This document shows positions 1 through 42,531 of a stretch of 42,531 nt of DNA, in pieces. The first letter of the stretch is position 1. Every line of letters begins with the position of its first letter. The position numbers and the translations under genes were made by a program. The stretch is from Dehalococcoidia bacterium. Lineage in GTDB: Bacteria; Chloroflexota; Dehalococcoidia; Dehalococcoidales; UBA2162. The notes under the pieces were generated by a model. That model ran no database searches. It was not told where the DNA came from and was given only the letters and a program-made list of their open reading frames with translations. The DNA is taken from positions 1-42,531 of the forward strand of contig DUFA01000107.1 of assembly GCA_011191975.1 (NCBI GenBank), in the 5' to 3' direction.

Positions 1-279
1 CATCATCTGCTTGACCTTCTGGGCAAGTTTCGGACTCGACCGTAAACGGTCGATAAATACCGGGCAAGCCTCCACCAAGGAATTCTGTGCTGCGGAAGCC
101 ATGCTTGAAAGAAGGTTTTCCATTCCAAGGTTATTCTGCGCCGCCCCCATTCCCGGAGTAGACTCCATCTGACGACGTATATCCTCCGTGGTAAATCTCA
201 TCGGCACGACACATGATTTATACCAGGGACATTCCTTACACTGGACTATCCCGTATGCTTCACTGAAAGCGTCTCCCAT
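1..279 (-). CDS. Hypothetical protein with N-terminal cysteine cluster (partial, runs off window)
   Basis: An open frame starts at ATG 279-277 and stays open to the window edge, giving 93 visible residues. An A/G-rich stretch with AAGGAGAAAG lies just upstream and acts as ribosome binding site. Cys14, Cys17 and Cys23 form a CX2CX5C cluster near the N-terminus, and Cys72 follows in a second segment. Such spacing suggests a metal or Fe-S site, but I do not recognise the family. The gene is the last visible on the minus strand and may be co-transcribed with the thiol-redox pair upstream of it, since only 24 bases separate them. No function is assigned. Confidence 0.6.
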   Translation of the reverse strand, partial: MGDAFSEAYGIVQCKECPWYKSCVVPMRFTTEDIRRQMESTPGMGAAQNNLGMENLLSSMASAAQNSLVEACPVFIDRLRSSPKLAQKVKQMM

Positions 280-303
280 AAAACTTTCTCCTTATTTGTC
301 AGG

Positions 304-852
304 TTAATTTATTCCCTGTTGAAACAGCTTCGTCACATATTTCTCGATGCTCTCCCGGTCAGGAAAAGCACCAGGCACCCTGCCCTGAATTATACCATCA
401 TCGTCAATAAAGTAGGTAGTCGGAATTCCGGATACACCATATTTACGCATCACCGTCTTTGCGTTATCCAGCAGCACCGGCATACTGAATCCGAAATAAT
501 CCATAAAAGAAATCACGTCGGTTGATCTTTCTCCAACATTAACCGCGAAGAACGTTAAACCTTTATCTTTCCATTCTTTATAGACTACCTCGAGATGCGG
601 CATTTCACTTCGGCACGGGCCACACCAGGTAGCCCAGAAGTTTAGGAGAACAGGCGTACCTTTATAATCACTGAGTTTATGAATTGTACCTTCTAGATCA
701 AATAACTCGAAATCCGGTGCTTTACTACCGATTGACAGATCGGAAGTACTCCCTCCCGCACAGCCTGCAAAAACGATTAACGTAGAAATCAGCGTTAGTA
801 TCGGTATTATCTTTAACAGACCTTTTCGTAATTTCACCTTCTTCATCCCCAC
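304..852 (-). CDS. TlpA/ResA-type thioredoxin-like lipoprotein
   Basis: Predicted exported thiol-disulfide oxidoreductase of the TlpA/ResA family. A positively charged N-terminus and a hydrophobic stretch end in a lipobox (VFAGC, lipid-carrying Cys31), so the protein should be a membrane-anchored lipoprotein facing outward. The redox motif WCGPC sits at residues 76-80, after an AlkC/TSA-like fold start (APDFEL), and the cis-proline loop is SGIPTTYF. The start is uncertain. GTG at 852 has GGGAGG seven bases upstream and abuts the ccdA stop, while ATG at 846 is also possible. The preceding gene encodes CcdA, which would supply reducing equivalents across the membrane. Usual targets in the family are cytochrome c apoproteins or other exported thiols; the substrate here is unknown. 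Confidence 0.9.
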   Translation of the reverse strand: MGMKKVKLRKGLLKIIPILTLISTLIVFAGCAGGSTSDLSIGSKAPDFELFDLEGTIHKLSDYKGTPVLLNFWATWCGPCRSEMPHLEVVYKEWKDKGLTFFAVNVGERSTDVISFMDYFGFSMPVLLDNAKTVMRKYGVSGIPTTYFIDDDGIIQGRVPGAFPDRESIEKYVTKLFQQGIN

Positions 853-1560
853 CTAAAAACCTCCCAAAAACCAGCTCATATTGTCGGTTAGTATCAGAAT
901 ACCTACCGTGATAAGCATCAGACCGGCAACAATATATATCCATTGTGAATAACGGTAAATTTTTCTCAACAGTGGGTTGATAAACTCAAAAGCGGCACCG
1001 AGTACCAGGAAAGGCAGACCGAGTCCAAGAGAATAAACAGCCAGCAGATAAGTACCGCGTGCTGCTGTCCCTGAACTACTCGCAAGCGACAGTATTCCGG
1101 TTATCTGCCAACTCAGGCATGGAGTCCAGGCAAAACAGAAAATCGCACCCGTCAGGAAAGATCGTAAGTAACCCGTAGTAGAACCAAGCGATGGTGTTAA
1201 TCGTCTCTCATAGTTCAACCACGAAACCTTTAATGCGATCAGCATGAGGAGACCAAACACGATTAGGATAATACCTACGGCCTTCTGTATCGTATAGGTA
1301 TAGGCGATAAGAGCGGAACCTATCAGCCCGGCGCCGGCTCCCCATAGACTGAAGATAACGGAAAATCCAATAACGAAACTCAAAGAATGCAGAAGGACTG
1401 GAAGACGCCGCTTTTTCTCACCTTCGTCCAGGCTGTCAGTTCCGGCAAGACTGGCAAGATATACAGGCGCGAGAGGTAATACGCACGGAGACAGGAAGCT
1501 TGCCAAACCCGCAACGAAAGCTATACCGGTCGCACCCCACAATGAAGCTTCCTCTATCAA
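853..1560 (-). CDS. ccdA: CcdA-type cytochrome c biogenesis / thiol-reductant transporter
   Basis: Polytopic membrane protein of the CcdA/DsbD-beta family, which passes electrons from cytoplasmic thioredoxin to outward-facing thiol oxidoreductases. The signature FLSPCVLPLAPVYL lies in the first membrane helix and the second redox cysteine is in FAWTPCLSW near residue 148, as the three-helix repeat requires. Length (about 235 residues) and roughly six hydrophobic helices fit the family. I place the start at TTG 1560 because AGGAGAGG lies nine bases upstream. TTG 1569 is also in frame but touches the same AGGAGAGG. The gene abuts the TlpA-like gene with no gap, so the two are surely translated together. 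Confidence 0.92.
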   Translation of the reverse strand: MIEEASLWGATGIAFVAGLASFLSPCVLPLAPVYLASLAGTDSLDEGEKKRRLPVLLHSLSFVIGFSVIFSLWGAGAGLIGSALIAYTYTIQKAVGIILIVFGLLMLIALKVSWLNYERRLTPSLGSTTGYLRSFLTGAIFCFAWTPCLSWQITGILSLASSSGTAARGTYLLAVYSLGLGLPFLVLGAAFEFINPLLRKIYRYSQWIYIVAGLMLITVGILILTDNMSWFLGGF

Positions 1561-1662
1561 CAGTAACAACCTCTCCTCTAAGAATAATTCATACGGAAAT
1601 AAACATAAAGGCTAAAAATCATCAATTTTACATTTCTATCGACACAATGGATATGTCGTCCA

Positions 1663-2274
1663 TTATATCCCGTTTTCTTCGACCATCTTGAGAGCTTTAT
1701 CCAGGTCCGTCTGGTAGTTGATGTTGAAGAATGATAAAAGCTCGGGATCGATTTTCCTGCTTTCCTCCTCTTCCATGTATCTAACGTTAACCTCATCAAG
1801 AAAAGCATGGATACTCAGGTTTTTCGCAGCCAGTCGTTCATCGATTCGGGATAAACAATTTTTTGAGTAAACTGCGTGCAGCGGTTCGATCATCGCATTT
1901 GCTAACCTTGGGACCACGGCGTCATAACCCGTCAATATTTCAGTCATATATTCCAGTAATTCGGTATTAAGAAAAGGCATATCACAGGCGGTTACAATAT
2001 TAACACTCGATAATGAGCTCATCAGACCGGTATAGATACCCCCGAGAGGTCCCATATTCGGGAATATGTCTGCGACAACATCAGCGTTATGATTCAGATC
2101 GATATCGAATTGCGCCCATGATGTGACAACAATTATTTGACTAGAGATGGGTTCGAGTCGCTCGAATACCCTGTCGATGATAGTTTTACCCCTGATTATT
2201 TCAAGAGCCTTGTTACGTCCGAGACGGAGGTTTTTCCCTCCGGCAAGTATTATCGATGTAATTTCTTTGGACAT
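1663..2274 (-). CDS. mobA: Molybdenum cofactor guanylyltransferase
   Basis: MobA attaches GMP to molybdopterin to give the bis-MGD cofactor used by DMSO-reductase-family enzymes such as formate dehydrogenase. The N-terminal nucleotide-binding signature is visible at residues 8-24 (IILAGGKNLRLGRNKAL). A conserved metal-binding Asp98 lies in TACDMPFL, and GPLGGIYTGL at about 75-84 is typical. The length of 203 residues is normal. GGAGAG lies about 12 bases upstream of the ATG. No molybdoenzyme is in this window. The link to a formate dehydrogenase feeding the Wood-Ljungdahl operon is inferred from the pathway, not seen. Confidence 0.9.
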   Translation of the reverse strand: MSKEITSIILAGGKNLRLGRNKALEIIRGKTIIDRVFERLEPISSQIIVVTSWAQFDIDLNHNADVVADIFPNMGPLGGIYTGLMSSLSSVNIVTACDMPFLNTELLEYMTEILTGYDAVVPRLANAMIEPLHAVYSKNCLSRIDERLAAKNLSIHAFLDEVNVRYMEEEESRKIDPELLSFFNINYQTDLDKALKMVEENGI

Positions 2275-2450
2275 ACTGAAATAACTCTCTCCAGTTTAGC
2301 TGTCAACTCTTATGATTTTACATGATTAAGACATGATTGAGCTAATCTACATACGTATCATTCTGAAGGCGTATAACGACTAAAGAATCCCATTTCAAGA
2401 CGCGAGAGGTTCTTCATTCTACTCATTCCGATAGACCGGCACTATGCTTG

Positions 2451-3113
2451 TCACTTCTGATATAACTTACGCACCAGCCTCCAGGTAATAACTTCCGATA
2501 AAACGGTCACGTCCTCAGTAGTAAGATAATCCTGGATGTTGGCATCAAATATTACACTGCCTTCAGGAGGCAATTCCTCATCGCCTTTCCAGAGTACGAT
2601 CGTCACCGGGACACGGCTGAAGGCAGGTATGACTATGGATGTATCGCCTAAATCAGCTGCAACACCGCCAAAATTTTTACCAATGTCCAGCAGCCTGGCG
2701 GTATCTTTCCCGAAGTTCTCTACAAGCGGCTGAATGGTTCTCTTTGAAAAAGTCCGGAAATAAACCGGACCTTCTGGTAACTCTCTGAAAGTAATGTACT
2801 TGCCTGACAACAGTGTCCCTTTTGCCTGTGCCAAGTAATGCAGAATAAGTACTTTTTCTCTAAAGGGAATTTCGTTCTTTACTTCCTCTTGAAATACGTC
2901 AATGTCCGGAAGTATTACTGTATATTCCTCGCCCAGGTAGCTAACTTTAATGTTTCTCTTTCCATCTTTCTCGCTGTACTTACTGGCACTGTTGTCGCAG
3001 TGTCTTTCAAGATCCTTGATACTCAGTAATTTTTCCCGTACAAGCGTATAAGCTTGCTCAAGTGCATACTCATAATTCTTGTTGTCCGGTACTTCAATCC
3101 GCCTGTTATCCAT
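2451..3113 (-). CDS. DUF3786-type protein
   Basis: A soluble 220-residue protein that I recognise by its overall pattern as DUF3786. The N-terminal part is helical and charged (about 1-55). A beta segment follows, then the characteristic C-terminal stretch with FGGVAADLGD, a proline-containing strand SRVPVTIVLW and an acidic GDEELPPEGSVIFD loop. The family has no established biochemical role, but members occur in strict anaerobes that carry corrinoid and Wood-Ljungdahl enzymes. Here it lies directly downstream of the CODH/ACS operon on the same strand, behind a terminator-like hairpin. AAAGG lies about nine bases upstream of the ATG. A role in corrinoid or one-carbon metabolism is only inference. 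Confidence 0.75.
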   Translation of the reverse strand: MDNRRIEVPDNKNYEYALEQAYTLVREKLLSIKDLERHCDNSASKYSEKDGKRNIKVSYLGEEYTVILPDIDVFQEEVKNEIPFREKVLILHYLAQAKGTLLSGKYITFRELPEGPVYFRTFSKRTIQPLVENFGKDTARLLDIGKNFGGVAADLGDTSIVIPAFSRVPVTIVLWKGDEELPPEGSVIFDANIQDYLTTEDVTVLSEVITWRLVRKLYQK

Positions 3114-3195
3114 ATACGACTAAACCTTTAATCAAAACAATTATATTTTAATACGTTTGAGTTATTCTGCAATAGATTCATGTTATGAAAACACC

Positions 3196-3225
3196 AACCC
3201 TCCGGGACTGATATTTCGGAGGGTT
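3196..3225 (-). terminator. Hairpin terminator after metF
   Basis: A perfect 9-bp stem (AACCCTCCG at 3196-3204 with CGGAGGGTT at 3217-3225) and a 12-base loop lie 42 bases past the metF stop. On the minus strand it is followed by GGTGTTTTC, a modest U-run. It probably ends the Wood-Ljungdahl transcript and separates it from the DUF3786 gene. The weak U-run suggests partial read-through. Confidence 0.6.
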
Positions 3226-3267
3226 TGTATTTTATAAATTAATTTGTGAACACACGTGTATAAACTT

Positions 3268-4143
3268 TTATAATCCGGCAGTTTCTATTATTTGAGGAAC
3301 TCGCTTTTCCCAGCCGATAGCCATTATATGAACGCCCTGACAGATACCTCTTAGTCCATTTATTATTTCAGCCGCTATCTGTATACCGGTTTCCGCCTTC
3401 CTCTCAGCTTCGGTCATCCTTTGAATCAAATGGTCCGGCACGAAAACACCGGCAACACTACTATTCATAAATCTTGCCATACCTACCGATTTCAAAGGAA
3501 TCACGCCAGCCAGAACAGGCACTTTATATCCTTCAATTCTCTTCATGAAATTGGCAAAGGCATCCACATCATATATTGCCTGCGTTTGGATGAACTTGGC
3601 ACCAGCAGCTATTTTTTTCTCAAGTTTCATAATTTGCAGTTCAAGAGCCGCCGGGGTGTCAGCTCCGGGATTTACTACGGCTCCCGGGAATAAATTTGTT
3701 TTTCCCTGTAGTTCATTTCCGACCATATCATATCCATTATTAAGCCGGTCTATTACCCATAAAAGCTGTACGGAATCCAGGTCATATACCGCCTTCGCCT
3801 GGGGATGGTCGCCGAAAGATGGAAAATCACCGGTAAGAGCCAGGACATTTTCTATACCGAGAGCGCTGGCACTCAGTAAGTCTGACTGTAGTGCTATCCG
3901 GTTCCTGTCCCGACAGGTCACCTGAAATATGGGTTCAAGCCCTTTTTCTTTGATAAGATAACTCGTAGCTAGCGAACCGAGTCTCATCACAGCGCTTTGC
4001 TGATCGGTTACATTGGCTGCATGCACCTTGCCTTTCAGCAATTCCGCATTCTCAAGTATTTCCGTGGTATCGGTACCTTTGAGTGGCCCTACCTCACAGC
4101 TGATTACAAATTCTCCTCTCTCGAGGGCTGTTCGCAAGCTCAT
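3268..4143 (-). CDS. metF: Methylenetetrahydrofolate reductase, catalytic subunit
   Basis: MetF reduces 5,10-methylene-THF to 5-methyl-THF, the last step of the methyl branch. The protein is a TIM-barrel of about 291 residues. Family features include SCEVGPLKGTD near the N-terminus, LALTGDFPS at the flavin side, GAVVNPGAD, and GAKFIQTQAIYD where the substrate aspartate/glutamine loop is expected. I prefer ATG 4143 because AAAGGAG lies ten bases upstream; ATG 4152 lies almost on top of that site. The preceding gene is metV, so this is the two-subunit MetFV type. No HdrA or MvhD homologue follows, so the electron donor is unknown. It is the last gene of the operon. Confidence 0.93.
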   Translation of the reverse strand: MSLRTALERGEFVISCEVGPLKGTDTTEILENAELLKGKVHAANVTDQQSAVMRLGSLATSYLIKEKGLEPIFQVTCRDRNRIALQSDLLSASALGIENVLALTGDFPSFGDHPQAKAVYDLDSVQLLWVIDRLNNGYDMVGNELQGKTNLFPGAVVNPGADTPAALELQIMKLEKKIAAGAKFIQTQAIYDVDAFANFMKRIEGYKVPVLAGVIPLKSVGMARFMNSSVAGVFVPDHLIQRMTEAERKAETGIQIAAEIINGLRGICQGVHIMAIGWEKRVPQIIETAGL

Positions 4144-4219
4144 ACTGTGCATTCTCCTTTCAACACCGGCGTATCAATCATTTCCAGGATTAATATCCGT
4201 AAACAATTAATATATGCAA

Positions 4220-4726
4220 TTATTTTTTATATTCAACGTATGCATTTTTGGAATAGTGGTCTCGACCTAAACTGAAATTCAACCAAGAAGCAGTCTGCCA
4301 CAACTGCCAATCCTGAGGAAGTACTATGTGGGGTTTTATCTTATTGAGGTTGCCGCTGTATCTTTCACAAGCTCTGATCCATACACATTTTCTTTCTTCT
4401 GGATACACTTCACACCAGTCGTTCATACTTCCACCGCATGGTCCATTCCGCTGGTTCTTCGGACACTGTGACATTGGGCAATGGTATCCCACATCATACA
4501 GAGCGCAGTCTCCGCAATTCATACAGTCAAAAAGGGGTTCTTTTGCCATTTTCTCAAGAAAATGCCATGTATGTCGTAACCGGCGTTTAGAATCGATAAA
4601 ACGCATAATCGGTCTGAGTGCTTTAACGATGAAATTCTCTTCGAACATGATGATATGGACCAGGATGTATATATTGTAGGCTATCCTTGGTCCCAGTCTG
4701 TTGCACTCTTTTATATTATCCGCCAT
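4220..4726 (-). CDS. metV: MetV-type cysteine-rich partner of methylene-THF reductase
   Basis: This 168-residue protein matches the methylene-THF reductase C-terminal (MetV) family, which in acetogens forms a complex with MetF and carries an Fe-S and/or zinc site. Nine cysteines are grouped at residues 68, 71, 74, 83, 88, 97, 105, 114 and 120, including CMNCGDC and CPMSQCPKNQ followed by GPCGGS. The N-terminal part is helical and hydrophobic in places (YNIYILVHII). The first ATG has GGAG 14 bases upstream, which is long; Met27 is an alternative start. It lies 76 bases before metF and 104 bases after acsE, and a strong hairpin sits in the latter gap. Confidence 0.9.
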   Translation of the reverse strand: MADNIKECNRLGPRIAYNIYILVHIIMFEENFIVKALRPIMRFIDSKRRLRHTWHFLEKMAKEPLFDCMNCGDCALYDVGYHCPMSQCPKNQRNGPCGGSMNDWCEVYPEERKCVWIRACERYSGNLNKIKPHIVLPQDWQLWQTASWLNFSLGRDHYSKNAYVEYKK

Positions 4727-4762
4727 TATTTCTTCACTTACTCCTTTGCACGTGTACTCAAT

Positions 4763-4797
4763 ATTACCCGCCGGACTCTTCAGCCACGGCGGGTAAT
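4763..4797 (-). repeat. Intercistronic hairpin between acsE and metV
   Basis: A perfect 11-bp inverted repeat (ATTACCCGCCG at 4763-4773 with CGGCGGGTAAT at 4787-4797) and a 13-base loop. No U-run follows on either strand, so it is not a normal intrinsic terminator. As part of the operon mRNA it would form a GC-rich stem at the 3' side of acsE, suited to block exonucleases or to mark a processing site. Confidence 0.6.
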
Positions 4798-4830
4798 GAG
4801 TTTTCGATAAATTTTCAGTAAATACCTGCC

Positions 4831-5709
4831 CTAGATTTCAAGCCAAGAATGTGAATAGAGAGATTCTCCCTTGAGTACTCGTACTGTCTTCACGTACTGA
4901 GCTTCTTTTTCACTGAGCGATGAAATATCGGTAATTTCACCATCCATTGCTTTATGTATTAATTCAACGATTTCCGGCATCTGCCCTTTGCCTAATTTTA
5001 CCAGTTCTTCATCGAACACATCGACTATCGCCGAATAAAGACCGTACCTTTCCAGCATCACCATATAGGTACGGTTCAGCATAGGTCTCAGTTCAGCTGG
5101 CGTACCATTTGACACATTAGAAAGCCCCACTATGGACTTACATCCAGGTGCAATGTCAGCAAGCATTGTCATGAATTCAACACATGCTTTCACCTGGTTG
5201 ATTTCAACCGATACTGGGCTGGCAATCGGGTCGATCCAAATTCTTTCCGGTTCGATACCAAGTTCGCTGGCACGGTAAACGATGTCTACAGCATGCATAC
5301 ATCGTTCGTTAGCATCCCGCGGCATCCCTTCAACGCCCCATAATAATCCTATCATATCGGCGTTATACTTGTTAACCATTGGCAGTTCCGCTTCGAGCCT
5401 GTCAGGTTGCAGCGAAATGGAATTAATCAATACTGGATTCTTACAAGCTTTCAGGCCGGCTTCCAATGCAACAGGATTGGTGGTATCCAGAGATAAAGGA
5501 AGGTCTGTAACTTCCTGAACGGTGTTAACAACCCATTCCATCATCTCATCACCATTTCTCCTGGCAGGACCGATGTTTATATCCAGATAGTCGGCTCCGT
5601 GCTCCTCCTGAGTTTTAGCCATTTCCTGGACAGGTCCGGCATTCCTTTCGCGAATTGCCGGCCCTATTGTTTGTGACATTATATTTAGACTTTCTGCAAC
5701 AAGGATCAT
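4831..5709 (-). CDS. acsE: Methyl-THF:corrinoid/iron-sulfur protein methyltransferase
   Basis: AcsE moves the methyl group from 5-methyl-THF to the cobalt of the corrinoid iron-sulfur protein (AcsCD). It is a pterin-binding TIM barrel of 292 residues. Visible family landmarks are HGADYLDINIGPARR (about 38-52), the LSLDTTNPVALEAG strand, and SIVGLSNVSNGTP near residue 195, where the conserved asparagine that hydrogen-bonds the pterin lies. AAGGAGG stands four bases before the ATG. Only nine bases separate it from acsC, whose product is its partner. The stop codon is TAG, which shows that TAG is an ordinary stop in this genome. Confidence 0.95.
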   Translation of the reverse strand: MILVAESLNIMSQTIGPAIRERNAGPVQEMAKTQEEHGADYLDINIGPARRNGDEMMEWVVNTVQEVTDLPLSLDTTNPVALEAGLKACKNPVLINSISLQPDRLEAELPMVNKYNADMIGLLWGVEGMPRDANERCMHAVDIVYRASELGIEPERIWIDPIASPVSVEINQVKACVEFMTMLADIAPGCKSIVGLSNVSNGTPAELRPMLNRTYMVMLERYGLYSAIVDVFDEELVKLGKGQMPEIVELIHKAMDGEITDISSLSEKEAQYVKTVRVLKGESLYSHSWLEI

Positions 5710-5718
5710 CTTTCCTCC

Positions 5719-7065
5719 TTATGGCGTCCATGCTTTTAGATATGCGGGGATATGAGAGCCTTCCCGTGGTCCAATCAATATCTCCCAGTCGGGGAGTTCT
5801 TCTTCAAGACCACCACTCTCAGCAGCGGCATACCCCGGTATTATCAGTTTCCGGTGTTTCACCTTATCTGCAATACCGGATTTTTTGATGAATGGACCTA
5901 TCGCGTCGGCAACGAACTTACCAGCCGCCCAGGCAGTCATTACCGAAAGTCCTTCTGTATCCATTACGAGAAGATAACTGGGAATCTTGCTACCTTCGAT
6001 TTCACCGGATACGATGAAATAAGTAAGAGAGAAATTACTGGTAATAAGCACCGGCGAATTTTCACCGGGATTATTTATCTCATAGATACCTTGTTTTGTA
6101 GCAAGTGGCCGCTGCGGGTCGGTATAAACATTAAGTCTTTCCACGAGTAGCGGGAACAGACTCTCTCCCTGGAAATCAGAGAGAACGATAATACCTGCGT
6201 ATTTAGCAATCAGCATTCCGGCTATCACGGCTTCTTTCATCGGATTATCTGTCATTTCGGCAGGAATAGCAATGGTTGGATATCCCAGCGGCTTGTACTT
6301 TTTAGCTAATGCAGATCCCCTGATAATCAGCTGATCCTGGAATAGCTGTTTTACGGTCTTGGCTCCGCTGTCGATAACTATATCATTTACTCCCGCGGCT
6401 ACCAGCTTCTCGGTCAGTTCCACTACTTCGTCCAGGTTAGAACCTTTAGCAACAACCGGGCATGAATTTTCCTTGGCCAAGGCTGCAACCGTATCAACAT
6501 TATCACCTGTTGCAGCATAAATTAGCGGTTTTTTATCGGCACAGACTTTGACACCCGCAGCCAGAACATCCGTATTATCACTCATCAGGATTATTCCCGC
6601 ATCACTGCCCTGAGTAACTTTACTTATGACAGCTTCAAATCGGTCAGCGTCTCCGTATTCATCCTTGACCGCTACCAGCTCTCCCCGGAGTAGAAGACCA
6701 ACTCTCTCATACTGAAGTTCTTTAAATCTCTTCAGCCTAGTGTCTATTTCATCATCATCCATTCCGGTACCAACAGTGATTGCTATACCAGGAGGATTCT
6801 CGAAACGTTTCTCATGTCGGAACAGAACGGTCTCTCCGCCTACTTTAAGTGCATTATTACCGGTGCCTATAGTAACAGGCCTTATGGGAGGAGCCGACGC
6901 TTCAGAAAGCGCTTCTTTAGCCTCATCAGAAACATGAGGACAGGCTGTGAGTTCTGCCTTGCCTGCAGCCAGGCTCATCGCAAAAGCGAGACAGGTGGGC
7001 ACTCCACATTCTTTACAGTTCGTTTTGGGTAAAAGTTTGAATATTTCAATTCCGGTCAGTGCCAT
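5719..7065 (-). CDS. acsC: Corrinoid/iron-sulfur protein large subunit
   Basis: AcsC is the gamma subunit of the corrinoid iron-sulfur protein, the methyl carrier between AcsE and acetyl-CoA synthase. Cys17, Cys20, Cys25 and Cys42 give the CX2CX4CX16C pattern that binds the low-potential [4Fe-4S] cluster. A TIM-barrel region follows, and the C-terminal third should bind the corrinoid. I start it at ATG 7065, with GGGAG eight bases upstream, which gives 448 residues, the usual size. An in-frame start 30 bases further up adds residues not found in the family. A strong hairpin occupies the 76-base gap to acsB. Confidence 0.95.
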   Translation of the reverse strand: MALTGIEIFKLLPKTNCKECGVPTCLAFAMSLAAGKAELTACPHVSDEAKEALSEASAPPIRPVTIGTGNNALKVGGETVLFRHEKRFENPPGIAITVGTGMDDDEIDTRLKRFKELQYERVGLLLRGELVAVKDEYGDADRFEAVISKVTQGSDAGIILMSDNTDVLAAGVKVCADKKPLIYAATGDNVDTVAALAKENSCPVVAKGSNLDEVVELTEKLVAAGVNDIVIDSGAKTVKQLFQDQLIIRGSALAKKYKPLGYPTIAIPAEMTDNPMKEAVIAGMLIAKYAGIIVLSDFQGESLFPLLVERLNVYTDPQRPLATKQGIYEINNPGENSPVLITSNFSLTYFIVSGEIEGSKIPSYLLVMDTEGLSVMTAWAAGKFVADAIGPFIKKSGIADKVKHRKLIIPGYAAAESGGLEEELPDWEILIGPREGSHIPAYLKAWTP

Positions 7066-7096
7066 TTGTTTTACTCCCTTCCCAGGTATTTTCAAG

Positions 7097-7130
7097 CCTG
7101 GAGGTGTTCATGCAATCAAACACCTCCAGG
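7097..7130 (-). repeat. Intercistronic hairpin between acsB and acsC
   Basis: A perfect 12-bp inverted repeat (CCTGGAGGTGTT at 7097-7108 with AACACCTCCAGG at 7119-7130) and a 10-base loop fill the short acsB-acsC gap. On the minus strand it is followed by CTTGAAAATACC, not by a U-run. It ends about 32 bases before the acsC start. It is likely an mRNA stability or processing element inside the operon. Confidence 0.65.
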
Positions 7131-7141
7131 AATAAAATTCG

Positions 7142-9349
7142 TTAACCGAGTATCGATTCCATTGTTAGAGCCGGGTGTCCTTTTTCCTCCAGGAACGGAA
7201 GTATCTCTTCCTCGGTAACTCCAACCGTTTCGTCTGCAATCATATCGAGGAAATTAGACACGCCCATCTCTTCAGCTCTTGTATTTACACGGTCACCGAT
7301 TTCTTCTTTCAGACTTTTCGGCATCCAGACCATCCTTAAAAGACCGCCGTCACCACTGATGAACTTCCTCTGAGTCGTATTGTATTTCCCGTGTCCTACA
7401 AAGCCCGGAGTACTAAGACCGCCGCCGATCGTACCGGCAAGTGTTGTGAATTTCATCCCGCAAGGCGTTTCACCGGTATATTCACGACTGACCGTCATGA
7501 TTCCATTACAGAGTGGCAGTACCGCCGCGATACACTCGCAACAACCGCAAGTAGTCATCGGATCATTCATTATGCTGTAGAAGTTGTAGTGGTCGATCTT
7601 ACCGCGTGAAGCCTGATAGATGAAATCGTTTACCCCTTTCCACTGTCCAAGTACCGGATCAATAACCTCACCCTTTTCAACCGGCTGGTTAGGTCCAGTA
7701 GGATTAATTTCATAGGATGCTTTACAGTCCATCCAGTTGTAGGAACCACAAAGTCCTGTCCTTTCAGGGCTAATCGTGCATACATGACTCGGAGCGAATG
7801 ACTGGCATAGAGTGCAGGAGTAATAAGTATCTACTGTTTCGTCAGTCATACCCTCGATTCTGGCATCCCTAACATTATAGACTTCCCTGGCAGTCTCAAC
7901 TATCTCTTTAACCTTGTCTTCATCGGTGTAGATCGTTACCTGAAGTTTATCGAATATCCTGCCGAAATCCTGGTGGAGCTTGGCATGGAGGATCGTACCG
8001 ATATGCGAAAGATCGAAGCCTTTTTCAATAGCCTGTTTCGCTATACGAATCCAGGCAATATCTCGTTGACCGATATGCATTACACCCTGGGCATAATTAA
8101 GCAGGTGATGGATCTGTCTTTCAAGAATCGGCTCGTAGTCATCCTGCATTTCTCTGCCGGCTACTTCAACACATATGGCCATCGGCAGTCTGGAACCTGG
8201 TTCGATATCGCGGATGTTCTTGCCAATCACTTCGACATGACCATCTTCAACCTCGTCCATAGGTTTACTCGTTACCCATTCCACCATCTGAGTTCTGCCG
8301 CCACCGCACTCCAGGTATATATCCTCACCACGGACTCTTTCACCCTCGAAGGCAGCGCCAAAAGCTACCGGTACAGGAACATCGGCTACGGTAACTTTAA
8401 GACCTCTTACTTCGACAGCCTTCGCCACGAGTTCATCATGGGGGATATTTGAGACAACGTGTTCATAGGTACAGATTCCTGTGGGCAGGATTTCCGGTAT
8501 AGGAGTATCTGCAATCACCGGGAATCCCCAGTTAATTGCACCAGCCGCATTCGCGTACCATTCGTCGGTCACATAACCCATCGGCAAAGCAAACGCAAAT
8601 ACACGGTCTTTATTATATATAAGTATTTTCCTGAAATCGCCCGGCTCGATACCACCGAACGACATCGCAGCGCGTGTAGCAAAACCCATGGCGAATACAG
8701 CAGCACTTGTATCCGGACCAAAGGATACCAGCCTTGTAGGCCATCCTATTTGAACACCGGCTTCAATCAGCTGTTCGGAAAATCTTTTACCGTTATATTC
8801 TCCACACATAAACACGTAGAGATTTTTCTGCTGCAGTTCTTCGGCTATCTGCTTGGCAATTTCAATTGTGGGAGCTGCACCTAGAATCGCTGCAAATCCC
8901 GGCGCAGTGCCGTCGACAAACTCGATACCTCTTTTTCTGAGAATAATATCGTCGGCTGCTCCCAGCCAGATATTATCATCGGCAATGTCTTCTGTCTTTG
9001 TGTAGAAATTCGGTTCTTCCAGGTAGCGAATCGCTTCCGCCAACTCCTCAGCGAACAAAGTCGCCATTCCTGCGTCCAGCGTTGGACCAAGATAAGGAAG
9101 CGGATGCTTTTCTCTTACCGGTGGTGGTAAAATCGCCTTGCACCTGTTGAGAACCTGCTCCATATCTCCGAGCTTTTCAACCGGTATACCGAGCATTCCA
9201 TAGATTACAGGTAAAAAATATGCTGTGTTCGGAAAACCGACAGGCTCATTCGCCCCGTATTTCTCCATAGCTTTCTTCCATTTTTCATCAGCGTCGTTCA
9301 CTATCTTGTGAGCTCCCCTGATTGCTGCTGAGGCTATAATTTTAGACAT
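7142..9349 (-). CDS. acsB: Acetyl-CoA synthase (CODH/ACS beta subunit)
   Basis: AcsB condenses CO, the methyl group from AcsCD and CoA into acetyl-CoA, or cleaves acetyl-CoA in reverse. The A-cluster ligands are all present: Cys512, Cys515, Cys524 and Cys534 for the [4Fe-4S] part, and the Cys601-Gly602-Cys603 motif for the distal nickel. Each is offset by six from the Moorella numbering as I know it. At 735 residues it is full length, including the N-terminal domain that contacts CODH in bacterial enzymes and that archaeal ACS lacks. GGGAGGG lies seven bases before the ATG. cooS lies immediately upstream, 39 bases away, so the two complex partners are encoded side by side. Confidence 0.97.
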   Translation of the reverse strand: MSKIIASAAIRGAHKIVNDADEKWKKAMEKYGANEPVGFPNTAYFLPVIYGMLGIPVEKLGDMEQVLNRCKAILPPPVREKHPLPYLGPTLDAGMATLFAEELAEAIRYLEEPNFYTKTEDIADDNIWLGAADDIILRKRGIEFVDGTAPGFAAILGAAPTIEIAKQIAEELQQKNLYVFMCGEYNGKRFSEQLIEAGVQIGWPTRLVSFGPDTSAAVFAMGFATRAAMSFGGIEPGDFRKILIYNKDRVFAFALPMGYVTDEWYANAAGAINWGFPVIADTPIPEILPTGICTYEHVVSNIPHDELVAKAVEVRGLKVTVADVPVPVAFGAAFEGERVRGEDIYLECGGGRTQMVEWVTSKPMDEVEDGHVEVIGKNIRDIEPGSRLPMAICVEVAGREMQDDYEPILERQIHHLLNYAQGVMHIGQRDIAWIRIAKQAIEKGFDLSHIGTILHAKLHQDFGRIFDKLQVTIYTDEDKVKEIVETAREVYNVRDARIEGMTDETVDTYYSCTLCQSFAPSHVCTISPERTGLCGSYNWMDCKASYEINPTGPNQPVEKGEVIDPVLGQWKGVNDFIYQASRGKIDHYNFYSIMNDPMTTCGCCECIAAVLPLCNGIMTVSREYTGETPCGMKFTTLAGTIGGGLSTPGFVGHGKYNTTQRKFISGDGGLLRMVWMPKSLKEEIGDRVNTRAEEMGVSNFLDMIADETVGVTEEEILPFLEEKGHPALTMESILG

Positions 9350-9388
9350 CTGTTAGCCCTCCCATTATTTCACTATCTTTCATGGCAT

Positions 9389-11359
9389 TTACACCTTATC
9401 CAGTTCACGGCGCATTTCCATGTCATAAAGGACTCTTTCCCTGGCTTTATCTATTCCAAGTTCAGCTCGTTTTTTATCGATATGGGCGATCATCTTTTGT
9501 GCCGCTTTTATCGGGTCTGGTTCAAAGTCCCATTTACCTCCGTAGAGTTCTTCCATACCGTTAAATAGATAGTCTGTAAATTCTCTGCTGTTACCTGTTG
9601 GGAATGTCGTACCAAATACCGTATAAACACCACTTGACACAAAGTATTGACCAATCGATATAGCTTTTTCACTCATCCATTCTGGTGCTGCACCGGCAGC
9701 TGGAAGATCACTGATATCATCACCAAGACCCCCGTCTTTTACAACCGCTGTCGCGGCTATCAGTATACGACTGTTGTCCACACAGGAACCAAGGTGGAGT
9801 ACCGGCGGGATTCCCACCGTCTCGCATACTTCTGCCAGTCCAGGTCCGCAGAATTCCTTCGCTGCTTCAGGTACCATCAGTCCGGCTTTTGCTGCCGCCA
9901 TGGCTCCACATCCGGTTGAAAGGACCAGCACGTCATTCTTAAGCAACTCTTTTATCATGGCTATATGAGCGCCATCGTGAGTGGTACGAGCATTATTGCA
10001 TCCGACTACACCGGCAAGTCCACGAATCCTTCCATTGATAATGTTGTCATTCAACGGACGGTAAGAAGCCCTGAACAGGCCACCAAGAAGGTAGTTGATT
10101 GTCTCATGCGAAAAACCCGCAATAACTGGAGACTTTACCTCGGGAATCTTTACATTTTCGCGTCTGTTGGGGAAATTATCGATCGCGGCTTTAATAATAG
10201 CCCTTGCGGATTCTCTGGCATGATACTCATCGAAATGCATATATGTTGAACCAGTAATCATGGCACGTTCGTCAGTAGTGATGATTTTGGTATGGAAACA
10301 GGTTGCCACTTCCTGTATTCCTTGCATGATACACTGTACATCCACCACCATTGCATCCAAGGCACCGGTAATAATTGCCAGTTCCTGCTGCAGATAGTTG
10401 CCGGCTATTGGGACGCCATGACGCATCAGAATTTCGTTGGCCGTACAGCACATTCCAGCAAGGTTTACCCCGTTTGCGCCTTTAGACTTTGCGTATTCCA
10501 GGATTTCCGGTTCCTGACTTACCGACGCCAGCATTTCAGCCAGAGCTGGTTCATGTCCGTGTATAATGACATTTACTTGATCCTCTTCGAGAACTCCCAG
10601 GTTGATTTCGCTCAAGACCGGAGCCGGCGTACCGAACATACAGTCCTGAATTTCGGTAGCAATCATACTGCCACCCCATCCATCCGCAAGCGCAGCCCTG
10701 GACCCCTGCAACATCAGATTCTTGTAATCCTGGTCGACACCCATATGAGTGCGGTGCATCAATTCGACAATCTCGCGATCCACACCTCTCGGATAGGCTC
10801 CGAGTTTCCTCCAGATTTCCTGCCTTTTAATGGGCGCAAGTCTGCCGAACAGGATTTCTCCCTCCTGTCGACCGAATTCTTTCTCGCAGATACTGGCAAT
10901 ATCAAGGGCGATTTCCTGGTTCGAGCGTTCACCAATTTCCACGCCCAGGTCAAGCGCCAGTTTCAGCAGCTTCTGTTCGTCTTTTATCTCGAAATCTTCC
11001 GCTTTGCCTTCAGCCATAAGCTTGAAAGCTTCAACTACGCGCCGTCCATGATCACTGTGCGCGGCTGCACCGGCAGCAATCATACGTACAAAGTTTCGCG
11101 CCGTTATCGTCTCGGCAGTCGCTCCGCATACACCAACACGTTTTGCGTGTTCTTCTGGTGTTTCTTCCTTATTTTTTGCCAAAGGAATCCTGCATGGTCC
11201 CATGGCGCAGTTCTTGCAGCAAGCACCGTCGGCGCCTATGGGACAGGGTTTCATCGATTCTGCTCTATCGAACACAGTAGAAACGTTTTCTGAGGTTGCT
11301 TTCTCCAGCATTTCGATAGTTGCTTGATCGATACTTTTCTTCACCTCATTTTCTGTCAT
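9389..11359 (-). CDS. cooS: Ni-Fe carbon monoxide dehydrogenase catalytic subunit
   Basis: CODH interconverts CO2 and CO and feeds CO to acetyl-CoA synthase (this gene is also called acsA). Starting at ATG 11359 (GGGAGG eight bases upstream) the protein is 656 residues. Cys39 and Cys47 match the D-cluster positions, and Cys48, Cys51, Cys56 and Cys78 the B-cluster. C-cluster segments are visible as VGCNNART, STGCGAMAAAKAG and LHLGSCVDNSR. A start 48 bases further up would overlap the acsD stop and is unlikely. Its place between acsD and acsB indicates the ACS-linked enzyme rather than a stand-alone respiratory CODH. Confidence 0.96.
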   Translation of the reverse strand: MTENEVKKSIDQATIEMLEKATSENVSTVFDRAESMKPCPIGADGACCKNCAMGPCRIPLAKNKEETPEEHAKRVGVCGATAETITARNFVRMIAAGAAAHSDHGRRVVEAFKLMAEGKAEDFEIKDEQKLLKLALDLGVEIGERSNQEIALDIASICEKEFGRQEGEILFGRLAPIKRQEIWRKLGAYPRGVDREIVELMHRTHMGVDQDYKNLMLQGSRAALADGWGGSMIATEIQDCMFGTPAPVLSEINLGVLEEDQVNVIIHGHEPALAEMLASVSQEPEILEYAKSKGANGVNLAGMCCTANEILMRHGVPIAGNYLQQELAIITGALDAMVVDVQCIMQGIQEVATCFHTKIITTDERAMITGSTYMHFDEYHARESARAIIKAAIDNFPNRRENVKIPEVKSPVIAGFSHETINYLLGGLFRASYRPLNDNIINGRIRGLAGVVGCNNARTTHDGAHIAMIKELLKNDVLVLSTGCGAMAAAKAGLMVPEAAKEFCGPGLAEVCETVGIPPVLHLGSCVDNSRILIAATAVVKDGGLGDDISDLPAAGAAPEWMSEKAISIGQYFVSSGVYTVFGTTFPTGNSREFTDYLFNGMEELYGGKWDFEPDPIKAAQKMIAHIDKKRAELGIDKARERVLYDMEMRRELDKV

Positions 11360-11384
11360 ACTGACTACCTCCCAATTTTTAATT

Positions 11385-12332
11385 CTATGAAGCCGATAGT
11401 TCGGCAATCATTTCTTTAACCAGTTTTATTGCTTCCGGATGTCTCATTATGAGGACATCAGCGCCTGCCAGTAATAACGCAGTAGCTGATATCGCTTCCA
11501 TTAATATCCCCCTCTTCCCGGCATCACCGAGAGTAGGATCTTCAGACTCCGGCTGTTTCGCTTCTTTTGTCTTCCATACCTCTTTCGAAATATTGCAGAT
11601 TATAGGGAATTGTAGTTTATCGTCCTTCTGGGTCAATCCTGCCATTCTCATTCGTTCCATCACGGAATAGCAGTACTCGATACCATATCCGATACCGCTT
11701 ACGGTTGGGTCAACGATAATGGAAGTGTCAGGCACTCCCAGGTTACCCAGAAGTATGTTTAACTGTTTAGCCAGATTAATGTCTATCGGACTCGAGGAAA
11801 TCACGGTGTGCTTATATGCCAGAGCAGCAGCACCTATTCTCTTATAATCTGCTTCTTCGACCGGTCCCATAATCAGTCTCTTGTCCTGTACAAGTTCTGC
11901 CGCCTGCCGTAAAACTTCGGTATCTTTATCATGGTCGGCAACACCCCAGACAATCAGAGGAACATCGATATAATCGGATACCTTCTTTATTAATTCCGCA
12001 GCTTCTTCAGGGGATCGATCCATTCCATTAGGATCAGTACTAACCATCTGCAGGGCAATCATCTCGGCGCCATAATCATCGATACATTTCTTCGCCCAGG
12101 CAACAGGATCATCGGTAACTCCTTCAAAAGGCTCGAGTGCCGCTTCTGCCCAGTCTTCAGGTGGGCTGTCCCAGACTTCCATTGCTATCCTGGGTAGATT
12201 GGGCATTTCACCTTCGTAAAGGTAAAACGGATACGAAGTCTCTCCTCCAACAGTGATAGCTTTATCACCTTTTCCCAGAGTAACCGGTTTGATTTTACCG
12301 CTGTATGAGGTTTTTGGAATATCTATTGCCAT
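11385..12332 (-). CDS. acsD: Corrinoid/iron-sulfur protein small subunit
   Basis: AcsD is the delta subunit of the corrinoid iron-sulfur protein. It is a TIM barrel that pairs with AcsC and shields the corrinoid. The 315-residue length is normal. Recognisable stretches are ITVGGETSYPFYLYEG near the N-terminus, ALQMVSTDPNG, PLIVWGVADHDKD and VDPTVSGIGYGIEYCYSV. The ATG has GGGAGG about six bases upstream. It lies 25 bases before cooS and 50 bases after the 72-codon orphan. It is separated from its partner acsC by cooS and acsB, so the two corrinoid-protein subunits are not adjacent in this operon. Confidence 0.95.
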   Translation of the reverse strand: MAIDIPKTSYSGKIKPVTLGKGDKAITVGGETSYPFYLYEGEMPNLPRIAMEVWDSPPEDWAEAALEPFEGVTDDPVAWAKKCIDDYGAEMIALQMVSTDPNGMDRSPEEAAELIKKVSDYIDVPLIVWGVADHDKDTEVLRQAAELVQDKRLIMGPVEEADYKRIGAAALAYKHTVISSSPIDINLAKQLNILLGNLGVPDTSIIVDPTVSGIGYGIEYCYSVMERMRMAGLTQKDDKLQFPIICNISKEVWKTKEAKQPESEDPTLGDAGKRGILMEAISATALLLAGADVLIMRHPEAIKLVKEMIAELSAS

Positions 12333-12382
12333 GTTTCCCTCCCTTATAAAACATGTTAATTCGGGGAGTTAACGGGAAGATT

Positions 12383-12601
12383 CTACGCAGGATTTTTCCT
12401 CTTCTCGCTCCCATACCAATCGTCGCTGTACCAGTACCTCTCGCCAGTTTTCAGATATTTCAACATGTTGTCCCTGGTGCCTAGCTTCTGTCTCCACTTT
12501 CCAAGTTCATTATCATCTGGTTTACCCTCTTCGAACGTTTCTTGAAGTAATTCCACCTCATCTCTACCAGGAGCTTTCACTTTATCGATTTTGTAGTCCA
12601 C
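12383..12601 (-). CDS. Small hypothetical protein inside the CODH/ACS operon
   Basis: A 72-residue protein starting at GTG 12601 with an almost ideal ribosome binding site (AAAGGAGG, eight bases upstream). It is soluble, rich in charged residues (Asp, Glu, Lys) and carries an aromatic C-terminal patch (GERYWYSDDWYGSEK). It has no cysteine, membrane segment or signal peptide. I do not recognise a family. It sits 16 bases after folD and 50 bases before acsD, so it must be made with the pathway enzymes. A role as a small subunit, chaperone or regulator of CODH/ACS or of the folate enzymes is inference from position only. Confidence 0.8.
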   Translation of the reverse strand: MDYKIDKVKAPGRDEVELLQETFEEGKPDDNELGKWRQKLGTRDNMLKYLKTGERYWYSDDWYGSEKRKNPA

Positions 12602-12617
12602 GAGAATTTCCTCCTTT

Positions 12618-13505
12618 CTATGCTATTCCAGCAGCCAGTTTGGCCGCTCTTACAGTATTCATCATAAGCATGGTTATTGTCATCGGTCCCACACCACCAG
12701 GGACTGGTGTGATTTTACTCGCTTTTTCTTTTACTGATTCAAATTCTACATCGCCGGCAAGAATTCTCTTGCCATCAGCTGTCTTGCCAATCTCATTTAC
12801 ACCGACATCAATTACTACCGCGCCTTCCTTAACCATATCGGCTTTGATGTAGTTCGCTACACCCGCAGCTACTATTAAAATATCGGCTCGTTTGGTATGG
12901 AAAGCCATATCCTTAGTCCTTGTATGGACAACCGTTACTGTAGCATTGGCGCCAGGTGCTTTCTGCAACAATATATTGGCGATAGGCTTGCCTACAATAT
13001 TACTCCTGCCAACTACGACTACCTCGGCTCCTTCGATCTGCGTACCGGAGCGGATAAGAAGCTGCTGAATACCTGCCGGAGTGCATGGCAGATAATGTGG
13101 TTCGCCGATCATCAACTTACCGACGTTTACCGGATGGAAACCATCGACATCTTTTTCAGGATCAATTGCGTAGAGAACTTCTTCTTCATTAAGATGTTTA
13201 GGTAAAGGTAGTTGTACCAGGATACCGTTGATCTTCGGGTCTTTATTGAGCTTATCAATGAGTTTCATAAGCTCTTCCTGAGTCGTATTTTCGGGAAGGT
13301 CGTATCTTTCAGAATAAATACCAAGTTCCTGAGAGGTTTTTTCTTTCTGGCCTACATATACTTGTGAAGCCGGGTCAGCCCCTACCAGAACCGTTACCAG
13401 ACCGGGTACTACATTATGTTTTTCTTTTAGTTCGGCTATCTCCTGCTTTAGCTCTTCTCTTATTTCCTTGGCTACTTGTGCTCCTTTAATAAGTTCTGCA
13501 GTCAT
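12618..13505 (-). CDS. folD: Bifunctional methylene-THF dehydrogenase / methenyl-THF cyclohydrolase
   Basis: FolD converts 10-formyl-THF to methenyl-THF and then reduces it to methylene-THF, the two middle steps of the methyl branch. At 295 residues it is full length. The catalytic YVGQKEK motif (Tyr and Lys of the YX3K pair) is near residue 51. QLPLPKHLNEEEVL, the DVDGFHPVNVGKL signature and the NAD(P)-binding VVVGRSNIVGKP loop are clear, and the C-terminus shows TPVPGGVGPMTITML. Because FolD does both reactions, the absence of a separate fchA gene is explained. The gene lies 25 bases after cooC1. Confidence 0.97.
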   Translation of the reverse strand: MTAELIKGAQVAKEIREELKQEIAELKEKHNVVPGLVTVLVGADPASQVYVGQKEKTSQELGIYSERYDLPENTTQEELMKLIDKLNKDPKINGILVQLPLPKHLNEEEVLYAIDPEKDVDGFHPVNVGKLMIGEPHYLPCTPAGIQQLLIRSGTQIEGAEVVVVGRSNIVGKPIANILLQKAPGANATVTVVHTRTKDMAFHTKRADILIVAAGVANYIKADMVKEGAVVIDVGVNEIGKTADGKRILAGDVEFESVKEKASKITPVPGGVGPMTITMLMMNTVRAAKLAAGIA

Positions 13506-13530
13506 ATCATATACCCCCTTTTATAAAAAA

Positions 13531-14304
13531 CTAAATCCCCACCTTTTCGGTGGATAGAATTTCATCCATCAAGTTATTGATGGCTGTCACAGCCTTCGAA
13601 TCATCCGGCAGTTCAACAAGCGGTCTGGCTTCAAGATCATATTGGTATATTTCTTCGTCTCTGGGGATTATAACCGGAGGTTCAATACCGAGTAATTCAA
13701 GCTCTTCTTTCACCCGTGGAGCAAGTTCATCCTGAACTGAATTAATTATCACGATTTGCCTGCCGACTACCAGCTTAAGTTCAGATACCAGGTCCATGAT
13801 CCGTGCAACGGTTCTGATACCCTTGACCGAATGGTCTGACACTATAAATAATACATCGATATTCTGGGTAGTTCTCCGACTCAGGTGTTCCATACCTGCT
13901 TCGTTATCCATCACGACGTATGCGTAATTTCCCGACAGATCATCGGCAAATTTCCTCAGTAAAGCGTTCGGATAACAGTAACACTCAGGTCCTTCACCCC
14001 TTCCCATTGTGATAAGATCCAGTCCCTTGCTTTCTGTGATTGCTCCGTTCAGCTTTATTTCAAGGTACGCTTCTTTTGTCATCCCGGGTGGTATATTAAT
14101 CTTATCACCATTAAATGAAGCAATAATCGAACCTATAGTTATGTCAACATTAAGCCCAAGGCTATCCGCCAGGTTCGCGTTGGGGTCGGCATCGATCGCC
14201 AAGATCGGTCCCGACCCCTTTTTCTGCAAATAGCGGATGACAAGACTTGACAGTGATGTCTTACCAGTGCCGCCTTTACCGGCGACAGCGATTGAAAAAG
14301 TCAA
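13531..14304 (-). CDS. cooC: CooC-type nickel-insertion ATPase (copy 1)
   Basis: CooC/AcsF proteins are MinD-like ATPases that deliver nickel to CODH or ACS. The deviant Walker A loop AGKGGTGKTS is at residues 8-17. A Cys108-X-Cys110 pair (ECYC), which binds metal at the dimer interface, follows. A conserved Asp-rich strand AIDADPNANLA is at 36-46. Length is 257 residues. It lies between fhs and folD. A second, divergent copy begins the operon. The two may serve the CODH C-cluster and the ACS A-cluster separately, which is inference. Which one corresponds to AcsF cannot be read from the sequence alone. Confidence 0.92.
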   Translation of the reverse strand: MTFSIAVAGKGGTGKTSLSSLVIRYLQKKGSGPILAIDADPNANLADSLGLNVDITIGSIIASFNGDKINIPPGMTKEAYLEIKLNGAITESKGLDLITMGRGEGPECYCYPNALLRKFADDLSGNYAYVVMDNEAGMEHLSRRTTQNIDVLFIVSDHSVKGIRTVARIMDLVSELKLVVGRQIVIINSVQDELAPRVKEELELLGIEPPVIIPRDEEIYQYDLEARPLVELPDDSKAVTAINNLMDEILSTEKVGI

Positions 14305-14344
14305 CCAAATATCCTCCGCTTATTATATAAAAAAATGAATAACT

Positions 14345-16108
14345 CTAGAATAAGCCCTGTACTTTGCCTGTCTTCACATCGACGTCTACTCTCCGCAGAG
14401 CAGGGTCCGAACTGGTCCCCGGCATAAGTGTAATTGTACCAGCAACCGGACACAGGAACTTGGCGCCTGAATATATCAGGACATCCCGCACCGGCAGAGT
14501 CCATCCTTTAGGAACACCCTTGAGATTCGGATCATGAGTAAGACTCAGATGAGTCTTGACCATCATTGTTGCGTATTCGTCATACTTCGGATCTTCTTCG
14601 AATTTCTTGGCTTTCGCTTCAGCTTCTGCAGTCCATGAAACCCCACTAGCTCCGTAAACTTCCTTGGCGATTAAATTAACGCGTTCCCTTAGCTTCATCT
14701 CGTTCGGATAGAGGAATCTGAATTCATTTTCATCCTCACAGGCTTCCTTGACGACATCCGCAAGCTCAAGAGCTCCGTCGCCACCATCAGCCCAGTGACT
14801 ACTCTCGGCAACTCGTGCACCTGCAGCTTCCGCAGCTTTTTTGACTATAGCTACTTCGGCTGGGGTATCGGTGTGGAACTTATTGATACATACTACAGGA
14901 TTGATGCCTGATTTCCTGATAACGCCGATGAGATGTTGCATATTTGGCAGACCCGCTTCTACCAGACCGAGATTTTCTTTGGTGTATTCTTCGGGAAGTT
15001 TTAACCCGGCTACTACTCTCGGTCCGCCACCATGCATCTTTAGAGCCCGAATGGTGGTGGTCAGAACTGAGACATGAGGTTTAAGTCCGCTGTAACGGCA
15101 TTTCACATTCCAGAATTTCTCGAAACCGATATCTGCTGCAAAGCCACTTTCTGTAATGTGGTAATCAAACATCTTCAAACCGATTCTATCGGCGATGATC
15201 GACGATTGTCCGACAGCAATATTAGCGAAAGGTCCGGCATGTACGAGGCAAGGTTGATACTCTGCTGTGCACATCAATGTCGGATTGATGGTATTCCTCA
15301 TCCACGCTGTCATCGCACCACCGACCTCAAGATCACCGGTTGTTACCGGATTCCCTTTCTTGTCGTAGGCCACTGTGACCTGGTCCATTCTCTGACGAAG
15401 ATCCGCAAGATCGGTGACAATAGATAGCATCGCCATTAACTCGGAACTGACCGCGATACCGAACTTGGACTGCATCAGAAAACCATCCATGCGCCCGCCC
15501 AAGCCTATGATAATATTCCTCAGACTCTGGGCACAGAAGTCGATAATCCATCCCATTTCAACTCTGGTAGGGTCAACATCGAGTCTACGCATACGTGTCA
15601 GTTTCTCAAGTCGTTCGTCATCATAATTTCTTTCGTGCTGCATCCTTGCTGTCAGAGCGACCATCGCAAGGTTATGAGCATTCATAATATCATTAATATC
15701 ACCGGTGAGACCCATGGAAAACTCGGTCATCGGGATGAGTAATGAATTGCCACCGCCTGCTGCGGTACCTTTTATATTCATGGTCGGTCCACCCGAAGGT
15801 TGGCGTAATGCACCGCCTACGTTCATACCGCGTTTCCCCAATCCCTCTATAAGACCGCAAGAAGTAGTGCTTTTCCCTTCACCCAGTGGTGTGGGTGTGA
15901 TAGCAGTTACTTCGATATACTTGCCGTCCGGTCTGTCCTTCAGACGATCGATAATTTTCAAAAAGTCCAGTTTAGCTATTCTCCCATAGGGTAGAACTTC
16001 ATCCTTTTCCAGTCCCAGGTTAATTCGCCATTCATCTGGCGTAGGCATATTCACTTCAGCGGCTTCGGAAATTTCCCAGTCCTTCATTTTTACAGCATCG
16101 TAAGCCAT
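14345..16108 (-). CDS. fhs: Formate-tetrahydrofolate ligase
   Basis: Fhs activates formate with ATP to give 10-formyl-THF, the entry step of the methyl branch. The P-loop [12 protein letters not shown] is at residues 71-82, and [19 protein letters not shown], a family signature, follows. The C-terminal part has [13 protein letters not shown] and [14 protein letters not shown]. The 587-residue length is slightly above the usual 555-560, the extra residues being near the N-terminus and in loops. AGGAGG precedes the ATG. The stop is TAG. It is the second gene of the operon, and no formate dehydrogenase is nearby, so formate must come from elsewhere. Confidence 0.97.
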
Positions 16109-16160
16109 AAATCCTCCTTAAATATATGTATTAATTATTTCCCCATGCCGGGTATTACAA

Positions 16161-16181
16161 AGAGGTAGCTATCCTACCTCT
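16161..16181 (-). repeat. Short hairpin between cooC2 and fhs
   Basis: A perfect 8-bp inverted repeat (AGAGGTAG at 16161-16168 with CTACCTCT at 16174-16181) with a 5-base loop begins six bases past the cooC2 stop. On the minus strand it continues as TTGTAATAC, which is not a good U-run. It could weaken read-through after the first gene or protect the 3' end. Confidence 0.4.
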
Positions 16182-16186
16182 GATTT

Positions 16187-16975
16187 TTATAACTTTGATA
16201 TTGTTTTTTCGGTGCTAGCAATTAGCTTGTTATAAATCTCCAACACTGAATTCCTGACTTGCTCACTCGATTCCAAGGGCGATAGATTGGCATGATCGGC
16301 TTCAATTACTGCCTGGTCATATGGTATAAATCCCAGAATAGTAAAATCGGGCAGGTACGATATTAGAAATTCCCTGTCCGATTCATTTCTGACTTTATTG
16401 CCTACAACAACAAGATTTTCTAACCCAATCTCAGATGCAAGCCCCTTGATACTGGATGCAGTCTCAATACTACGCCTGCCGGGTTCTACAACTATTATAA
16501 GCTTATCGACTGCCCTTGCGGTTCCTCTCCCCAGATGTTCAATTCCGGCTTCCATATCCATTATCACCACTTCATTTCTAGCAAGAAGTAAGTGAGACAT
16601 CAAGGTCTGGAGTAAAGCGCTTTCCGGACAATAACATCCGGCACCACCTCTTTTCACTCTGCCCATGAGCATCAGTCTGATGCCATCCATTTTCTTAGCA
16701 AACTTTTCCGGGATATCATCGACCTTTGGATTTAGTTTGAAATAAGGGGCTGATTGACCAGGTCGTGCTCCGGTTCTTTCTTCGATAAGGTCTGCCATTT
16801 CGGAGATAGGTGTTATATTATTCGGGTCAGGAAAACCGAGTGTTGCTGCCAGGTTTGCATCGGGATCAGCATCAACAGCAATAACTGAATATCCGGATTG
16901 AGCGAATATTTTCGCCAAGAGAGAAGCTAATAGGGTTTTGCCTACTCCGCCTTTTCCGCTTATGGCAATCTTCAT
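16187..16975 (-). CDS. cooC: CooC-type nickel-insertion ATPase (copy 2), first gene of operon
   Basis: A second MinD-like maturation ATPase, 262 residues. The Walker A loop SGKGGVGKTL is at 6-15, the AVDADPDANLAATLG strand at 33-47, and the metal-binding Cys114-X-Cys116 pair lies in GGAGCYCPESA, the form most typical of CooC. It differs clearly from copy 1 (for example VKRGGAGCYC against RGEGPECYC), so this is an old duplication or separate acquisition rather than a recent copy. It is the first gene after the operon promoter, with a 5' leader of about 75 bases. Its likely job is nickel loading of CODH or ACS. Confidence 0.92.
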   Translation of the reverse strand: MKIAISGKGGVGKTLLASLLAKIFAQSGYSVIAVDADPDANLAATLGFPDPNNITPISEMADLIEERTGARPGQSAPYFKLNPKVDDIPEKFAKKMDGIRLMLMGRVKRGGAGCYCPESALLQTLMSHLLLARNEVVIMDMEAGIEHLGRGTARAVDKLIIVVEPGRRSIETASSIKGLASEIGLENLVVVGNKVRNESDREFLISYLPDFTILGFIPYDQAVIEADHANLSPLESSEQVRNSVLEIYNKLIASTEKTISKL

Positions 16976-17329
16976 TTACTACCTGTCAGATATAATAAAA
17001 GCTGAGGGAAAAAGGATATTAAACTCAGCCTGTAACTTACCTTCAACGCACCGTCAACAGTATATCTTACGGTTAAAAAGAAGTCAAATACATCCCCAAT
17101 AATTTCTAATAATTTTTCTCCGCTTTTTATCTTTATCAGTGCATTTCCTGTATTATGTATGTCACTTTATTCACGGGCATTGCCTGTATTGACCGAGACT
17201 AAAGCTTCTATGTTTAACACGTATAAAAACATACTGTCAATCCATTGATATAAATAATGTAAAGAACAGGCGTTCAATTATTTTCCGGTGCTGTCCGAAA
17301 ACTCGCTGAGGTAATACTGGAACCACCGG
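16976..17329. other. Intergenic region upstream of the Wood-Ljungdahl operon
   Basis: A non-coding gap of 354 bases between the nucleotidyltransferase gene and cooC2. It holds the operon promoter (17059-17087). A 6-bp inverted repeat in the leader (GCTGAG 17001-17006 with CTCAGC 17024-17029) and a possible second minus-strand -35 box (TTGACA, complement of 17235-17240) with a poor -10 are also visible. I see no riboswitch fold that I could name. Confidence 0.5.
17059..17087 (-). promoter_or_regulatory. Sigma-70-type promoter of the Wood-Ljungdahl operon
   Basis: On the minus strand, TTGACT (complement of 17082-17087) and TATACT (complement of 17059-17064) are separated by exactly 17 bases, each one mismatch from consensus. 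Transcription would start near 17052, giving a leader of about 75 bases before the cooC2 ATG. No other comparable promoter is seen before the next 12 genes. Confidence 0.75.
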
Positions 17330-18553
17330 TTAGTTACTTTTACTCACGAACACTCTGGATTTCGGAGGTAAATTTCCGCTTACAAACGTTCCTGGACCGA
17401 TTCTTGAATTGCTTCCTACTATTGTTCCCACGTTTATCGACGAATTAATACCCGTTTCCACTCCATCACCCATAATTACTCCCAACTTACGTCTTCCCGT
17501 ATCTTTTCCCTCAATAGATATTTCTTTATTATTCAACTTGAGATTCGCAACTTTTGTTCCTGCTCCAAGGTTACAATCTTCACCGATAATGCTGTCCCCA
17601 ACATAACTTAGATGAGGTATTTTACTTCCATTCATTATTATACTATTCTTAATCTCCACTGCAGCACCGACATGGCATCCATTACCTATCGCTGTACTAG
17701 GCCTGATGTAACAGTTCGGACCGATCACGCAATCTTTACCGATTACAACCGGACCGGAAATATAGGAACCGGACCTTATTACACTGCCTTTCCCTACACT
17801 TATAGCACCTTTGATGACAGCATTCTTTTCAACCTCTCCGTGAATATCGGAATCCAGATCTGCCAGAAGATATTCATTTGCTATCAACAGATCCCACGGG
17901 TAACTTGTATCCATCCATCGTTGAAGTTCTCGATAAGCTACCTTTATATTATTGTCAATAAGCCACTGTATAGAATCGGTTAACTCGTATTCATCCCTTC
18001 GTGACAGCGGAGTCTGGGCAATGGCTTTGAATATATCCCTGGTGAAAAGATAAAAGCCGGTATTAGCAAGGTTTGAAGGAGGTTTTTCGACTTTTTCGTG
18101 CACACGTTTTATAAAGTCGCCTTTTATCTCCACGGTACCCAGTCCATTTGGATCATCAACCTTAAACAGACCTATCGAATTACCAGAGCCCTCAGTAATT
18201 GCTTTTATATCTTTGGAATCTATAATTATATCTCCGTTTGTTACCACGAACCTGTCATCAACATAATTTTCAACGATCCGAACTGCATCAGCAGTACCTG
18301 CCTGTTCAACCTGAGTGACATACTCTATGTTCACTTCCCATTTCTCACCGGTGTCGAAGTACTCTTTTACTTTCTCCTCATGATATCCGGCCACAAAGAC
18401 GAATTCCTTAATCCCTGCCTGTTTCATTTCAACCAGCAGGTGTTCCAGGATTGGTTTACCGGCAACAGGCAGCATTACCTTCGGCCTGTTATAGGTAAGT
18501 GGTCGCATCCGTTTCCCTTCTCCTGCGGCCATAATGACTGCCTTCAATGCCAT
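17330..18553 (-). CDS. Sugar-1-phosphate nucleotidylyltransferase with C-terminal beta-helix (GlmU-like)
   Basis: A two-domain enzyme of 407 residues. The N-terminal RmlA-like domain has AVIMAAGEGKRMRPLTYNRP (5-24) and the KVMLPVAGKPILEH stretch, and should transfer a nucleotide to a sugar 1-phosphate. From about residue 225 there are imperfect hexapeptide repeats of a left-handed beta-helix (for example AISVGKGSVIRSGSYISG), as in acetyltransferases such as GlmU. This layout is typical of archaeal-type and Chloroflexota bifunctional GlcNAc-1-P/Glc-1-P uridylyl- or thymidylyltransferases. The exact nucleotide and sugar cannot be read. GGAGG precedes the ATG and a good promoter lies upstream. 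It is a single gene, not part of the one-carbon operon. Confidence 0.88.
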   Translation of the reverse strand: MALKAVIMAAGEGKRMRPLTYNRPKVMLPVAGKPILEHLLVEMKQAGIKEFVFVAGYHEEKVKEYFDTGEKWEVNIEYVTQVEQAGTADAVRIVENYVDDRFVVTNGDIIIDSKDIKAITEGSGNSIGLFKVDDPNGLGTVEIKGDFIKRVHEKVEKPPSNLANTGFYLFTRDIFKAIAQTPLSRRDEYELTDSIQWLIDNNIKVAYRELQRWMDTSYPWDLLIANEYLLADLDSDIHGEVEKNAVIKGAISVGKGSVIRSGSYISGPVVIGKDCVIGPNCYIRPSTAIGNGCHVGAAVEIKNSIIMNGSKIPHLSYVGDSIIGEDCNLGAGTKVANLKLNNKEISIEGKDTGRRKLGVIMGDGVETGINSSINVGTIVGSNSRIGPGTFVSGNLPPKSRVFVSKSN

Positions 18554-18576
18554 ATTTATTTCCTCCGTTTCAAGTG

Positions 18577-18605
18577 ATTTTATTCATAACCGGACACTAA
18601 GTCAA
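18577..18605 (-). promoter_or_regulatory. Promoter of the nucleotidylyltransferase gene
   Basis: On the minus strand, TTGACT (complement of 18600-18605), a 17-base spacer and TAAAAT (complement of 18577-18582) form a near-consensus sigma-70 promoter 24 bases before the ATG at 18553. The leader would be very short, just enough for the GGAGG ribosome binding site. Confidence 0.65.
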
Positions 18606-18657
18606 CAAAGCATTAATATTACTAGTTCCTGGTCTAATACCCGTCTAATACTCAGTC

Positions 18658-18686
18658 TTTACCCCTATACGTAGAAATGATAAAAT
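18658..18686 (+). promoter_or_regulatory. Candidate promoter of yebC-ruvC-ruvA
   Basis: TTTACC at 18658-18663, a 17-base spacer and TAAAAT at 18681-18686 lie 40 bases before the yebC ATG. The -35 box is weak, so this is a fair but not certain call. Confidence 0.45.
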
Positions 18687-18725
18687 TAACAATCAAGTTA
18701 ACTGTCTGGCTGAGGAGTTTTAGCT

Positions 18726-19478
18726 ATGTCAGGGCATTCAAAATGGGCGTCAATCAAACACCAGAAAGGAGTTGCTGACGCACGGAGAGGGCAACTCTTT
18801 ACTAAACTGACTCGTGAAATTATTGTCGCAGTAAGGCAGGGAGGGTCGGATCCCGATATGAATTTCCGGCTACGCCTGGCTGTCCAGAAAGCGCGAGATG
18901 CCAACATGCCCATGGATAACATCGAACGCGCAATCAAGCGTGGAAGTGGAGAAACCGAGGGGATCGCGTTGATAGAAATGGTCCTGGAAGGATACGGACC
19001 CAGTGGCGCTGCAATACTGGTTCAGGCACTCAGTGATAACAAGAATAGAACCGTACAGGATGTGCGTAATTTATTCTCTCGCAATGGTGGAAACCTTGGA
19101 GAAAGCGGATGTGTAGCCTGGCTCTTCCATTCGAAGGGAATGATTATTGTTGATACCGATGGAAATGACTCCGAGGAACTGGCTCTTCAAGCAATAGACG
19201 CCGGGGCAGAGGATGTTAAGATAGAGAAAGACTATATAGAAATATATACCACTCCCGAAGACTTTATTTCGGTGAGACAGAAGCTGGAAGAAGATGGAAT
19301 AGAGATATATTCGTCTGAGGTATCAATGATACCTCAGACTACCCTCGATCTTGAAGAGAAACCGGCCCTGCAGAACCTGAAACTCCTGCATAAGCTGGAA
19401 GAACTGGATGAAGTGCAAACAGTATCCAGCAATGTGAATTTCACCGATGATATCCTCGAAAAGTTTGAAGCACAATAA
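18726..19478 (+). CDS. yebC: YebC/PmpR-family translation or transcription regulator
   Basis: A 250-residue protein that begins with the family hallmark MSGHSKWASIKHQKGVADA. The conserved central part includes AVQKARDANMPMDNIERAIK and YGPSGAAILVQALSDNKNRT, and the acidic C-terminal domain is typical. Members have been described as DNA-binding regulators and more recently as translation factors that relieve ribosome stalling. GAGGAG is eight bases upstream of the ATG. It heads a yebC-ruvC-ruvA cluster, a common bacterial order, and diverges from the nucleotidylyltransferase gene. Confidence 0.96.
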   Translation: MSGHSKWASIKHQKGVADARRGQLFTKLTREIIVAVRQGGSDPDMNFRLRLAVQKARDANMPMDNIERAIKRGSGETEGIALIEMVLEGYGPSGAAILVQALSDNKNRTVQDVRNLFSRNGGNLGESGCVAWLFHSKGMIIVDTDGNDSEELALQAIDAGAEDVKIEKDYIEIYTTPEDFISVRQKLEEDGIEIYSSEVSMIPQTTLDLEEKPALQNLKLLHKLEELDEVQTVSSNVNFTDDILEKFEAQ

Positions 19479-19498
19479 CCTGCCGCAACATAAATTCT

Positions 19499-19990
19499 AT
19501 GAAAATATTAGGTGTTGATCCGGGAACCGTCGTAATGGGATACGGAGTTATTGAGACAGGAGATGGCGAACCGGTGTTCATCAAATGCGGTGTAATAAAA
19601 CCGCCGGCACGCTCTTCTATCGGGGAGCGTTTGAGTTTCCTTTATCAACACCTGATGGAAATAATAGTTGCTACCAATCCGGATGTCATTGCGATAGAAC
19701 AACCTTTCGTCGCCAAGAACGCCAGGACAGCCCTTGCCATCGGTCGTGCCCAAGCGATCGCCATACTTTCAGCCGCTAACTGCAATATACCATCCTTTGA
19801 ATATACACCGGCCAAGATTAAGCAGCGTGTCACCACCTACGGAGCCAGTTCAAAAGAGCAGGTCCAGGAAATGGTGCGACTCCAGCTTGGACTTGACCAC
19901 ACACCAGAGCCTGACGACGCCGCTGATGCGCTGGCGGTGGCGTTGTGCCATATGAGTGAAACACATGTTAATAACCTGCTGCAGCAGTGA
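19499..19990 (+). CDS. ruvC: Holliday junction resolvase RuvC
   Basis: RuvC cuts Holliday junctions in recombination. The acidic active site can be read as Asp7 (ILGVDPGT), Glu67 (IAIEQPF), Asp140 and Asp143 (PDDAADAL). Length, 163 residues, is normal. No clear Shine-Dalgarno site precedes the ATG, which lies 20 bases after the yebC stop, so translation may depend on the upstream gene. ruvA follows after 13 bases. Confidence 0.96.
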   Translation: MKILGVDPGTVVMGYGVIETGDGEPVFIKCGVIKPPARSSIGERLSFLYQHLMEIIVATNPDVIAIEQPFVAKNARTALAIGRAQAIAILSAANCNIPSFEYTPAKIKQRVTTYGASSKEQVQEMVRLQLGLDHTPEPDDAADALAVALCHMSETHVNNLLQQ

Positions 19991-20003
19991 TTGAGGGAGT
20001 AAT

Positions 20004-20582
20004 ATGATAGCCAGCCTTCACGGTAAACTGGAATCGATAAGTACCAATTTCGCGATAGTCAACGTTAACGGAGTCGGCTTCCTTGTCTATATGCCTGCAT
20101 CAACTATCAATACTCTCGGTCGCACCGGGCAGGAAGTACATCTACAAACCAGCCTGGTAGTGAGAGACGACAGCATGACCCTCTATGGATTTGCTACCGA
20201 TGACGAACTGGAATTATTCCATGTATTAACCGGTGTTTCAGGTCTCGGTCCGAAGCTGGCTCTTACCATGCTTTCCTCAATGAGTGTCGAGCAGGTCAGC
20301 ACAGCTATTGCTACCAACAACATCGATTTATTAACCGCCATCCCCGGTATCGGGAAAAAGATGGCAAATAGGTTGGTCCTCGAACTCAGGGACAAGATCA
20401 GTAAAGGATTAATTTCAACTCAGGCGATCCAGCTTGCCGAGGAAAATGCTGATGTCGTAGCTGCCCTTACTTCACTTGGATACTCAATAGCCGAAGCCAG
20501 CCGGGCAGTGTCCACACTTCCTGAATCCGATATGTCACTTGAAGAGAAGATAAAACTCGCCCTCCAGTATTTTTCCAGCTGA
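20004..20582 (+). CDS. ruvA: Holliday junction DNA-binding subunit RuvA
   Basis: RuvA binds Holliday junctions and loads the RuvB motor. The N-terminal OB-fold starts MIASLHGKLESI. Two helix-hairpin-helix motifs follow (VSGLGPKLALTML and AIPGIGKKMANRLVLEL). The C-terminal domain III that contacts RuvB is present (about 145-192), giving 192 residues. GAGGGAG precedes the ATG. ruvB is not next; the following gene is on the other strand, so the motor subunit must be encoded elsewhere. Confidence 0.96.
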   Translation: MIASLHGKLESISTNFAIVNVNGVGFLVYMPASTINTLGRTGQEVHLQTSLVVRDDSMTLYGFATDDELELFHVLTGVSGLGPKLALTMLSSMSVEQVSTAIATNNIDLLTAIPGIGKKMANRLVLELRDKISKGLISTQAIQLAEENADVVAALTSLGYSIAEASRAVSTLPESDMSLEEKIKLALQYFSS

Positions 20583-20662
20583 CACCTGTTTACACGATTG
20601 AGTTACCAGCATGGGAAAAGTGATCTGCAAAAGCAAGGTCAAGAAGTATCCCAGGATGTCCG

Positions 20663-21334
20663 TTATTCCAGAATATCCCCGCTGACAAAATCAATTTCGT
20701 TCAGAGGGTAGACAATCCCTGAAGCGATATTACTGATATGAGAATTAATACGTTTGAAATATCTTGATAACATCGCTGTTACTACAGCTTCGTTTGTGGA
20801 TACTTCCTGTTTGAAAAGGCTGGTTAAGATTGTATCGCAGTCACGTTTGATAGGTACATAATTCCTGAGTATCTCTAGAGCAAGTTTTTCTTCAGAATTT
20901 TTAAAAGCTTTTCTCAATACGGGGAAATTATCGGCAATCCTCTTCTGGATGGGAACAAGTTTGTTGTAAAACGCAATATCTTTTATAGTTCCACTGTAGA
21001 GTATTCCGGCTTCAAAAATGTTTTTCGAATAATCCCCTATTCTCTCAGCATCTTTTACTAGACTCATTAGCACGAGTGAACCAGAGATATCATTTCGAGG
21101 TCGGATAGAAAGGTGCTCGAAAAGCAGTCTTCGTATCTCTTTCTCCTGGTTATTCACCTCTATATCCTTGTCATAAAAATACTGCGGAATTTTATCGATA
21201 TTCGGTACTGTGCTTATGACTCTCCATGCCTCGTTATACAGGTATTCATCAGAGTTTATCATCGCAAGAAAAATGTCGATTACCCTTCTAATTAGTGGTG
21301 ATCCTGAAACCATGCTTGCTATATCTTTTTTCAT
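20663..21334 (-). CDS. PhoU-like domain protein
   Basis: An all-helical 223-residue protein with the PhoU pattern. The metal-binding E/D-rich helix is seen in VKDAERIGDYSKNIFEAG (about 93-110), and the second repeat has ISNIASGIVYPL. PhoU proteins modulate phosphate uptake. This one follows a Na/Pi cotransporter gene by 34 bases and corresponds to the domain that is fused to the transporter in many NptA proteins. GAGGAA lies before the ATG. Its end converges with ruvA, and I see no terminator hairpin in the 80-base gap. Confidence 0.85.
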   Translation of the reverse strand: MKKDIASMVSGSPLIRRVIDIFLAMINSDEYLYNEAWRVISTVPNIDKIPQYFYDKDIEVNNQEKEIRRLLFEHLSIRPRNDISGSLVLMSLVKDAERIGDYSKNIFEAGILYSGTIKDIAFYNKLVPIQKRIADNFPVLRKAFKNSEEKLALEILRNYVPIKRDCDTILTSLFKQEVSTNEAVVTAMLSRYFKRINSHISNIASGIVYPLNEIDFVSGDILE

Positions 21335-21368
21335 CGAGTTCCTCTTTATCCACTCTACCGTATCGACT

Positions 21369-22505
21369 TTACCGTGTCAGGAATATCAAGCCTAGCGGCA
21401 CCAGATAAAATCCGCATACCACGAAAACAACCGCCCATATTTTTGACTCCGAAGCAAGTTCTCCAAACTTCGTTGCGCAATATACAGGTATTTTTCGTAA
21501 CGGTAAAAATATTATTGTACCATAAATATTGAACATAAGGTGAGATAGAGCAACGGTTAAACCAATTGTACCGACTCCAGAGCCTGATTCTGAGTTCAGG
21601 GTAACAAGAGAAGCCAGGAGAGCGGTAATAGTAGTCCCGATATTTGCACCCAGTGCGAAGGGATACGCACGGTTCAGATCAAGGAAGCCCGCGGCTACCA
21701 TTCCTACAACCATTGACACGGTGACAGCGCTACTCTGGATTGCCGCAGTTAAAAGCATTCCAAGTATAAATGCCGTAAAGGTGTTTCTAAAAAGGAATCT
21801 GTCGAGTACCCTCTCAGTCGTATTAACAACAAGTGATCTTAGGATCTTCACAAGATATATCAGCGAAAAAACAACGATCAAGATTGCTATTATTAACAAA
21901 ATAATACCGGCTACGATATCAGTTACTCCGAAGGTATCCAGTAGAAGATGCTGAATATTCTTGGTCACCGGTTCAATGATCAGTTTGACCGGACTAATAA
22001 AAGCTACTCCCCCAATATTCTGAAAGATGCCTGTCAGGAATACGGCCGATTTTTCAATTATATGAAAGAAAATTTCCAGAGGAAAAAACACGAGAATAGT
22101 AAAAACATTAAAAAAGTCATGCATCGTAGCAGCTGTAAAAGCTCGTTTGAAATCTTCCTTCCTGGTAATAAAGGTAAATGACACCAGAAGACTTGTAATA
22201 GTCGAACCCATGTTTGCACCAATTACCATAGGAATAGCGGATTCAAGGGGAAGGACACCACTACCCGCCAAACCGACGATAAGTGATGTAGTGGCAGATG
22301 AGCTTTGGACAAGACTGGTAACCAGAATTCCTGTGAATAGACCGCAGAATGGATTAGAGTAGAAATTTACTAACTGTTCAGCGAAACCACTGCCAAAAAG
22401 ACCGAAAGAAACACTGATAAATTTTATACCGACGAGGAATATATATAGTAAAGGAAAGATTAAGAGAATTCTTACGGAATTGGGAAGTTTCAGTTTATCG
22501 GTCAA
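21369..22505 (-). CDS. Na+/phosphate cotransporter (NptA / PF02690 family)
   Basis: An integral membrane protein of 378 residues with two inverted repeats, each carrying the QSS signature: SLVQSSSATTSLIVG in the first half and AIQSSAVTVSMVVG in the second. The GANMGSTITSLL and GANIGTTITALL stretches repeat the same fold. The family imports inorganic phosphate with sodium. The frame opens at TTG 22505 with GAGGA five bases upstream; no in-frame ATG with a better site is seen and a stop lies shortly before. The PhoU-like gene downstream is probably co-transcribed and supplies the regulatory domain. Confidence 0.9.
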   Translation of the reverse strand: MTDKLKLPNSVRILLIFPLLYIFLVGIKFISVSFGLFGSGFAEQLVNFYSNPFCGLFTGILVTSLVQSSSATTSLIVGLAGSGVLPLESAIPMVIGANMGSTITSLLVSFTFITRKEDFKRAFTAATMHDFFNVFTILVFFPLEIFFHIIEKSAVFLTGIFQNIGGVAFISPVKLIIEPVTKNIQHLLLDTFGVTDIVAGIILLIIAILIVVFSLIYLVKILRSLVVNTTERVLDRFLFRNTFTAFILGMLLTAAIQSSAVTVSMVVGMVAAGFLDLNRAYPFALGANIGTTITALLASLVTLNSESGSGVGTIGLTVALSHLMFNIYGTIIFLPLRKIPVYCATKFGELASESKIWAVVFVVCGFYLVPLGLIFLTR

Positions 22506-22829
22506 CTGAATCCTCTTGCTTCAATGGTTTTTTTATACACACCCAGAGTGTATTGTATTAGTACAAGATACCTTTTTCAAGTTCGAAACTGACCGGCAAA
22601 TTGACCGGTACAGGCCAAAAACCATGGGGCATTAAACGACGTAATTCACTGAGAACACACTTCAGTTACTCTCTCCAGTTATTTTACTACAGGGAGAGAG
22701 GGGAAAAGAATATCAGATTAAGGAAAGGTAATACTTCACTGTTGTATCTAAGTAATAACTCATGTAACATTATATAAATCTGGTTCACACACTCAGTTCA
22801 TAACAAATACAATCTCGGAGGGCAATCCT
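22506..22829. other. Divergent intergenic region with direct repeat and hairpin
   Basis: A 324-base gap between the phosphate transporter (minus) and the URO-D gene (plus). It contains a direct repeat TGACCGG at 22590-22596 and 22602-22608 (12-base period) and an 8-bp hairpin (CTCTCTCC 22669-22676 with GGAGAGAG 22693-22700). Either could be a regulator site. I could not place a convincing promoter in either direction. Confidence 0.4.
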
Positions 22830-24095
22830 ATGTACAAAGATCCTGACATCGGCAAACCGGGGGAACAACTCCGTAAAGAAAGATATGAAAGAATCCATAC
22901 CGCCTGGACAGTTGGCGTTCCTGATAGAGTACCGGTTAACTGCCCGATGGGTTACTTTCCAGCCAGGTATACAGGCATACCTTTCGCCGCAGCTTATAAT
23001 GATTTCGATGCCTGGTACACCGCCTGTGAAAAGACCCTCCAGGATTTCTGTCCGGATTCATTCGGTGCTACCAACTACCAGTGTGGTGAAGCCCAGTCAA
23101 TGCTCGAATTGAAAACCATGAAATTGCCGGGTTTCGGTGTTAATCCCTACCACGGACACCAGTCTATCGAGATAGACGGTCTGAAAGCCGATGAGTTCGA
23201 CCTGTATATGAAAGACCCTACCGATTACATGCTGCGTATCCAGCTGCCCCGGATAAGCGATAAACTTAAAGGACTTGGAAAATTCCCGCCCCTGTACCAA
23301 CTCTTTAGCGGACCAGGAGCCGCTCAGGGACTCGCGATGGCACTCTCGGATCCCGAAGTCGAAGGAGCCATCGACCTCCTCAGGGAATCTGGTCGTAGAA
23401 TGAGAGAGGTTCAAGATAAACAGGAGAAATTCCAGAAACTGATGGAAAGCTACGGCTACTACGCCACCCGCATGGTCGGTGCCCTGCCACCTTTCGATAT
23501 CGTCTCCCATTCGTTGCGTGGCATGCACGGTACTATGTTAGACATGTTCCGCCAGCCGGATAAACTCATCGAACTCTGCGAATTTATCCTCAGCGAAAAG
23601 TTGCAAAAGACTCCGCTGATACCGGATGAGAACGGAGATATCAGGGTCTTCATGACCAACACCCGTGGTATAGAAGAATTCCTCTCGAAAGACCAGTTCG
23701 AAAAATTTTACTGGCCAACCTGTAAAAAGCTCATAAACACCCTCTGCAAACGTGGTGCTATGCCCAATTTTTTCATCGAAGGTCACTTTGACTCCCGTAT
23801 CGAGTATCTGCTGGAACTACCGAAAGGGAAATTCACTGCCGGATTCGAAGCATCGGATATAATCCGGGCTAAGGAAATCCTCAAGGATCACTGCTGCATC
23901 TCGGGTAACGTTCCCGTCTCCCTCCTCCAGGTAGGCACTGAAGACGAGGTGATTGCTTACTGTAAAAAGCTTATCGACACCGTCGGCAAGAACGGTGGTT
24001 TCATCCTCTCGCCCAGCACGTCCGTGGAAGAAGTAAATCCTAGAAATCTCAAGGCAATGATCGAATTCACCAAGGAATACGGCGTATATCGGTAG
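22830..24095 (+). CDS. Uroporphyrinogen decarboxylase-superfamily protein (MtaA-like branch)
   Basis: A 421-residue TIM-barrel protein of the URO-D/methylcobalamin:CoM methyltransferase superfamily. It is not classic HemE: the N-terminal RPV motif region is replaced by GVPDRVPVNCPMGY, and the C-terminal half has FFIEGHFDSRIEYL (His319, Asp321) and HCCISGNVPVSLL (Cys355, Cys356). In MtaA-type enzymes a zinc is held by His-X-Cys and a distal Cys; here the first Cys position reads Asp. Such proteins in strict anaerobes often work with corrinoid proteins as methyltransferases. The substrate is unknown. CGGAGGG precedes the ATG. It stands alone between a phosphate transporter and a histidine kinase. 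Confidence 0.8.
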   Translation: MYKDPDIGKPGEQLRKERYERIHTAWTVGVPDRVPVNCPMGYFPARYTGIPFAAAYNDFDAWYTACEKTLQDFCPDSFGATNYQCGEAQSMLELKTMKLPGFGVNPYHGHQSIEIDGLKADEFDLYMKDPTDYMLRIQLPRISDKLKGLGKFPPLYQLFSGPGAAQGLAMALSDPEVEGAIDLLRESGRRMREVQDKQEKFQKLMESYGYYATRMVGALPPFDIVSHSLRGMHGTMLDMFRQPDKLIELCEFILSEKLQKTPLIPDENGDIRVFMTNTRGIEEFLSKDQFEKFYWPTCKKLINTLCKRGAMPNFFIEGHFDSRIEYLLELPKGKFTAGFEASDIIRAKEILKDHCCISGNVPVSLLQVGTEDEVIAYCKKLIDTVGKNGGFILSPSTSVEEVNPRNLKAMIEFTKEYGVYR

Positions 24096-24144
24096 ATTAT
24101 CGACAATACATAAGAACGGGGAGTACACGACTTAGGTTACAGTA

Positions 24145-25941
24145 TTAATGGTAGCTCTTTACAGGAACAGTAAAACTGAAGGTACTGCCTTTTCCTACTT
24201 CACTTTCGACCCATATCTCGCCGCCGTGCAATTCTACAATCTTTTTCGATAACGTCAATCCCAATCCCAGTCCTTCATATTTTTCGGCAATGCCTTTAGC
24301 CCTGAAATATGGCTCGAATACGTAAGGTTGGTCATCCCTATCGATCCCATGGCCGTTATCACGTACCATAATCTTAATGTAATCATCTTGTAGAGTGGCG
24401 GCTACCAGAATATCTCCACCTGGTTCACTCGCTTTCACAGCGTTGGTAAGTAAATTTTGTATTACTTGTCTTAAACGTTTCTCATCTGCCATAATATAAG
24501 GCATTTCGGAGTCGATTTCCGTACGAAGCACTAAATCTTGACTTGCGACGTTCAGTTCCATATCTTTAATAACTTCTGAAAGAAAAGTAGCAGGATTTAT
24601 CTCGTATGGTTCTATACTTAATGTACCAACTTCGGCTCTCGTTAATTCGAGCAGTTCACTTATTCTGTTATTTAGTTCAAGAGTACTCCTGTTTATACTG
24701 CTAATTGCCCTGTCATATGGAGGTTTTGGATTACTTTCTAGAAGAAGTTCAGCCATACCGACTACGGAAGTTAATGGTGTTTTCAATTCATGCACCAAAA
24801 CTCGTGAGAATTCTATTCTTTTTTCAATTTCTTTTTCCAAATCTTTTCGTAATGACTTTTCTTCTTCATATAAGAGAGTCAATTGTCTATTGAGGCCAAC
24901 GATCTCTGAAATATCATGCCCTACAAAGACTAATGATGTTATTTTTTCGCTAATGTCTTTGATTGGTGTAACCTCAATATCGAGGATACTTGAGCGTTCA
25001 CCTGAACCTATTGTTGTCTGAAAATTGTAGCTTTCCATACCGTTACTGGTATTGAAATATTTGGATAGATCCGGTAAGAGCTGAGTGACAGGAATCCCGT
25101 AACTCTCTTGGAGAGTTTTACCTATTATCGATTGGGCTGTCGCATTCATGTCGATTATATTAGTATTTTCATCGGTGACTATGAGAACTTCTTTAAGCTT
25201 TTCAACGATACTATCACGCGCGATTGGCAGAATGTCTCTCGTTCGAACTTGTGAAAGATTCGCTAGTACGACTAAACTGCCTATGCCTAATACCCAGGCT
25301 GTGCTGGATATGTTTAACCGCAAACGGCTTGCCAAATCCAGAGCATCAAGTAACGCAAGAGTAGCTACAAAAATAGCGGCAATTATCATCACTTTTGTTT
25401 GCGTTTTATATATATTCTGTACTTTGGAGAAACGTCTAAAGAGTAATCCACCTCCAACCACCCCAAGGCAATAAGTGTAAGACATAAATATCCACGCTCC
25501 TACATTTTTTGTGGATATTAGAGATGCGAATGAGTTGATATCATTGAGTGAAACAGACGACCAGATAAAATGATGGATATTATTAGTGAGGGTTAGAATA
25601 AATACACCAGAGCAAACGCTAATAAGTAGAGTTATTAAACTGATTCTAAGCCACTTCTGTAATCCAAGATAGAGTAATATAAAAACGAGCCAAGCTGTGC
25701 CTAAGACCACTGAAAGACTCAGCTGGATACTACTGAATATGCTTTTAATGAACAGCGAGTCACTGCTTATTTCAGCTGCGTGTGCTGACATCCAAATAGC
25801 GGCAGTAGCCACAACGACGCTAGCCCAGAGCATTAATTCACGTTTAATTTTCGCTTTCTTAACGAAATATACAACACCGACTAATAGTAAAGCCGCCATC
25901 ATATACTCAATTATTACCAGGGACGACCATTGCCAGTTCAT
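24145..25941 (-). CDS. Membrane sensor histidine kinase (7TM, PAS, HisKA, HATPase)
   Basis: A 598-residue sensor kinase. Residues 1-230 form about seven hydrophobic helices of the kind seen in 7TM histidine kinases. A PAS domain follows (about 247-350: VLIVTDENTNIIDMNATAQS), then a short coiled coil (350-380). The HisKA box has phospho-acceptor His384 (VLVHELKTPL). The ATPase domain has the N box (IQNLLTNAVKAS, Asn496/Asn500), a G1 box at Asp528 (DNGHGI) and a GLGLGLTLSKKIVELHGG G2 box. GGAG lies five bases before the ATG. No response regulator is adjacent, so the partner is unknown. The signal is also unknown. Confidence 0.93.
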   Translation of the reverse strand: MNWQWSSLVIIEYMMAALLLVGVVYFVKKAKIKRELMLWASVVVATAAIWMSAHAAEISSDSLFIKSIFSSIQLSLSVVLGTAWLVFILLYLGLQKWLRISLITLLISVCSGVFILTLTNNIHHFIWSSVSLNDINSFASLISTKNVGAWIFMSYTYCLGVVGGGLLFRRFSKVQNIYKTQTKVMIIAAIFVATLALLDALDLASRLRLNISSTAWVLGIGSLVVLANLSQVRTRDILPIARDSIVEKLKEVLIVTDENTNIIDMNATAQSIIGKTLQESYGIPVTQLLPDLSKYFNTSNGMESYNFQTTIGSGERSSILDIEVTPIKDISEKITSLVFVGHDISEIVGLNRQLTLLYEEEKSLRKDLEKEIEKRIEFSRVLVHELKTPLTSVVGMAELLLESNPKPPYDRAISSINRSTLELNNRISELLELTRAEVGTLSIEPYEINPATFLSEVIKDMELNVASQDLVLRTEIDSEMPYIMADEKRLRQVIQNLLTNAVKASEPGGDILVAATLQDDYIKIMVRDNGHGIDRDDQPYVFEPYFRAKGIAEKYEGLGLGLTLSKKIVELHGGEIWVESEVGKGSTFSFTVPVKSYH

Positions 25942-26699
25942 ATTATCTCCGCATAATTTCGATTAGGTTATATCTAAAAAGATATGTAATATAAACTAAT
26001 TATCTGTAATCACAATCTACTAATAAGATGAAATCCTCTCTGCGAGCAATCTGCGTAATGAATCAAGCATATTGAATCATACGTAAGGCACCCAAACACC
26101 TTGGACTCACTTTTAGGTTCCACTTAATGGTTTATTACATACTTGGATACACTCAGACATATAAAAAATAACAAACAACAATAAATCAGCGTATAAAGAA
26201 CATAAATTTCACGTAAATATTTCATTAATTTTTTATAATGAATTTGAAGACAATACTGAAACATACTCAGACTAAATTGTTTTTCAGATTGATTTTGTTG
26301 CTGTTAGCCCTCTGGTTCACCAATTAATCTGTTCTAGCAATACAGCTTTCGATAATAACTGCTATCTTCCTTTAAACGTTGAATCCAGACGATATCTTTT
26401 ACAAGTATGCATGATTGGGCAAACAACCGTATAAAGGTCAGCAATAAATGAATTTCCCACAACCTTACGGTTGTGGGATCGCGATGGTATCAAAATAACA
26501 TCGTTTCAGTTTCTACTCGACCCTATTCCAGGTCATAATTCACCAAAAAAGTATCCATCCGGAATAGCTACCAAGAAAGTCTAAACCGATCAGAGATGCT
26601 ATCCGCTATATTTGCAAGCAGAAAATAAATATTGTTTACAGCGTTACTCTCTGCCTGGAAAGGGGAAATTCAAAAGAGCTGCTATTACTTTGACCACGT
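25942..26699. other. AT-rich non-coding gap of about 760 bases
   Basis: No convincing gene lies here on either strand. Visible structures are a small palindrome 29 bases before the histidine kinase start (ATATCT 25970-25975 with AGATAT 25980-25985) and a strong hairpin at 26455-26478. A short open stretch around 26570-26690 has no start codon and is not called. The base composition is more AT-rich than the neighbouring genes. Confidence 0.45.
26455..26478. repeat. Isolated 10-bp hairpin with tetraloop
   Basis: A perfect inverted repeat, TCCCACAACC (26455-26464) with GGTTGTGGGA (26469-26478), and a TTAC loop. No U-run follows on either strand, and no gene ends nearby. It could be a remnant of a repeat family or part of a small RNA; nothing in the window repeats it. 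Confidence 0.45.
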
Positions 26700-26909
26700 T
26701 TATGCTGGTATAAGAGCCGGCGCTTCTACTTTATTCCACTTAAGGTTGTGTGAGGTAATTTGAACGTAAATTCCAGAATCCAGCATTACAAAGTAGTTAG
26801 TTATTTTTTTCCTGTTATTTTTCCAGATGTCAATTATCACCCCTTTTATGCGTTCTCCATCTATACCTTTATCTTCATATATAACCTGATCACCAACATC
26901 AAAAGCCAT
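26700..26909 (-). CDS. Small hypothetical protein, SH3-like pattern
   Basis: A 69-residue protein with ATG at 26909 and GGGGAGG about 11 bases upstream. Alternating hydrophobic and charged residues, with VGDQVIYED near the start and two later strands (GVIIDIW and YFVMLDSGIYVQI), suggest a small beta-barrel such as an SH3/KOW-like fold. I do not recognise a family. It stands alone in a gene-poor stretch. The strong ribosome binding site and strand-like pattern are the reasons to accept it as a real gene. Confidence 0.6.
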   Translation of the reverse strand: MAFDVGDQVIYEDKGIDGERIKGVIIDIWKNNRKKITNYFVMLDSGIYVQITSHNLKWNKVEAPALIPA

Positions 26910-27405
26910 TTCAGTTCATTCCTCCCCAATTTGTCCTCTACCATAATAGTACGTACAAGAATCTAACAGTGTTACATATCCTTTGGCTACTTTTTAGATA
27001 GAAACCACAGAGACGACGATTCTGTGGTTCGGGTAAAATCCTACTGTAGCTAATTTCCTGTTCTTTGTCTCGAGAAAAATAGGATTGTTAAAACTGAGTA
27101 GTATCAAGTGGCTACAAACATAGCTGGATAAATATCCTGATGTTTACCGATGGTAGTTAAATCTTTAATAGCGGTTAATAGTAATATATCAGTAAACTGT
27201 ACCTTTATATTTAAAATGGCAATTAAAAAACAGCTCTTAATTGAGCTGTTGTATTATTAAGAGAAAGCCATCTCGGGGAATTATTTCCTGATAACCTACA
27301 AAATCAAGGAGGTATTTAGATAAACCTTTCCAGGCAGCATTCTCCGATTAGTTATCCTTTTTTATCAATCTACACTATGTTATGATTTTTATAACCTGTA
27401 AATGC
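26910..27405. other. Non-coding gap with hairpins
   Basis: About 500 bases without a gene. A 9-bp hairpin (AACCACAGA 27003-27011 with TCTGTGGTT 27021-27029, 9-base loop) lies about 94 bases upstream of the 69-codon gene, and on the minus strand a modest U-rich run (TTTCTATCT) overlaps its end. A true terminator at 27229-27250 serves the next gene upstream. A GGAGG near 27309 on the plus strand has no start codon behind it. Confidence 0.4.
27229..27250 (-). terminator. Intrinsic terminator of the 81-codon gene
   Basis: An 8-bp stem (AACAGCTC 27229-27236 with GAGCTGTT 27243-27250), a 6-base loop, and on the minus strand an uninterrupted run of six T overlapping the end of the stem. It lies about 155 bases past the stop of the gene at 27406-27651, so the transcript has a long 3' tail. 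Confidence 0.75.
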
Positions 27406-27651
27406 TTATGAATATTCCCGCAATATTTTCTCGGCTTCCAGTAAGGCGGTCGATTTTTGAATGTCCAGCTCACTTATTGGTTTAGTTATTATATCGTCGC
27501 CTGGTTTATTCCCGTCTTCCCAGGTTCCCTTGAGTCCTAACTTATACCCGTCATTAACTCCCAATAGATAAGTATTCGTTACTATCTCGTTTAAAGACTC
27601 CTGTAACTTCAATAAGGCGTCACTAAGGTTCTTCTCATAATTCATATTCAT
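27406..27651 (-). CDS. Small hypothetical protein, helical
   Basis: An 81-residue protein (ATG 27651, AAAGG about 10 bases upstream). The N-terminal 35 residues and the C-terminal 20 look helical and amphipathic, with a Gly/Asp-rich linker (GTWEDGNKPGDD) between. No cysteine, membrane segment or signal peptide. No family is recognised. It is flanked by a structured inverted repeat upstream (27677-27730) and an intrinsic terminator downstream, so it looks like an independent transcription unit. Confidence 0.55.
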   Translation of the reverse strand: MNMNYEKNLSDALLKLQESLNEIVTNTYLLGVNDGYKLGLKGTWEDGNKPGDDIITKPISELDIQKSTALLEAEKILREYS

Positions 27652-28021
27652 AACATCATACCTTTACTTATACTCATGGTACGATAATCATTTAGCTTAA
27701 CAGGCACTATTTCCTGTTATTACCGTACCAATCTCGTTTTTATGATATATCCGTTTGGTAGTACGGGTAACCTTCACAAGGATGATTTTCTATTCATGCA
27801 TTCGGACTATAAATATACAAAGAAGCCTTGAGTGATTGACTATTATTTAGATTTACATTCAGTTAAAAGCCAGAAACATGTATAAACCCAAACGACATTA
27901 AATCTTTGTATAAATGAAAAAATAGACACCAAGATGTTTGAGAACATAGTATGAAAAAACAATCTGTATTCCTGTCAAATTCGATTCTGGAAATTTGACT
28001 GAATATATCCGATTATCGCTG
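27652..28021. other. Non-coding gap upstream of the 81-codon gene
   Basis: About 370 AT-rich bases between two minus-strand genes. Apart from the inverted repeat at 27677-27730 I see no feature that I can support. Confidence 0.4.
27677..27730. promoter_or_regulatory. Long bulged inverted repeat, possible leader structure or operator
   Basis: Outer arms TGGTACG (27677-27683) and CGTACCA (27724-27730) pair perfectly. TAAT/ATTA (27685-27688, 27719-27722) continue the stem after one mismatch. After a 10-base bulge, AACAGG (27699-27704) pairs with CCTGTT (27713-27718). The element ends 25 bases before the ATG of the 81-codon gene, where a regulatory leader or a protein-binding palindrome would lie. 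Confidence 0.45.
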
Positions 28022-28468
28022 TTAACTTGAGTCCGGGCCTTCAGTTAACTCTACCGGCATTCCGTCAGGATCTTTGATAAAGAAACGATAAAATCCTCGC
28101 GCGCCCTTAACCGGCTCATTAATGAATTCAACTCCAAGTTCTTTGAAATAATCAGCCGCAGTCCAAATATCGTTCACTCTCAGAGCGATATGCTTAACAC
28201 CGATTTTCTTGAGATCATTAACCATTATCTCATCGGTTTGGGGAAGAGGTATGAAATCGGTGAACTGGAACATCTCTATAGTAAAATCTGCTTTCTTAAG
28301 GAGTGCAATCCTGCCGTTCCCGTCTAGTATATCGATCATCCTTTCACAGGTAAAACCGAGGATCTCTGTGTAGAAACGCACACTGACGTCGAGATTGGAA
28401 ACGCTTATCGCTGTATGATCGATTGAAAACTCAACAGGAGGACCTGACTTATCAGAACTATCAGACAT
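28022..28468 (-). CDS. VOC-superfamily (glyoxalase/dioxygenase-like) protein
   Basis: A 148-residue protein of two beta-alpha-beta-beta-beta units as in glyoxalase I and fosfomycin-resistance proteins. Candidate metal ligands occur at the expected places: His in SIDHTAISV (about residue 18), Glu in FTIEMFQF, His in KHIALRV and Glu in MPVELTEG near the end. Substrate cannot be read. The phrase DPDGMPVEL is a family hallmark. A weak AAGAG site precedes the ATG. It stands alone. Confidence 0.85.
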   Translation of the reverse strand: MSDSSDKSGPPVEFSIDHTAISVSNLDVSVRFYTEILGFTCERMIDILDGNGRIALLKKADFTIEMFQFTDFIPLPQTDEIMVNDLKKIGVKHIALRVNDIWTAADYFKELGVEFINEPVKGARGFYRFFIKDPDGMPVELTEGPDSS

Positions 28469-28781
28469 CAGTAAATTCTCTTCAAGGACTCATCCAAAAT
28501 TGATTTACTATTATTGGTTCAAGTCTATCGTGACCGTATAGACAAGTCAAATAATAAAAGTTTATTACGAATCTGGGCAAACAAAATACACATTGTACAT
28601 CCGACACCAAGGTAAACTAAATCCATTAACCCGTTGTTCATCTCATATTTTTACACGACATCAAAATTACATAGGCTATTGCACAATAGGATTAAAACAT
28701 AGTTTAAACATATTTCAATAATGATTGACAATTATTAAGGCAAGGTGAATAATATATCCACGTAATATTTGGAGGGGTTGT
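28469..28781. other. Divergent gap before mscL
   Basis: About 310 bases between the VOC gene (minus) and mscL (plus). It holds the mscL promoter at 28725-28753. Nothing else is supported. Confidence 0.4.
28725..28753 (+). promoter_or_regulatory. Promoter of mscL
   Basis: A perfect TTGACA (28725-28730), a 17-base spacer and AATAAT (28748-28753) precede the mscL start by 28 bases. The GGAGGGG ribosome binding site at 28771-28777 lies in the short leader. Confidence 0.65.
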
Positions 28782-29243
28782 ATGCTTAAGGATTTCAAGA
28801 CTTTTATCACGCGTGGGAATGTTGTTGATCTGGCGGTTGGCATTGTCATAGGTGTAGCGTTTGGGGCTATCGTCAATTCATTTGTAAAAGATATCATAAT
28901 GCCCCCGATAGGGCTCGCGTTGGGTAATGTGGATTTTACTAACCTATTTGTCGTTTTGAAAGAAGGGGCAGTAGCGGGACCATATGCGTCTCTCGCAGCA
29001 TCTCAGGAAGCCGGTGCAGTCTCGATCAACTACGGTGTATTTGTAAATACAATAATAAATTTCATTATTTTGGCTGCAGTGGTATTCTTCTTTATCGTTC
29101 GGCCTATAGCGAAAATGCATGAACGCCAGAAAGCGAAGGAAGCAGCCCCAGCACCCAATACGAAAGAGTGCCCCTATTGTTTCACCAGTATATCTATCAA
29201 TGCTACCCGATGTCCTAACTGCACCTCCGAATTAAAACCGTAA
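28782..29243 (+). CDS. mscL: Large-conductance mechanosensitive channel with C-terminal zinc ribbon
   Basis: MscL opens under membrane tension to release solutes during hypo-osmotic shock. The N-terminal helix and pore segment are clear (FKTFITRGNVVDLAVGIVIG, residues 6-25), and the second helix is at about 88-107. After a charged, Ala/Pro-rich linker, the C-terminus carries Cys130-X2-Cys133 and Cys144-X2-Cys147, a zinc-ribbon pattern that replaces the plain helical bundle of the E. coli protein. Total 153 residues. Single gene with its own promoter and a strong terminator behind it. Confidence 0.94.
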   Translation: MLKDFKTFITRGNVVDLAVGIVIGVAFGAIVNSFVKDIIMPPIGLALGNVDFTNLFVVLKEGAVAGPYASLAASQEAGAVSINYGVFVNTIINFIILAAVVFFFIVRPIAKMHERQKAKEAAPAPNTKECPYCFTSISINATRCPNCTSELKP

Positions 29244-29292
29244 AAAGTTATATATTTAGACTTCCATTACGAGAAACCTGATAAACTACAAA

Positions 29293-29319
29293 AAAGACTC
29301 CTGTTTTCCAGGAGTCTTT
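29293..29319. terminator. Bidirectional terminator between mscL and HAD pseudogene
   Basis: A perfect 11-bp stem (AAAGACTCCTG 29293-29303 with CAGGAGTCTTT 29309-29319) and a 5-base loop. On the minus strand six T run from the stem; on the plus strand the stem ends in TTT. It serves the two convergent genes. Confidence 0.8.
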
Positions 29320-29336
29320 ACTATGGATTATCATCT

Positions 29337-30021
29337 TTACTCAACATCTTTCAATACAGTATCAATTTCCTTTACCGAAGAGATTGCATATCCATCCCAA
29401 TCGTCCGGATTACTATATGATGAGTTTAGTGTTTTGTCCTGGATCAGTACTCCCGCCATACCGGCTTCCCTGTCACCAACCAGGTACTCTAGGCTGTCAT
29501 CGACGAAAATACATTCCCAAGGTTTAGCATTCATTTTTTCAGCAGCGAAAAGGAAAATATTCGGATCAGGTTTTTTCATACCGACCGAACATGAAAATAT
29601 CGGCCCTTGTATAGTCGATGCCAGCGGTGAATCGTCCCAAAGCAATGTAACTTCATCGGAACAGTTGCTAAGAAGACCTAGAATATATTCTCTTTCACGC
29701 AGATTTGATAAAGCGTTCAGTGTGGCAGCCGAAGGTTTCAGCCTAGAACTAACACCATCGGCAAACATCTTCATGCATCTTCTGGATTGTACTTCTGTCG
29801 TTTCTATATCAATCTTGTGGCAAACCAGATTCATGCAATCTGCATTGTTCATATGCCCCCGTCATACAATCGTCGGAATACTCCAGCTAGAGATTTATAA
29901 ACCGCTCTTGCTCCGTTGACAGGATATCCGATATTGCAACCAGTATCTACCTGTAATCATACAAGAGCATATTCTCAATTAGCGTGCCGAACAGATCGAA
30001 AATGATCGCTTTGTATTTCAT
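29337..30021 (-). pseudogene. HAD-superfamily hydrolase, broken by two TAG codons and a +1 shift
   Basis: Reading from ATG 30021 the frame gives a proper HAD start (MKYKAIIFDLFGTLIEN, with the nucleophile motif). It then meets TAG at 29947-29949 (codon 25) and TAG at 29887-29889 (codon 45), each inside sequence that otherwise fits the family cap domain. At about 29850 the match moves to another frame (after MTGAYE), and the rest is intact to 29337: LLSNCSDEV (motif II), GMKKPDPNIF (motif III, Lys) and CIFVDDSLEYL (motif IV). The total span is 685 bases, 3x228+1, as expected for one inserted base. The 171-codon frame from 29852 lacks the catalytic Asp and is probably not a working enzyme. Sequencing error cannot be excluded, but three errors in one gene are unlikely. 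Confidence 0.85.
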
Positions 30022-30124
30022 GTCGATGCTCGCATCTTATTATAAGGTTAAGCCAACTACAATATCATCACTCTCTTTCTTGCCTATTCTTTAAAAATCC
30101 ACGCATATAATAATCATACAACCT

Positions 30125-30152
30125 TTGTATTTATAACCATACGTGGTAAAAT
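30125..30152 (+). promoter_or_regulatory. Candidate promoter of the PNPOx-like gene
   Basis: TTGTAT (30125-30130), 16 bases and TAAAAT (30147-30152) precede the ATG at 30186 by 33 bases. The fit is moderate. Confidence 0.4.
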
Positions 30153-30185
30153 CCTAGTATCCAAAATATATTGAAGGGAGTTTGC

Positions 30186-30578
30186 ATGCAGGAAGTTTAT
30201 GATTTCTTAAAGAAAGCTGGAGTCTATTACCTGGCGACCGTAGAGGGTGATCAGCCGAGAGTGCGGCCTTTCGGGACTTACCACATCTTTGAGGATAAAC
30301 TCTACATCCAGACAGGTAAAGTAAAAGACGTTTCCAAACAGATGGGAGTAAATCCTAAGATTGAGATTTGTGCGATGAGTGAAGGCTCCTGGATTCGCAT
30401 CCAGGCCAACGCTGTTGAGGATGACCGTATCGAAGCAAAACAGAGTATGCTTGATGCTTATCCAATGTTAAAGGACAGGTACGCCGTTGATGATGGCAAT
30501 TGCCAGGTACTGTATCTAAAAGATGCCGTCGCCACTATCTCCTCTTTTGCCGGTGAACCGAAAGTAATCAAGTTCTAG
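30186..30578 (+). CDS. Pyridoxamine 5'-phosphate oxidase-like flavin protein
   Basis: A 130-residue split-barrel protein of the PNPOx-like family, which binds FMN or F420 or serves as a small reductase. Family traits are FLKKAGVYYLATVEGDQPRV and VRPFGTYHIFEDKLYIQTG, followed by the FAGEPKVIKF C-terminus. I start at ATG 30186, because GAAGGGAG stands five bases upstream; an upstream TTG is less likely. The precise substrate is not readable. A strong terminator follows. Confidence 0.88.
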   Translation: MQEVYDFLKKAGVYYLATVEGDQPRVRPFGTYHIFEDKLYIQTGKVKDVSKQMGVNPKIEICAMSEGSWIRIQANAVEDDRIEAKQSMLDAYPMLKDRYAVDDGNCQVLYLKDAVATISSFAGEPKVIKF

Positions 30579-30603
30579 AACATCTTAAAGAACGAAAACG
30601 AGG

Positions 30604-30634
30604 TGTCTGGCTTTTAAAAAGCCAGACATTTTTT
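30604..30634 (+). terminator. Intrinsic terminator after the PNPOx-like gene
   Basis: Stem TGTCTGGC (30604-30611) with GCCAGACA (30621-30628), extendable by the T4/A4 in the loop, and six T at 30629-30634. The PIG-L gene converges right behind it. Confidence 0.85.
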
Positions 30635-30647
30635 ACATATCCAAACT

Positions 30648-31508
30648 CTAGTTGAGTCCTTCAAACAGGTCTTTTTCTTTTCGCCTTTTCGGAGGCGGAT
30701 AAGCCTTCATGAAATATTCTCTCGGGCCCTGCAACTTACTGAACAGGTCGATTACCCGGAACATCATCGGGCGTCTTCTCCCGTCACTCTGGCTGGCATG
30801 ACAAGCAACAGCCTGGTTCCGGATATCAACATACTTTTTATCGAGTTTGACTATCGCGTGGATCGGATACGAGATGGTAGTTATTTTCGTCAAGTCTACA
30901 TCTTTATTTCTGCCGAAACGATGCGGATCCTGCCCGAATAGCGGCATCAACTTTATCAGCACTCTCATCAGCCTTCGCGGATGCAACAGGAAATACAGCT
31001 TCGTCGGCTGGAATGGTGGTCCGGCATCGGGATACTGACTAGGATCACCGGCTGCATGAAAAGCTTTGACAACCCCGTAATGCGTTGCCAGGTGATCGGG
31101 ATGTCCGTAGCCTCCTCCTTCATCATGAGTGATTACCACGTCCGGCTGGATCTGGCGGATATACTTCACTACCCGTCCGGTTATTTCATCGATAGGAGCC
31201 GCCGCCATCGCATCGGGGTGGTTATTGTCCGGCGCTCCCCGCATTCCTGAGTCCCGGTAACCGAGATAATAGAAATCGGTCAATCCAAGTATTTTTGATG
31301 CTTTGGTCAGTTCGTCCACCCTCAGTTCCGCGATAGAGTTATATCCTTCCAGGAACTTTGGAGCTACTGTTCCCAGTTCCCCTCCGGTGGAACAGACATA
31401 ATAGACCTGTACACCACGATCAGCGTACTGTGCCAGTGTAGCGCCCATTCCGAAACTTTCATCATCTGGATGAGCACCAAAGTATACGAGTCTCCTTTGT
31501 TTATCCAT
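30648..31508 (-). CDS. PIG-L/LmbE-family deacetylase
   Basis: A zinc-dependent N-acetylglucosaminyl deacetylase-like enzyme of 286 residues. The metal-binding motif GAHPDDE is at residues 11-17, and the third ligand lies in GGGYGHPDHLATHYG. Relatives deacetylate GlcNAc-inositol, bacillithiol or mycothiol precursors or antibiotics. In Dehalococcoidia-like genomes the substrate is not known. ATG 31508 is preferred; the upstream GTG 31517 is possible but without a better binding site. The DinB-like gene upstream is 129 bases away. Confidence 0.9.
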   Translation of the reverse strand: MDKQRRLVYFGAHPDDESFGMGATLAQYADRGVQVYYVCSTGGELGTVAPKFLEGYNSIAELRVDELTKASKILGLTDFYYLGYRDSGMRGAPDNNHPDAMAAAPIDEITGRVVKYIRQIQPDVVITHDEGGGYGHPDHLATHYGVVKAFHAAGDPSQYPDAGPPFQPTKLYFLLHPRRLMRVLIKLMPLFGQDPHRFGRNKDVDLTKITTISYPIHAIVKLDKKYVDIRNQAVACHASQSDGRRRPMMFRVIDLFSKLQGPREYFMKAYPPPKRRKEKDLFEGLN

Positions 31509-31637
31509 AAAAATCACTTCTGTTATGTCAAATTTATACCCGTTTGGTGTGGATATCCATACTCCGAACAGTGTTTATCCCGTGAGAGTATAAATTCACG
31601 GGATAATATTCTGTATCATGAATACGAATACGAATTC

Positions 31638-32150
31638 TTAGCCGTCCAGACCACGCTGCAAACCGCGAATATAAGACATCTCACCAAGGTGTCCAGCGGC
31701 ATGACTCACGGTAAGTGAAAGCAAGAATGCCTTCGGCATGTCGCCGAAAGGCTGCATCGATATTATTTCATCAAAATCATCTGCCGAAATAGACTCTATA
31801 TATGCCTTCGTCTCGTTTCGTACAGCCACGCCATAAGCTAACAGGTCATCCAGTTTGGGTACAGGGAAAGCATTCACCTGTTCCGCCGTATAATGAGCTC
31901 CGGCTTCATCTTTCGGCATATTCAGTTTCTCATACCATTTACCGGATTCCCACAATGATTGTTTTCCCTGCAACCGCTCCTGTATAAAGGAATCCTCTGA
32001 CTTGAAGACGTGAAACAGGATAAGCCCGATCGAGTTAGCCCCGTACGTCGGCTTCCATGCTATCTCCTCCTGCTTGAGTCCGTCGGTTACCCGACCGAGA
32101 TTCCGGTCCAGGCCGTCAAGACCGATCTTTAAAAATGCTTTTGCGTCCAC
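31638..32150 (-). CDS. DinB-family four-helix protein
   Basis: A 170-residue helical protein of the DinB/YfiT metal-binding fold. Expected histidine ligands occur in ILFHVFKSED and in SHAAGHLGEM near the C-terminus, where the HxxxH pair closes the site. Members include thiol-dependent S-transferases and proteins of unknown role. The start is GTG 32150 with GGAGG five bases upstream. Function not assigned beyond family. Confidence 0.85.
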   Translation of the reverse strand: MDAKAFLKIGLDGLDRNLGRVTDGLKQEEIAWKPTYGANSIGLILFHVFKSEDSFIQERLQGKQSLWESGKWYEKLNMPKDEAGAHYTAEQVNAFPVPKLDDLLAYGVAVRNETKAYIESISADDFDEIISMQPFGDMPKAFLLSLTVSHAAGHLGEMSYIRGLQRGLDG

Positions 32151-32257
32151 TTTTCCCTCCGCTGGATTTATTTATTATATAAACGATTATAATACTACAA
32201 TTATAAAGAGAACGCAGTGATATGACAATTTTATTAGTTTAGACCATTCAAATACTA

Positions 32258-33475
32258 TTACTCGTCTCCCGAAGTCATCAGCTGCATAGATTGAGTACGC
32301 ATCGCCAGGGTAAACGGCACCGAAAGCAAGACGATTGCCACCACTCCCCAGCACAATGCTTTATAACCGACAATCGGCAAAAGGAACCCAGCCAGGAACG
32401 ACATCCCGACTGACGTGATGTGGTTGACGCTGATACCAGTGGAGAGAGTAGGCGTAAGTTCCTCGGGAGGAGCGATGCGGTTTACGTAGGTTGAGAGTCC
32501 TATGCTTAAGGTAACCAGAAGGTTAATAAATACCACCATTACACAGAGAAACCATACGTTATCGACGAGAGCGTAGCCGACAAAACAGAGTGCCAGGGCA
32601 ACGTAGCCCACGGTGAGAGTGGTCCGTTCACCAAGTACATCGAGAAACCGACCGATACGTGGTGTAAGCAGGAAATTGACCAGACCGCTGGCAAGAAGAA
32701 GGAAACTGATCTGAAGCGCTGTTAAATTATAGTTGTAGACCAGAACCATGATATTGAACGCTGAAAATACCTGGGTACGCGATCCTTCGAATAAAAGGAG
32801 AACGTAATATAACCAGTAACGCCACCTGAATAACAGTCGAGGTTGAGCCTTTGCCGTCTCGCCGATATTCTTGGGTAAACGCATAAGTACTATTGCTGCT
32901 GTGAATATCAGTACTCCCGCAATCCCCGCCATGACACGCAACGAAAACCACTGCGTCAAGAGCATAATACTCCCTATTCCTGCCATAGAAGCCAGCGCCG
33001 CAACGGATGCCAGAGTCCCTAGAACCTTTCCCGCATTTTCCTTGCTTGCCAGACCGAGTCCCAGTGAATTGTTCAGAGGCATCCAGAGATGAAAACCAAG
33101 GCTGGCCATAAGTGATACGACAACAAGTGCCGACCACGAATGAACGGCGGCATACAGTGCATATCCTGCACCCATAATGGCTACGGAAACTACCGAGCGC
33201 CAGGTTAGTGGAAGGTGCATGACAAGAGCTGCGATAAACATCAGTCCCAGACCCGGGATTTCTCTGATACCTGCCTGCAGCAGGACCTGTGAGCCGGTTA
33301 GTCCCAGTTCTTTCATAAAGTTGGTATTGACCCCATTTTGCAGACCGGTGCCGAGACTCAGCAGGAAAATAGCAATTGCCAGCAAAGCAAGGTTCCGACT
33401 CCATATCCCGCTCTGGGTAAAAATTGCTAATAGTCTTTTAATCTTTTCTTTCATAAACAGTCTTTTCCGAATCAT
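32258..33475 (-). CDS. MFS transporter
   Basis: A major facilitator superfamily permease of about 405 residues with roughly twelve hydrophobic segments in two halves. The usual inter-helix loop motif is modified (TPRIGRFLDVLGERTT between helices 8 and 9). The substrate cannot be read; drug or metabolite export is possible. The start is unclear. ATG 33475 directly follows the U-run of a terminator-like hairpin, leaving no room for a ribosome binding site, and ATG 33454 has only a weak GGAAAAG. This arrangement suggests that the gene is controlled in its leader. Confidence 0.85.
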   Translation of the reverse strand: MIRKRLFMKEKIKRLLAIFTQSGIWSRNLALLAIAIFLLSLGTGLQNGVNTNFMKELGLTGSQVLLQAGIREIPGLGLMFIAALVMHLPLTWRSVVSVAIMGAGYALYAAVHSWSALVVVSLMASLGFHLWMPLNNSLGLGLASKENAGKVLGTLASVAALASMAGIGSIMLLTQWFSLRVMAGIAGVLIFTAAIVLMRLPKNIGETAKAQPRLLFRWRYWLYYVLLLFEGSRTQVFSAFNIMVLVYNYNLTALQISFLLLASGLVNFLLTPRIGRFLDVLGERTTLTVGYVALALCFVGYALVDNVWFLCVMVVFINLLVTLSIGLSTYVNRIAPPEELTPTLSTGISVNHITSVGMSFLAGFLLPIVGYKALCWGVVAIVLLSVPFTLAMRTQSMQLMTSGDE

Positions 33476-33476
33476 C

Positions 33477-33509
33477 AAAAAAAGAGTGTCCGATTTATGT
33501 TTCGGACAC
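33477..33509 (-). terminator. Terminator-like hairpin directly before the MFS gene (possible attenuator)
   Basis: On the minus strand, GTGTCCGA (complement of 33502-33509) pairs with TCGGACAC (complement of 33486-33493), with an 8-base loop and then TCTTTTTTT. It ends at the MFS start codon. No minus-strand gene lies upstream to be terminated: the next one toward the promoter side is on the plus strand. Premature termination of the MFS leader is the simplest reading. Confidence 0.65.
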
Positions 33510-33852
33510 CCGGCTTTCGTGGTAATAAGTCTATATGGTTTTTATACTCCCGATATATACTCGCCTACTCAGTAAAAAATCCCCCGTCAATACTTAATCA
33601 ATACACGTGAATAGACCAGAGAAATAATCGATCAATGCACGAACGAGTGCCTTGAAATAAGATATATTACACCATCCGGAGATGCATCACAAGTTTGAAA
33701 TAAGTTAATCACTATCCTGTTGATATTGATTAACTAACTTGATATTATGAATACCTATCATTAGAGAACTATAAACGAATTCGAAATGTAAAAAACAGCA
33801 GGGATGAACCATATGTTAAGTTCTGAATATGCCGTCAGGAAAGGTGCTAATT
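33510..33852. other. Divergent gap between MFS and HD-domain genes
   Basis: About 340 bases. On the minus strand a TTGACG (complement of 33583-33588) could be a -35 box for the MFS leader, but no good -10 is at the right distance. On the plus strand a 17-codon reading frame starting ATGAACCATATG overlaps the HD start and has a poor binding site. Nothing else is supported. Confidence 0.35.
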
Positions 33853-34518
33853 ATGAATAACTCATTATCACACACTCAACTTGTCGAAATTATCAACGCT
33901 TTCTTGGACAAATACCACTCTGACCTGAGTTATTGTCATGGAGCTGATCATGTCCGGCGTGTGGCAAAACTGGCTGTAAAGATTGGTAAGGTAGAGAAAG
34001 TCGACCTTGAACTGGTCGAGATAGCTGCCCTGTTACATGATATAGGAGTCGTACCACTTGCATGGGGCAGACACGCTTCAGGTAAGGATGATAATGAATT
34101 TCAGGAATTTCTGGGTACATATGCGCTTCCCTCTTATGATCACGCCGAGGTAGGAGCTCTTATAGCAGAACGTTTTCTTAATCAATATAATTATCCTTAA
34201 GGAAAAACTAAACAGGTAACTCTAATAATCAAAGAACATCATACTCATAGCCAGACTTCGCTAGAATCCAGAGTAGTAAATGATGCCGATAAACTTGAAG
34301 CTCTCGGAGCAACCTGGGTAGCGCGTGCGTTTCAGAGAACGAGTGCTTTCGATCGTAAAACAAGCATCGAGGTAATTCCGAAAAAATATCTCGAGGGAAG
34401 AAAACCGATATTTGATAGTTTTCATACGGAGACTGGAAAGAAAATGGCTGAACAGCGATTTGAGTTTCTGCTGTCCTTTATTGAGCAATTTCAGCGTGAA
34501 CTGAGTCTCGAAACCTAA
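33853..34518 (+). pseudogene. HD-domain phosphohydrolase interrupted by one in-frame TAA
   Basis: From ATG 33853 (AGGAAAGG eight bases upstream) the frame encodes an HD-domain start: HGADHVRRV with His33 and ALLHDIG with His62-Asp63. After NQYNYP it meets TAA at 34198-34200. The same frame then continues without a break for 105 codons with clear family sequence (IIKEHHTHS, then RVVNDADKLEALGA with the final metal-binding Asp) to TAA at 34516-34518. A single substitution such as GAA to TAA explains it. The truncated 115-residue product would lack the last ligand and is unlikely to be active. Read-through or sequencing error are the alternatives. Confidence 0.8.
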
Positions 34519-34709
34519 CACGGGAATTTCACGATTACCATTACTCACCACCTTATGCATATGCAGTGTACATGATCACTACCACATCGTTCTTTCGCTT
34601 GCCACTCAATTATTGTAAGATTGTGTAAATCTCATATTCTATACAATAAAAACAAATTGGGATTAAAAATTTAGTATTTAGGAATTCTTCAAGTGGTGAG
34701 GTAGAAAAC

Positions 34710-35201
34710 ATGGAAATAGCTCTCTATGTAATAATATTTATCCTGCTCTTGCTGGTCGTCTTCCTCGTGATGCGACCCCGAAAGATCGAGATACCGGATA
34801 TCACTGAGCTTGAAGCCAAGCTCAGGTACGCCCTAGCTTCAGCCGACTCGGTGAAGGAGATCCACAACCTTCTGCAGGATATGCCACGCGACGTCCTAGC
34901 ATCCATCACCCGAAGCCAGGGGACTCGCTCCGGCAAACTCAACGAACTCCTCGCTACCCTGGAACTCACCAAGTACGACCGCCTTTTCTACCTCGGCGAT
35001 CCCATCGACTTCGTTGGTATCAAATATGACGAGGGAATCGACTTCATCGAGGTCAAGACAGGCCGCGCCCGGTTTACCGAGGATGAACTCAAACTGAAAG
35101 ACCTTATCGAGTGCAAGATGGTCAACTACCTACCCCTCTCGGTCAAACGCATCAACTTCGCGGAAGAGATTAGGAGTGATAATATTGAGATAGAGGAATA
35201 A
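34710..35201 (+). CDS. Membrane-anchored Holliday-junction-resolvase-like endonuclease domain protein
   Basis: A 163-residue protein. Residues 3-21 are a single hydrophobic helix. A PD-(D/E)XK-like fold follows with GDPIDFVG (Asp97, Asp100) and IDFIEVKTGRA (Glu114, Lys116), the pattern of archaeal Holliday-junction-resolvase relatives (Endonuc_Holl-type). Such proteins are widespread but their true role is unknown, and a membrane anchor is odd for a junction-cutting enzyme. GAGGT lies seven bases before the ATG. Its stop overlaps the start of the next gene by one base (TAATG), so the two are translationally coupled. Confidence 0.75.
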   Translation: MEIALYVIIFILLLLVVFLVMRPRKIEIPDITELEAKLRYALASADSVKEIHNLLQDMPRDVLASITRSQGTRSGKLNELLATLELTKYDRLFYLGDPIDFVGIKYDEGIDFIEVKTGRARFTEDELKLKDLIECKMVNYLPLSVKRINFAEEIRSDNIEIEE

Positions 35202-35860
35202 TGACTCACCAACCTAATACTTTCGATAAATGGGCTCTTACCTATGACAAAGACTTGGAGAAGGCGAACGATTCCGATGACTGGATGTTCGGTGATTATT
35301 ACTGTATCCTGGACAAGGTTGTTGAGTATTGCGAGCTTGAGAAATATGAAAATCCACAGGTGCTGGACATCGGCGCCGGGACCGGCAACCTTTCGATAAA
35401 ATTCCTTGAAAAGAAGTTAATGGTAACAGCCATCGATCCTTCAAAAAAAATGCGGGAAATCTGTAAAGGTAAGTACCCGGACCTGGTAGTACTACAAGGT
35501 GATTTCCTGGATATCCCACTCCCATCGGAAAGCATTGATATCATCGTCTCGTCCTTTGCTTTCCACCATCTGACCGAGACCGAAAAAGCCGTATCCGTTT
35601 TACTGATGCGGGATATTTTGCATTCCGGCGGCAGGATTGTCATCGCCGACTTGATGTTCAAAAATCCGGTGGAGAAAGACCGCATCAGGCAAAAACTGTT
35701 AGATCCGGAACAAGCTAGAAAGTTCGATGAAATAGACGAAGAATATCCTGCATATTTCGATGATCTCGAAATGGTTTTTCAAAGAAAAGGGTTCAATTTC
35801 CGGGGCGAACCGCTTACGAAATCGGTCTGGATTCTCTGTGCCTGTCTCGGATACCGTTAA
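35201..35860 (+). CDS. Class I SAM-dependent methyltransferase
   Basis: A 219-residue Rossmann-fold methyltransferase. Motif I is VLDIGAGTGNLS (54-65), followed by VTAIDPSKKM (acidic residue for the ribose), GDFLDIPL and the post-motif SSFAFHHLTETEK. It resembles YrrT-type methyltransferases, but the substrate is not known. Coupling to the nuclease-like gene by a one-base overlap suggests a shared function, as yet unguessed. Confidence 0.88.
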   Translation: MTHQPNTFDKWALTYDKDLEKANDSDDWMFGDYYCILDKVVEYCELEKYENPQVLDIGAGTGNLSIKFLEKKLMVTAIDPSKKMREICKGKYPDLVVLQGDFLDIPLPSESIDIIVSSFAFHHLTETEKAVSVLLMRDILHSGGRIVIADLMFKNPVEKDRIRQKLLDPEQARKFDEIDEEYPAYFDDLEMVFQRKGFNFRGEPLTKSVWILCACLGYR

Positions 35861-35915
35861 ACAATAGGTTTCTTCAAATCATGGAATGTTACGGAGACAA
35901 CCTTTCTTTTCACCG

Positions 35916-36281
35916 TCATTTGTGCGGTTTCAAATCCATATCTTGTACATTCACGACTTCTTTGTTATCGGGGTTTATTGCAACGATAACCATTTCTTTC
36001 GACGGTTCTCCGAAATATAGACTTACGAAGTAATACAGTTCGCCGTCTCTGTCATTTTCAGGAAATGGATTCTCATTAAAACCTTCGTCATATATAAGCT
36101 GGGAACCACCTGCCTGATAGTCCCCGTCTTTTAATCTCCAGGTTAGATATCCCCAGAATAACGCGACTGAATATTCGTCATATTTTTCCATCAATTGCTT
36201 CGTTTCGTCTGTCCCGAGAGCCATTTCAATCAACCTGTCTCTGTCTCTCTCTCCCTCGGCCAGTGGTCTGAATTCCTTCAT
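35916..36281 (-). CDS. Hypothetical acidic protein
   Basis: A 121-residue protein (ATG 36281, CGAGGG close upstream) rich in Asp, Glu and Tyr. It has a central helix with many acidic residues (about 15-45), a GDYQAGGSQLIYDEGFNE loop, and beta strands near the C-terminus (ELYYFVSLYF, MVIVAINPDN). It has no signal peptide or membrane helix as read. I do not recognise a family. It converges with the methyltransferase gene. The poor spacing of the binding site leaves the exact start open. Confidence 0.5.
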   Translation of the reverse strand: MKEFRPLAEGERDRDRLIEMALGTDETKQLMEKYDEYSVALFWGYLTWRLKDGDYQAGGSQLIYDEGFNENPFPENDRDGELYYFVSLYFGEPSKEMVIVAINPDNKEVVNVQDMDLKPHK

Positions 36282-36361
36282 ACCCTCGGGGTATCCTTAG
36301 CAACCCGTTAAAATGGCGCATGAAAGCAACAATAACATAAGTATTAAAAATATATGCCGTA

Positions 36362-37090
36362 TCATTTTATGTCAAATATTTTTCTTATCTCCGCCGCCGG
36401 TGTTTCCTTTATCTCACCTTCTTTCAGGTCACCGAGGGTGAGTCCGCCGATTCGTATTCTCCGGAGACCAAACACTCTGCACCCCAGCGACTCGAACATC
36501 CGTCTAACCTGCCGCTTTCTTCCTTCATGGATTACAACGGAATAAGTGTAATCCTGGTTATCTTTGCCTTTAGAAACCTTCGCCGGCGCCGTTATCCCGT
36601 CCTCCAGCACTATCCCCTTCTCCAGCCTGTATTTCTCATCCTGTGTCATTTCCCTGTCCAGCGTTACCAGGTATTCCTTGTCATGCCTGTACCGTGGATG
36701 CGTCAGGCGGTTTGTCAGTTCTCCGTCATTCGTTAAAAGAAGCAAACCGGTAGTATCCTTATCCAGTCTGCCTGCCGGATATAACCTCAGGTGCCTGTAC
36801 TTTTCAGGAATAAAATCGACTGCTGTCTTCCTGCCGCGGTCATCACTCACTGTAGACAACACATCCGGCGGCTTATTCAACACAAGGTATACATGTTTTT
36901 CCTTCACCAGGTTGATTTCCACACCGTCAATCGTTATACGGTCTTTCCGACTGTCCACAGGCTGGCGGAGGTTTTCCGCGATTTTTCCGTTCACCGTAAC
37001 CCTGCCCTCCATTATCTTGGCGGCAATCTTTCTCCTCGAGCCGATTCCCGCCCCGGTAAGGACCCTCAGTAAATCATCTTTTTCACTCAT
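36362..37090 (-). CDS. rluB: RluB/RsuA-family pseudouridine synthase
   Basis: Modifies a uridine of rRNA to pseudouridine, probably U2605-equivalent in 23S rRNA. An S4 RNA-binding domain is at the N-terminus (LTGAGIGSRRKIAAKIMEGR), then LVLNKPPDVLST and the catalytic motif PAGRLDKDTTGLLLLTND (Asp113 counted from the ATG at 37099, Asp110 from 37090). HEGRKRQVRRMFESLG closes the fold. Two in-frame ATGs exist (37099, 37090). Neither has a Shine-Dalgarno site, and a perfect TATAAT (complement of 37098-37103) overlaps the first one, which suggests a leaderless mRNA starting at the second ATG. Confidence 0.92.
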   Translation of the reverse strand: MSEKDDLLRVLTGAGIGSRRKIAAKIMEGRVTVNGKIAENLRQPVDSRKDRITIDGVEINLVKEKHVYLVLNKPPDVLSTVSDDRGRKTAVDFIPEKYRHLRLYPAGRLDKDTTGLLLLTNDGELTNRLTHPRYRHDKEYLVTLDREMTQDEKYRLEKGIVLEDGITAPAKVSKGKDNQDYTYSVVIHEGRKRQVRRMFESLGCRVFGLRRIRIGGLTLGDLKEGEIKETPAAEIRKIFDIK

Positions 37091-37258
37091 CGTAATCATT
37101 ATATATGAATTAATGACTTATAAGTATTCTCAAATTCTTTTCGATAGAACCAAATACCTACACTATTCCGCACCCATTCGCCCAGAAGAAATCTATACTC
37201 ACACATATACCCTACTAAAGAATAAAGACACAGGTAATATTCAATCCTATTTTCGAAC

Positions 37259-37285
37259 CACCTCCTTTCCTTTGGAGAGGAGGTG
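37259..37285. repeat. Hairpin with Shine-Dalgarno-like and anti-Shine-Dalgarno-like arms
   Basis: CACCTCCTTTCC (37259-37270) pairs over 12 positions with GGAGAGGAGGTG (37274-37285), with one T-G wobble and a 3-base loop. The arms equal the ribosomal Shine-Dalgarno pair (CACCTCC / GGAGGTG). No U-run follows on either strand. Confidence 0.5.
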
Positions 37286-37383
37286 ATTTCGTAATCGGAG
37301 GAGAGGATAAAAAAAAGGAGAATAATTGCTACTTCGCAAATAGGTAGATATTTATCCACAAACCTTCAATGAGAAAACGAAAA

Positions 37384-37426
37384 ACCGGCAGCGCTTTTCT
37401 TGTATCTCTCTTCAGCCGCTGCCGGT
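37384..37426 (-). terminator. Terminator of the 54-codon membrane protein gene
   Basis: A 10-bp perfect stem (ACCGGCAGCG 37384-37393 with CGCTGCCGGT 37417-37426) and a 23-base loop. On the minus strand TTTTTCGTTTTC follows. It begins about 43 bases past the stop of the small gene. Confidence 0.7.
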
Positions 37427-37468
37427 ATTCCTTCTGCTACCGGGCATCTACCTTCTCCCTCTTCTATC

Positions 37469-37633
37469 TCAGGCTGTTGCTTTCTCCTTACCGACCGCTT
37501 TCTCTACCTTGACCTTTGCCTGGTATTTCTTGTGAGTTGCCGCCAGGTATCCACCCGTCACCGCCAGACCGATTACCACCGGTACTCCCAGAAAGATCCC
37601 GAGTCCCATGAAGATTGCCAGCGTCATTTCCAT
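37469..37633 (-). CDS. Small single-span membrane protein, 54 residues
   Basis: A short gene starting at ATG 37633 behind an excellent binding site (AAGGAGG, six bases upstream) and ending TGA 37469-37471. The product begins MEMTLAIFMGLGIFLGVPVV, forms one long hydrophobic helix (about 4-31), and ends in a basic, Lys-rich tail (HKKYQAKVKVEKAVGKEK) that should lie in the cytoplasm. No known family is recognised. A dedicated terminator follows. The coding call rests on the binding site, clean hydrophobic/basic layout and terminator. Longer open frames across the same bases are low-complexity and are rejected. Confidence 0.7.
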   Translation of the reverse strand: MEMTLAIFMGLGIFLGVPVVIGLAVTGGYLAATHKKYQAKVKVEKAVGKEKATA

Positions 37634-37919
37634 TTTTTCCTCCTTTTTTCGTTTCCCTTTCGTTTTCCTTTTCTATTATCATCATAATTCCGGGAGGTAA
37701 AACGGACATCGGCCTGGATGCTCACTTATCGATACCTTTTAGACTTATTCTATTCGGCCTTGCTTCAGTATTATTTTCAGTCTGATGAGAAATGGAATTA
37801 CTTATAACCATTAGATATCTAAGCAGATATACTTAAATGTTCTAGTTTCACTTGAACAATAACTCGCTTCCTTACTCGCAATATCTCTGATATTTAATAC
37901 CAAATCCCTTAATGAGAGT

Positions 37920-40010
37920 ATGAAAAAGATTGAACACTTGTTCGAAAAAAGCTATACTGGAATAAGGAAAATGCCGGATTTCAGGATAGTATCCGATTTC
38001 GGGATGATGGGTGATCAGCCTGAAGCTGTCGAAAAGCTGGTTGAAGGGCTGAATAAAGGTTACCGTCATCAAACCCTGCTGGGCGTCACCGGCAGCGGTA
38101 AAACCTTCACAATGGCTAACGTCATCGAACGCGTCCAGAAACCCACCCTCGTTATCAGCCACAATAAAACCCTCGCCGCCCAGCTTTACCAGGAATTCAA
38201 GGAATTCTTTCCTGACAATGCCGTCGAATATTTCGTCAGTTACTACGACTACTACCAGCCCGAAGCTTATATTCCTCAACGGGACCTCTATATAGAAAAG
38301 GAAACAGAGATTAACGAGGAGATCGATAAACTCCGTCACTCCGCCACACGTGCCCTCCTCGAAAGACGGGATGTGCTGATAGTAGCTTCCGTTTCCTGCA
38401 TCTATGGCCTGGGCGATCCCGAAGAATACAGGCAGTTCATCGTCACCATTAAAAGAGGAGAACGGTACGGCAGGCAGCAGTTATTACGGCACCTGGTAGA
38501 CATGCAGTATGCCAGGAATGAGATGGATCTTGCGCGTGGTTTTTTCAGACTTCGCGGCGATACACTTGAAATCAGGCCGGCCTATGAAGAACTGGCATTG
38601 CGAATAGAATTTTTCGGCGATGATATTGATAGAATCGTGTCCCTCGATCCCTTAACTGGTGAGATACTCAGCGAGATGGAAGAAGTGAATATCTTCCCCG
38701 CCAAGCACTTCGTCACCCGTCGTGAAAAAATGGTGAGGGCTATCGAACAGATCAAGCTGGAACTCATCGACCAGGTTAAGTACTTCAACGAGCAGGACAA
38801 GGTGGTTGAAGCAGCACGGATTGAAGCCCGTACCAATTATGATATAGAGATGCTGACCGAAGCGGGATACTGCTCCGGCGTGGAAAATTACTCCCGGATA
38901 CTGGCCGGGCGACCTCCGGGAAGCTCTCCTTCGACCCTGATCGATTACTTTCCCAAGGACTTCCTGTTAATTATTGACGAATCGCATATAACCCTTCCCC
39001 AGATAAGAGGAATGTATCGCGGCGACCGTTCACGCAAGCAGACACTCGTCGATTACGGATTCCGTCTGCCTTCAGCGCTCGACAATCGTCCCCTTAACTT
39101 CCAGGAGTTCCAGGAATGCATCAACCAGGTCATATACACCTCAGCCACACCTTCTGACTATGAATACAAGTACAGTGAACAGGTAGTCGAGCAGCTTGTC
39201 CGCCCCACCGGTTTACTTGAACCGACTGTTGAAATAAAACCTACCGAAGGACAGATAGACGACCTGATAGAGCAGATAAAGTTACGCGTAGATAAGGGTG
39301 AACGGTGCCTTGTCACCACCTTGACTAAGAGGATGGCTGAGGAACTTGCCGATTACCTTGCTGAGATGGCAATAAAAACCCACTACCTGCACTCAGAGAT
39401 AGATACCCTGGAAAGAGTGGAAATCCTGCGTGACCTGCGTCTTGGTGTTTACGATGTCGTAGTCGGTATAAACCTGCTGAGAGAAGGCCTGGATCTGCCG
39501 GAGGTAAGTCTGGTCGCAATACTGGACGCCGACAAGGAAGGATATCTGAGAAGCCGTGTATCGTTGATTCAGACAATGGGACGGGCGTCACGGCATATTG
39601 ACGGTCATGTAATATTGTATGCAGATACCATCACTCACTCGATGAAAACGGCGATGGATGAAACCCAGCGTCGCCGCAAAGTACAGGAAGAATATAATAA
39701 GCAGAGAAATATCACACCCCAGGGTATCCGGAAAGCGATAAAAGATATTACGGAACGCGTGAGAGAAGTTGCCGAAACTCGAACTCCTTACACTGTTACG
39801 CCGATCAATAAAGAGGATACGTTACGCCTTATAAAAGATCTTGAAACGCAGATGAAGATAGCCGCTAAGAACCTTGACTTCGAGAAAGCAGCGCTTCTTC
39901 GCGACAGGATAGTCGACCTGAGAAGAGAATTTGATTTTGCGGAGATAAAAGGTGGAAGAAGAATACAAAGAAACAAGACAGGAACGCCGCGAAAAAAAGC
40001 TTACAAGTAA
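37920..40010 (+). CDS. uvrB: Excinuclease ABC subunit B
   Basis: UvrB is the damage-verifying helicase-like subunit of nucleotide excision repair. Walker A GVTGSGKT is at residues 55-62. The beta-hairpin [20 protein letters not shown] inserts between strands, the DESH box is in [13 protein letters not shown], helicase motif VI is in QTMGRASRH, and the C-terminal UVR domain that binds UvrC is in [14 protein letters not shown]. 696 residues as read from ATG 37920. ATG 37971 ([10 protein letters not shown]) matches the usual family N-terminus and may be the true start; neither has an ideal binding site. The last 59 bases overlap a small basic gene. Confidence 0.97.
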
Positions 40011-40131
40011 GAGGGAACGAGTTAGAAAACACGGTCAGAATCTTGCCCAGTTATACAAGGAAGCCATCATTAAACGGATAAATAAGCTTAGGTCGGACAA
40101 GGAAAAAGGCCGGAAACCACCCATAGATTGA
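39952..40131 (+). CDS. Small highly basic protein overlapping the uvrB end
   Basis: A 59-residue frame starting GTG 39952, with GGAG seven bases upstream, inside the 3' end of uvrB, ending TGA 40129-40131. It is almost entirely Lys, Arg, Glu and Gln ([20 protein letters not shown] in its first 20), helical, and may bind nucleic acid. It overlaps uvrB by 59 bases in another frame. 28 bases further, the zinc-ribbon gene begins. No named family is recognised. The binding site and the frame continuing well beyond uvrB are the support. Confidence 0.5.
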
Positions 40132-40156
40132 TTCGTGGGATATTACGGAGGTTAAA

Positions 40157-40507
40157 ATGCCCTACTGTCCGAAATGCTGCGATGAATTCCAGGACTGGGT
40201 CGAGGAATGCCCGGACTGCAGGATAAAGCTTGTCGATGAGTTACCTCCGCTTCCCGTAGAGGTAGTGAGGGAAGGTGACTTGGTACACATCGTCACTGCG
40301 CCCAACGAGATAGAAGCTCGGTTGTGGAAAGGCATTCTCGAGGACAATGGTATCCTGTCGATGATAAAAGTAGCTGAATCGCTCAATCTCTACCTCTCGC
40401 CCCTCGCTCTCGAGCACAGACTGTATGTCCTCGAGGAAGATGAACAAGAAGCTATGGAAATCCTCGACGGAGTCATCACCTTCGAACCCGAAGTCGAAGA
40501 TTCATAA
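40157..40507 (+). CDS. Zinc-ribbon protein with DUF2007-like domain
   Basis: A 116-residue protein starting with a zinc ribbon (Cys4, Cys7, Cys18, Cys21 in YCPKCCDEF and EECPDCRIKL). A DUF2007-like signal-transduction domain follows, with IVTAPNEIEARLWKGILEDNG and a later HRLYVLEEDEQEAMEIL helix. Such proteins are proposed regulators of unknown target. CGGAGG lies five or six bases upstream of the ATG. It follows uvrB and the small basic gene on the same strand and may be in one operon. Confidence 0.8.
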   Translation: MPYCPKCCDEFQDWVEECPDCRIKLVDELPPLPVEVVREGDLVHIVTAPNEIEARLWKGILEDNGILSMIKVAESLNLYLSPLALEHRLYVLEEDEQEAMEILDGVITFEPEVEDS

Positions 40508-40763
40508 TATGCCATCGTACGTTCACCTTGAATGAGCAAAACTACTCTTCCTTTACGAAAACTAATGAATGCCGGTACTCTATCTATCTCCCTCGTCGCT
40601 TGTCCACTCCTGCAACCACACTTCGGTTCCAAAAAATCATATTATGACTGCAGACAATCCCATTTTAAGTCTTTCCCTTCACTTTTCATGGAAAAAGGAG
40701 ATGGAAGAGGAATGGGTTGATAACGATTTGGAAAAACAATCCATACTCCAACAATTAACAAAC

Positions 40764-41558
40764 TTACTCATGAGGTATCCTCAATTTTTTAATCATAACC
40801 GTTAAAAGTACAACATCACTTTCACTCAATTCGTCTATCCTGTCGAGTCTGTCTTTTATCTCGGATATCATACTCGTACGCAGGTCCTCCTTTTCTGGTT
40901 CTTTCTTCAGTTTTTTCTCTACCAGTGCGGCACTTACCTGTGAAATCAATGCTGCCATGACTCCTATACCAACCACCATCAGCACCATACCCATAATCCT
41001 CCCCGGAATCGAGTGAGGAACGATATCACCATAACCTACCGTGGTAATAGTCGATATACTCCACCAGACCGCATCGGCGAAGTTGGTAATTCGTGCTTCG
41101 TCGGTGCCGGTTTCCAGAACAAGAACGGCAAAAGCCCCCAGGAAGATTACTACGATGGTGATTCCAGCCACAGCCACGAGGTTGCTTCGCTTTAAAAATC
41201 CACCAGATCGCATCATCACCCTTCTCATCCGGGCAAAGACTATTATCACTCTGACCAGCCGGAGAGAACGGAATCCAGTCGATATTGCTGGTATTGCACC
41301 CAACGCATAAAAAGCAACCGCCGGAATCATGGCTAATATCTCGAAACCACTTGTCTTTAGAAAATGTGATTTACTTTCGCTAGCCTTCAATCTGATAATA
41401 AAATCCCAGGCAAAAACACAGCATATAATTCCATCCGCGATATATATCGCTCTTAACATACCTTGGGATACTTCTGCTAAAGACTCAACGGCAACAAGAA
41501 TTATCGAAAAGATCGCCAGTATCCCGATCAGTATTTCAGTAATATTCCGTTTCGTCAT
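40764..41558 (-). CDS. Voltage-gated-type potassium channel
   Basis: A 264-residue ion channel with six hydrophobic segments. The fourth is arginine-rich (FRSLRLVRVIIVFARMRRV, 96-114), like a voltage sensor. The selectivity filter TVGYGD is at 173-178 after the pore helix WWSISTIT. A basic and acidic C-terminal coiled tail follows (about 212-264). The filter is the K+ signature. GGGAGG precedes the ATG. It converges with the zinc-ribbon gene, with about 256 non-coding bases between, in which I see no feature. Confidence 0.93.
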   Translation of the reverse strand: MTKRNITEILIGILAIFSIILVAVESLAEVSQGMLRAIYIADGIICCVFAWDFIIRLKASESKSHFLKTSGFEILAMIPAVAFYALGAIPAISTGFRSLRLVRVIIVFARMRRVMMRSGGFLKRSNLVAVAGITIVVIFLGAFAVLVLETGTDEARITNFADAVWWSISTITTVGYGDIVPHSIPGRIMGMVLMVVGIGVMAALISQVSAALVEKKLKKEPEKEDLRTSMISEIKDRLDRIDELSESDVVLLTVMIKKLRIPHE

Positions 41559-41722
41559 AATAACCTCCCTGAAACAGGCCAGTTTTGCCTATCATTGTCA
41601 ATTACCCTAAGTATATTATAAAAAAGTATCAGTTTGCCTTTGTTAGTTTTCTCTTCAATCTTCCTCAGATCCACCGTAGTTCGCTATAGACGAACGAAGG
41701 AGTGCAAGGGAGAAAAAAGTAA

Positions 41723-41756
41723 ACAAAGGATTCTCGAAAACAAGAGAATCCTTTGT
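41723..41756 (-). terminator. Intrinsic terminator of the dehydrogenase gene
   Basis: A perfect 13-bp stem (ACAAAGGATTCTC 41723-41735 with GAGAATCCTTTGT 41744-41756), an 8-base loop, and on the minus strand a T-rich tail (TTACTTTTTTC). It lies 22 bases past the stop at 41779. Confidence 0.8.
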
Positions 41757-41778
41757 AAGACGTTTCATAAGTAATTAG

Positions 41779-42531
41779 TTATTTCTTGTGTACTTCAGGA
41801 TTAACACAATTCGGCAGCGATTCACCACGCAGCCCTGCGATGATATTATCAGCAGCCATCAACGCCATCTTCTCACGGGTAGCGATACTCCCGCTGCCTA
41901 TGTGGGGAAGGATTACCACGTTATCCAGAGTCAACAGCGGATCATTGGATGGTATCGGCTCCACCTCGGTAACATCCAGCCCAGCAGCGAAAATCTTCCC
42001 GGATTTCAGAGCATCATATAGGGCTTTCTGATTGACCACCGGACCACGCGATGTATTTACCAGAACCGCGGTCGACTTCATTATGTCGAGTTCTCTTTCA
42101 CCTATCAGGTAACGCGTATTTTCATTTAACGGTACATTGATGCTGATAAAATCGGCTTCTACCAGCAACTCGTCAAGCGTGGATGCTCTCGTGAGTCCCA
42201 GTTCTTTTTCTATTTCGGCAGGAGCCTGAGTTCTGCTGTAATAGATCACCTTCATATCGAAGCCCCTGGCACGCTGTGCTATTTCTTTGCCAATTCTCCC
42301 AAGTCCGATAATTCCAAGTGTGGCATGGTGGATATCCTGTCCCATCATCAGGCCGGGCCCCCATGTTTTCCACAGACCTTTCCGTGTAAATATATCGGCC
42401 TCGACGATACGTCTCGCAGCAGCCATTATCAAAGCAAATGCGAGGTCAGCTGTTGTTTCTGTAAGAACCTCAGGCGTGTTACCGACTGGTATTCCACGCT
42501 TCGTCGCTTCCGGAATATCGATATTGTCATA
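41779..42531 (-). CDS. D-2-hydroxyacid dehydrogenase, glyoxylate-reductase type (partial)
   Basis: The frame is open from the window edge to the stop at 41779, giving 250 residues of the C-terminal part. The first visible residues YDNIDIPEATKRGIPVGNT are the family pattern before the NAD domain. The dinucleotide motif is in GIIGLGRIGKEIAQRARGFD. Catalytic Arg is in NTSRGPVVN, Glu in GLDVTEVEP and His in LPHIGSGSIATREKM. The last stretch resembles glyoxylate reductase (GyaR) more than phosphoglycerate dehydrogenase, but the substrate is not certain. The start lies outside the window. Confidence 0.9.
   Translation of the reverse strand, partial: YDNIDIPEATKRGIPVGNTPEVLTETTADLAFALIMAAARRIVEADIFTRKGLWKTWGPGLMMGQDIHHATLGIIGLGRIGKEIAQRARGFDMKVIYYSRTQAPAEIEKELGLTRASTLDELLVEADFISINVPLNENTRYLIGERELDIMKSTAVLVNTSRGPVVNQKALYDALKSGKIFAAGLDVTEVEPIPSNDPLLTLDNVVILPHIGSGSIATREKMALMAADNIIAGLRGESLPNCVNPEVHKK

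Follow-up and report, generated by a model that had tools for sequence, protein, structure and literature searches.

What does a gene of only 72 codons do in the middle of an operon for CO dehydrogenase/acetyl-CoA synthase (CODH/ACS), the core of the Wood–Ljungdahl pathway and among biology's oldest CO2-fixing enzymes? The question is raised by the window, that is, the whole stretch of 42,531 nucleotides analysed here, in which the minus strand carries, in this order, cooC, fhs, cooC, folD, the short reading frame (its 72-residue product is called SMALL below), acsD, cooS, acsB, acsC, acsE, metV, and metF. A study published in 2026 on this pathway in Desulfobacterota describes bacterial CODH/ACS as five proteins, AcsA to AcsE, and in its available part mentions no further subunit (PMC12827605). 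With a conserved sixth gene, linked to AcsD and CODH, in Dehalococcoidia, Desulfobacterota, and several other lineages, it seems that the textbook account, which is based on Clostridia, omits a component, and the bacteria concerned matter in sediments and syntrophy.

The reading frame and its operon

The features on which the following sections draw are:

12383..12601, minus strand: SMALL, a reading frame with 49 homologues, an alignment, and purifying selection; core W36-R68, WRxKL..R....L.YL....RYWYS.DWYGSEKRK
12610..12619, minus strand: Shine–Dalgarno sequence AGAAAGGAGG, read directly, overlapping the folD stop codon
11385..12332, minus strand: acsD, small (delta) subunit of the corrinoid iron-sulfur protein (CFeSP); Pfam CdhD PF03599, NCBIfam NF003377 with 588 bits
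9389..11407, minus strand: cooS/acsA-type CO dehydrogenase catalytic subunit; TIGR01702, PF03063
7142..9349, minus strand: acsB, acetyl-CoA synthase; NF040764, PF03598/PF19436
5719..7095, minus strand: acsC, CFeSP large (gamma) subunit; PRK04165 with 625 bits
4831..5709, minus strand: acsE, methyl-THF:CFeSP methyltransferase; NF005719 / NF040758
12618..13505, minus strand: folD; PF00763/PF02882; upstream neighbour here, of variable position among homologous loci
13531..14304, minus strand: cooC-type ATPase 1; PF01656; at other loci directly upstream of SMALL, where folD stands here
14345..16108, minus strand: fhs, formate-THF ligase; conserved in the synteny maps, named from sequence

The first-pass annotation had described a 72-codon frame between folD and acsD with a near-perfect ribosome binding site. 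Such a frame is present at exactly 12383-12601 of the minus strand, where the listing of reading frames gives it a GTG start and the coding order 12601 to 12383, with AGAAAGGAGG 8 nt upstream of the GTG; the plus strand of the same interval is interrupted by stops. The frame is separated from folD by 16 nt and from acsD by 50 nt. Its product (MDYKIDKVKAPGRDEVELLQETFEEGKPDDNELGKWRQKLGTRDNMLKYLKTGERYWYSDDWYGSEKRKNPA) is indeed charged and ends, as had been noted, in an aromatic stretch (RYWYSDDWYGSEKRKNPA, with the tail WYGSEKRKNPA), and it has neither Cys nor His.

Two further observations concern the ends of the operon. The cooC-type ATPase genes at 13531-14304 and 16187-16975 flank fhs within the same operon, each perhaps acting on a different nickel enzyme or site. 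Near the other end, 3' of metF and on the same strand, lies a gene for a DUF3786 protein (PF12654; window positions 2451-3113).

Homologues, conservation, and a fixed place beside acsD

One scan of genome contigs yielded 49 homologues of SMALL with 41-76% identity, from Dehalococcoidia, Deltaproteobacteria (Syntrophorhabdus, Syntrophus), a Spirochaetes MAG, Ratteibacteria, 'Candidatus Zymogenus', and a Myxococcales MAG, these lineage names being those of the deposited titles, under which bins may be mislabelled. At all 49 loci SMALL immediately precedes acsD, in the same orientation, and the usual order downstream is acsD-cooS-acsB; a frame lacking homologues beside acs genes outside this genome is thereby excluded. 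Upstream, either folD or cooC is found depending on the locus, as folD, cooC, and fhs all shift position. Because the upstream gene varies while acsD is fixed, the constant partner of SMALL is acsD and not folD. The link to CODH/ACS proposed earlier is well supported as a tie to acsD and CODH (by adjacency, fusion, and joint absence, see below), but given up with respect to folD, which is often elsewhere.

Among 34 aligned members, W36, R55, Y56, G64, S65, E66, K67, and R68 are invariant, and no Cys or His is conserved. Comparison of the window frame with close relatives revealed differences at 40-53 of about 70 third codon positions and at 8-22 first or second positions; third positions are thus saturated while the protein is still about 60-74% identical, which indicates purifying selection. 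The SMALL frame is a real gene.

Searches of Pfam and NCBIfam gave no significant match to the SMALL of the window and none common to the 34 members, a PDB sequence search returned nothing below E 0.2, and a fold search with a weak SMALL model nothing at E <= 0.001. The earlier statement that the protein belongs to no recognised family therefore withstood all of these sequence searches, in which no family unrelated to the pathway came up either. Its description as an orphan, in contrast, is correct only as regards curated families, given the 49 homologues in several phyla. No paper naming SMALL was found in open-access text, and we regard it as a new and so far undescribed part of an established system rather than as a new kind of system.

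Fusion to AcsD

Within the phylum of a Desulfobacterota-type genome, SMALL was found in 38 of 247 genomes, and in 7 of these 38 it forms the in-frame C-terminal end of AcsD. The fused proteins consist of AcsD (about residues 1-312), an extension, a long low-complexity linker rich in Ala, Pro, and Glu, and SMALL as the last residues, which end in YGSE(K/R)RKKPA. Part of the extension, EGALCEIVQIMDMPVNLAPGHAIALIKSV, is conserved in six of the seven and occurs in a diverged form in L118. All seven genomes group as a single clade of the AcsD tree (support 96), and no second, separate copy of SMALL was found in them. The subfamily model nearest to the fused proteins, NF003377 (PRK04452.1-3, AcsD with C-terminal extension), for which the AcsD of the window also scores above the cut-off, has 432 positions, which span AcsD and some of the extension; it stops before the SMALL part, which it does not describe.

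AcsD is also found joined to the CODH catalytic subunit by an Ala/Pro-rich linker in single frames at two loci (L126, 1-2874, and L141, 2316-5684; 1150 and 1123 residues in full, respectively), in both of which SMALL remains a separate gene just upstream of the fusion. This argues that SMALL is not just a tether made superfluous by fusion.

Co-occurrence and joint absence with CODH

SMALL was matched in 98 of the 156 genomes of the window's order, 90 of which also have CODH; 8 genomes have SMALL only, 12 CODH only, and 46 neither (Fisher p 4e-20, without correction for kinship). Within this order the presence of SMALL thus goes along with that of CODH, the eight SMALL-only genomes being mostly incomplete MAGs. 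Five of the CODH-only genomes were inspected and comprised three contig-end cuts, one truncated CODH match, and one true absence of SMALL (G735, L167), and most of the remaining cases are partial CODH matches at contig ends. In the class, of which 197 genomes were covered, there are five clear cases of SMALL, each with CODH and AcsD of the window's type; a sixth match (G036) is weak (E 0.003) and lies away from acs genes.

In Dehalococcoidaceae, a family name that we infer partly from the fact that D. mccartyi is known to have no CO dehydrogenase (PMC6113397), the order cooC-folD-acsD-acsB is kept and AcsD is of the window's type (62-69% identity), and both SMALL (from the folD/acsD gap) and cooS (from the acsD/acsB gap) are missing. 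The same joint absence was observed in a syntenic cluster of another family (G159). That SMALL is missing together with CODH where acsB, acsD, and cooC stay suggests a tie to CODH and not to the maturation of ACS.

One locus of a different kind (L026, 2708-4439) carries SMALL and acsD alone between NuoF/HydB-like genes and a CooF-like ferredoxin gene; its source MAG (G202) yielded no CODH gene.

Extent of the association

In Desulfobacterota the association does not run in both directions. Among the 247 genomes of the Desulfobacterota-type phylum, AcsD was found in 161 and CODH in 153, against 38 with SMALL, so that CODH often occurs without SMALL (e. g., at L130, L132-L134, L137, L151, L154, L156, and L164), and in several acsD-cooS-acsB clusters without SMALL no other recognisable conserved small reading frame was found in its place. 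These many clusters led us to abandon the notion that CODH invariably requires SMALL. Among 107 placed loci, which were gathered partly through SMALL itself and are not a random sample, 68 have SMALL and CODH beside acsD, 25 have acsB next to acsD and no SMALL, 13 have CODH next and no SMALL, and one has a fused SMALL with acsB next. SMALL belongs to one CODH/ACS arrangement and is not a universal part of the system.

In the AcsD tree SMALL changes seven times, too few for significance in an independent-pairs test after kinship correction; in both analyses L158, which has a 100-N scaffold gap at the SMALL site, was scored as lacking the gene. No convincing set of AcsD residues was found that is kept only where SMALL is present. 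Columns of CODH and AcsB that track SMALL were set aside as confounded by kinship. According to the Desulfobacterota study, the AcsC and AcsD of Chloroflexota fall inside the clade of Desulfobacterota (PMC12827605), in keeping with the occurrence of SMALL in both groups.

Structure prediction

For SMALL alone, AlphaFold2 predicted two short strands and helices at residues 36-39, 43-52, and 55-58 (pLDDT 65, pTM 0.32). A complex prediction, which the first-pass annotation had put forward as a check, did not bear out the proposed contact: in a read-through chain of SMALL, AcsD, and CODH from L027, where the three genes happen to share one frame and stops were read as Gly, AcsD folded well, the confidence of SMALL dropped to 28-63 per block, and no docking of SMALL on AcsD or on the CODH monomer was obtained, a result of low power given 68 alignment rows, a monomeric CODH, no coordinates or interface scores, and the absence of AcsB and AcsC.

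Relation to known systems

Small extra polypeptides have precedents in CODH systems. The archaeal ACDS epsilon subunit (CdhB), which is built mainly around a Rossmann fold and attaches to the alpha subunit of CODH, resembles SMALL as a small additional polypeptide linked to CODH in a CODH/ACS/CFeSP system (PMC11474084). SMALL differs from CdhB in its 72 residues, its lack of a Pfam or PDB sequence match, and its link to acsD; neither the family models nor the Rossmann fold of CdhB were recognised in it, although the SMALL model used in the fold search is weak. CooT, a beta-sheet protein that binds Ni via Cys2, and CooJ, which does so via a His-rich tail, are likewise small proteins from CODH operons (PMC6006190). 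Unlike CooT, the SMALL of the window lacks Cys, and its family has no conserved one; unlike CooJ, with its His-rich C-terminal domain, it also lacks His; no match to either family was found in the Pfam and NCBIfam scans.

A further parallel comes from multienzyme complexes, in which flexible linkers carry small docking domains such as the subunit-binding domain of dehydrogenase E2. The fused form of SMALL shares with such domains a short module, a long Ala/Pro/Glu-rich linker, and a carrier protein, yet no relation in sequence or fold was found and the likeness is one of analogy.

Proposed role and alternatives

Three findings in combination, namely the fixed pairing with acsD, the linker fusion to AcsD, and the absence shared with CODH, point to a role where the corrinoid protein meets CODH-ACS. 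In its encoding SMALL fits an accessory component of bacterial CODH/ACS, as it lies in the acs cluster and is conserved across lineages. Our preferred reading of these genomic patterns, the most likely of those considered although at about even odds, is that SMALL represents a so far undescribed accessory subunit of bacterial CODH/ACS, confined to certain lineages and working alongside AcsD and the catalytic subunit of CODH, perhaps as a docking subunit between the corrinoid protein and CODH. The AcsD fusion lends indirect support to SMALL being physically part of the complex, and the AcsD-CODH fusions bring together the same two proteins to which SMALL is linked. In mechanistic terms, SMALL and AcsD are products of the same operon, and the N-terminal strands, the C-terminal helix, and the aromatic/basic tail (RYWYSxDWYGSEKRK) of SMALL would form a small docking module, poorly ordered alone, that may help to keep AcsC/AcsD, the corrinoid iron-sulfur protein, on the core of CODH-ACS, whereby methyl transfer and CO production would stay coupled; in one clade, the same putative module is covalently joined to AcsD by its long flexible linker. 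The status of a stoichiometric subunit, the binding surfaces, and the docking role are what we infer from these patterns. CFeSP is free-standing in acetogens and stably bound in the ACDS complex of methanogens (PMC11474084). SMALL might even be a previously unrecognised sixth subunit that keeps the corrinoid protein stably on CODH-ACS, which would give these bacteria a supercomplex of the archaeal ACDS type where acetogens have a free-standing CFeSP; this is conceivable but tentative and on balance somewhat doubtful. A protein joining the parts of CODH/ACS could make the complex accessible, and the natural AcsD-SMALL fusions are ready test material.

The main rival to an accessory subunit is a transient factor that would work with CooC in the assembly or maturation of nickel CODH (folding, loading, or dimerising it) and be absent from the finished enzyme. 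It would account for the frequent position of SMALL directly after cooC and for its loss with the CODH gene where acsB, acsD, and cooC remain, and small Ni-binding accessory proteins do exist in some CODH operons, namely CooT and CooJ (PMC6006190). However, SMALL matches neither family, a metal-chaperone role is unlikely for a protein without Cys or His in the window and without a conserved one in its family, and it is acsD, not cooC or cooS, that SMALL adjoins and fuses to, so that we consider this explanation rather unlikely, if worth serious attention. The strict adjacency and the fusion to acsD would be expected if SMALL were part of CFeSP only, stabilising AcsC/AcsD or shielding the corrinoid independently of CODH. 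Such a role is less likely, since Dehalococcoidaceae and G159, where CODH is gone, retain AcsD but not SMALL; furthermore, AcsD residues do not track the presence of SMALL and docking on AcsD was not seen with AlphaFold, which renders it distinctly improbable.

The shortness of SMALL, its tight packing between genes, and its strong ribosome-binding site would suit a regulatory or translation-coupling frame (leader peptide) with a product of little consequence, but the amino-acid sequence is conserved across phyla at saturated third positions and SMALL persists as the C-terminal part of fused AcsD, the fusions in particular making this very unlikely. A chance frame or annotation artefact, as short length, a GTG start, and the lack of a curated family might suggest, is refuted by the 49 homologues at the same locus, the matches in 98 of the 156 genomes from the window's order, the fusions, and purifying selection, and retains practically no probability.

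Further extensions of AcsD

Other modifications of AcsD were also encountered. At L130, L132, L133, and L134, the AcsD frames (531-541 residues) bear a long Lys/Glu/Ala-rich C-terminal extension with no SMALL at its end, and these clusters also have no separate SMALL gene. In several Desulfobacterota-type genomes, MetF and AcsD share one long open frame of 761 residues and more (L138, 585-3209; L139, 3819-6536; L140, 3881-7000; L142, 4097-7000; L143, 4206-6488), with an intervening stretch of roughly 120-450 residues that has no Pfam match in L138 and L143. A MetF-AcsD fusion would link the methyl branch of the pathway to the corrinoid protein.
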